Origin: an uncultured Granulosicoccaceae bacterium
Lineage (GTDB): Bacteria > Pseudomonadota > Gammaproteobacteria > Granulosicoccales > Granulosicoccaceae
Assembly: GCA_937923565.1 (NCBI GenBank)
Contig: CALDTX010000054.1
Coordinates: 1-39,147 of the forward strand
Direction: 5' to 3'
Length of the DNA stretch: 39,147 nucleotides
Below, piece by piece: positions 1 through 39,147 of this stretch (position 1 is its first letter; every line of letters starts with the position of its first letter). Under the pieces are notes generated by a model. It was given only the letters and a program-made list of their open reading frames with translations. It had not been told where the DNA came from and did no database searches. The position numbers and the translations under genes were made by a program.

Positions 1-2
1 GG

Positions 3-137
3 ATAAACCACTACCGGTATTTTGGTCTAGATGTTCCTGACGGGGAGCCAGGTTCATCCCCAGGAGATGTAAGCCTTGACAATAGAATAGAGGTATACGA
101 AATCCACGGGCCAATATTTGGACTAGAAGGCGCATAA
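3..137 (+). CDS. C-terminal end of a cassette gene, unknown function (partial)
   Basis: An open frame runs from the left edge to TAA at 135-137 and encodes the last 44 residues of a protein, ending FGLEGA. The rest lies outside the window. The stop codon sits inside the attC starting at 132, the arrangement seen for other cassettes here. The residues are mixed hydrophilic with several Gly, Pro and Asp and no membrane segment. I do not recognise the family. Confidence 0.6.
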   Translation: MNHYRYFGLDVPDGEPGSSPGDVSLDNRIEVYEIHGPIFGLEGA

Positions 138-249
138 CAAGGCGCTGCAGAGCCGACAGTGTATGCGGTGATTACCTTGCGGTCTCACTGCTTTCGACTT
201 TACCGCAAGGCAAACCCCGCATACACTGCGGCTGAGTGCGGTGTTATAC
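132..249 (+). other. attC site, 118 bp, intact
   Basis: The site starts with GCATAAC (132-138) and ends with GTTATAC (243-249). The arms pair strongly: AGCCGACAGTGTATGCGG on the left matches the complement of CCGCATACACTGCGGCT on the right except for one extra A. Such an extrahelical base is a hallmark of attC bottom-strand folding. A second inner stem pairs ACCTTGCGGT with ACCGCAAGG. This is the best attC in the window. Confidence 0.85.
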
Positions 250-273
250 CCAGATAGTTACAGCGAGAACCTA

Positions 274-1155
274 ATGGCTACATTACTTTTATTATGTCTA
301 GCGCTAGTTGTTGTGTTTATTGTGTATAGATTATTCTTTAGTGAGCAACCTTCCCAAGCGGGCCCGGAAGAAATTGAGAAAGAGCTGAGTTTGGTAGATG
401 AGTTGGTTCAGAAAAATCTTTTGGAGAGCATTAGAGTAATCCCAGATACAGCCGTACCAGCTGGACCGAAATCTAGCAAGTTTGGTGGTTATCCTATTTG
501 GTCGAACGAGCTAGACTATCCAGCAGACCAAAAAAACAAACCACTACGTTTGTTAGCGCAATTCAATTTATCCGAGTTGCCGGAAAACGAATTTCTACCT
601 AGGTGTGGAATACTTCAGTTTTTTATCTCTGATCAAGGAAGTCTAGGGTTGGAGTTTGGAAGTAAAAACCGGTCCTTAAAAAACATAATCGAAGCACCGA
701 CTGAATATCGTGTTTTTTATCATAAAAACATAGATGAATCGTTTAAGGACATGAAAAGCCAATACCCAATAGGGACAGAAACGGTATTTCCTTTTGAAGG
801 TGAGTATTCTTTAAGTTTTGTCTCGGAAAGTAGTGAGCCAGGCCCCAAAGATTACAGGTTTGATGAGATTGTAAGAGATACAGTTGAGCTCCATGATGAA
901 ACAATTGATGCTTTATTTGAAAAATATGACTCAAGCGGTTGCAAACTTGGAGGGTATGCTCATTTTACACAGGATGATCCGAGGCCAATGATGAAAAACG
1001 ACCAATGGTTGTTGCTGTTTCAGATGGATACTGTAACTGCCAATGGTGTACATATAATGTGGGAAGATGCAGGCGTAGCAAATTTCTTTATTCGCCCAAA
1101 AGATCTAGAGAAAGAGTGTTTCTCGCAGACCTGGTTTGAATGGGATTGTTATTGA
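274..1155 (+). CDS. YwqG/DUF1963-family protein with N-terminal membrane anchor
   Basis: The predicted product has 293 residues. A hydrophobic segment at about residues 3-22 looks like an N-terminal membrane anchor. The remaining soluble part resembles the YwqG (DUF1963) family: a KFGGYPIW motif early, a GGYAHFTQDDPR motif late, then a LLLFQMDT strand and MWEDAGVANFFI near the end, finishing in WFEWDC. No biochemical function is settled for the family. The ATG at 274 is preferred over the upstream GTG at 241 because the latter lies inside the attC. It is the first complete cassette gene and is followed by a 118-bp attC. The call rests on motif recall rather than a search. Confidence 0.75.
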   Translation: MATLLLLCLALVVVFIVYRLFFSEQPSQAGPEEIEKELSLVDELVQKNLLESIRVIPDTAVPAGPKSSKFGGYPIWSNELDYPADQKNKPLRLLAQFNLSELPENEFLPRCGILQFFISDQGSLGLEFGSKNRSLKNIIEAPTEYRVFYHKNIDESFKDMKSQYPIGTETVFPFEGEYSLSFVSESSEPGPKDYRFDEIVRDTVELHDETIDALFEKYDSSGCKLGGYAHFTQDDPRPMMKNDQWLLLFQMDTVTANGVHIMWEDAGVANFFIRPKDLEKECFSQTWFEWDCY

Positions 1156-1169
1156 ATATTTTAAAAAAG

Positions 1170-1287
1170 GTATAACAGGGCAGTGAAGTCGGACAATTTA
1201 CGCGGTGTTTGTCTTCTGGTGTCACTGTCTGTCCACTGTGCCACAAGCCAAACACCGCATTAATTGCCGCTGACTGCAGCGTTATCC
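1170..1287 (+). other. attC site, 118 bp, intact
   Basis: It runs from GTATAAC (1170-1176) to GTTATCC (1281-1287) and has the same length as the site at 132. The left arm CGGACAATTTACGCGGTGTTTG pairs with the right arm read backwards (CGGCAATTAATGCGGTGTTTG) apart from an extrahelical A and minor mismatches. Confidence 0.85.
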
Positions 1288-1290
1288 AAA

Positions 1291-1767
1291 ATGAAATTGA
1301 AACCGAAAATAGTATACGGAGATTTATTGTCTCAGGATGTTGAAGTGATCGTAAACGCATGGAATAGAAATATTATTCCGTGGTGGTTACTTCTGCCCCA
1401 AGGGGTATCTGGAGCAATAAAGAAAAAGGGTGGTACAAAGCCCTTTAAGGAATTATCAAAACTCGGTGCCATTCCATTGGGCGGTGCAAGAATTACTGTG
1501 CCGGGTAAACTGAACTATAAGGCAATAATACATGTTGCAGGAATTAATATGTTCTGGTTTGCCACTGAGAAATCTGTAACGGAAAGTGTTATCAATGCAA
1601 TGAGGCTGGTCAATGAAAAAGGATTTGAAAGCGTTGCCTTTCCGTTAATTGGTTCTGGTTCAGGAAATCGAGGAGAGGAATGGTCTTTGGGATTGATGAA
1701 GAAAGCTTTCGAAACTATAGAAAGCGACGCTCGGGTTACAATAGTCAGGTTCAAGAGAGGTGGATAA
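1291..1767 (+). CDS. Macro-domain protein (ADP-ribose binding type)
   Basis: The product is a single-domain protein of 158 residues with a macro-domain layout. It has an early strand followed by VIVNAWN, a glycine-rich GGAR turn, an IIHVAGI strand, and a PLIGSGSGNRG loop where macro domains bind the diphosphate of ADP-ribose. Macro domains bind or hydrolyse ADP-ribose derivatives on proteins, nucleic acids or metabolites. Which of these applies cannot be read from the sequence. The ATG at 1291 is chosen because the longer frame (from 1264) starts inside the attC. Its TAA (1765-1767) overlaps the next attC. Macro domains also occur in NAD-linked toxin-antitoxin and defence systems, so a defence role is possible but unproven. 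Confidence 0.8.
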   Translation: MKLKPKIVYGDLLSQDVEVIVNAWNRNIIPWWLLLPQGVSGAIKKKGGTKPFKELSKLGAIPLGGARITVPGKLNYKAIIHVAGINMFWFATEKSVTESVINAMRLVNEKGFESVAFPLIGSGSGNRGEEWSLGLMKKAFETIESDARVTIVRFKRGG

Positions 1768-1817
1768 CAAGGCAAGCCAGCGGACTCGCTACGCTCCGGC
1801 TGCTCGCGGCGTTATTT
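1762..1817 (+). other. attC site, short (56 bp)
   Basis: GGATAAC (1762-1768) and GTTATTT (1811-1817) enclose a compact inverted repeat with AAGCCAGCGGA on the left and TCCGGCT on the right. It is much shorter than the 118-bp family, as in mobile-integron or Xanthomonas/Pseudomonas-type sites. This cassette may therefore have been acquired from another integron. Confidence 0.7.
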
Positions 1818-1903
1818 TGGTCGTTCAGCTTAATGATTAGATTGACGATTGAATTTATGTAGTCTAATTCACTGCAAGGTCGGCATGGCTCAACCAATGA
1901 ATT

Positions 1904-2455
1904 ATGAAGGAATTTAAAGTGTCATCCACTAATTATTTTCTTATTATTTCAGTTGCATTGTCGCTTCTGTCTTGCGGTGGTAGTTCCGAAGAGGGGCCAG
2001 AATGTGGACCAAACTCTTCATGCTTACCGGAAAAATTATCTATAGACAAGCGTTGGGTGCTGACTTCCTACAGTTCTGATGCTGGGGATCCAGCACCTGC
2101 CGTCGAAGCTGTACCCTTTAATTTTGCGTTTAACATCACTGATCAAGGGCGACGCACGGGCTTTTATGGGTTCGATGGCTGCAACGTGTTTTCCAGTGAC
2201 GGTGTGATGTTAGAAGGTACTACCATCACGCCGGTAAACGGTGTGAATACTGATGGACGTAGCTGCGGTGCTTTACAGTTCGCAGACTATCTAATGCAAT
2301 TCGATCATTTCTACTCTGTTATCTCAGACACATTTTCCTATGACGAAATGAATGACCAATTAGTACTTAGTTCGTCGACAGGAAGCTCGCTGATGTTTGG
2401 CCTTTGTATTGCGATTGATTCTGATTCCCTTGATTCTATTTGCGAGCCCATATAA
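1904..2455 (+). CDS. META-domain lipoprotein
   Basis: The product has 183 residues. A signal peptide ends in a lipobox (LLSC, lipidated Cys about residue 24), so the mature protein should be a lipoprotein in the cell envelope. The body has features of the META/HslJ domain: an RWVLTSY strand near residue 50 and GFDGCNVF about 45 residues later. Several Cys residues (GCN, RSCG, near the C-terminus) may form disulfides. META domains occur in HslJ, linked to novobiocin resistance, and in heat-induced envelope proteins, but no enzymatic role is known. It begins 86 bp after the previous attC with only a weak ribosome-binding site, and no attC follows within 80 bp of its stop. Confidence 0.7.
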   Translation: MKEFKVSSTNYFLIISVALSLLSCGGSSEEGPECGPNSSCLPEKLSIDKRWVLTSYSSDAGDPAPAVEAVPFNFAFNITDQGRRTGFYGFDGCNVFSSDGVMLEGTTITPVNGVNTDGRSCGALQFADYLMQFDHFYSVISDTFSYDEMNDQLVLSSSTGSSLMFGLCIAIDSDSLDSICEPI

Positions 2456-2544
2456 GTCAACGATACAGCGTGCTGCAATTTTTTCCTAAGGCAACCATGG
2501 GCGCTTTGTGTGCGCTTAAGCTACCATTAGTGTAAGAGTTTAAT

Positions 2545-2670
2545 GCGCAACAAAATAGCCAAACAATTAACCTTGCCAACGAGCTGGCTCGGTTCTACAC
2601 TGCGGTGCTCTTTTTGTGCAGCTAGCACAAACAAGCCCCTCCGTTCCGACCTTTTTTTGCGGCGTTATAT
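2545..2670 (+). other. Possible degenerate attC (about 126 bp)
   Basis: GCGCAAC (2545-2551) resembles the start of the site at 5061, and GCGGCGTTATAT ends at 2670 like a good attC right end. Arm pairing is poor apart from short inner stems (GTGCT with AGCAC). The right end lies 17 bp before the next gene start, which fits a cassette boundary. Confidence 0.45.
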
Positions 2671-2687
2671 GCTGAATCATTGCAATT

Positions 2688-2978
2688 ATGTCTTACACTG
2701 AACCTGATCCACGTGTTGTCGAATTATTATACGATTCGGCAGAGTTGTTTATCCCAGTTATTGTCGGATACGCTTTTGCGTATTGCGGTGCAATTGGGTT
2801 CCTTTGGAAGGAACAAGGGGAGAGGTTTGATTCAAAGTTCTATATTTAATCAGCAATAAGTGTTGTTGTGCTGATTGGTGCTTTGGGACTTTGGTGTGGG
2901 TGTCATTTGTTAGCGGGCAAATATTGTCATCGAATTATGGAGGCGCTTGGACGTCTTGAGTTGCACCGAAAAACCTAA
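2688..2978 (+). pseudogene. Small two-helix membrane protein gene broken by one in-frame stop
   Basis: From ATG at 2688 the frame encodes 53 residues to TAA at 2847-2849. The same frame then stays open for 42 more codons and ends at TAA 2976-2978, inside the next attC. That end position is exactly where intact cassette genes here stop, so the full-length reading is probably the ancestral gene (96 codons plus stop). A hydrophobic helix lies at about residues 20-40 before the stop. A second one (about 55-77) lies after it, beginning AISVVVLIGALGLW. A single base change to TAA would explain the break. I do not recognise the family. A sequencing error is the alternative. Confidence 0.6.
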
Positions 2979-3046
2979 CAGGGCAAATTAGCAAGGCCAC
3001 TTCGTGCCTGGACCTGCTGAACAGGTCACTGTTTGCCGTGCTATAT
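2973..3046 (+). other. attC site, 74 bp, altered crossover end
   Basis: ACCTAAC (2973-2979) starts the site and contains the stop codon of the upstream gene. GGGCAAA pairs with TTTGCC across the element, with inner hairpins GACCTG/CAGGTC and GGC/GCC. The right end reads GCTATAT where GTTATAT is expected. That substitution of the first T after the crossover G may lower recombination. Confidence 0.6.
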
Positions 3047-3090
3047 AAAAACAAGTAATGCGATATGTACAAAATAGAGAAAGATCTATC

Positions 3091-3372
3091 ATGGTTGAAT
3101 TTGTAAATTGCAACGAGCACGGTAAAAACGAAGGTTGCATGATTTGCCAACACCTAGTCGCTCAAAAAGACCTTTGTTATGCGAAACTTCTAGTTGATCC
3201 ACACGATGATGATTTTGAAACAGCCATGTGCGAGGCATGTGAGACTCTATTGCTAGACGAGCAAGAATGGTCTGACAAACTTAATGACTTTGCAGAATGG
3301 AAGTTGTTTTGTCGCAAGTGTTACGAGCGAATTTTACAATATCATAAGCTGGTTGCCGAAGGTGGCATGTGA
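3091..3372 (+). CDS. Small cysteine-rich, probably zinc-binding protein
   Basis: The product has 93 residues. Ten potential metal ligands are spaced in pairs: C7 and H10, C16 and C19 with H21, C29, C47 and C50, C74 and C77. The three CxxC pairs (CMIC, CEAC, CRKC) are the pattern of structural zinc sites. The rest is acidic and helical, with no signal peptide or membrane segment. The function is unknown. The start at 3091 is preferred because the Cys pattern begins directly after it. An in-frame ATG at 3058 would add 11 residues. It follows the attC ending at 3046. No clear attC separates it from the CYTH gene, so the two may share a cassette. Confidence 0.65.
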   Translation: MVEFVNCNEHGKNEGCMICQHLVAQKDLCYAKLLVDPHDDDFETAMCEACETLLLDEQEWSDKLNDFAEWKLFCRKCYERILQYHKLVAEGGM

Positions 3373-3463
3373 GCGAAGCATAATATCTCCACAAGGAAAA
3401 TCACTATGGGTAGCATGAGTTATAATATGGAAGTTCTGTGCTTTTCAGAAAGCTTGGAGATAG

Positions 3464-3985
3464 ATGATGTTAGCAGGCTACTTGGGTAATTTTTCCCGGT
3501 TTGAAATAGAAAGAAAGTTTGTGCTAAAAGAATTGCCTGCTTCTCTTCCTGATAATTATGTTGATATAACAGACAAATATTTATGTAACTCTAGTCTGAG
3601 ATTAAGAATAGAAACCTCTCCTTTGGGGAAGATAATAGGTAGAAAACTAACAAAAAAAGATAAAGCCCCGAATAAAGGACCTGAGATCAGCATCATGACT
3701 TCATTGTATTTATCAGAAGATGATCTTACTGCTCTTGGTGCTATTGAAGGGTCTTCAATTAATAAGAGGCGATATATATACGAAGATGATGAATGCAGAA
3801 TTGTATATGATGAATTTATAAATAATTTGGAAGGATTATTAATGGCAGAAATTGAATTCAGAGATAGCGAGTCGTGCTCTAAGTTCAAGCCAAAAGACTC
3901 AAGCTGGAAAGAGGTAACAGGAAATCCAGAGTATTCAGGAGGTAATTTAGCCTTTAGAATAGGTGGCTTAGCATCAAATATTTAG
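3464..3985 (+). CDS. CYTH-domain protein (triphosphate-metabolising family)
   Basis: The product has 173 residues. The N-terminus carries the CYTH signature ExExK as FEIERKF (E14, E16, K18). RLRIE and KLTKKDK follow as the basic tunnel strands, then KRRYIY, and MAEIEF near residue 127. CYTH proteins form a beta tunnel that binds organic or inorganic triphosphates with Mg. Members include thiamine triphosphatase, tripolyphosphatase and class IV adenylate cyclase. The sequence does not decide between these. A GGAG motif lies about 5 bases before ATG 3464, and a second ATG follows directly. It is followed by an attC-like element starting at 3987. Confidence 0.75.
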   Translation: MMLAGYLGNFSRFEIERKFVLKELPASLPDNYVDITDKYLCNSSLRLRIETSPLGKIIGRKLTKKDKAPNKGPEISIMTSLYLSEDDLTALGAIEGSSINKRRYIYEDDECRIVYDEFINNLEGLLMAEIEFRDSESCSKFKPKDSSWKEVTGNPEYSGGNLAFRIGGLASNI

Positions 3986-3986
3986 T

Positions 3987-4070
3987 ACATAACAAGTACA
4001 TGCGTCAGACCAACAAAAGTGGGGCTTCTGTGTCAACTTACTTTTACAGCCGGCTGTTGTAGGGTTTATG
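3987..4070 (+). other. Probable attC, weakly conserved right end
   Basis: ACATAACAAG at the left is a typical attC start. The right end is unclear; GTTTATG at 4064-4070 is the best candidate, 12 bp before the next gene. Arm pairing is limited, so the site is likely decayed. Confidence 0.4.
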
Positions 4071-4081
4071 TTTAATCATCT

Positions 4082-4585
4082 ATGACACCAGATATTTATA
4101 AAATTGAATTAATTGGACGTGGAAGCCTATCGGTTATGGCTAAGCCTGTTTCTGGGGAGTGGATAGATGATGAGTTTTCAGGTATTGCGGTTTGGGGTAT
4201 TGATAGAATTGTGTCTTTATTGGAGCGGCATGAAGAAATTGAAGTAGGCCTTAGCGAAGAAAAGCGATACGCTGAGAAATACGGTATTGATTATATTTCT
4301 TTCCCCATAAAAGATAGAGGGCTTCCAGAATCCATTCAAGAGTATTTAGCATTTACTAAACGCCTCTATCATGAAGCCGCTGGCGGGTTAAATACAGTAA
4401 TACATTGTAGAGCCGGAATCGGTCGTACCGGTATTATTGCAGCAGGTATACTTTTACATTGCGGTTTCGAGCCCCATGAGGCCATTGAGCATATATCGAG
4501 GCATCGTGGTGTTGCAGTCCCTGATACAGAGGAGCAAATTGAGTGGGTTGTTCGAAGCTATGCCCAACACATAGCAAATTGCTAA
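4082..4585 (+). CDS. Dual-specificity / tyrosine phosphatase family protein
   Basis: The product has 167 residues. It contains the Cys-phosphatase P-loop HCRAGIGRTG, with nucleophile C109 and phosphate-binding R115. The likely general acid is D78 in the PIKDRG loop, about 31 residues upstream as in dual-specificity phosphatases. The catalytic set is complete, so activity is expected. The substrate (phosphoprotein, phosphoinositide or nucleotide) cannot be told from the sequence. There is no signal peptide, so it is probably cytoplasmic. It starts 12 bp after a putative attC end. Confidence 0.85.
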   Translation: MTPDIYKIELIGRGSLSVMAKPVSGEWIDDEFSGIAVWGIDRIVSLLERHEEIEVGLSEEKRYAEKYGIDYISFPIKDRGLPESIQEYLAFTKRLYHEAAGGLNTVIHCRAGIGRTGIIAAGILLHCGFEPHEAIEHISRHRGVAVPDTEEQIEWVVRSYAQHIANC

Positions 4586-4676
4586 AGCTGACACAAATCG
4601 CTACGTTCCTTTTTGTGTATTTCGCTGGCGTTTCATTTTTGCACAAAAACACTCTGCGCAATATGTGCTGTTAAGC
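4581..4676 (+). other. Possible attC (about 96 bp)
   Basis: The right end GTTAAGC (4670-4676) fits the GTTRRRY rule exactly and lies 21 bp before the next gene. The left end GCTAAAG (4581-4587) is weak. ACACAAA and TTTGTGT form an inner stem. Confidence 0.45.
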
Positions 4677-4697
4677 AAGGCGTGATTCGTAAAAAGT

Positions 4698-4970
4698 ATG
4701 TCGAATAGAACTCTTGTCAAAAGAATGGAAGCCTCCCTATCGAGCTACCTGCATAAAGAAATTAGCCGCAATGAACTAATTTCGTCAGTAGAGGAGAATG
4801 GGCGTGCGCTAGAAATGATGCCATATTCCCTTATAAGAGAAATCGATGAAATAGAACATCAACTGACAGTATCACAATGGGCAAAAGAAGATGAATTCCT
4901 GCCGGAAGAGGAGCGGGCAATAGAGCAACTTCGCCAATGGTTTCAGAAAATACCAAAAGAACCCAAATAG
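4698..4970 (+). CDS. Small cytoplasmic protein of unknown function (cassette gene)
   Basis: The product has 90 residues and is highly charged and helical, with no Cys, signal peptide or membrane segment. The pattern of long amphipathic helices rich in Glu, including a DEIEHQL stretch and an EEERAIEQLRQW C-terminal helix, resembles small orphan or immunity-type proteins. No family is recognised. It lies between a probable attC (ending 4676) and an attC starting at 5061. Confidence 0.6.
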   Translation: MSNRTLVKRMEASLSSYLHKEISRNELISSVEENGRALEMMPYSLIREIDEIEHQLTVSQWAKEDEFLPEEERAIEQLRQWFQKIPKEPK

Positions 4971-5060
4971 CGTACAAACGTGAAGGCTTGGGTGTAGCTA
5001 ATATGCAAACATTTGTTTTCGCTATAGAATACCTATTATTCAAGTAGTATTATCCTAACC

Positions 5061-5178
5061 GCGCAACAAGCCCGTGTAGCGCGACAATTTACGAGCTGCT
5101 TCTTTTGCTGTGTCGCTGTCGCGCCACTTTTGGGCAAAACGCTCGGCCTATAGATTTCACCTGACCGGGGCGTTAGAA
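5061..5178 (+). other. attC site, 118 bp
   Basis: GCGCAAC (5061-5067) and GTTAGAA (5172-5178) bound an element of the same length as the sites at 132 and 1170. An inner stem pairs GCGCGACA with TGTCGCGC. A GACAATTTACG block in the left arm is shared with the site at 1170. Outer arm pairing is weaker than in the two intact sites. Confidence 0.6.
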
Positions 5179-5221
5179 TTTGCAATAGAGAAAACAATAC
5201 CAATACTGGAAAAATATATAA

Positions 5222-5683
5222 ATGACAGAAAAAAAAGCTAGTGGTAAATTTTCAAAAATATTGGACGAGCTATATGAGAATAGTCCTATTTTCCGGTATT
5301 CAGTTGTATACATTGCTGGTTTAGTTATTTTCTTTATCGGATTTCTTGAGTTTGATTTGTGCTATCCGTTAAATATAGATTGCTCATCACTACCAGACTA
5401 TTTTCTCTTAAAGTCAACATTTGTTTTTGTAACATTTTTGTATGTTTTGTATTGGTTTATCGGTAATTCGATTGTTAGAGCACTTTTCTGGTTTTTGTTC
5501 ACTTTTGCATTAGCGCTTTTGATTCTTGTTTACTACGTAGGTGGTGTGTGGTTCGGTATACTTTTTAAAGCAAAAATAATTACACATGTGCTGTTAGTTA
5601 TCAGTTTTCTCATAGCAGTGATTGTGGCTGTATTTACTTATCAGATGGATGAGGATGAATTCAAAGAAGCATCGGCGGAGTAA
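5222..5683 (+). CDS. Four-helix integral membrane protein, unknown function
   Basis: The product has 153 residues. Predicted membrane helices lie at about 25-43, 62-80, 85-107 and 119-139, with a charged N-terminus (KKASGKF) and an acidic tail (DEDEFKEASAE). A Cys pair in the first loop (CYPLNIDC) could form a disulfide. No family or catalytic motif is recognised. It follows the attC ending at 5178. The attC downstream of it is decayed, so it may no longer move independently of the next gene. Confidence 0.65.
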   Translation: MTEKKASGKFSKILDELYENSPIFRYSVVYIAGLVIFFIGFLEFDLCYPLNIDCSSLPDYFLLKSTFVFVTFLYVLYWFIGNSIVRALFWFLFTFALALLILVYYVGGVWFGILFKAKIITHVLLVISFLIAVIVAVFTYQMDEDEFKEASAE

Positions 5684-5685
5684 TG

Positions 5686-5803
5686 GCTAAAAAAGTCAAT
5701 TCAATCAAACAATTTGCGTGGTATTTGTCTTGTGGCGTCATTGTCGTTCCAATTTACTTCAAGTCTAGTACCGCGCAAGTTGCTGCTGATTGAAGTGGCA
5801 TGC
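5686..5803 (+). other. Decayed attC remnant (118 bp)
   Basis: Aligned with the site at 1170, this stretch matches in CAATTT.CG.GGT.TTTGTCTT.TGG.GTCA and in the GC.GCTGA motif near the right end, and is also 118 bp. Both recombination ends are lost: GCTAAAA replaces the left core and GGCATGC replaces the right GTTAnnn core. The stem TCAATCA.../...TGATTGA is still recognisable. Confidence 0.6.
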
Positions 5804-5858
5804 AAAACTTAGAAAAAATAATTTTTAGCATCACCAAATATGCAAAAAGGAAATTTAA

Positions 5859-6569
5859 ATGATAGTTTTAGTTGTTGGTGCAAGCGGAGCAACCGGTCAG
5901 CATGTTGTCAATCAATTGCTCAGCCAAGGGGTTGAGGTGCGAGCTATAATTCGCTCACTAGATTCATTACCGGATAACCCTAAATTACATAAGATAAAAG
6001 CCTCTGTACATGACCTTACAAGCTCAGAAATGGCCACACACACAAAAGACTGTTCAGCTGTAGTTTCTTGTCTCGGTCATAATCTTACATTCAAAGGTTT
6101 GTTCGGTAAACCACGCTTACTTGTTACAGATACACTCCAATGTATATGTAACGCTATCCTATCTAACAAAAATGAGGGTGCAGTTAAAGTTATCCTTATG
6201 AACACAACGGGAAACTGCAATCTAGATATACCTGAAAAACCGCCTTTAAGTCAGCGTATTGTTATTGGAATACTTAGAATACTGTTGCCTCCACATGCAG
6301 ATAATGAAAAAGCCGCAAACTATTTGCGTACTAAAATCGGTAAAAATAATAAAGCTATTGAGTGGGTAGCTGTTCGTCCCGATGCTTTAGTTAATGAAGA
6401 CGAAGTAACTGACTATAATATACATACATCCCCTATTCGAAATGCAATATTTGATTCTGGCGCTACCAGCAGAATCAATGTTGGAAATTTTATGGCTGAG
6501 CTGATTTTAAGCGAAAGTCTATGGCAGAAATGGAAAGGCCAGATGCCTGTAATTTATAATAATGCATAA
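5859..6569 (+). CDS. NAD(P)-binding SDR/NmrA-like protein
   Basis: The product has 236 residues. The N-terminus has a Rossmann nucleotide-binding motif, VVGASGATGQHV (GxxGxxG, residues 7-13). A VVSCLGH strand and the VAVRPDALV motif typical of atypical (NmrA-like, SDR_a5-type) short-chain dehydrogenases follow. These bind NAD(P)H and act either as oxidoreductases or as redox-sensing regulators. The classical YxxxK pair is not evident, so catalysis is uncertain. A good ribosome-binding site (AAGGA) lies about 8 bases before the ATG. The TAA (6567-6569) lies in the following attC. Confidence 0.75.
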   Translation: MIVLVVGASGATGQHVVNQLLSQGVEVRAIIRSLDSLPDNPKLHKIKASVHDLTSSEMATHTKDCSAVVSCLGHNLTFKGLFGKPRLLVTDTLQCICNAILSNKNEGAVKVILMNTTGNCNLDIPEKPPLSQRIVIGILRILLPPHADNEKAANYLRTKIGKNNKAIEWVAVRPDALVNEDEVTDYNIHTSPIRNAIFDSGATSRINVGNFMAELILSESLWQKWKGQMPVIYNNA

Positions 6570-6635
6570 CAAGTTGTTTAATCGAAAAAATTTCTTGCTC
6601 ACGTTCGCATTTCTCTGCTGGGCAAGGCGTTATAT
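6564..6635 (+). other. attC site, 72 bp, last recognisable in the array
   Basis: GCATAAC (6564-6570) and GTTATAT (6629-6635) are good core ends, and CTTGC pairs with GCAAG inside. No further clear attC is seen to the right, so this is taken as the distal end of the array. Confidence 0.65.
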
Positions 6636-6649
6636 ACTCACACATTTAG

Positions 6650-7267
6650 TTATAAGAATATTTGATCGCTAAGTAATAGCAACGCGATTACGATCATGAA
6701 CACGCCTGAAATTCTACTTATCACTCTAGCTACATCTGGACGAGATTGAAGTAGTATTTGTGCTCCAAATCCCACAAGAAGGTAAATGACAGCGGAACTC
6801 ATTATATGAACTAATCCTAAGACCATGATTTGAGTTGATATCGACCATGATGCTGAAGCGTCAGTAAATTGCGGCAACAAAGCGAGATATAACAAAAACA
6901 CTTTTGGATTTAACCCGCTGATGAATACCCCTTTCGTTAACCAATTTACCCATGAGCCAGAAGTTTTATCATTATTTATACTTGGTGTTGATGGCTTAAT
7001 TATTAAATTTCCTCCCATCCAGAGAAGATATAACGCACCAAATATAACGATTATTATTAGTGATAAAGGGTGGCTTGTTATTAACGCGCCTATACCTGCC
7101 GCGACAACTATTGTTGCAGTAAGATGCCCTGTTAGCATACCAAATACAGCGGGTACGACTACTCTTCCTCTTGTTCCCGACGCGATTGCGTAAGCCCAAT
7201 CAACACCGGGTGTAATCACAAACAGAAACGAGACTACCCAAAAAGCTCCTATGATACTCAATGTCAT
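6650..7267 (-). CDS. LysE/RhtB-family amino-acid exporter
   Basis: The product has 205 residues and about six membrane helices. The N-terminal VVSFLFVITPGVDWAYAI carries the TPG motif of LysE/RhtB exporters, and the GLNPKVFLLYLALLPQF segment matches the conserved central GxxNPK motif. Members export lysine, homoserine, threonine or related compounds; the substrate is not determinable here. A GAGGTG ribosome-binding site lies 5 bases before the ATG. It is divergent from an Lrp/AsnC regulator 136 bp away, a common pairing in which the regulator controls the exporter. The stop is only 14 bp from the end of the last attC. Confidence 0.85.
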   Translation of the reverse strand: MTLSIIGAFWVVSFLFVITPGVDWAYAIASGTRGRVVVPAVFGMLTGHLTATIVVAAGIGALITSHPLSLIIIVIFGALYLLWMGGNLIIKPSTPSINNDKTSGSWVNWLTKGVFISGLNPKVFLLYLALLPQFTDASASWSISTQIMVLGLVHIMSSAVIYLLVGFGAQILLQSRPDVARVISRISGVFMIVIALLLLSDQIFL

Positions 7268-7403
7268 TTTTTCACCTCAATTAGTAAGCCTGGCTGTTAA
7301 GAATTAATTGCCATCAATTTATTTGGAAATAATATGGTTTTGTGATTAGAATGTGCTTTCGAATATGTGCGGATTAATCGCAAAAATTGGAAGAATCTTC
7401 TAA

Positions 7404-7859
7404 ATGGATAGAATTGATAAAAATATTCTTGCTGAGCTGCAGATCAATGGAAGATTATCTTTCACGGAGCTGGCTGAGAAAGTGGGCTTGAGTCTTTCGC
7501 CTTGTCATCGACGAGTACGCGCTTTAGAGGAATCTGGTGCGATCAAGGGTTATAAAGCGATGTTAGAACCGAGCGCTATTGGGCTTGGTTTTTCCGCTAT
7601 CGTGTTCGTGACGATCAAAGAAGGGGATAAAAAAGCGGTTCAGAAATTTGAAAACGCTATTGTTGATATACCTCAGATTGTTCAAGCCCAAAGGCTGTTT
7701 GGTGATCCAGACTTTATACTCCATATTGTCGCAGCCGATCTCGCTGAATACCAACGTTTCTACGATGAAAAATTAACAGATTTACCTGGGGTTCAACGAT
7801 TAATTTCGACGATTGTAATGAAGAACGTAGTTCCTGAACGGCCTTTTCCTTTCCTGTGA
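7404..7859 (+). CDS. Lrp/AsnC-family transcription regulator
   Basis: The product has 151 residues. Residues 1-50 form the AsnC-type helix-turn-helix (DKNILAELQ, LAEKVGLS, CHRRVRALE). A ligand-binding RAM domain follows from about 65 to 145, with GDPDFILHI as its central strand. Lrp/AsnC proteins sense amino acids. The divergent LysE-type exporter is the obvious target, with the shared 136-bp gap as the control region. No operator was identified in that gap. Confidence 0.9.
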   Translation: MDRIDKNILAELQINGRLSFTELAEKVGLSLSPCHRRVRALEESGAIKGYKAMLEPSAIGLGFSAIVFVTIKEGDKKAVQKFENAIVDIPQIVQAQRLFGDPDFILHIVAADLAEYQRFYDEKLTDLPGVQRLISTIVMKNVVPERPFPFL

Positions 7860-7923
7860 CAAGGATTTCGTTGATAAACCACAGGACGAGTTAGTAGAGT
7901 TATCCGCCTAATTTTTGATACAT

Positions 7924-9192
7924 CTAATTGTCTGATTCATTGAACACAATAGTAAATTTACACCCGTGCCCATCCGATACCAATTTAACCACCGCATCAT
8001 GCTGATCACAAATAGACTTAACAATCGATAACCCCAACCCAAAGCCACCCGAATCTCTGCTCCTACTACTTTCTACCCGATAAAACGGTTCGAAAATCCG
8101 GTCCTGATGTATAGCTGCTATGCCGGGCCCATCATCTACAACATTAATTTCAATACCGTGTTCCAAGTTTGAAGCTTCAATCGTCACCTTGCTGTTGGCG
8201 TACTTCATCGCATTAATCGCCAAGTTTGATAAAGCCCTAACCATCAGTCGTTTATCCACCAGAACTTCCCATTCGGTTGGTGCCGGAATAATAGATAAGC
8301 GAATGTTGGCATTGGTCGCTTGAACCGGTTCGGCAAGTTCACTCAGCAGTGAGTTTACCGAATGGGTTTCAAGTGCAAGCTTGTTACCCATACTTCTGAG
8401 TCGCGAATAGCGCAGGGTTTCACGCACCAGAGCGTCCAGCTCAATGGCCGCATTGTTGGCTTCTTCAAACAGTGCTTTTTGTTCATCGCCGGTTCTCTCC
8501 ATCGCCATCTCATTAGCAAATTGAAGTCGCGCCAGTGGGTTTCTAAATTCGTGCGCCACACTTGCCAATAAATCTTTATGATCGTCGATAGCATCCTTTT
8601 GATCGATCTGTAGCTTATTAATGTGTTCCTTAGCTTTGTATAGCGCTTTTATTGCAGCTGATATAGGATCGTCTGCCTTTTCAGCATCGTTGAGTAAGGC
8701 AGATTCAACGGTTGCTGTATCCAGGTTTCTTAATTGATGTTGCAGTATGAGCTTGCTAATCCATAAGCTGGCCAATAGTGCAATGCACTGTAGAAAGTAG
8801 GTGAGTAGTTCGCTATCGCTAAACCAGCCAGTAGCTGGTGTTTCGAGCGCTACTTCGTACATGCCGCCGTTATCAAGCGTTAACACATACAGTTCTGCAT
8901 CGCTTAAAGTTTGTAATTCCTGATTTGTGCTTATATCATTACTTTTATCACCGCTGATGTCGTCGCTGTTCAACAAACTAATAACAGCGTTATATTCCTG
9001 CTCCAAAGCCACCACGTATTCAGTGCTATTGCTTTGATTTAACTCGAATTCAATATCTTCGAGGGCGAGCTCATGTGTAACTTCCCAATCGTCATCGAAA
9101 ATAAACACATCGTTTATCAGTAAACCTAATAGCCAGGCGGTGGTACAAAGAGCCAGCCCGATAGCGGTGCACAGTAAATAGCTCTTCTTCAT
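7924..9192 (-). CDS. Sensor histidine kinase (RstB-like two-component sensor)
   Basis: The product has 422 residues. Membrane helices at about 5-27 and 128-150 flank a periplasmic sensor region rich in acidic residues. The HisKA helix carries the phospho-acceptor in SVAHEFRNPL (H214). The ATPase domain has an N box (NLAINAMKYA), a G1 box (DDGPGIA) and a G2 box (GGFGLGLSI). It should autophosphorylate and pass phosphate to the OmpR-type regulator encoded just upstream; the genes overlap by 4 bp. The signal is unknown. The linker between TM2 and HisKA is short, so a full HAMP domain is doubtful. Confidence 0.92.
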   Translation of the reverse strand: MKKSYLLCTAIGLALCTTAWLLGLLINDVFIFDDDWEVTHELALEDIEFELNQSNSTEYVVALEQEYNAVISLLNSDDISGDKSNDISTNQELQTLSDAELYVLTLDNGGMYEVALETPATGWFSDSELLTYFLQCIALLASLWISKLILQHQLRNLDTATVESALLNDAEKADDPISAAIKALYKAKEHINKLQIDQKDAIDDHKDLLASVAHEFRNPLARLQFANEMAMERTGDEQKALFEEANNAAIELDALVRETLRYSRLRSMGNKLALETHSVNSLLSELAEPVQATNANIRLSIIPAPTEWEVLVDKRLMVRALSNLAINAMKYANSKVTIEASNLEHGIEINVVDDGPGIAAIHQDRIFEPFYRVESSRSRDSGGFGLGLSIVKSICDQHDAVVKLVSDGHGCKFTIVFNESDN

Positions 9193-9890
9193 CGCCCTTT
9201 ACTCATCAAATACCCGCGACCTCGAACAGTTTTAAGGTAGTAAGGGTTGCTTGGGTCGTCGCCTAACTTTTTGCGTAACCGTGAAACGAGTAAGTCGATA
9301 CGTCTGTCTTCGGGGTTTAAATCTATACGGAATAAAGTTTTATGTAAATTATCGCGGGAAATTGCTTCACCGGATTGATTCACCAGAATCCATAACAGGT
9401 CGAACTCAGCGGTGGTTAATTTTATGAGTTCACCTTTAATCGATGCCTCCCGGTTGGCATTGTCTACCAAAAGCTCATCGATGCGAATTTGCGTTTTGTT
9501 GTCTTCATGTTCTGTGGTTTGTCTGCGCAGTAGTGTTCTGATTCTGGCCAGTAGTAGCCTTGGGCTAACGGGCTTGGTGAGGTAATCGTCTGCGCCTATC
9601 TCCAAGCCAGTGATTTCTTCTGCGGTATCATCGAGCGCCGTTAGCATCAGAATTTGTCCGTGGTATTCATTTCTAACCATTCTGCAAACGGTTAAGCCAT
9701 CGATGCCGGGTAGCATTAAATCGAGCACTACAAGCGAAGGGTTCGAAGCTAGAATGTGCTCAACAGCGGCTTCACCGTTATGGCAAACAGTAACTTGGTA
9801 ACCGTAGTCGGATAAATAAGTTTCGATAAGGTTGCATAGGCGTTCATCGTCGTCGACCACTAATATTGAATTGGCTTGCTCGGTTGTCAT
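9189..9890 (-). CDS. OmpR-family response regulator (RstA-like)
   Basis: The product has 233 residues. The receiver domain has acidic residues in VVDDDE, phospho-acceptor D57 in VVLDLMLPG, and the switch Lys in DDYLTKP. A C-terminal winged-helix domain follows, with RDNLHKTLF and RKKLGDDPSNPYYLKTVRGRGY. The receiver resembles RstA in the LTALDD and GLEIGADDYL stretches. It overlaps the kinase gene by 4 bp and the small secreted-protein gene by 4 bp, so all three are probably translated together. Target genes cannot be read here. The protease upstream on the same strand is a candidate by position only. Confidence 0.93.
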   Translation of the reverse strand: MTTEQANSILVVDDDERLCNLIETYLSDYGYQVTVCHNGEAAVEHILASNPSLVVLDLMLPGIDGLTVCRMVRNEYHGQILMLTALDDTAEEITGLEIGADDYLTKPVSPRLLLARIRTLLRRQTTEHEDNKTQIRIDELLVDNANREASIKGELIKLTTAEFDLLWILVNQSGEAISRDNLHKTLFRIDLNPEDRRIDLLVSRLRKKLGDDPSNPYYLKTVRGRGYLMSKGR

Positions 9891-10282
9891 TGACGGCGCC
9901 TGACTGGCTCACTCATGCTCTTTAACGGATTGTTAATTAGTAGTTCAACCGGTTTTCTGGCTTTGCTTTCTTCGTTGTTATCTTGTGAGTCTAACAAGCT
10001 CGTTACATTATAAGACACAGTAAAACGCATCGGCATGCGTTTGCAGAAGTCTGGTTTTAGTCGTTGTAAGGTTAGGCTGAGTACACCGTCGTTGTTGTCT
10101 TGCTTTAGAATAAAGCTGTTTGCGGTTGTGCAGCCGTTTGAAACAACATGGAAGTGTATCTCAGGGCCAATTCTTTCAACGCCTAAAATAGACTCAGTTT
10201 TGCCCAGTGTTGAATCAGCGGCGGTGCTTAGTGGGTTGTGCATCATTAATAGTAGAAAAGTCAGTAGCGTTAAAGGTCGCAT
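9887..10282 (-). CDS. Small secreted protein of unknown function, first gene of the two-component operon
   Basis: The product has 131 residues. Residues 1-22 are a clear signal peptide ending PLSTAADS, so the mature protein is periplasmic or secreted. The mature part has two Cys residues (NGCTTANS and PDFCKR) that could bridge, and alternating hydrophobic strands suggesting a beta fold, ending in a basic tail (EPVRRRQ). The ATG at 10282 has an AGGGAT ribosome-binding site 6 bases upstream, better than the longer frame from 10330. It overlaps the response regulator start by 4 bp. The coupling suggests an accessory or signal-sensing partner of the kinase. No family is recognised. Confidence 0.7.
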   Translation of the reverse strand: MRPLTLLTFLLLMMHNPLSTAADSTLGKTESILGVERIGPEIHFHVVSNGCTTANSFILKQDNNDGVLSLTLQRLKPDFCKRMPMRFTVSYNVTSLLDSQDNNEESKARKPVELLINNPLKSMSEPVRRRQ

Positions 10283-10357
10283 GTTGTTTATCCCTGTTGT
10301 TACATCGTAAAGTATAGCGTTCGAGATCACACCTGCCGAAGTCCCGTTTTCAAGGTT

Positions 10358-10390
10358 TGAGCCTGATTAGCGTAGTACTAATCAGGCTCA
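10358..10390. terminator. Strong hairpin between protease and two-component operon
   Basis: TGAGCCTGATTAG (10358-10370) and CTAATCAGGCTCA (10378-10390) form a perfect 13-bp stem around a 7-base loop. It lies 18 bp after the protease stop on the - strand. Neither side has a T tract, so it may end transcripts poorly or protect an mRNA 3' end. Confidence 0.55.
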
Positions 10391-10407
10391 AGTGCTAACG
10401 CCTAAGA

Positions 10408-12261
10408 TTAATGGCTTGATTTTTTGCGGTTCAATCCAAATACACGCCTTCTTACCCAAACAGCAGGAATCAGGCCCAGCGCGAACCAAAGATCACTGGA
10501 ACCTGCGCCACCGTTGCTATCACCCATGGCCAAATTAGCCGCATTGGCCCCAGTTGTCATGGCGTTGGCAGGCTCTGTAACGGTTGGTTTTGTTGCGCTC
10601 TGCTCAGTTTCTTGGGCAGATGCAACGCTGGTTCTGAAGTTGTTCAGACGCACACTAACGGTGTTTTTACGGCGAGTAGTATTTTCGAAAACCCAGCTAA
10701 CCCGACTGTTTGCTGGCACGTTGATGCTGGCCTGCTGCCATTCGTCGGTGTTGCCATTAAGTTCGTAAACTGCATCGCCGTCTATATAAACCACGCAAGA
10801 TGCTGAGCCCATGAAATATTCGAATTCCAATAACATATCGTAGCCTTGGTCAAACTCGGTACTCAGGTAAAGTTCGTTGTCGTACTCCAACTCTGCCATT
10901 AAAGCATCTGTTTGACTGTCATTGTCTTCGGTGCTTTGTTGCCATGCCGAATTATCATCGGTTTGAAAATCGGTATCGGTTTCGGAGAACCAGTCGCCAA
11001 TATCTAATTGAGCTAAGGCAACACCCTCTAAAGGGCTGCTCAATTGCGATGTTGCCGAACCAGCGCTTGCGTTAATGAGCAGTTCGCTACCCAATTCACC
11101 TTCGGATAAGGGTTGCCATGCGATATCGATGTAGCAAGACTCATCCATCTGCAATGGTGCGTAGGTGCAGTCTTCGTAGTCGATCGATAGGGTAGTATCT
11201 GGTATCGAAATGTCAGTAATTTCAACGGCTGAGTCTGATGAATTGCTTACTGTGAATCCGGCTATGCCCATTGTGCCCACTTCTACTTCGTCGAAGCTGA
11301 AGTCTTCGATGATTTCAACAAAGCTGTTATTGCCTATGGGTGTTGTATCGGTGTCGGTTGATTCGTCACTATTGTCAGAGCTGTCAGAGCTGTCAGAGCT
11401 GTCAGAGTTATCCGTGCCTGGCTGAACAAAATTGGTATTGTCCACCACAACAATGTTCTCACCAGAGGTATCGCTGTTGGCATTTGCATCCGCTAAGAAA
11501 GCTTCAAACTCACTAACCTTGGTATAAACGCCGGGGTGTGATGCTGAGCCGCATTCATCACCAAAGCTAACAATGCCCACTTGTATAGCACCGTTTGCTG
11601 TGCGTGCGATTAACGGCCCGCCGCTATCACCCTGACAAGAGTCCTTTTTACCCTGTGGAACACCGGCGCAAATTTGCGTGTTTTCTAAACCGCCATAAGC
11701 AATGCTGCATTGATTGAAATTCGACACTTCTACTGTTACGTTGTGTAGCTGCTCTGGAAAGTCTTCACCGCTGGTAGAGCGATTTCCCCATCCGGCCACA
11801 GATACGGGTACACCTTCTGCGAAGGTTGCGGGGTTATTGTTCGATGCGATGGCAATTGCCGGTGCTGATGTAGGTGAGTTAAGTTCGAGTAAAGCGATAT
11901 CGTTGACCACCGACTGACTGTCGTAGTTGGGGTGCATAATTATCTGCTTAACGTTTATGCGTTGTGCTGAGCCGGTTTGCGATAAGTTGTCGGTACCGGT
12001 AATAACATCAAGGTTGTTAGCCGTTTCATTTTCAAGACAATGTGCGGCGGTGAGAATCCAGGTAGGCGATATAACCGATGCGCCGCAAAAAGCATTTCTG
12101 GCATCGCTGCCACGGTTTACCAATGCCGCCATGTAGGGGTATTGCGCTAAGGTTGTTTTTTCTCCACCAACAATACGTAAATTTGATGCGTGGCTGCTAT
12201 TACTTAGTGCCATCAGTGCTAAGGCTGCAATGAGTGGTGGTGTTAAGTGTCTGCACTTCAT
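10408..12261 (-). CDS. Secreted trypsin-like serine protease with GlyGly-CTERM tail
   Basis: The product has 617 residues. A signal peptide covers about residues 1-25, and the trypsin domain begins at the activation site RIVGG (I30). The triad is complete: H74 (TAAHC), D121 (NDIALL) and S213 (GDSGGP). D207 is at the S1-pocket position, so cleavage after Lys/Arg is expected. A Ser/Asp repeat linker lies near 285-305, then a Hydin/choice-of-anchor-like beta domain (about 315-415) and a beta-rich domain to about 545. The tail has GG (584-585), a hydrophobic segment (591-603) and RRR, the GlyGly-CTERM signal. Vibrio VesB-type proteases have this layout; rhombosortase processes the tail and the type II system secretes the enzyme. 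No rhombosortase gene is in this window. Confidence 0.9.
   Translation of the reverse strand: MKCRHLTPPLIAALALMALSNSSHASNLRIVGGEKTTLAQYPYMAALVNRGSDARNAFCGASVISPTWILTAAHCLENETANNLDVITGTDNLSQTGSAQRINVKQIIMHPNYDSQSVVNDIALLELNSPTSAPAIAIASNNNPATFAEGVPVSVAGWGNRSTSGEDFPEQLHNVTVEVSNFNQCSIAYGGLENTQICAGVPQGKKDSCQGDSGGPLIARTANGAIQVGIVSFGDECGSASHPGVYTKVSEFEAFLADANANSDTSGENIVVVDNTNFVQPGTDNSDSSDSSDSSDNSDESTDTDTTPIGNNSFVEIIEDFSFDEVEVGTMGIAGFTVSNSSDSAVEITDISIPDTTLSIDYEDCTYAPLQMDESCYIDIAWQPLSEGELGSELLINASAGSATSQLSSPLEGVALAQLDIGDWFSETDTDFQTDDNSAWQQSTEDNDSQTDALMAELEYDNELYLSTEFDQGYDMLLEFEYFMGSASCVVYIDGDAVYELNGNTDEWQQASINVPANSRVSWVFENTTRRKNTVSVRLNNFRTSVASAQETEQSATKPTVTEPANAMTTGANAANLAMGDSNGGAGSSDLWFALGLIPAVWVRRRVFGLNRKKSSH
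11374..11409 (-). repeat. 9-bp tandem repeat encoding the Ser-Asp linker
   Basis: Four copies of GTCAGAGCT (the last ends TT) encode repeated Ser-Asp-Ser on the - strand in the protease linker. Being 9 bp, unit gain or loss keeps the frame. Confidence 0.8.
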
Positions 12262-12611
12262 GCTGTGTTTCTCCAGTTGGGTAGGTGAAGAAAGTATCGG
12301 TCGCGAGCTGGCTCAGAAACAGTACGACTTTGGTGTGCTTTTGTATCAAAATGTACATGAATGCCTGAGACGCTGTTAGATCAAGCGCTTTAGGCCGTTG
12401 CTATAAATTAATGTGTGTTCGAAAGGTAATAGTGCCGGTTTTAGTTCGCATCCGAGCAGTAGCACGGTGTGAACACGCTAGCAAATTACCAGCGTATTAA
12501 CGCACTTAATGATTTAGCGCGGCTACTTGTGTACCATCAGTGTTATCACTAATTGGCGTTTTGAAACAGGCTTGAACGCGTTAATGTTAAAGAAAACAAG
12601 ACAGGTGCAAC
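12262..12611. other. 350-bp divergent intergenic region
   Basis: This lies between the start of the protease (-) and the start of the flavoprotein gene (+), so it must hold both promoters. An AGGTG ribosome-binding site sits 5 bases before the ATG at 12612. I see no convincing -35/-10 pair, palindrome, small gene or RNA fold. Confidence 0.4.
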
Positions 12612-13997
12612 ATGAGTAAAGGCAACAGAGAAACAACCATCAACGCTTTACGCGCCATATTGGGCGATCGCTTGTCTACGGGTTCGTCTGTGCTAGAGCA
12701 ACACGCTAGCGACGAAGCGTATTATGCCCCCAGCCTGCCAGATGCCGTTGCTTTTCCTGAATCTACCGAGGAAGTGTCGGCCATACTTAAAATTTGTTCT
12801 GAGAGCGATTGCCCGGTTGTGCCTTATGGCATTGGCACTTCATTGGAAGGCCATGTTATCCCGGTGCATGGCGGTATCTCAATAGACACCAGCAAAATGA
12901 ATAAGGTGTTAACAATAAATGAACAGGATCTTGATGCGGTGGTGCAACCGGGTGTTACCCGTGAACAATTGAACACTGAACTACGCGCCACTGGTTTGAT
13001 GTTTACGGTAGACCCAGGTGCAAACGCAACGTTGGGTGGTATGGCGGCCACACGTGCTTCGGGAACCAATGCGGTGCGTTATGGCACCATGAAACAAAAT
13101 GTGATGGCCATGGAGGTGGTGTTGGCCGATGGCCGTATTATTCGAACCGGAACGCGCGCTAGAAAATCATCTGCCGGGTACGATTTAACCAGCTTGTTTG
13201 TTGGCTCTGAAGGTACCTTAGGTGTTATCACCGAATTAACCGTCAGGCTTTTTGGACAACCTGAAGCGATGTCTGCGGCTACGTGTGTTTTTGAATCTGT
13301 CGAGGGTGCCGTTGATGCCGTCATTCTTGCTATTCAAAGTGGTATTCCGTTGGCTAGAGTTGAGCTACTCGATGAAATGCAGATGCGCGGTATGAATTTG
13401 TACAACACCGATTTCGATTACCCGGAAAAGCCTCACTTGTTTTTAGAGTTTCATGGCAGTGAGGCAGGCGTGGCCGAGCAAACCGAAATGTTTGGCGAAA
13501 TCGTGGCCGATAACGGTGGGTCAAACTTTCAATGGGCCACAAAAACTGAAGAACGCACAGCACTTTGGCGTGCCAGACATCAAGCGTATTACGCAGCAAA
13601 GTCTTTACGCCCTGGTTGTGAAGGTTATGTCACCGACGTTTGTGTGCCGATATCAGCGCTGGCACAAAGCATAGCTGCTACTAAAGTGGAAATTGAAAAG
13701 TCAGGTTTAATGGCTCCGTTGGTGGGTCACGTTGGCGATGGAAATTTTCACCTTGCCATTTTGATCGACCCTGAAGACCCTGAAGAGCTGGCTGCTGCGA
13801 GTAAATTAGCTGAAGCGATTGGCTATGTTGCGTTAAGTTTAGGTGGCACAGTAACAGGTGAGCATGGTGTGGGTATGGGTAAGAAGAAATTTATGCTTGA
13901 AGAGCATGAAGATGCGTATGTGGTTATGGGCGAACTCAAACGCAGCTTCGATCCTAAAAATATAATGAACCCGGGTAAGCTGGTAACGTTGAACTAG
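12612..13997 (+). CDS. FAD-linked D-2-hydroxyacid dehydrogenase (D-lactate dehydrogenase, LDHD/GlcD type)
   Basis: The product has 461 residues. The N-terminal FAD-binding PCMH domain has VVPYGIGTSLEGH (about 70-85) and GGMAATRASGTNAVRYGTM (about 142-160), with GSEGTLGVITE near 200. The C-terminal FAD-oxidase domain has GHVGDGNFH and GEHGVG, which hold the catalytic and metal-binding His residues of this family. It oxidises D-lactate or a related D-2-hydroxy acid and passes electrons to cytochrome c or quinone. Substrate choice between D-lactate, glycolate and D-2-hydroxyglutarate is open. The single-subunit architecture and length resemble yeast Dld1 or mammalian LDHD more than the multi-subunit GlcDEF complex. 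A VOC-family gene follows after 40 bp and may be co-transcribed. Confidence 0.85.
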   Translation: MSKGNRETTINALRAILGDRLSTGSSVLEQHASDEAYYAPSLPDAVAFPESTEEVSAILKICSESDCPVVPYGIGTSLEGHVIPVHGGISIDTSKMNKVLTINEQDLDAVVQPGVTREQLNTELRATGLMFTVDPGANATLGGMAATRASGTNAVRYGTMKQNVMAMEVVLADGRIIRTGTRARKSSAGYDLTSLFVGSEGTLGVITELTVRLFGQPEAMSAATCVFESVEGAVDAVILAIQSGIPLARVELLDEMQMRGMNLYNTDFDYPEKPHLFLEFHGSEAGVAEQTEMFGEIVADNGGSNFQWATKTEERTALWRARHQAYYAAKSLRPGCEGYVTDVCVPISALAQSIAATKVEIEKSGLMAPLVGHVGDGNFHLAILIDPEDPEELAAASKLAEAIGYVALSLGGTVTGEHGVGMGKKKFMLEEHEDAYVVMGELKRSFDPKNIMNPGKLVTLN

Positions 13998-14037
13998 ATC
14001 AGTAAGGTTTGCGGTAACCACACTAAGAGGTCGTTGA

Positions 14038-14421
14038 ATGATTGACCACATTAGCTTCTCTGTTAACAACATCAGCCTGAGTGAGCAGTTCTATACGTCG
14101 GTTCTAGCGGTTTTAGGCTATAAGCGATTGGCTAACGATGGTTTATGGATTGGTTTTGGTAAAGATTTCAAAGCCGATTATTGGATCGGCCCTCACGATG
14201 ATAACGATAGCTCATACCAACAAAGAGCGTTGCATATCGCTTTTGTAGCAAACAACCGAGAGCAAGTAAACCGTTTCTATGAACAAGCACTGACCGCCGG
14301 TGGCAAAGACAACGGTGCACCCGGTTTGCGCCGTCAATACCATGAAAATTATTATGCAGCGTTTGTTATTGACCCTGACGGGCATAATATCGAAGCGGTT
14401 TGTCACAGCGCCAACGCGTAA
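14038..14421 (+). CDS. VOC-family (glyoxalase/dioxygenase fold) protein
   Basis: The product has 127 residues. It begins MIDHISFSVNNISLSEQFY, a standard start of a vicinal oxygen chelate module, and ends with FVIDPDGHNIEAVCH, which supplies the typical metal-binding Glu (E in NIEAV). H4 and an internal His (ALHIAF) are the likely other ligands. The family includes glyoxalase I, fosfomycin-resistance enzymes and ring-cleaving dioxygenases; the substrate is unknown. A role next to a D-lactate dehydrogenase, handling methylglyoxal-derived compounds, is attractive but unproven. It is convergent with the ThDP-enzyme gene. Confidence 0.8.
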   Translation: MIDHISFSVNNISLSEQFYTSVLAVLGYKRLANDGLWIGFGKDFKADYWIGPHDDNDSSYQQRALHIAFVANNREQVNRFYEQALTAGGKDNGAPGLRRQYHENYYAAFVIDPDGHNIEAVCHSANA

Positions 14422-14439
14422 GTGTGCTGTTGTTATTGC

Positions 14440-16161
14440 TTACAATAATTTTGTTGGTGTTACGGCTTTGGGGTTCGCCATTACATGAATTAACGAAGCC
14501 TTTTTGGATTTAACGGCATTGCTAAAAGCATCGATGAATTGCGCTTCAGTTTCCACCGTTGCTGCAAAAGCACCATAAGCACTTGCCCAACGAGCGAAGT
14601 CCGGGTTGCTAAGATCGGTTGCTGAAACACGACCGGGGTAGAACATTTCCTGATGCATGCGAATAGTGCCGTACATGCCATTATCCACAACAATAACAAT
14701 TACCGCGGCCTGACTTTGAATGGCTGTGCCAAATTCCTGAAACGTCATTTGAAAGCAACCGTCACCGGCAAAGGCGATAACCGTTTTTTCAGGGCTTTCA
14801 AGCTTGGCAGCAATGGCCGCGGGTAAACCGTAGCCCATTGACCCACTGGTGGGTGCCAGTTGGCTACCGTAACTTCCGAAATGCCAATACCGATGAATCC
14901 ATGAAGCGTAGTTGCCTGCGCCATTGCAAATAACCGCATCTTGCGCAACCAACTTTAAATGCGCCATAACCGAGCGCATCAGCTCCGCTTCGGGAAGTGT
15001 GTTACTGAGTTTTGACCATTCTATGTAGTCATGGTGTGCCGGGTTTGCATCAACCGTTTCGGATGTTTCAGATGTTTCTAGTTTTACTGCTGTTTCTGCT
15101 GTTTCTGGTATTTCGCCGTCAGTTTGTTTCTTGTGCTGTATCGGTGTTTGTTCACCATTAACAAACCCATTAAGCGCATGACAAAATGCGCTCGGGCTAG
15201 CATTAATTTTTTCCGCTGCTTGATAAACACGGCCCAGCTCTTCGCTACCCGGATGTACATGAATCAGATTTTGTTGTGGGTAGGGCGTGTCTATGAGTGT
15301 GTAGTTTTGAGATGCCATTTCTGATAAGCGAGTGCCCAGCAACAAAATCAGATCAGCTTGTTCTATGCGTTGTTTAAGTTTTGGGTTTATGCCAATACCA
15401 ACATCACCAGCGTACAGCCGGTGCCGATGATCGAACAGCATTTGGCGCCTAAACGACACAGCAACCGGTAGATCATAACGCTCTGCAAAATGTGTGAATT
15501 GCTGAACAGCCACTGCACTCCATTTGCTGCCACCAATAATCGCGATCGGATTATTGGCTGTTTTCACTTGTTCAACGACAAGTGCAATTTGCGCTGTGGA
15601 TGGGTGATTATCAATGGGTACAAAAACTTGCTCCATTGGCATTGTATTGTTGGAAGTGGCCTTAAGCGTATCTTCAGGCAGTACTACAACCACAGGCCCC
15701 GGCCTGCCACTACAGGCTGTATGAAACGCTCGGTGCATAAATTCGCTGACGCGGTCTGCGCTATCAATTTCAACTACCCATTTGGCCATCTCGCCAAACA
15801 TCTGTTGATAGTCAACTTCCTGAAACGCTTCGCGCTCGCGAATGTCGCTGCCCACTTGGCCAATGAATAACAGCATGGGTGTGGAATCCTGCGCTGCGAT
15901 GTGCAGGCCAGCCGAGGCGTTACAAGCGCCGGGGCCGCGGGTAACGAAACAGATGCCCGGCGTGCCGGTAAGCTTTGCGGTGGCTTCAGCCATCATGGCT
16001 GCACCGCCTTCCTGACGACAAACTACCGTGTTTATAGGGCTACTGTGAAGTGCGTCCAGAACCGGCAGGTAACTTTCTCCCGGCACACAAAACACACGTT
16101 CGGTGCCGAGAGTTTCTAAGCAGTCAACCAGTATTTGCCCGCCTGTTCTAGCTGTTTTCAC
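14440..16161 (-). CDS. Thiamine-diphosphate-dependent enzyme, acetolactate-synthase-like
   Basis: The product has about 573 residues. The N-terminal domain starts TGGQILVDCL and has the catalytic Glu in CRQEGGAAM (E51). The middle domain has IAIIGGSKWS and LLLGTRLSEM. The C-terminal domain has the ThDP motif GDGCFQMTFQE followed by VVDNGMYGT. A low-complexity stretch of Glu, Thr and Ser near residues 355-380 is an unusual linker. The family performs decarboxylation-type reactions on 2-oxo acids, but the substrate is unclear. A GTG at 16161 is chosen over TTG at 16176 because family proteins usually begin close to the TGGQ motif. It lies 16 bp after the glutaryl-CoA dehydrogenase stop on the same strand and is probably co-transcribed with it. 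Confidence 0.8.
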   Translation of the reverse strand: MKTARTGGQILVDCLETLGTERVFCVPGESYLPVLDALHSSPINTVVCRQEGGAAMMAEATAKLTGTPGICFVTRGPGACNASAGLHIAAQDSTPMLLFIGQVGSDIREREAFQEVDYQQMFGEMAKWVVEIDSADRVSEFMHRAFHTACSGRPGPVVVVLPEDTLKATSNNTMPMEQVFVPIDNHPSTAQIALVVEQVKTANNPIAIIGGSKWSAVAVQQFTHFAERYDLPVAVSFRRQMLFDHRHRLYAGDVGIGINPKLKQRIEQADLILLLGTRLSEMASQNYTLIDTPYPQQNLIHVHPGSEELGRVYQAAEKINASPSAFCHALNGFVNGEQTPIQHKKQTDGEIPETAETAVKLETSETSETVDANPAHHDYIEWSKLSNTLPEAELMRSVMAHLKLVAQDAVICNGAGNYASWIHRYWHFGSYGSQLAPTSGSMGYGLPAAIAAKLESPEKTVIAFAGDGCFQMTFQEFGTAIQSQAAVIVIVVDNGMYGTIRMHQEMFYPGRVSATDLSNPDFARWASAYGAFAATVETEAQFIDAFSNAVKSKKASLIHVMANPKAVTPTKLL

Positions 16162-16177
16162 CAACCCTTGCCTCAAA

Positions 16178-17425
16178 TTATGTAAACGCCTGCAGCCCTG
16201 TTTGCGCTCGCCCTAAAATTAGCGCGTGTACATCGTGTGTACCCTCATAGGTGTTAACCGCTTCAAGGTTCATCATGTGGCGAATAACACCGTACTCATC
16301 AGACACACCATTACCACCGTGCATATCTCTGGCGGTTCGTGCAATATCAAGAGCTTTACCGCAGTTGTTTCTTTTCATCAAAGAAATAAGTTCCGCCGGT
16401 GCTTCGTGTTCATCGAATAAACGCCCTAATCGCAACGCACCTTGTAAACCCAAAGCAATATCGGTTTGCATATCGGCAAGCTTCTTTTGAATCAGCTGAA
16501 AGCCAGCTAAGGGTTTACCGAATTGTTTTCTGTCTAACGTGTATTGCCGAGCAGCGTGCCAGCAATCTTCAGCAGCGCCCATTGCCCCCCAACTGATGCC
16601 ATAGCGGGCACGGTTCAAACAACCGAACGGTCCAGCCAACCCTTGTACATGCGGCAGTTCATTTTCATCCGGCACGAATACTTCGTCCATTTGGATCATG
16701 CCGGTAATGGATGCGCGAAGCGAGAACTTGCCTTCGATTTTTGGTGCGGCTAATCCTTTCATGCCTTTCTCAAGCACAAAGCCTTTAATTTTATTATCGT
16801 GCGCATCTGACTTTGCCCACACTACAAACACATCGGCAACCGGTGAATTGGTTATCCAGTTTTTTGCACCACTGATCGAATAACCACCGTCCACTTTTTT
16901 AGCCCGCGTTAGCATGCTGCTGGGGTCTGAGCCATGGTCGGGTTCGGTGAGTCCGAAACAGCCAACCCATTCGCCACTGGCTAATTTAGGAAGGTATTTA
17001 TGGCGTTGTTCATCGGTGCCGTAAGCGAAAATAGGGTGCATCACCAAAGACGACTGCACAGACATTGCTGAGCGGTAGCCGGAATCTACGCGTTCCACTT
17101 CTCGCGCCACCAAGCCGTAGCTGACGTAGTTTGCGCCAACGCCACCAAACTCTTCGGGTATTGTTGCACCCAGTAAACCCAGTTCACCCATTTCGTTCAT
17201 GATTTCGCGGTGAAACACTTCGTGTCGGTTGGCTTCGATAACGCGTGGTTTTAATGAATCCTGACAATAAGCGTGAGCCGTGTCACGAATCATGCGCTCT
17301 TCTTCGCTAAGCTGGTTCTCCAGTAAAAACGGATCGGCCCAGTTCAACGTAGGCATTTTGGCCCGAGCAGATTCTGGTGTAACGGCGTGATGTGGTTCAT
17401 TCTGAGGGTTCGTGGACATCGACAT
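16178..17425 (-). CDS. gcdH: Glutaryl-CoA dehydrogenase
   Basis: The product has 415 residues, including a short extra N-terminus. It is an acyl-CoA dehydrogenase of the glutaryl-CoA type: [13 protein letters not shown] in the flavin/substrate strand, [17 protein letters not shown], and [17 protein letters not shown] at the end, with the catalytic base E394. The NTYEGTHD motif is typical of this subfamily. It converts glutaryl-CoA to crotonyl-CoA and CO2 in lysine, tryptophan and hydroxylysine degradation, with electrons going to ETF. The ThDP enzyme follows directly. No ETF or glutarate CoA-transferase gene is nearby. Confidence 0.88.
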
Positions 17426-17661
17426 AGCCTTAAACGTAAATTAGGGTGATAAACCGCCAAGTTAGCATTTATTGGTCTATTTTGCTGCGCTCACAGGCTA
17501 CAAAGGCGTGGCTACAAAGTTTATGACCGTCTGTCACTACTTAAAGCAGCATCAGTATCCGACATTAAGCGGTAAAGTATTGAATCAATCTCTTGTTGAG
17601 GAGTCGAAACGAACGTGCACTTCTTGATACACTTAACCACCTTCACTGGAATCATAACGAC

Positions 17662-18432
17662 ATGAGTATGTTTGGAAAAATCATAGCTGCCACCGTTTTG
17701 TCGCTCGGTTTGCTATCGGTTAGTCACGCGCAATCCGCGTTAGACGACATTTTAAGTAGTGGTGAGCTCAAAGCTGGTACCACTGGCGACTGGAACCCGA
17801 TGTCTGTGCGCGATCCTGCCACCAACAGTTATAAGGGTTTCGATATCGATGTTATGACAGAACTGGCCAAAGATCTTGGTGTTGAGTTAAAGCTGGTACC
17901 AACCGATTGGAAAACATTGGTTAATGGTGTGTCAGCGGGTAAATATCAAATTACCGGGTCTGCTTCAATTTCGCCGGCGCGTATGAAAGCGGCTGGTTTT
18001 TCTGAAAGCTACCTGGCTGTTCAAATTCTGCCTTTTACCATGGAAAACAAAGCCGATAAATTCGATGGTTGGGATTCCATTAACCAGCCTGGTGTAAAAG
18101 TAGCAACCACGTTGGGTACTACTTTTGAGCCTTTGGTTCGTGAGTGGTTTCCGAATGCCGATATCAAAGTTGTTGAAGCACCCGCTCGTGGCTACCAGGA
18201 AGTTATCGCTGGTCGTGCTGACGTATTTGTTACGTCAAACATCGAAGGCTCAACACTGAAAGAAAAGTTTGATGTGGTCAATGTTAGCAACGCGGCAGCG
18301 CGTGCACCTTCGCCATTAGCGATGTTGTTACCGCAAGCCGATCAAGTATGGATTAACTACGTTAATAACTGGGTAAAGCTAAAGCAGCTGAAAGGCTTTT
18401 TCGCAGCTACTGCGGAAAAATGGGGCCTGTAA
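17662..18432 (+). CDS. Periplasmic amino-acid-binding protein (ABC importer, SBP family 3)
   Basis: The product has 256 residues. The signal peptide is about 20 residues long (cleavage near SHAQ). The mature part shows the family 3 fold: LKAGTTGDWNPMS, then YKGFDIDVMTELAKDLGV, a DWKTLVNGV segment and RADVFVTSN. It should deliver a polar amino acid or small organic acid to the permease encoded downstream. Similar proteins include cyclohexadienyl dehydratase (PheC), so an enzymatic role cannot be fully excluded, but the adjacent ATPase and permease favour transport. A start at 17593 (TTG) was rejected in favour of the ATG before the signal peptide. A hairpin with a T tract follows at 18450. Confidence 0.82.
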   Translation: MSMFGKIIAATVLSLGLLSVSHAQSALDDILSSGELKAGTTGDWNPMSVRDPATNSYKGFDIDVMTELAKDLGVELKLVPTDWKTLVNGVSAGKYQITGSASISPARMKAAGFSESYLAVQILPFTMENKADKFDGWDSINQPGVKVATTLGTTFEPLVREWFPNADIKVVEAPARGYQEVIAGRADVFVTSNIEGSTLKEKFDVVNVSNAAARAPSPLAMLLPQADQVWINYVNNWVKLKQLKGFFAATAEKWGL

Positions 18433-18449
18433 TCTTTAGTTGAAAGGCT

Positions 18450-18486
18450 GTGCTGCTAACTCACTCAGAGTTGGCAGCACAATTTT
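18450..18486 (+). terminator. Hairpin with T tract after the binding-protein gene
   Basis: GTGCTGCTAACT (18450-18461) pairs with AGTTGGCAGCAC (18469-18480) with one G-T pair, followed by AATTTTT. Placed between the binding-protein and ATPase genes, it probably lets binding protein be made in excess over the membrane parts. Confidence 0.75.
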
Positions 18487-18609
18487 TACGCGACCTTTGC
18501 GCCGTTAAAGCGATACGTTGTTTCTACAACTGTTGCGCCGTTCAACACCTCTATAGCACGGGTTCAGTCTAAGTGGTTTAGGCCACTTGCCATCGGGATC
18601 AGCAAACCA

Positions 18610-19356
18610 ATGTCAGAAAATGAAAATGCGATTGTGCTCAACGGTGTGCATAAATGGTTCGGCGATTTTCATGTGCTGCGCGATATTAATTTAACGGTCT
18701 CTCAAGGAGAGCGCGTCGTTATTTGTGGCCCGTCGGGTTCGGGTAAATCGACCGTTGTCCGTTGCATTAACAGCCTTGAAAAACACCAAAAAGGCGAGAT
18801 CATTGTTGACGGCACCAAGCTGACCCATACCCGTAAATCGGTGGCGCAAATTCGTTCTGAAGTGGGTATGGTTTTTCAGCAGTTCAATTTGTTCCCGCAT
18901 TTAACCGTCTTAGAAAACCTAACCTTAGGGCCGATCAAAGCGCGTGGTTTAAGCCCGGCTGATGCCAACGAGCGTGCCATGCGTTATCTGGAACGTGTGC
19001 ATATTCCAGAGCAGGCGCAAAAGAAACCAGGGCAGCTGTCGGGTGGCCAACAACAACGCGTGGCCATTGCACGCTCCTTGTGTATGGAGCCAAAAATCAT
19101 GTTATTTGATGAGCCCACCTCAGCGCTCGACCCGGAAATGATATCGGAGGTGCTCGACGTTATGGTGGAGCTTGCCGAAGAGGGCATGACGATGATTGTT
19201 GTTACGCATGAAATGGGCTTTGCACGAAAAGCAGCGAATACCATGGTGTTTATGGATAACGGTGAGATCGTTGAAACCGGCACACCCGATGTATTTTTTG
19301 ATGCACCTAAAACGGATCGATGTCGTCGATTTCTCCAGCAAATTCTGCAACACTGA
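18610..19356 (+). CDS. Polar amino-acid ABC transporter ATP-binding protein (GlnQ type)
   Basis: The product has 248 residues. It has Walker [10 protein letters not shown] (about 40-48), Q-loop [10 protein letters not shown], signature LSGGQQQR, Walker [13 protein letters not shown] and H-loop VVTHEMGFA, all intact. It energises uptake of the solute bound by the upstream periplasmic protein. The [14 protein letters not shown] block is typical of the GlnQ/ArtP polar amino-acid branch. The permease ATG at 19371 follows the stop by 14 bases. Confidence 0.93.
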
Positions 19357-19370
19357 ATCAGGTATTTCGC

Positions 19371-20147
19371 ATGCGGCAATCGATAACAATTGGCATTAAA
19401 TGGCTGCTTGGTTTAGCGGCGATACTCGCTGTTAGTGGCTGTTCCGATGCCAACCTAAAATGGTATGTCGTTTCTCCGTTCACCGAAAGCGGGCGCGTTA
19501 ATTTAAAGTTCCTGATAGAGGGCACATGGAACACCTTGTTTATGTCGTTCCTTGCGTTGCTTATTTCTATTGTTGTGGGCTTACTCATTGCAATACCGGG
19601 CATTGCGCGCAACAAACCGCTAAGGGCTACTAACTATGTGTATGTTGAGCTGGTGCGCTCAATTCCGCTACTGCCGCTAATACTGTGGGTGTACTACGGT
19701 TTACCTGAAATTGCCGGTATTCAACTCGACTACTTTTGGGCGGGTGTATTTGCGCTGGCACTGTCCGATAGCGCGTTTGAGGCAGAGATATTCAGAGCGG
19801 GTATTCAGTCGGTGCCAAAAGGGCAAACAGAGGCGGCTAGTACAGTTGGCCTTAACTACTTTCAAAACATGCGCTACATTGTATTGCCGCAAGCTATTCG
19901 GCGAATCTTGCCTGCGTTGGGCAATCAGTTTGCGTATATGGTAAAAATGTCCGCTTTGGTATCAGTTATCGGTTTACAAGAATTAACCCGGCGAGCCAAT
20001 GAACTCATTGTTACCGAGTATCGGGCGTTAGAAATTTATACCATTCTTATCGTAGAGTACTTAGTGATCATTTTAATCATAGGGCAAGGAGTGCGTTGGC
20101 TTGAAAGAAAAATGGGATCAGAAGAGAGTGACAGCCGCTCCAGCTAA
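19371..20147 (+). CDS. Polar amino-acid ABC transporter permease
   Basis: The product has 258 residues. Helices lie at the N-terminus (GIKWLLGLAAILAVSG) and at four or more later positions. The family core GTWNTLFMSFLALLISIVVG (about residue 50) and the EAA loop (EAASTVGLNYFQNMRYIVLPQA) are both clear. The HisM/GlnP family normally works as a dimer. Only one permease gene is present, so a homodimer is expected. The N-terminus includes an AVSGC stretch resembling a lipobox, possibly by chance. Start 19371 is preferred over 19320, which would overlap the ATPase gene. The 3' end overlaps the GST gene by 20 bp. Confidence 0.88.
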   Translation: MRQSITIGIKWLLGLAAILAVSGCSDANLKWYVVSPFTESGRVNLKFLIEGTWNTLFMSFLALLISIVVGLLIAIPGIARNKPLRATNYVYVELVRSIPLLPLILWVYYGLPEIAGIQLDYFWAGVFALALSDSAFEAEIFRAGIQSVPKGQTEAASTVGLNYFQNMRYIVLPQAIRRILPALGNQFAYMVKMSALVSVIGLQELTRRANELIVTEYRALEIYTILIVEYLVIILIIGQGVRWLERKMGSEESDSRSS

Positions 20148-20754
20148 GCTCAAGCTGTACAGTAATCCAAATTCCAGAGGCAGGATCGCACGCTGGATGT
20201 TGGAAGAAGTTGGTGAACCTTACGATGTAGAATTTCTGGCTTATGGTGGCGCAATGAAAACGCCGGAATTTCTAGCAATCAACCCAATGGGTAAAGTGCC
20301 AACACTTGTACATAATCATCAAGTGATCACCGAAACACCGGCCATCTGTGTGTATCTGGCAGAAACGTTCCCCAAGGCGTGCCTTGCCCCAACCGAAAGC
20401 GAAAGAGCTGAGTTTTGGCGCTGGATTTTTTTTGCGGCAGGTCCTTTAGAGTCAGCGATCACTAACACAACGCTAGGCGTAAAACACAACCCGGAAAAAG
20501 AAAGTATGCTGGGCTATGGCAGCTTGGCTGATGTCCTGGATGTTATGCAAGCTAAGTGTGAAGCGGGTGTTTTTCTGGCAGGCAGCAGGTTCACCGCAGT
20601 GGATGTTTATGCCGGTTCTCAGTTGGCATTTGGTATGCAGTTTGGTGCTGTAGAAAAACGCCCGGCATTCGAACATTATTGTTCACGCATTCAAAACAGA
20701 GACGCTTATAAAAGAGCGTTTGAGTTGGACAAGGCAGCACAGCCGCCAAGCTAG
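20128..20754 (+). CDS. Glutathione S-transferase family protein
   Basis: The product has 208 residues. The N-terminal thioredoxin-like domain starts LKLYSNPNSRGR. Here Asn-Ser replaces the usual catalytic-helix start, so Ser may act as the thiol-stabilising residue. NPMGKVPTL and ITETPAICVYLAE (about residues 55-80) are the glutathione-binding motifs, followed by an all-helical domain with VFLAGSRFTAVDVYAGS. A GTG start at 20128, with AGAAGAG before it, is preferred. The TTG at 20101 would overlap the permease further. Overlap with the permease suggests translation as the last gene of the importer operon. The substrate is unknown. Confidence 0.85.
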   Translation: MTAAPAKLKLYSNPNSRGRIARWMLEEVGEPYDVEFLAYGGAMKTPEFLAINPMGKVPTLVHNHQVITETPAICVYLAETFPKACLAPTESERAEFWRWIFFAAGPLESAITNTTLGVKHNPEKESMLGYGSLADVLDVMQAKCEAGVFLAGSRFTAVDVYAGSQLAFGMQFGAVEKRPAFEHYCSRIQNRDAYKRAFELDKAAQPPS

Positions 20755-20796
20755 ATTGCGGGCAAACCAGAGGCAGCGCAAAGCCTTTGTTATCGC

Positions 20797-20880
20797 GCTA
20801 TACCGTTGGTACCACGTTATACCGTTGGTACCGTGTTATACCGTTGGTACCGTGTTATGCCGTTGGTACCGTGTTATGCC
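20797..20880. repeat. 19-bp tandem repeat, about 4.4 copies
   Basis: Units of GTTATACCGTTGGTACCGT start at 20797, 20816, 20835 and 20854, with a partial fifth (GTTATGCC). Copies two and three are identical. Each carries the 6-bp palindrome GGTACC. It lies 42 bp after the GST stop and before the convergent SnoaL-like gene, so it is intergenic. Confidence 0.9.
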
Positions 20881-20916
20881 ACAAGCTAGCGCGTTTTTAT
20901 TTTGCCAAACACCGCT

Positions 20917-21282
20917 TTACGTTTGCGGACCAGTGCCAACAAAACCCACCATGCGTGAAATTAAGTCGCCTTCAGTTTCTACAAAATACTGACCGTGTTG
21001 GACCATATCATTGCCGTCAGGGCCTTTACCGCCGAACGCAACCGTTGCGCGGATCATACCGGCGGTGGTGTCACTGCCGATCACTTTGGCGGACCATCCA
21101 GGCGCGTTTGCGCTGAACATACCTACATAGTCGCTCAGTGCGCTGATGCCGATAAGGGTTTGCGGTGTGCGAGGGTCATCGTATCGAATGTTTTCTGTTA
21201 CGGCGCTGGTGATTTTTTCTAGCCGCGCATCGGCGGATTCAAGCTGCCATGCATCGAAAAAGTTAGAAACTGGGTCTGACAT
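20917..21282 (-). CDS. SnoaL-like / NTF2-fold small protein
   Basis: The product has 121 residues. The N-terminal helix (PVSNFFDAWQLESADARL) is followed by IRYDDPRTPQTLIG, where many SnoaL-like proteins have an active-site Asp, then strands such as MIRATVAFGG and GQYFVETEGDLISRMVGF. The pattern fits a SnoaL-like cone fold, as in polyketide cyclases and ketosteroid-isomerase relatives, without identifying a substrate. A GGAG motif lies 7 bases before the ATG at 21282, which favours this start over the TTG at 21294. It stands alone, with no partner gene in the same direction. Confidence 0.7.
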   Translation of the reverse strand: MSDPVSNFFDAWQLESADARLEKITSAVTENIRYDDPRTPQTLIGISALSDYVGMFSANAPGWSAKVIGSDTTAGMIRATVAFGGKGPDGNDMVQHGQYFVETEGDLISRMVGFVGTGPQT

Positions 21283-21499
21283 AGGAATCTCCAAGGTGCG
21301 TATGGAAGAGTATAGCGTGAGTCGTTGTGTTTTTAACTACCCGCGTCGTGTTCGTTGTAGCGCCATAACGTTGAAGGTAGTAGTCTATTGGAATCCATGA
21401 GTAAGCGCGCGCACGTTGATTCTTTCGTTGCTGAATAACGCCTGTGGGCGCTTACCTATTGTGCGATTCTTAACAAGCTCTTACACAGCGGTATTCGCA

Positions 21500-22165
21500 A
21501 TGGCTCAAGTTACAGTACACATTGACCCTGAAGTTAAAAATGTTATTGCCTTATTTGATGGCTTGCTAGAGACGCATAAGCCTGACCAATCCATACAACA
21601 TTATTTTGAACAGCTTGCGGATCGGCTGCATTTTAGACACAAAAACAGAGACATTGGCATTCGCTTTATTGTTTGCCAGCATTTCAGAGAATATGATTTA
21701 AACAAAGTTTTTGATGCTGAATTCTCCATTGCAGATGCCAAACTCTGTATAGCCAAGCAACATGGTTTTGAGAACTGGGAAGCGGTAGAAACGGTTGAGC
21801 ATTATGTTGATATCGGTTTTGAAACCTTAATTGATAAAATGCTTGCCGGAGATTTACAAGCTTTGCAGAAGGCAATTGGCGACAACCCGAATATCATTCA
21901 TCAAACTTCTGCTTATCCGCACCGGGCAACGCTGTTGCACTATACCGGTTCTAACGGTGTAGAAGCTTACCGGCAAGTTGTGCCTTTGAATCTTGCAGAT
22001 ATCGTTAATTGTTTATTAGAAGCGGGTGCAGATCCAAAGCTCGAAGCGAATATATACGGTGGGTGCAAAGCTCGGGATTTATTGGAAACGAGTAAACACC
22101 CTTACGAGTCAGGTGTTATAAAAAGTGTGCAATCGGTGTACGACAAGCGGCAAGCCGCTTCCTAA
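21500..22165 (+). CDS. Ankyrin-repeat-type protein
   Basis: The product has about 221 residues. The first half is helical with no obvious family. The second half has LLHYTGSNGVEAYRQ, then LADIVNCLLEAGADPK, which reads as degenerate ankyrin helices, with NIYGGCKARDLLE after them. Ankyrin repeats mediate protein contacts. The ATG at 21500 is preferred because the residues before it in the longer frame do not look like a coding start. It has no co-directional neighbour on either side. A hairpin lies at 22201-22236 downstream. Confidence 0.65.
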   Translation: MAQVTVHIDPEVKNVIALFDGLLETHKPDQSIQHYFEQLADRLHFRHKNRDIGIRFIVCQHFREYDLNKVFDAEFSIADAKLCIAKQHGFENWEAVETVEHYVDIGFETLIDKMLAGDLQALQKAIGDNPNIIHQTSAYPHRATLLHYTGSNGVEAYRQVVPLNLADIVNCLLEAGADPKLEANIYGGCKARDLLETSKHPYESGVIKSVQSVYDKRQAAS

Positions 22166-22200
22166 GCTGACTAATACTGCGTTTAAAAAATGCTTAACAA

Positions 22201-22236
22201 AAATCAGCATCACCGAAAAGTTGGCAATGCTGATTT
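22201..22236. terminator. Hairpin after the ankyrin-type gene
   Basis: AAATCAGCAT (22201-22210) and ATGCTGATTT (22227-22236) form a 10-bp stem with a 16-base loop. Flanking A and T runs are short. It could terminate the rightward gene; for leftward transcripts it lies beyond the repeat. Confidence 0.45.
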
Positions 22237-22270
22237 AGGTTTGACCGAGCAATGGTCCCGTTGTTTAATT

Positions 22271-22336
22271 TTTGCTTAGCTCTTGCTTAGCTCTTGCTTA
22301 GCTCTTGCTTAGCTTTCGCTTAGCTCTTGCTCAGTT
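22271..22336. repeat. 11-bp tandem repeat overlapping the tmm stop codon
   Basis: Six tandem copies of CTTGCTTAGCT run from 22271 to 22336. Copies 2-4 are exact and copies 1, 5 and 6 carry one to three changes. The last copy covers the TGA stop of the leftward monooxygenase (22331-22333). Confidence 0.9.
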
Positions 22337-23671
22337 CTTCAAATAGCTCTCTTTAGAATCATCCAGTGCATCTTTCCAAGGTGTGTGATGCGCCGGCGCC
22401 ATCGTGCCAGTAATAACTGATTTATAGCTGTTATTTCTAAATGTCATGATGTTTTCTTTCTTATGTTTTTTCCATTGAAAGAAGGCTTCGTTTGCACCGT
22501 CAATGTCGAAACTGGGGTAGTCAGTTTCGGCAATCAGCTCTCTGACATAGTCGCCTTGGTAGCGTATGCAACCATAGTCGTCTTCAATCGCATCTTCCTC
22601 TGCAACCCGTTTATCGACATCAGCCGCTCTTGCAGTAGCATCGGGTACGCTGATTTTGTCCATAATGATATCCCGTGCATACCAAGCTTGGGCATCGAAC
22701 ATGTTGAAGGTGTACCACTGATCCTGCATACCCAGATAAAAAAGTTGCGGGTTAGCGACAAACACTAAACCTTTGTATAAGTCGGCAGATGCAAGACGGT
22801 TTGCAGTCACCAGATTCAGTTCGGCGTCCATAAACGGGAAGTGATGTTTGTAACCGGTGCACAGAATGATCGCATCGATTTCTTTTTCGGTTCCATCAAT
22901 AAATGTACAGGTGTTCCCATCTACCGATTTTAACAGCGGCACTTCTTGCCAGTTGTCTGGCCAGTTGTAACCCATGGGTGCTGTTCGGTGGCTGACTGTG
23001 ACGCTTTTGCAGCCGTACTTCCAGCATTGCGATCCGATATCTTCAGCTGAGTAGCTGGTACCAATAATCAGTATGTTTTTGTCTTTGAATTCCACGGCAT
23101 CGCGGAAATCATGCGCATGCAGCACGCGACCATTAAATTTATCGAGCCCGTCGAATTCAGGCACATTGGGTGTTGAGAAATGCCCGCTTGCCACAACAAC
23201 ATTGTCGAACTGTTCGCTGTACGTGTTGTCGTTAGGAAGATCTTTTACGGTTACCGTGAATTGCTTGCTGCTCTCATCGTAGCTAACTTGCCGAACCGTT
23301 GTATTAAAGCGAATCCAGTCACGCACGTTGGCTTTGAGCACACGGCCTTCTATGTAATCGAACAGCACCGCGCGAGGCGGGTAGCTTGCTATCTGTTTGC
23401 CAAAATGTTCTTCGAATGAGTAGTCGGCAAATTCTAAGCCTTCTTTGGGTCCGTTAGACCAAAGGTAGCGATACATCGAGCCATGTACCGGTTCGCCATA
23501 TTCATCCAGCCCTGTTCGCCACGTGTAGTTCCAAAGGCCACCCCAATTGGATTGCTTTTCGAAGCAAACAATTTCTGGAATTTCTTCACCTTTTTGTTGG
23601 GCAGATTGAAATGCACGAAGTTGTGCAAGCCCTGAAGGTCCGGCGCCAATGACAGCGACTCGTTTACCCAT
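22331..23671 (-). CDS. tmm: Trimethylamine monooxygenase (flavin-containing monooxygenase)
   Basis: The product has 446 residues, the usual length for bacterial Tmm. The FAD motif [16 protein letters not shown] is at the N-terminus. [20 protein letters not shown] and [19 protein letters not shown] follow as recalled for marine Tmm enzymes. The FMO signature [11 protein letters not shown], the NADPH motif [10 protein letters not shown] and [10 protein letters not shown] are present, and the C-terminus ends [12 protein letters not shown] like known members. It oxidises trimethylamine to its N-oxide using NADPH and O2, giving C and N use of methylated amines or protection by the N-oxide. A strong AAGGAG lies 6 bases before the ATG. 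A Rieske oxygenase gene lies just upstream on the same strand. Confidence 0.9.
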
Positions 23672-23887
23672 TTAAAACTCCTTAGCGGTTGTTGGCTAGT
23701 GGTGCGCGCTCTATTTGTTCTCGTACTGTATTCGTTCTTTATGTGCAATAATTATTGGACTATTTTTGGTATTTGTAGGTAAGCTTTTTGCGTTGCGTCG
23801 CCGTGGACTCGCCAACGCATTTCCACTCACTAGCTAGGAATTTACAGGAATAGGCGCGATGGTTCCAGTGTTCGGACCAATTTGTGT

Positions 23888-25027
23888 TTAGTCCAATTCT
23901 GCACCAAGCGCTGTGACTACCAACGATTGAAAATGATGCACCGCGTGTTCTGAAAGTTCTGTTCGTTCTTTATCGACAATGAATCGCCCTTGGTTATAGC
24001 CTTTGGACTTCAAACCGGTTTGCACACTTTCGCAAAGCGCAACATCTTCAGGCTGCAGTACCACGCGCTGGTAGTCCATCGCGTCTTGCAATTGCTGGCT
24101 CGGTTTGCCATCGGGTACAAACCAATCCTGATACTCAATAGTGCGCTCGCTTCCGTTTGGGATCATTTGCAGAACGGATAAATTGGGTTCACCGGGGTAG
24201 GCCCAGATGGTGAGGTTAGGCCAAAGGAACCAACCGGCGTAGCCAAAATCCACGTCGCCTTTTTCAAACTGAAACGCAGAATTGTTGGTTGACTTGACCG
24301 CTTGCGATACATGGCTTGAGTAAATTTTGTGCGTGATGGAACGATAGCTTTTCATGTCTACCAGATCCACAAAATCTTTATGAGCCGGCTGGCAGTGATA
24401 ACACTCTAAGAAATTATCCATCATGACTTTCCAGTTGCTGGCAACGTCATAAGTATCGCGTTGTGCGAAAGCGAGTGTGTCTACGTCGGGGCAAATTGCA
24501 CGAATCTCTTTTTCCAACTCACTGGCTTGTTCGGCTAAGGGCGCCGCCTTTTCATCAAGGTTAATAAACACCATGCCGCAAAAAACTTCGACACGAACTG
24601 TTTTTAAAGCGAAGTCGCACGCGTTGAAATTGGCGACATTTTCAGAGTTTCGGGCAGATTTTAGTGTGCCGTCCAGGTTGTACGCCCAAGCATGGTATGG
24701 GCAACGAATCAGGTTAGTATGGCCGCTGCCTGATAACAGTTCATGTCCGCGGTGTTGGCACACGTTGTAGAACGCTTGCAGGTTTTGTTCTTTATCGCGA
24801 ACAATGATAATGCCTTGGTCTTGTACTTGCGTGGCCAGGTAGTCGCCGGCCTTAGCCACTTGGCTCACGTGGCCCACATACCACCAGCTTTGGTGGAATA
24901 TCGCCGATTTTTCCATTTCAGCGATATCGTTGTCGTGATAAAAGCGCGCAGGTAACGTGTAGGACTGCTCTGGGTTGTTGCTAAACGGGGCGTCGCCGTC
25001 AAGGCGGTGAATTTTGGATGTTTTCAT
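23888..25027 (-). CDS. Rieske non-heme iron oxygenase, quaternary-amine type
   Basis: The product has about 379 residues. The Rieske 2Fe-2S ligands are C90, H92, C109 and H112 (CQHRGH...CPYHAW). The iron site is in NFLECYHCQPAH, with H211 and H216. The residue bridging the two metal centres is E208, spaced as D205/H208/H213 of naphthalene dioxygenase but Glu instead of Asp. CntA (carnitine oxygenase) has a bridging Glu and releases trimethylamine. The neighbouring tmm gene fits such chemistry, but carnitine, choline, glycine betaine and other betaines remain possible. No reductase partner is in the window. ATG 25027 is chosen; GTG at 25042 is the alternative. Confidence 0.8.
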   Translation of the reverse strand: MKTSKIHRLDGDAPFSNNPEQSYTLPARFYHDNDIAEMEKSAIFHQSWWYVGHVSQVAKAGDYLATQVQDQGIIIVRDKEQNLQAFYNVCQHRGHELLSGSGHTNLIRCPYHAWAYNLDGTLKSARNSENVANFNACDFALKTVRVEVFCGMVFINLDEKAAPLAEQASELEKEIRAICPDVDTLAFAQRDTYDVASNWKVMMDNFLECYHCQPAHKDFVDLVDMKSYRSITHKIYSSHVSQAVKSTNNSAFQFEKGDVDFGYAGWFLWPNLTIWAYPGEPNLSVLQMIPNGSERTIEYQDWFVPDGKPSQQLQDAMDYQRVVLQPEDVALCESVQTGLKSKGYNQGRFIVDKERTELSEHAVHHFQSLVVTALGAELD

Positions 25028-25095
25028 CGGGTCAGATCTCACTGCGCTATATACCAGCTCAGTTTAGACGCTTTAGAAGCTCGAAGAAAACAATT

Positions 25096-25126
25096 TTCAG
25101 CGCTAACTCGAATGAGCAGCGCTGAA
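25096..25126 (-). terminator. Terminator-like hairpin after iolG
   Basis: On the - strand TTCAGCGCT pairs with AGCGCTGAA with an inner CTC/GAG, followed by AATTGTTTT. It lies 20 bp beyond the iolG stop and probably separates iolR-iolG from the Rieske gene. Confidence 0.6.
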
Positions 25127-25146
25127 CAAAACGGTAACGGATACGT

Positions 25147-26142
25147 TTAGTAGTCGCTGACCCTAACCGCTGCGCCTTTCACTAAAGAGGCATTGGCTGC
25201 TTCTGCCAGTTGTAAAGCGGCGACTCCATCTTCCTGATTGGTCAGTGGTTTAGTGCCGTTTTGCATGGCGTTAATAAAGTCTTCCAACTCCAGCCGATAA
25301 GCAGCTTCATAACGTTCCAGAAAGAAGTGTAAAGGCATCTCTTGACTAACACCGTGTTCTCCGGAATGTACCAAATTGGTTTCTGTGTTGTTCATGGCCT
25401 GCAACATGCCTGTAGAGCCAAAGGCTTCGATGCGTTGATCATAACCGTAGCTTGATCGTCGGCTGTTAGTGATCATTGCAAGTTTGCCACTGGCGGTTTG
25501 CAAGGTAACGCTTGCCGTGTCGACATCATTGGCTTTGCCAATGTTTTTATCGATGATGGAACTTGCGGCAGCGTAAACCGTATCGATTGGTTCATCGAGC
25601 AGCCAACGCGCAATATCGAAGTCGTGAATCATCATGTCTCTGAATAATCCACCGGATACTTTTATGTAGTCGATGGGTGGTGGTGCAGGGTCGCGACTCA
25701 CAATAATTAGGGTTTCCAGATTACCGATATCGCCGTTACTAACACGTTGTTGCAGTCGGTTGAACTGTGGATCGAATCGTCGGTTAAAGCCTAATGCGCA
25801 TAAGATGCCAGAGGCATTGATGGCTGATGCGGCTTCACGTGCGCTGTTTAAATCCAGGTCGATGGGTTTTTCACAAAAAACCGGCTTAGCATTTTCTGCA
25901 CAGCGGTGCAGTAAAGGGGCGTGTGTGTCGGTTGCACTGGCAATGATTACCGCATCGATGTCAGGGTCTGTAAACACCGTATCCAGAGATGCAACATCTG
26001 CGTTGATTTGTTCGGCCAATGCTTTGGCGGAAGGTTCGTGTACATCGCAAACCAGTTTGATGCGTGCGTTTTCAACGGCGCTAACCGCGATTGCATGCAC
26101 TTTACCAATTCGTCCGGCACCGATTAAAGCAAAATTTTTCAT
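25147..26142 (-). CDS. iolG: Inositol 2-dehydrogenase
   Basis: The product has 331 residues, a Gfo/Idh/MocA family member. The NAD-binding motif GAGRIGKVHA is N-terminal, EKP at 91-93 gives the catalytic Lys, and the GGLFRDMMIHDFDIARW block gives D169 and H173 for proton transfer, matching known IolG spacing. It oxidises myo-inositol to scyllo-inosose (2-keto-myo-inositol) with NAD, the first step of the pathway encoded to the right. It is transcribed with iolR, 65 bp upstream, from the divergent region holding two IolR-type operators. Confidence 0.9.
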   Translation of the reverse strand: MKNFALIGAGRIGKVHAIAVSAVENARIKLVCDVHEPSAKALAEQINADVASLDTVFTDPDIDAVIIASATDTHAPLLHRCAENAKPVFCEKPIDLDLNSAREAASAINASGILCALGFNRRFDPQFNRLQQRVSNGDIGNLETLIIVSRDPAPPPIDYIKVSGGLFRDMMIHDFDIARWLLDEPIDTVYAAASSIIDKNIGKANDVDTASVTLQTASGKLAMITNSRRSSYGYDQRIEAFGSTGMLQAMNNTETNLVHSGEHGVSQEMPLHFFLERYEAAYRLELEDFINAMQNGTKPLTNQEDGVAALQLAEAANASLVKGAAVRVSDY

Positions 26143-26207
26143 CGTTAGAGTTCTTGTATAAAGTCAATTAAATTTGGTTAATCTGCAAGTCAGATTATAA
26201 GTTTGTT

Positions 26208-27077
26208 CTACGCGCTTTTAATGCGTTGTTGTGTTTCTTCTGTTGCATTCTCTCGCCGATAGCCTAATGATATACACAGTGTCTGTGCCAAGCATAAACT
26301 GGAACTGAGCGAGCGAAACGAACGAGCTGCTGCGTCTTTTATGGCGAATACGATATTGGCAGATGCGACACTTGGGCAATCCCCGTCATCAGTAATTAGT
26401 AGTACTTTTGCACCGGCTTTACTGGCAGTTTTTACTATCTCCTGTGTGGCTTGTGCATAAGGTGCAAACGTTATGGCTATGAGCACATCACCTTTTTGAA
26501 TGCAGTTGGCTTGCTCATTGTGCATCATGCCTAAGCCGCTAATCGCATTGGTTTGAATGTTGATATTACTTAGCGCGTACACAAAGTACATGGAAACCGG
26601 GAATGCTCGTTGGATGCCGCAAACGTGAATATGTTTGGCTTTGTCGAGCAGGCCAACCGCGCTTTGAAGTTTGCCTGCTTCTATATTGTTTTGCAGGTCC
26701 TGCAATGAGTCAATATTGGCTTGTGCAAACTCGCTGAGCAGCTGCGCTTCTGTATCGTCTGAATTATCAATGGTGGTTTGTTGCGATAACCGGATACGCT
26801 CGCTGTAGCCTTTGTAGTTTTCCTGTATGTGGTCTTTATACAGTTTCTGCAGTTCGGTAAACCCGCTGAAGTTAAAATGGTTGGCAAATCTGACCAATGT
26901 AGACGCATGCACGCCGGCTTTTTCTGCAACAACGGCGGCCGTATCCAATGCCATCGATTCAGGATTCTTGCAGATAAAGTCACCGGCATCTTTTAGCCGC
27001 CGACTCAGCTGCTCGTACTCTTTATCGATGCACAACCTGAGTTCGTCAATTGTTTTCGGGTGCATACCGTGTTCCAT
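26208..27077 (-). CDS. iolR: MurR/RpiR-family regulator, probable inositol repressor IolR
   Basis: The product has about 289 residues. The N-terminal RpiR helix-turn-helix spans about 20-75 (AAVVAEKAGVHASTLVRFANHF). A C-terminal SIS sugar-isomerase-fold domain covers about 115-245, with HVCGIQRAFPVSMYF and GDVLIAITFAPYAQAT. Such regulators sense phosphosugars or inositol intermediates. Proximity to the iol genes and a GGAA-N6-TTCC palindrome in its own upstream region, the operator described for Sinorhizobium meliloti IolR, support the name. The ATG at 27077 has GGAG 5 bases before it. The longer frame from 27146 is a TTG start overlapping operator 1 and was rejected. Confidence 0.85.
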   Translation of the reverse strand: MEHGMHPKTIDELRLCIDKEYEQLSRRLKDAGDFICKNPESMALDTAAVVAEKAGVHASTLVRFANHFNFSGFTELQKLYKDHIQENYKGYSERIRLSQQTTIDNSDDTEAQLLSEFAQANIDSLQDLQNNIEAGKLQSAVGLLDKAKHIHVCGIQRAFPVSMYFVYALSNINIQTNAISGLGMMHNEQANCIQKGDVLIAITFAPYAQATQEIVKTASKAGAKVLLITDDGDCPSVASANIVFAIKDAAARSFRSLSSSLCLAQTLCISLGYRRENATEETQQRIKSA

Positions 27078-27129
27078 GGGTCTCCAGTGGTGAATCTGGT
27101 CAGTCAGTTCAGTGGTTCGCAGTCTATCG

Positions 27130-27145
27130 TGGAATATATATTCCA
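27130..27145. promoter_or_regulatory. IolR-type operator 1 (perfect 16-bp palindrome)
   Basis: TGGAATATATATTCCA is a perfect palindrome of the form GGAA-N6-TTCC. Its near edge lies 52 bp before the iolR ATG. On the - strand it would overlap the -10 region of a weak promoter with TTGCAA at 27160-27165 as -35. Autoregulation of iolR-iolG is inferred. Confidence 0.8.
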
Positions 27146-27184
27146 AACAAGGCCTAATTTTGCAAATTTATGGGTTTGTTTGGC

Positions 27185-27213
27185 TTGCAATGGAATATAT
27201 ATTCCAATAATAT
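27185..27213 (+). promoter_or_regulatory. Predicted iolC promoter with operator in its spacer
   Basis: TTGCAA (27185-27190) and TAATAT (27208-27213) are separated by exactly 17 bp, and that spacer is occupied by operator 2. Each hexamer matches the sigma-70 consensus at four of six bases. Repressor binding here would block RNA polymerase directly. Confidence 0.6.
27191..27206. promoter_or_regulatory. IolR-type operator 2 (perfect 16-bp palindrome)
   Basis: This is identical to operator 1, with centres 61 bp apart. No third copy of the full palindrome was noticed in the window. Two identical sites in a divergent region suggest cooperative or looped repression of both operons. Confidence 0.85.
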
Positions 27214-27251
27214 ACGACCCTCTTTAACGTAGCGTGTGCGACTTGTTGCCA

Positions 27252-29165
27252 ATGAATGCCGAAATTAAACCGCTGGATTTGATTTGCTTAGGCCGTGCCG
27301 GCGTAGATTTCTACGCGGATCAGATTGGTGCGCGGCTTGAAGATGTGGGCAGTTTCTCAAAATATATTGGCGGCTCATCCACTAACATCGCGTGCTGCTC
27401 GTCTCGTATGGGTTTACGTTCGGCGTTGATTACCCGTGTTGGCGATGAACACATGGGGCAATTTATTCGTGAACAGCTTCAGCGAGAAGGGGTAGATACC
27501 AGGTTGGTTAAAACCGACCCTGATCGGCTGACTGCATTAGTGGTGTTAGGTATTAAAGATCGCGATACATTCCCGTTGATCTTTTTCCGTGAAAACTGTG
27601 CCGACATGGCCATCAGCAAAGATGATGTTGACGAGTCGATGATTGCGCAAAGTAAAGCGTTGTTAATCACAGGTACGCATTTTTCAACCGAAGCCATTTA
27701 TGCAACCTCGAAGCATGCGCTAAGCCTTGCTCGTAAAAACAAGGTGAAGACCGTTTTAGATATCGACTACCGCCCGGTGTTGTGGGGCTTAACGTCTAAA
27801 GGTGATGGCGAAACGCGCTTTATTGCTAACGACTCAGTGTCGTCTCATTTACAAAGTATCCTTGGCGATTTCGATCTTATCGTTGGTACTGAAGAAGAAA
27901 TTCATATTGCAGGCGGCAGTACCGACACGCTAACAGCGATGCGTAAAATTCGCACTGTGTCAGATGCCGTGTTGGTTTTAAAGCGGGGGCCTTTTGGTGC
28001 CAGTGTGTATGAAGGCGACATTCCTGATTCATTGGATGATGGCATCACCGTAAAAGGCGTAACAGTAGACGTACTCAATGTATTAGGTGCGGGTGATGCC
28101 TTTATTTCTGGTTTTTTAAGAGGTTGGATTAACGGTGAAGGCTATGAGCAAGCTTTGCGTTATGCCAACGCTTGTGGTGCACTGGTGGTGTCTCGCCATG
28201 GCTGTACGCCTGCTATGCCCACTAAAGAAGAGCTGGATTACTACCTGGCTAATTCGCAGAACATTCCGCGCCCGGATACCGATACCGAACTAAACTATTT
28301 GCATCGGGTAACCACGTATTCGCGCCAGTGGGAGCAACTCCATATTCATGCGTTTGATCATCGCATTCAGTTTGAAGAGATGGCCAACGCTGCCAATGCT
28401 GATGTAAACCGTTTGCCGCGGCTAAAACAATTACTGCTACAAGCCACTGAACAGGTTGTAGAGAACCTAACACTAGGGGGCCAGAGTGGCATTTTGTGTG
28501 ATGGGATTTTCGGTCAGGATGTTTTAAACGCGGCTACCGGTACTGATCTTTGGATAGCGCGGCCGGTTGAACTCCCTAAAAGCCGACCGCTTGCGTTTGA
28601 AGGCGAACAAAGTATTGGTACCATTTTAAAAAGTTGGCCGCTGGAGCACATCGTTAAGTGCCTTGTTTTCTACAGCACCGCTGACGATGCTTCTATAAAA
28701 GAACCACAAGATAAAAAAATTGCGGAGCTCTATGATGCTTGTTGCACAAGTGGTCATCAGCTTTTATTGGAAATTATTCCACCTGCTGAAACCATGCCGG
28801 TAGGCGAATCTGTTTTAGCCAGTGTTAAACACATTTTAAATAGTGGTATCCGACCAGACTGGTGGAAAATACCTTGTATGGACGCTGCCTCTGCTGCTGC
28901 CTTGTGTTCGTTGATCGAAACTGAAACACCGCATTGCCGAGGCATTGTTGTTTTGGGTTTGGATGCACCAGCGCAACAGCTTGCTGACGGTTTTAAAGCC
29001 TTTCGAGGTCTAGACCTGGTTAAAGGGTTTGCGGTAGGGCGCACCATTTTTGGTGATGCGTCTCGCGCTTGGTTGGCGAATGACATTTCAGATGATGCAT
29101 TGGTATCCAATGTGGCTAAAAATTACACGGCTATTTGCCAGGCGTGGCAAAGTGCAACTCAATAG
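27252..29165 (+). CDS. iolC: 5-dehydro-2-deoxygluconokinase fused to DUF2090 (aldolase-like) domain
   Basis: The product has about 637 residues and two domains. The first (about 1-320) is a PfkB-family kinase: LICLGRAGVDFYADQ, GGSSTNIACC, and the GAGDAF catalytic motif. It phosphorylates 5-dehydro-2-deoxygluconate. The second (about 330-637) is DUF2090, with FDHRIQF and a DWWKIP motif. It is usually annotated as an aldolase-like part of a bifunctional enzyme, but its biochemistry is less established. ATG 27252 is preferred because it is close to the first strand; GTG 27234 is possible. It is the first gene of the rightward iol run. A second, stand-alone IolC lies 1.9 kb downstream. Confidence 0.88.
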   Translation: MNAEIKPLDLICLGRAGVDFYADQIGARLEDVGSFSKYIGGSSTNIACCSSRMGLRSALITRVGDEHMGQFIREQLQREGVDTRLVKTDPDRLTALVVLGIKDRDTFPLIFFRENCADMAISKDDVDESMIAQSKALLITGTHFSTEAIYATSKHALSLARKNKVKTVLDIDYRPVLWGLTSKGDGETRFIANDSVSSHLQSILGDFDLIVGTEEEIHIAGGSTDTLTAMRKIRTVSDAVLVLKRGPFGASVYEGDIPDSLDDGITVKGVTVDVLNVLGAGDAFISGFLRGWINGEGYEQALRYANACGALVVSRHGCTPAMPTKEELDYYLANSQNIPRPDTDTELNYLHRVTTYSRQWEQLHIHAFDHRIQFEEMANAANADVNRLPRLKQLLLQATEQVVENLTLGGQSGILCDGIFGQDVLNAATGTDLWIARPVELPKSRPLAFEGEQSIGTILKSWPLEHIVKCLVFYSTADDASIKEPQDKKIAELYDACCTSGHQLLLEIIPPAETMPVGESVLASVKHILNSGIRPDWWKIPCMDAASAAALCSLIETETPHCRGIVVLGLDAPAQQLADGFKAFRGLDLVKGFAVGRTIFGDASRAWLANDISDDALVSNVAKNYTAICQAWQSATQ

Positions 29166-29213
29166 AAATGTGCCGATACCCACGCTACAAATAACGATTG
29201 TTGGAGAATAACG

Positions 29214-31061
29214 TTGTCGACTATCAGACTTACCATGGCACAAGCCATGACAAAATACCTGTGTGCACAAAAAACCATTGTCGATGGAGAAACTGTGCCA
29301 TTGTTCAATGGCGTGTGGGCTATCTTCGGGCACGGCAATGTACCTGCCTTAGGTGAAGCATTGCATGAAGTGAAAGACACACTGCCAACTTATCGTGGGC
29401 AGAATGAACAAGGTATGGTGCATGCAGCCACAGCCTATGCAAAACAAATGCGTAGAAAGCGCATGATGGTGTGCACCAGCTCTGTAGGTCCTGGCGCATC
29501 TAACATGTTAACCGGTGCAGCCACGGCGTACGTTAACCGTTTGCCGGTGTTGTTGTTACCCGGTGATACCTTTATGCACAGGGCATCCGCACCGGTTTTG
29601 CAGGAGGTTGAACGGGGTGACGATGCAACCGTTAACGTTAACGATTGCTTTAAGCCGGTATCCAGCTATTTCGACCGACTCACCAAGCCTGAGCAACTGA
29701 TTACCTCTTTGCCACGTGCTATTCGCGTGTTAACCGACGCTGAACTCTGTGGTCCGGCAACGTTATGCATGCCGCAAGATGTTCAGGCCGAAAGCTATGA
29801 TTATCCTGTTAGCTTTTTTGAAGAGCAAATACACACTATGCAACGCATGGGTGCCGACAGTGAACAACTAAAGTCAGTTGCTAATCAAATTAAGGCTGCC
29901 AAAAAGCCGGTGGTTGTTGCTGGTGGTGGGGTTCATTATTCTGATGCTATTAGCGAATTCAAAGCGTTTGTTGAAAAGCATCAACTGCCCGTGGTTGAAA
30001 CATCAGCGGGCAAAGGTGCCTTGGGTTATTCGCATGAACTTAACGCCGGTGGTATTGGTGTTGTTGGTGCCAGTTCAGCGAACGCTATCGCTAACGATGC
30101 CGATTTGCTCATCACTGTTGGCACGCGCTTAAGCGACTTCACGACCGGGTCGAGAACAGTACTTTCAAACACGCGTGTGCCGCAAATCAATATTAATGTT
30201 GCTCATTTAGATGCCTACAAACATGGCGCTGCAGGCTTACGCAGCGATGCTAAGCGAGCACTGCAGGAATTATCGCCGTTACTTGAAGGTTGGCAGTCCA
30301 GCGATAGCCATTTGGAAAATCTGGCGAACTACAAAAAGAGTTGGGCTGAAGAGGTTGCGCAAGCGGTTGCACCTTCAACAGATTTGCCATCCGATGCACA
30401 AGTCACCCAAGTGATTAACGAAGCTGCTGATCTGTCAAAAGACGTGCTCGTGGTTGCTGCGGGTTCTATGCCAGCTGAAGGCATGAAGCTATGGCAGGGT
30501 GAATCTTCCCGTGGCTATCATTCCGAATATGGTTTTTCCTGTATGGGTTATGAAATTGCTGGCGGTGTCGGCGTTAAAATGGCAGACCCAGCAGCTAATG
30601 TGTTTGTTGTGGTTGGTGATGGCAGTTACTTAATGATGAACTCAGAGCTGCTGACCGCCGTTGCACTGAACCAGAAAATTATATTGGTGGTGCTGGATAA
30701 TCGCGGCTTTGGTTGTATCAACCGTTTACAAAACGCCTGCGGCGCAGACCCTTTCAATAATTTGCTCGACGACGGCACAGCCCAAACCGATGGCTACCCG
30801 AAAGTCGACTTTGCCGCTCACGCTGCCAGCTTAGGTGCAACTTCTGAGCATGTGAGTTCACTGAGCGAACTGGCAGCTGCGCTTGAACGCGCGAAAGCCT
30901 CCGAGAACTCTTATTGTTTAGCAATCGATACCAATGCTGTCCATTCCACCGGTGGTGGTAGTTGGTGGCAGGTGGGAATACCTGAAGTATCGTCGAAGTC
31001 TTCGGTAACCGATGCACGCGCCAATTGGCAGGAAAGCGGCAAGAGCAAACAGGCGTACTGA
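29214..31061 (+). CDS. iolD: Trihydroxycyclohexane-1,2-dione acylhydrolase (ThDP-dependent)
   Basis: The product has 615 residues, the usual IolD length. The ThDP-activating Glu is E65 in RGQNEQGMVHAA. The C-terminal ThDP motif is VVGDGSYLMMNSE followed by VVLDNRGFGCINRLQ, and the middle domain has LLITVGTRLSDF. It cleaves the cyclic trione to 5-deoxy-glucuronate, the ring-opening step of inositol degradation. The start is TTG at 29214 with GGAG 7 bases upstream; no nearer ATG fits as well. The stop overlaps the next gene's ATG by one base, indicating translational coupling with the second kinase. Confidence 0.92.
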   Translation: MSTIRLTMAQAMTKYLCAQKTIVDGETVPLFNGVWAIFGHGNVPALGEALHEVKDTLPTYRGQNEQGMVHAATAYAKQMRRKRMMVCTSSVGPGASNMLTGAATAYVNRLPVLLLPGDTFMHRASAPVLQEVERGDDATVNVNDCFKPVSSYFDRLTKPEQLITSLPRAIRVLTDAELCGPATLCMPQDVQAESYDYPVSFFEEQIHTMQRMGADSEQLKSVANQIKAAKKPVVVAGGGVHYSDAISEFKAFVEKHQLPVVETSAGKGALGYSHELNAGGIGVVGASSANAIANDADLLITVGTRLSDFTTGSRTVLSNTRVPQININVAHLDAYKHGAAGLRSDAKRALQELSPLLEGWQSSDSHLENLANYKKSWAEEVAQAVAPSTDLPSDAQVTQVINEAADLSKDVLVVAAGSMPAEGMKLWQGESSRGYHSEYGFSCMGYEIAGGVGVKMADPAANVFVVVGDGSYLMMNSELLTAVALNQKIILVVLDNRGFGCINRLQNACGADPFNNLLDDGTAQTDGYPKVDFAAHAASLGATSEHVSSLSELAAALERAKASENSYCLAIDTNAVHSTGGGSWWQVGIPEVSSKSSVTDARANWQESGKSKQAY

Positions 31062-32059
31062 TGCTGAATCTATCGCTGGATAAGCAATTTGCCGCTATTT
31101 GTCTGGGGCGCGCTGGCATGGATTTATATGCCAATGAGCTTAATACCGATTTCAACCAGGTAACACAGTTTAATAAGCACGTTGGCGGTTCGCCCGCAAA
31201 TATTGCTGTTGGTATGGCTAAGCTGGGTGCGTCGGTAGGGTTTATCGGCAAGGTATCTGACGACGTGGTTGGCCGCTACGTCAATGATTATCTGAGCTCT
31301 CAAGGTGTGGATATTGCCGGCATGCAGGTTGATAGCACTGGCACCCGCACCAGTTTGGCTATCACCGAGATGAAGCCCGACAACTGCGCTGTGGTGATCT
31401 ATCGGAATAATGCCGCCGATCTGGCCTTGGCGGCTGAAGACATTAATGCCGATTACATTGCCAAGTCGCGCATGCTGGTGGTGTCTGGCACAGCGCTTAG
31501 CGCCGAGCCATCACGCTCTGCAACGCTGAAAGCGATTGAATATGCGGTTGCGTCCGACACCTTGGTGGTGCTGGATCTGGACTACCGCGCCTACACCTGG
31601 CAGTCGGAGCAGGAGGCGGCACAGGTCTATCAACATGCAGCGAAACATGCTCATTTACTCATTGGCAATAACGAAGAATATGAGGTCATGGGAGTTGCAG
31701 CCAATTCCCAAATAAGCGACACAGCAAAGGCCTGTTTGCGCGATAATACGCAGTGCATTCTGATCAAAGCCGGTTCGGCTGGGTCGTATGCTTTCACGCG
31801 CGACGGTGATCATTTCGCACAAGGCGTTTTCTCGGTAAACTCTCTCAAACCATTCGGAGCAGGGGATGCCTACGCGGCAGCGATCTGCACCGGATTATCA
31901 CAAGGTTTGAGTTTGCGAGACTGTGTAGCACGGGGTTCGGCCGCTGCGGCGATCGTCGTATCGGGCACCTCCTGTTCTGAGGCATCACCTACATCCGCTC
32001 AACTTGAACTTTTCATGAATGAAAACGTGGCTACAGACTTGGCTGCGATCAAGGGATAA
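31061..32059 (+). CDS. iolC: Second 5-dehydro-2-deoxygluconokinase (stand-alone IolC)
   Basis: The product has about 332 residues and is a PfkB-family kinase of normal IolC length without the DUF2090 extension. Motifs ICLGRAGMDLYANE, HVGGSPANIAVGMAKLGA and FGAGDAYAAA are intact. The paralogue at 27252 differs in the same places (GGSSTNIACC, GAGDAF), so the two are clearly distinct genes rather than a recent duplication. It should phosphorylate 5-dehydro-2-deoxygluconate to the substrate of the aldolase encoded two genes on. The ATG overlaps the iolD stop (TGATG). Confidence 0.87.
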   Translation: MLNLSLDKQFAAICLGRAGMDLYANELNTDFNQVTQFNKHVGGSPANIAVGMAKLGASVGFIGKVSDDVVGRYVNDYLSSQGVDIAGMQVDSTGTRTSLAITEMKPDNCAVVIYRNNAADLALAAEDINADYIAKSRMLVVSGTALSAEPSRSATLKAIEYAVASDTLVVLDLDYRAYTWQSEQEAAQVYQHAAKHAHLLIGNNEEYEVMGVAANSQISDTAKACLRDNTQCILIKAGSAGSYAFTRDGDHFAQGVFSVNSLKPFGAGDAYAAAICTGLSQGLSLRDCVARGSAAAAIVVSGTSCSEASPTSAQLELFMNENVATDLAAIKG

Positions 32060-32065
32060 AAAGTA

Positions 32066-32911
32066 ATGACTCGTCATATAGCTCCGTTCGATAACAAAAA
32101 CGAGGCAATTGTTGCTGAAGGCAATGATGTTGTGCCACTGATGTATTTCAACAGAGTCGTGCTCGACAAAGGTGAATCGTATCAATATGCGTTAAAGGCG
32201 CATGAGTCTTGTGTTGTGCCCGTAACCGGCACCTGTTCAGTTGACGTGGATGGCGAAGTTTTTGAGAATATCGGTGAGCGACAACACCTTTGGGAAGGCA
32301 TGCCTAACGGCGTATACGTTCCAGTGGGCGCTGACTGTTCAATTACCTGTACCGGCGAAAAAATGGAAATTTTCATCGCAGGTGGGGTGTATGAAGAAAA
32401 GCTAAAGCCTTTCGCGATTCGAACCAACGAAATCGACAAAGTTCAGTACGGCTCTGACGACACCAAAACACACCGTAAAATTAAACATATCCTGGGGCAG
32501 TCCAACGCCGATCAACGAGGGCGTTTGTTAGTGAGTGAGTTATTCACTGTGGGTGCGGGTGGTTGGTCTGGTTTTCCACCGCATAAACACGACACTGAAA
32601 GGCCGCCGGTAGAAACCCGCTACGAAGAGGTTTATCAATTTCGTTTTAACCCGGAACAAGGTTTTGGTTGCCAGTTTGATTACCTTGAAGACGGTGGCAT
32701 GGGTTCACCACACCATATCAAAAACGGCAGTACCTACATGATCGATAGTGGCTACCACCCCTGTGTTGCAGCTCCGGGTTATGAGATGTATTACTTCACC
32801 ATTATTGTGGGTGAGAAGTCCAAGTCGTTAATTCAATTTTTTGAGCCCACCCATGAATACCAGGTAGAAACTATTCCTGGTATTAAAGACATGGTGGCAA
32901 AGTTTAAATAG
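32066..32911 (+). CDS. iolB: 5-deoxy-glucuronate isomerase
   Basis: The product has 281 residues, typical of IolB. The cupin-like fold is indicated by FPPHKHDTERPPVETRYEEVYQFRF, which contains the metal-binding His and Glu cluster, and by the closing GYHPCVAAPGYEMYYFTII. It converts 5-deoxy-D-glucuronate to 5-dehydro-2-deoxy-D-gluconate, the substrate of both IolC kinases here. It starts 6 bases after the second iolC, with AAGGGAT upstream, and is followed by iolJ after 9 bases. Confidence 0.93.
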   Translation: MTRHIAPFDNKNEAIVAEGNDVVPLMYFNRVVLDKGESYQYALKAHESCVVPVTGTCSVDVDGEVFENIGERQHLWEGMPNGVYVPVGADCSITCTGEKMEIFIAGGVYEEKLKPFAIRTNEIDKVQYGSDDTKTHRKIKHILGQSNADQRGRLLVSELFTVGAGGWSGFPPHKHDTERPPVETRYEEVYQFRFNPEQGFGCQFDYLEDGGMGSPHHIKNGSTYMIDSGYHPCVAAPGYEMYYFTIIVGEKSKSLIQFFEPTHEYQVETIPGIKDMVAKFK

Positions 32912-32920
32912 AGCTTATCG

Positions 32921-33766
32921 ATGCGTGTAAACCTAGAACAACTTCTCTTGCCAGCACTCAGTGGCGGCTATGCAGTGCCCTGTTTTAATGTGTTCGGGTA
33001 TGAAGATGCGGTTGCCGTGATTCGCGCAGCCGAAATGCACGATGCGCCTGTAATTCTGGCCACCAATAAAGAGATGGTTGAGTTTATGGGGCCAAAGCAA
33101 TTGGCATCCATGTTGGGCATTCTTGCCGATGATGCCAGTGTGCCTGTGTGTGTTCACTTGGATCATTGCTACGAAGAAGCCATTGCCCAACAAGCGGTTG
33201 ATGCCGGTTACAGCTCAATTATGTTCGACGGTTCGCAATTGCCCCTACAAGAGAACATCGACCGAACCGCTAGCCTTGTCGATTACGCACATGCGGCCAA
33301 TGTCAGCATTGAAGGAGAGATCGGTTCTGTGTCGTATAGCAAAGGGCGTGAACATATTGCGCATCGATTAACCCAGCCAGATGAAGCCGAGTTGTTTTCT
33401 ACCAGCACAGGCGTTGACGCTGTTGCTGTATCCATTGGCAATGTACATCGTTTGGAGAGTGCCAGCAGCAAAGTGGATAGTGATCTCCTGTCGAGTATTG
33501 CTGAGCGCGTCAAGCAGCCTTTAGTGATACATGGCACCAGCGGTATCCCTGACGAAACACTGTCTATGCTCGCCAAAACACGCGTGTGCAAATTTAATAT
33601 CGGCACGCGATTACGGCAGGCATTTGGCCGTTCATTGAGAGAAACGCTAGCGCAAAACCCGGATGAATTCGACCGAATGACAATATTTGATAACGTAATG
33701 CCAGCGATAAGCGATGAAGCTGCGCATCACCTGTTGCTGCTAGGGGCAGCTCACAAGAGTAAGTAA
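32921..33766 (+). CDS. iolJ: Class II aldolase, 6-phospho-5-dehydro-2-deoxy-D-gluconate aldolase
   Basis: The product has 281 residues and is a class II ketose-bisphosphate aldolase: VPCFNVFGYEDA at the N-terminus, the zinc motif HLDHCYE (first His about residue 81), SIMFDGSQLPLQENI, IEGEIGSV, and IHGTSGIPD with the phosphate loop FNIGTRLRQ. In this cluster it should split 6-phospho-5-dehydro-2-deoxygluconate into dihydroxyacetone phosphate and malonate semialdehyde. General fructose-bisphosphate aldolase activity is the alternative, but the gene sits in a tight iol operon, only 1 bp from iolE. The kinase-fused DUF2090 may duplicate this step. Confidence 0.86.
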   Translation: MRVNLEQLLLPALSGGYAVPCFNVFGYEDAVAVIRAAEMHDAPVILATNKEMVEFMGPKQLASMLGILADDASVPVCVHLDHCYEEAIAQQAVDAGYSSIMFDGSQLPLQENIDRTASLVDYAHAANVSIEGEIGSVSYSKGREHIAHRLTQPDEAELFSTSTGVDAVAVSIGNVHRLESASSKVDSDLLSSIAERVKQPLVIHGTSGIPDETLSMLAKTRVCKFNIGTRLRQAFGRSLRETLAQNPDEFDRMTIFDNVMPAISDEAAHHLLLLGAAHKSK

Positions 33767-33767
33767 T

Positions 33768-34667
33768 ATGAGTTATAGAATTGGTAATGCACCTTGTTCA
33801 TGGGGTGTAGAGTTTGGCGACGATCCAAGAAACCCAACCTGGCAAAGTGTTTTAGACGATGCACGTACTGCTGGTTACAACGGTATGGAACTGGGGCCCC
33901 TTGGCTTTTTGCCAGAGAATCCTGAACAACTTACAGACGCTATGCAAAGTAGAGACTTAACGCTGACAGCGGCGGTTATGTTTCGTCCGTTGCACGATCC
34001 TGCCAAGTGGGACGAAGTAAAAGACGTAGCTCACCGCACCTGTAAGAGTTTACAAACCTTAGGTGCCGACCAATTCGTTTTGATCGACAGTATCTCAGAA
34101 ATTCGTGTACCTACGGCCGGTCGTCCGGAAGAGGCTCAGCGCTTAACCGACAGTGAATGGGCTGGCATGGTGGAGCGTATTACCACTGTTTGCAAAATTG
34201 CTAAAGAAGAATACGGTATGACGGTTTCGATGCATGCGCACGCGGCGGGTTTCATTGAGTTTGAAGATGAAGTACACCGCATTATGGACGATGTACCTGA
34301 AGAGCTACTGGGCCTGTGCATTGATACGGGTCATTGCGAATACGCGCAAACCGATCCTGTTGCTTTGTTTCATCAGTATCACGCTCGTGCGCCGTATGTA
34401 CACTTTAAAGATGTCGATAGTAAAATTCGTGAGCATGTGGTGCAGAACCGCATCGGCTTCTACGATGCCTGCGCGCAAGGCCTGTTTTGTAATTTAGGCG
34501 ACGGCATGGTGAATTTTGAAGCCTTTAAAGATGCCTTAGCCCAACACAACTATGCGGGTTGGGCGACCGTTGAGCAAGATTGCGACCCTACTGCCGGTAA
34601 CCCGGTTATTGATGATGCCAAAGCCAACTACGATTTCTTGCGAAGCGTAGGCTTGGCTATTCAATAG
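33768..34667 (+). CDS. iolE: Myo-inosose-2 dehydratase
   Basis: The product has 299 residues, a TIM-barrel member of the xylose-isomerase-like family. It begins YRIGNAPCSWGVEF with GYNGMELGPLGFLP, as in IolE. The metal site is suggested by MSMHAHAAGFIEFEDE, CIDTGHCEYAQTDP and VHFKDVD, and WATVEQDCDP closes the barrel. It dehydrates scyllo-inosose to 3D-(3,5/4)-trihydroxycyclohexane-1,2-dione, the step before IolD. The ATG is 1 base past the iolJ stop. A 40-base gap follows before the next dehydrogenase. Confidence 0.92.
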   Translation: MSYRIGNAPCSWGVEFGDDPRNPTWQSVLDDARTAGYNGMELGPLGFLPENPEQLTDAMQSRDLTLTAAVMFRPLHDPAKWDEVKDVAHRTCKSLQTLGADQFVLIDSISEIRVPTAGRPEEAQRLTDSEWAGMVERITTVCKIAKEEYGMTVSMHAHAAGFIEFEDEVHRIMDDVPEELLGLCIDTGHCEYAQTDPVALFHQYHARAPYVHFKDVDSKIREHVVQNRIGFYDACAQGLFCNLGDGMVNFEAFKDALAQHNYAGWATVEQDCDPTAGNPVIDDAKANYDFLRSVGLAIQ

Positions 34668-34707
34668 TTATTTCCAACCCAAACATAAAAATTAAGAATA
34701 AATAGAT

Positions 34708-35829
34708 ATGAACACGTTAAATTGGGGTTTAATTGGTGGCGGTAAAGGCAGTCAAATTGGCGATGCTCATCGCATTGGCTCGGCCATGGATAACTGTTTT
34801 CACCTTGCTGCCGGTGCCTTGGATATCGATCCAAAGAAAGGCAAGCAATACGCAAAAAGTTTGGGCGTTGCTGACGATCGCGCCTATGGTAGTTGGCAGG
34901 ATATGCTCTCTGGTGAGCGCGACAGAGAGGATGGCATCCAGCTGGTTACGGTTGCAACACCTAACTCAACACATTATGAAATCAGTGCAGCCTTTTTAAA
35001 AGCAGGTATTCATGTGCTGTGTGAAAAGCCGCTAACGATGACCGTTAAAGAGGCGGTCAAATTACAAGAGCTGGCAGCCAAACATAATTGTTTGCTGGCG
35101 GTAAACTTTGGCTACACCGGTTATCCGATGGTTCGGCAAGCGCGCGCTATGGTACAAGGTGGCAAGCTGGGTAACATCCGTTTAATCTCCGCGCAATTTG
35201 CACACGGCCATCACTCGGATGCAGCCGATATGGACAACCCTCGCGTTCGCTGGCGTTATGACCCAAAGCAAGCGGGTGTGTCTTCGGTGTTAGCCGATTG
35301 TGGTATTCATGCTTTGCAAATGGCTACTTACATCGCCGATCAAACGGTCAGCAATTTGTCAGCGCATTTTCTGTCTGCTGTGGAAGGGCGCGAATTGGAA
35401 GACGACGCAGCACTGCAAATTAATCTTTCTGGTGGTACTACTTGTAGGCTTTGGACAAGTGCTATCGCTTTGGGACACATGCATGGCTTATCGTTTGAAG
35501 TCTTCGGAGAGCGTGGTGGGCTGCGTTGGCACCAGGAACAACCCAACCAACTTTTTTATACACCGTTGAACAAACCCACTCAAATTCTGGAGCGCGGTGG
35601 GAAAGGTTTACATAAAGATGCGGTGGCAGCCTCTCGAATTGCTATTGGACATCCGGAAGGTATGATGCCAGCATTCGCTAACATCTATAAAGATTTACAT
35701 GCCGCCATGCTCGGCAGCGAAGATGCCGTTGCTCGCTTACCCATGAGCGATGCGGGTGTCGAAATGGTGAAAGTGGTGCAGGCAGCGGCAAAATCTGCAA
35801 AAGCCTCTGGCAAGTGGGTCACACTCTAA
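34708..35829 (+). CDS. Gfo/Idh/MocA-family dehydrogenase, probably for an inositol isomer
   Basis: The product has 373 residues. The N-terminus GLIGGGKGSQIGDAHRIG is a dinucleotide motif with an insertion compared with iolG. EKPLTMT carries the catalytic Lys and ADCGIHALQMA the Asp/His pair. The rest matches the larger members (about 370-390 residues) found in iol clusters, acting on scyllo-inositol, D-chiro-inositol or an inosose. The exact substrate is not readable. It is in line with iolE and probably broadens the range of inositols used. It differs from the divergent iolG in length and motifs. Confidence 0.82.
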   Translation: MNTLNWGLIGGGKGSQIGDAHRIGSAMDNCFHLAAGALDIDPKKGKQYAKSLGVADDRAYGSWQDMLSGERDREDGIQLVTVATPNSTHYEISAAFLKAGIHVLCEKPLTMTVKEAVKLQELAAKHNCLLAVNFGYTGYPMVRQARAMVQGGKLGNIRLISAQFAHGHHSDAADMDNPRVRWRYDPKQAGVSSVLADCGIHALQMATYIADQTVSNLSAHFLSAVEGRELEDDAALQINLSGGTTCRLWTSAIALGHMHGLSFEVFGERGGLRWHQEQPNQLFYTPLNKPTQILERGGKGLHKDAVAASRIAIGHPEGMMPAFANIYKDLHAAMLGSEDAVARLPMSDAGVEMVKVVQAAAKSAKASGKWVTL

Positions 35830-35904
35830 GCTTGGCCACATCGGCCCAATACAATTGGTTCCGAACCGACAGTGTTGGTTTGGTATGCTTCCTAAAATAT
35901 TCAC

Positions 35905-35923
35905 AACTGCCCTTTAGGCAGTT
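35905..35923 (+). other. Small hairpin in the leader before mmsA
   Basis: AACTGCC and GGCAGTT form a 7-bp stem with a 5-base loop (CTTTA), 17 bases before the mmsA start. It may be a weak terminator for the upstream gene or a leader structure; a separate promoter for mmsA was not identified. Confidence 0.4.
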
Positions 35924-35940
35924 TAAACAGAGTTAATAGC

Positions 35941-37425
35941 ATGATTGAAAACCTGATAAACAATCAACGCGTGGCCAGTAAAAGTGGCAACTCGCAGCCT
36001 GTGTATAACCCTGCAACTGGCGAGGTTATAGAAGAATTGGGTTTGTCCAGTGCAGATGAAGTTAATGACGCCATTGCAGCCGCTGCTGCTGCGTTTCCAG
36101 CCTGGTCGAATACGCCGCCGCTAAAGCGCGCTGCCGTGATGTTCCGTTTTAATCAGCTGCTTATAGAAAACTCCGATGCGATTGCCCGCGAGATTTCCAG
36201 AGAGCACGGTAAAACGCACGAAGACGCCTTGGGCGAAGTGCAACGGGGTAGGGAAGTTGTTGAGTTCTGCTGTGGTATTCCACAATTGCTGAAAGGTGAA
36301 TTTTCACGCAACGTTGGTCCATCCATCGACTCTTACTCAGACCGTCAGGGCCTGGGTGTTTGCGCTGGGATAACACCGTTTAACTTTCCGGCCATGGTGC
36401 CTTTGTGGATGTATCCGGTGGCCATTGCCTGTGGCAACACCTTTGTACTGAAGCCTTCTGAGCGTGACCCTTCGTCAGTTATGTTTATCGCAGAGTTACT
36501 GCACCAAGCCGGTTTACCAGAAGGTGTGCTTAACGTGGTGCACGGCGACAAAATTGCGGTCGACACCATTCTGGATAGCCCGACTGTTCAAGCGGTTAGT
36601 TTTGTGGGTTCAACGCCCATTGCTGAATATGTTTATCAGCGTGGTACAGCGGCTGGCAAACGGGTGCAAGCACTGGGTGGTGCAAAGAATCACATGGTCA
36701 TTATGCCTGATGCCGACATCGATCAAGCTGTTGATGCACTCATGGGGGCAGGTTACGGTTCTGCTGGCGAACGTTGTATGGCAATTTCAGTGGCTGTGCC
36801 TGTTGGTGAAGAAACCGCAGACCGACTAGTCGAAAAACTCAGGCCTCGTGTTGAAGCACTCAAGGTAGGCCCTTCAGACGATACCGATGCAGAGATGGGT
36901 CCGGTTATAACCAGCGCTGCAAAAGAACGTATTGTTGGATTAATCGATTCTGGTGTAGAAGCGGGTGCCAGTTTGTTGGTTGATGGTCGTACTTTGAGTT
37001 TGCAAGGTTACGAAAACGGCTACTTCTTAGGGGGCAGTTTGTTCGATCACGTTACCACCGATATGCAAATTTATAAGGAAGAAATTTTTGGACCGGTAGT
37101 GTCGGTAGTGCGAGCCAAGCAGTATCAAGAAGCTGTCGATATGATCAACGATCATGAGTATGGCAACGGCACTGCTATTTTTACACGCGACGGCGATGCA
37201 GCTCGAAGCTTTACTAACGACATTCAGGTGGGCATGGTCGGGGTTAATGTGCCACTTCCTGTGCCGGTAGCGTTCCACAGTTTTGGTGGTTGGAAGCGCT
37301 CGTTATTTGGTGATCACTCTATTTATGGTCCAGAGGGTGTGCATTTTTACACCCGACTCAAAACCATTACTAGCCGATGGCCAACCGGTATTAAAGAAGG
37401 TTCTGTATTCGCCTTCCCAACCTAG
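35941..37425 (+). CDS. mmsA: Methylmalonate/malonate-semialdehyde dehydrogenase (CoA-acylating)
   Basis: The product has 494 residues, an aldehyde dehydrogenase of the MmsA/IolA type. [16 protein letters not shown] and LKPSERDPS form the cofactor region, [12 protein letters not shown] and GGAKNH the active-site region, and the catalytic Cys is C279 in [34 protein letters not shown] near the end is typical. It converts malonate semialdehyde, the aldolase product, to acetyl-CoA and CO2, completing inositol degradation; it can also serve valine catabolism. A bidirectional terminator follows. The 111-bp gap upstream may contain its own promoter. Confidence 0.92.
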
Positions 37426-37474
37426 CTTAACGTCACGTTGGTTATCGTCTATGGCGGTTACTGCTAACTACTGT

Positions 37475-37503
37475 AAAAATGGCCCTGCAATAGGGCCATT
37501 TTT
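37475..37503. terminator. Bidirectional rho-independent terminator
   Basis: AAAAATGGCCCT (37475-37486) and AGGGCCATTTTT (37492-37503) form a 12-bp stem with a GCAAT loop and T tracts on both strands. It ends mmsA to the right and overlaps the stop of the convergent GNAT gene (37502-37504). Confidence 0.88.
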
Positions 37504-37954
37504 ATTGGTCTACGTTGAAGCTGTACAACAGGAAGTCAGATTTTAATCCATAGCTGTCGTAGAGTGATCTGGCTCTGTAGTTGTAGTCTTGAGTTAACCA
37601 TCGAACGTTGGCGATATTATTGGCTTTCGCAAAATCGAAAACATGGTCAATTAGTGCCTTGCCGAGCCCACTGCCCCGTGTAGTGGGTAAAACGTAAAGA
37701 TCGCTCAAGTAGCAGACTTTGCCGCCAGACAAAGACCGATGCATAAGTTGGTATTGGGTAAACCCAACAGGATTATCATTTTCATCAACAGCCACATCAC
37801 ACCAAAAAGGTTCATCGTTGTTGTGTATCCATTGCCACACGATGCTCAATGCATCTGACGTTACGCTGGTTTTATAAAACTCAGCGTACTGATGCATAAA
37901 CGCCTGCCAAACATCGTGGTCGGTTGCGCGTACCGCTCTTATGCTATAGGACAT
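37502..37954 (-). CDS. GNAT-family N-acetyltransferase
   Basis: The product has about 150 residues. SYSIRAVRATDHDVW starts the fold, and the acetyl-CoA-binding loop is VLPTTRGSGLGKALIDHVF (RGSGLGK). NVRWLTQDYNYRARSLYDSYG follows, with the typical late Tyr. The acceptor is unknown. ATG 37954 has AGGAG 7 bases upstream. It overlaps the 3' end of the acyl-CoA ligase gene by 11 bp, so the two are likely translated in sequence. Confidence 0.85.
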   Translation of the reverse strand: MSYSIRAVRATDHDVWQAFMHQYAEFYKTSVTSDALSIVWQWIHNNDEPFWCDVAVDENDNPVGFTQYQLMHRSLSGGKVCYLSDLYVLPTTRGSGLGKALIDHVFDFAKANNIANVRWLTQDYNYRARSLYDSYGLKSDFLLYSFNVDQ

Positions 37955-39147
37955 CGATTGCTCCTGTTGCTGCAAAATTATTAACGATAACTTTAACGTC
38001 GTCGGTTAGCACTTTTCCCATTGCGTTACGGGGCAAGGCATCTACAACAACGACAGCTTTCGGTTGTTTGAAACGGGCTAAATTTTCTTCACATAATTTC
38101 AACACGGCCAGTTTTACCGAAGCCATAGTATCTTTGGCATTGTTTGAACCGCTTGCCGTTAGATTGTTGCATTCAATGACAGCAACCGGCACTTCGCCCC
38201 ATTTTTCGTGTGCTATGCCTACCACTGACACGGCGTTTACGGCTTTGTTTTTTTCAACAATGCGTTCTATCTCAGCAGGGTATATGTTCTCACCGCCGGA
38301 AATAATCACATGCTTTAAGCGGTCTTTAAACCAGTAGAAGCCGTGTTCGTCTTTGGCGGCTAGGTCGCCGGTGCGAAACCAACCATCCACAATGGTCGTC
38401 TGGCTCGCCTGTTTGTTTTTCCAATACCGGCTTAGAATATTATCGCCTTTAACCAGAATTTCTCCGGCCTCGTTAGTGCCCACTTCCTGGCCTTCTGTGT
38501 TTACCAGTTTTATCTGACAATGTAAGCCTTCGATGCCAATGCTGCCGACGGTTTGTGTAGCATGTTCGCGCAACTGGTAAATTGCAATAGGCCCGGTTTC
38601 AGTGGCTCCATAAACCTGCACAAGTGGAATGCGTTTGTTATGCACGGCGTTAATGAGGGATATCGGTACATCGGTTGAACCAATAGAAACCGATTTAAGC
38701 TTCAGGTTCTCTGCCTGTTGCCACTGCGTTGTGGCCATGATGGCTTGCAGTAACGTGGGTACGGTATTAATTAGTGTTATAGCGCTTTTTGTGAGTTCTT
38801 GTGCCGCATCAACTGGGTTAAATTGTTGGTGCAGGTAGACAGTTGCGCCAAACAGTAAGCCGGGGAGTGGTTGAATATTGATTCCACCTATATGGAACAA
38901 CGGCAATACATTTAGTATTTTGTCGTTGCTGTTTAGTGCGTACATATGCTGGCTCATCAGCGCGTTACAACTTATCGCTTTGTGTGCGAGAACCGCACCT
39001 TTAGGTCTGCCGGTAGTGCCAGAGGTATAAACGATTAGCGCATCATCGTCAGGTTCGCTGTTAGGTTCGCTAATTTCAACCGTGTCTGTATTAGTATGGC
39101 TTTGCTGTATTGCGTTATCTAATGCTGAAAACGACAATGTCTGCGTT
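37944..39147 (-). CDS. AMP-dependent acyl-CoA synthetase/ligase (N-terminus cut off at window edge)
   Basis: About 400 residues are visible, with no true start inside the window; the frame is open to 39147. The ATP-binding P-loop is VYTSGTTGRPKGAVLAH, followed by GATETGPIAIY, and the hinge region GWFRTGDLAAKDEHGFYWFKDR leads to the C-terminal RNAMGKV. These are the ordered motifs of the ANL superfamily, which adenylate a carboxylic acid and transfer it to CoA. The acid is unknown. Full-length relatives are about 500 residues, so roughly 100 N-terminal residues are missing. It is encoded upstream of the GNAT gene on the same strand. Confidence 0.88.
   Translation of the reverse strand, partial: TQTLSFSALDNAIQQSHTNTDTVEISEPNSEPDDDALIVYTSGTTGRPKGAVLAHKAISCNALMSQHMYALNSNDKILNVLPLFHIGGINIQPLPGLLFGATVYLHQQFNPVDAAQELTKSAITLINTVPTLLQAIMATTQWQQAENLKLKSVSIGSTDVPISLINAVHNKRIPLVQVYGATETGPIAIYQLREHATQTVGSIGIEGLHCQIKLVNTEGQEVGTNEAGEILVKGDNILSRYWKNKQASQTTIVDGWFRTGDLAAKDEHGFYWFKDRLKHVIISGGENIYPAEIERIVEKNKAVNAVSVVGIAHEKWGEVPVAVIECNNLTASGSNNAKDTMASVKLAVLKLCEENLARFKQPKAVVVVDALPRNAMGKVLTDDVKVIVNNFAATGAIDVL

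Follow-up and report, generated by a model that had tools for sequence, protein, structure and literature searches.

Positions 1-6635 of the window, as we call the whole 39,147-base contig analysed here (C54), very probably form the distal and oldest part of a sedentary chromosomal integron carried by a Granulosicoccus-group gammaproteobacterium. The segment holds ten gene cassettes, the first truncated by the contig edge, with every gene on the + strand and each cassette ending in an attC site or an attC remnant (Table 1). A chromosomal integron cassette array had been proposed in a sequence-only reading of this DNA, and the proposal was borne out by hits of an attC covariance model, by homology of the sites with one another and across the genus, and by a homologous cassette gene that follows an attC in another genome. 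A weak point of the identification is that four of the ten sites are recognized mainly by position and motif. The kind of system is already known; its mild interest lies in the erosion of the distal sites and in the integron wealth of the genus.

Array layout and cassette genes

The contig belongs to a 3.2-Mb, 258-contig metagenome-assembled genome (MAG) with an estimated completeness of 74.8%. This MAG was placed in one genus with G023, a complete 7.78-Mb genome, and we infer that the genus is Granulosicoccus. The array starts at base 1, so that the contig break falls inside it, and its genes (1-6569) comprise nine intact + strand open reading frames of 90-304 amino acids, one partial frame and one interrupted frame, in agreement with the earlier count of at least nine + strand genes. 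Cassettes are in one orientation and mostly single-gene; one carries two genes (3058-3372 and 3464-3985), between which no attC was found. Stop codons fall within the first bases of attC, in the R'' box, at 132-138, 1762-1768, 2973-2979 and 6564-6570 (TAAC). The earlier description of attC-like separators with embedded stops holds for the sites themselves and for these four stops, but it overlooked the degradation of most right-hand sites.

Table 1 Cassettes, attC sites and right border of the array, in order along the contig
Feature	Position	Strand	Evidence or remarks
Cassette 1 gene, 3' end	1-137	+	Open frame to TAA at 135-137, inside the following attC; remainder off the contig
attC 1, intact, 118 nt, R'' GCATAAC, R' GTTATAC	132-249	+	36.2 bits; fold z -6.3; homologues in relatives
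Cassette 2: DUF1963 (YwqG-like), N-terminal membrane segment	274-1155	+	Pfam PF09234, E 4.7e-57
attC 2, intact, R'' GTATAAC, R' GTTATCC	1170-1287	+	30.0 bits; fold z -4.8; 90% identity to attC-like site in same-genus G025
Cassette 3: macro domain (ADP-ribose binding/hydrolase type)	1291-1767	+	PF01661, E 1.6e-18; 2dx6 and 1spv related
attC 3, short (56 nt), AAC/GTT cores intact	1762-1817	+	17.0 bits; similarity to attC 1, z 5.7
Cassette 4: META-like lipoprotein	1904-2455	+	PF03724, E 2.6e-4, under the curated cut-off
attC 4, second sequence family, R'' core AGC for AAC, R' GTTATAT intact	2553-2669	+	76-87% nucleotide identity, nine copies, two genomes
Cassette 5: small membrane protein gene, in-frame TAA at 2847-2849	2688-2977	+	Translation
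attC 5 remnant, R'' CCTAAC, R' core GCT for GTT	2973-3044	+	Position, stop in R'', fold z -2.4; missed by the model
Cassette 6, gene a: 104-aa Cys-rich protein	3058-3372	+	No credible Pfam, NCBIfam or PADLOC match
Cassette 6, gene b: CYTH-like, EIERK motif	3464-3985	+	PDB 3typ, 2fbl, E 0.002-0.004; no Pfam match
attC 6 remnant, begins with TAAC, R' poor (GTTTATG), stem lacking	3986-4070	+	Position and R'' alone; folding no better than shuffles
Cassette 7: dual-specificity/tyrosine phosphatase, HCRAGIGRT active-site motif	4082-4585	+	PF22785, PF22784, PF00102 over cut-off
attC 7 remnant, R' GTTAAGC intact, R'' core AGC	4561-4676	+	Similarity to attC 3 (z 4.7) and attC 8 (z 5.1)
Cassette 8: 90-aa protein	4698-4970	+	Open reading frame; no credible family (Pfam, NCBIfam, PADLOC)
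attC 8, eroded, cores AAC and GTT retained, little outer stem left	5063-5176	+	Homologous to attC 2 (z 11.9); site on G028 contig 151, 74% over 130 nt
Cassette 9: 153-aa multi-pass membrane protein	5222-5683	+	Open reading frame; no family match (Pfam, PADLOC)
attC 9 remnant, AAA / GGC in place of the two core triplets, terminal hairpin preserved	5684-5802	+	Homologous to attC 2 (z 12.2); fold z -3.3; site on G025 contig 320, 73%
Cassette 10: NAD(P)-binding (NAD_binding_10) protein	5859-6569	+	PF13460, E 1.8e-22
attC 10, final site, outer ATAAC/GTTAT pair preserved, weak inner stem	6564-6635	+	8.8 bits, by itself not above chance; position, stop in R''
LysE exporter, right border	6650-7267	-	PF01810
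Lrp/AsnC regulator, divergent from LysE	7404-7859	+	PF01037, PF13404

The cassette contents had been characterized as mostly unknown or regulatory-type proteins. This is only partly right, since we found recognizable enzyme or binding domains in about half of them and no classical regulator. The phosphatase of cassette 7 retains an intact HCxxxxxR motif. As a candidate defence system the cassettes were rejected, PADLOC returning just a weak DarG-like match (E 0.0016) to the macro domain. The membrane protein gene of cassette 5, which is interrupted here, has a homologue on contig 89 of G014 (locus L145, 1140-1660; 80% nucleotide identity over 212 nt) that is uninterrupted at the position of the stop and starts right after an attC; G014 itself has no IntI match over the cut-off used below.

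To the right of the array the same contig carries 32 kb of ordinary chromosomal metabolic and regulatory genes. This setting, the absence of resistance genes among the cassettes and the resemblance of the attC sites to those of the same genus all argue against a mobile integron carried by a plasmid or transposon, a reading for which we found no supporting point and which we regard as exceedingly improbable.

attC sites scored by an independent model

We built an attC covariance model from 19 sites in the arrays of other genomes, mostly beside intI and none from the window, with the R''/R' and L''/L' pairing written in as seen in the 19-site alignment. Training sites were gathered with an R-box-plus-folding scan and oriented by intI; that scan was rejected as evidence for sites in its own right, given the many false sites it produced within genes, and it served just to gather the training set. 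The covariance-model search, suggested with the earlier reading, placed 132-249, 1170-1287 and 1762-1817 above the rest of the window, with E values over the whole window of 3e-7, 1e-5 and 0.04, respectively (0.007 for the third over 1-6720). The best match outside the array reached 10.8 bits, and two weak matches fell within it, at 6564-6635 (Table 1) and 2565-2670 (6 bits). The R'', L'', L' and R' boxes of attC are thus recognized over background by the independent model in three sites and by homology in others.

In relatives, ten sites of the 118-nt family to which the first two belong gave model scores from 17 to 44 bits, and six of them reached at least 34; the lower scores of 132-249 and 1170-1287 relative to the training families therefore do not signify decay. 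The sites at 5063 and 5684, homologous to this family, fell below the reporting limit of the model. Elsewhere in the host assembly the sole other attC-like match (contig 119, 24 bits) sits inside a coding region and was discarded. Counts of YAACARG over the whole window were not above chance; on the + strand of the array the motif occurs eight times against two expected, a comparison made post hoc.

Compared with shuffled sequence, single-strand folding was more stable for 132-249, 1170-1287, 5682-5804 and 2969-3045 (z values in Table 1). The six remaining sites folded no better than shuffles.

Homology of the sites within the array and across the genus

In pairwise comparisons, scored against dinucleotide-preserving shuffles, the sites at 132, 1170, 5061 and 5684 form one homologous family (z 6.0 to 20.6, except 5061 against 5684 at z 3.0), and those at 1762, 4561 and 5061 are connected with one another. 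When the array was used as a query against 57 genomes, the matches were mostly attC-like segments, and five of its sites resemble attC-like repeats elsewhere in the group at 67-90% nucleotide identity. The segments 132-249 and 1170-1287 are matched by sites in G007, G019, G022 and G027, 2512-2670 is matched by nine copies in G004 and G016, and 5065-5189 by a site in G028. The sites are therefore alike both inside the array and inside the genus, a pattern typical of sedentary integrons (PMC8352920).

Judged from sequence, the family of 2512-2670 is a second attC family of the genus. Most of its members pair ATAAC with GTTAT, whereas the copy in the window has AGC instead of AAC. Copies of this family (loci L148 and L149, with repeats on the - strand) stay conserved beyond the attC boxes, over about 40 bases on the upstream side and 15 on the downstream side, a feature that simple cassette exchange does not explain. 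These conserved flanks are the one point in favour of the idea that the repeats are another dispersed element of the REP or MITE type, lying after genes, and not attC. That idea is very unlikely, as the repeats keep a single orientation and have stops within the site start, their R''/L''/L'/R' structure is recognized by a model trained on attC mostly beside intI, and the copies sit in arrays of small cassette-like genes alongside classical attC. Taking the repeats as attC, we grade two of the ten sites as certain, four as well supported (1762, 2553, 5065 and 5687) and four as probable remnants (2973, 3986, 4561 and 6564).

Erosion of the sites toward the right

The three leftmost sites keep both AAC and GTT, together with a stem or, in the short site, a fair model score. 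Among the other seven, 2553 and 4561 have AGC for AAC, 2973 has GCT for GTT and 5684 has lost both triplets; both triplets survive at 3986 and 6564, though no convincing stem accompanies them, and also at 5063, where most of the outer stem is gone. IntI cleavage occurs at the GTT box, and at least 2973 and 5684 should therefore be dead. An old right part of the array fits these core losses and the interrupted gene of cassette 5, on a sample of ten sites; that small sample and the last site (6564-6635), which retains its AAC and GTT cores, count against an erosion trend.

These features are consistent with a sequence of events in which an integron integrase, encoded or once encoded to the left, would insert circular cassettes one by one, presumably at an attI on that side, and older cassettes would be pushed rightward until they abutted the native LysE-Lrp pair. 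The left three sites would still be recombinable, and the right-hand cassettes would have been locked in place by the loss of AAC/GTT cores or of stems.

The missing integrase

The host assembly, which is broken at the array, yielded neither a complete nor a partial intI, and no attI is visible; an attI and a cassette promoter beside the first cassette would lie beyond the left contig edge. A search of the assembly with the integron integrase profile TIGR02249 returned just two Xer-like proteins, whose segments scored 53-76 bits where the cut-off is 265. Among 26 same-genus relatives, 16 have an IntI over the cut-off, and attC sites occur in 22 of 27 genomes, the host included. Assemblies of this genus tend to break at the array, a behaviour described for draft genomes generally (PMC9024848): 13 of the 22 intI genes in relatives have a contig end no more than 1.1 kb away on their attI side, against 2 expected, and none has one that near on the other side. 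These breaks, and the same-genus genomes that have attC sites but no IntI over the cut-off, limit the meaning of the absent intI. The proposal that the integrase lies off the left edge keeps its basis in the gene orientation, which is right, and in the contig end inside the array; against it stand the failure to find intI in an assembly about three-quarters complete and the relatives with attC sites but no IntI over the cut-off, and we give an integrase on the left flank a roughly even chance.

The competing reading is a CALIN, an attC cluster that has permanently lost its integrase and is decaying as a whole, with only more remnants to the left. The host assembly without intI speaks for this, as do the degradation of most right-hand sites and the broken gene of cassette 5. 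There are also precedents in the genus, as G023 has 15 attC hits and G019, 97% complete, has 8, neither with an IntI match over the cut-off. The intact appearance of the left three sites, the missing 25% of the genome and the known breaks at attI in the genus weigh on the other side, and we consider a CALIN a serious possibility, if somewhat short of an even one. Draft assemblies are known to inflate CALIN counts (IntegronFinder 2 paper, PMC9024848). Two clusters of attC hits in G023, at about 7.00 and 7.62 Mb, have no IntI over the cut-off and are probable integrase-less arrays.

Relation to known integrons

Read as the distal part of a sedentary integron, the array resembles the chromosomal integrons of Vibrio and Xanthomonas in its one-orientation, mostly single-gene cassettes, its chromosomal neighbourhood, the similarity of attC within array and genus, and its mostly uncharacterized genes. 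It differs from them in that no integrase is seen, it is short, with ten cassettes visible, and many distal sites are eroded. On its contig the array also falls under the IntegronFinder definition of a CALIN (at least two attC without an integrase), and degraded sites are a further likeness, but the contig edge inside the array makes the missing integrase uninformative here. Related arrays occur in the same genus on G002 contig 18, G016 contig 56, G007 contig 111 and G019 contig 112. Those of G007 and G019 share the 118-nt attC family of the window; those of G002 and G016 differ, lying beside intI and using attC of another family, 101-102 nt long and mostly high-scoring.

The array adds one more to a genus with attC in most of its genomes. 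Granulosicoccus is kelp-associated (PMC9238374), and in a survey of integrons in seaweed biofilms only about 10% of attC could be assigned to a source taxon (PMC10963911). Seaweed-associated Granulosicoccus may be a large integron reservoir outside the published taxon-specific attC models, and the array may show a passage from a mobile left to a fossil right, with cassettes made permanent by attC core mutation; we hold this combined proposal tentatively, at just under even confidence. A Granulosicoccus attC model could test the genus as a missing source of seaweed-biofilm attC, and the eroded distal sites lend themselves to study of how cassettes, once captured, turn into fixed genes.

The right border and the rest of the contig

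The array ends at a divergent LysE-Lrp pair. Of 30 related loci, spread from Pseudomonas to Kocuria, 29 show the same arrangement; the pair is an ordinary gene pair adjoining the integron and no cassette. An attC downstream of the Lrp gene, at about 7855-7907, would have made LysE-Lrp a cassette; this candidate was rejected, as the model has no match in 7800-7960 and the pair is widespread among bacteria. The 26 same-genus genomes searched besides the host nonetheless yielded no close relative of this LysE. In Propionivibrio limicola a solitary attC (locus L095, 4541-4599; 31 bits) lies near a LysE-Lrp pair, after a gene for a 296-aa protein and beside a toxin-antitoxin-like pair; we take this single case among 24 loci to be a coincidence.

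Rfam models at gathering thresholds gave no match in the window. Outside the array, a secreted trypsin-like protease is encoded at 10408-12261, with a Gly-rich, hydrophobic and Arg-rich C-terminal tail resembling a GlyGly-CTERM sorting signal. Two tandem arrays were also seen. The first, at 20799-20877, is intergenic, with a 19-bp unit (TATACCGTTGGTACCGTGT) repeated 4.2 times at 95% matches. The second, at 22272-22339, has 6.2 copies of an 11-bp unit and reaches the 3' end of a flavin monooxygenase-like gene (22331-23671, - strand).
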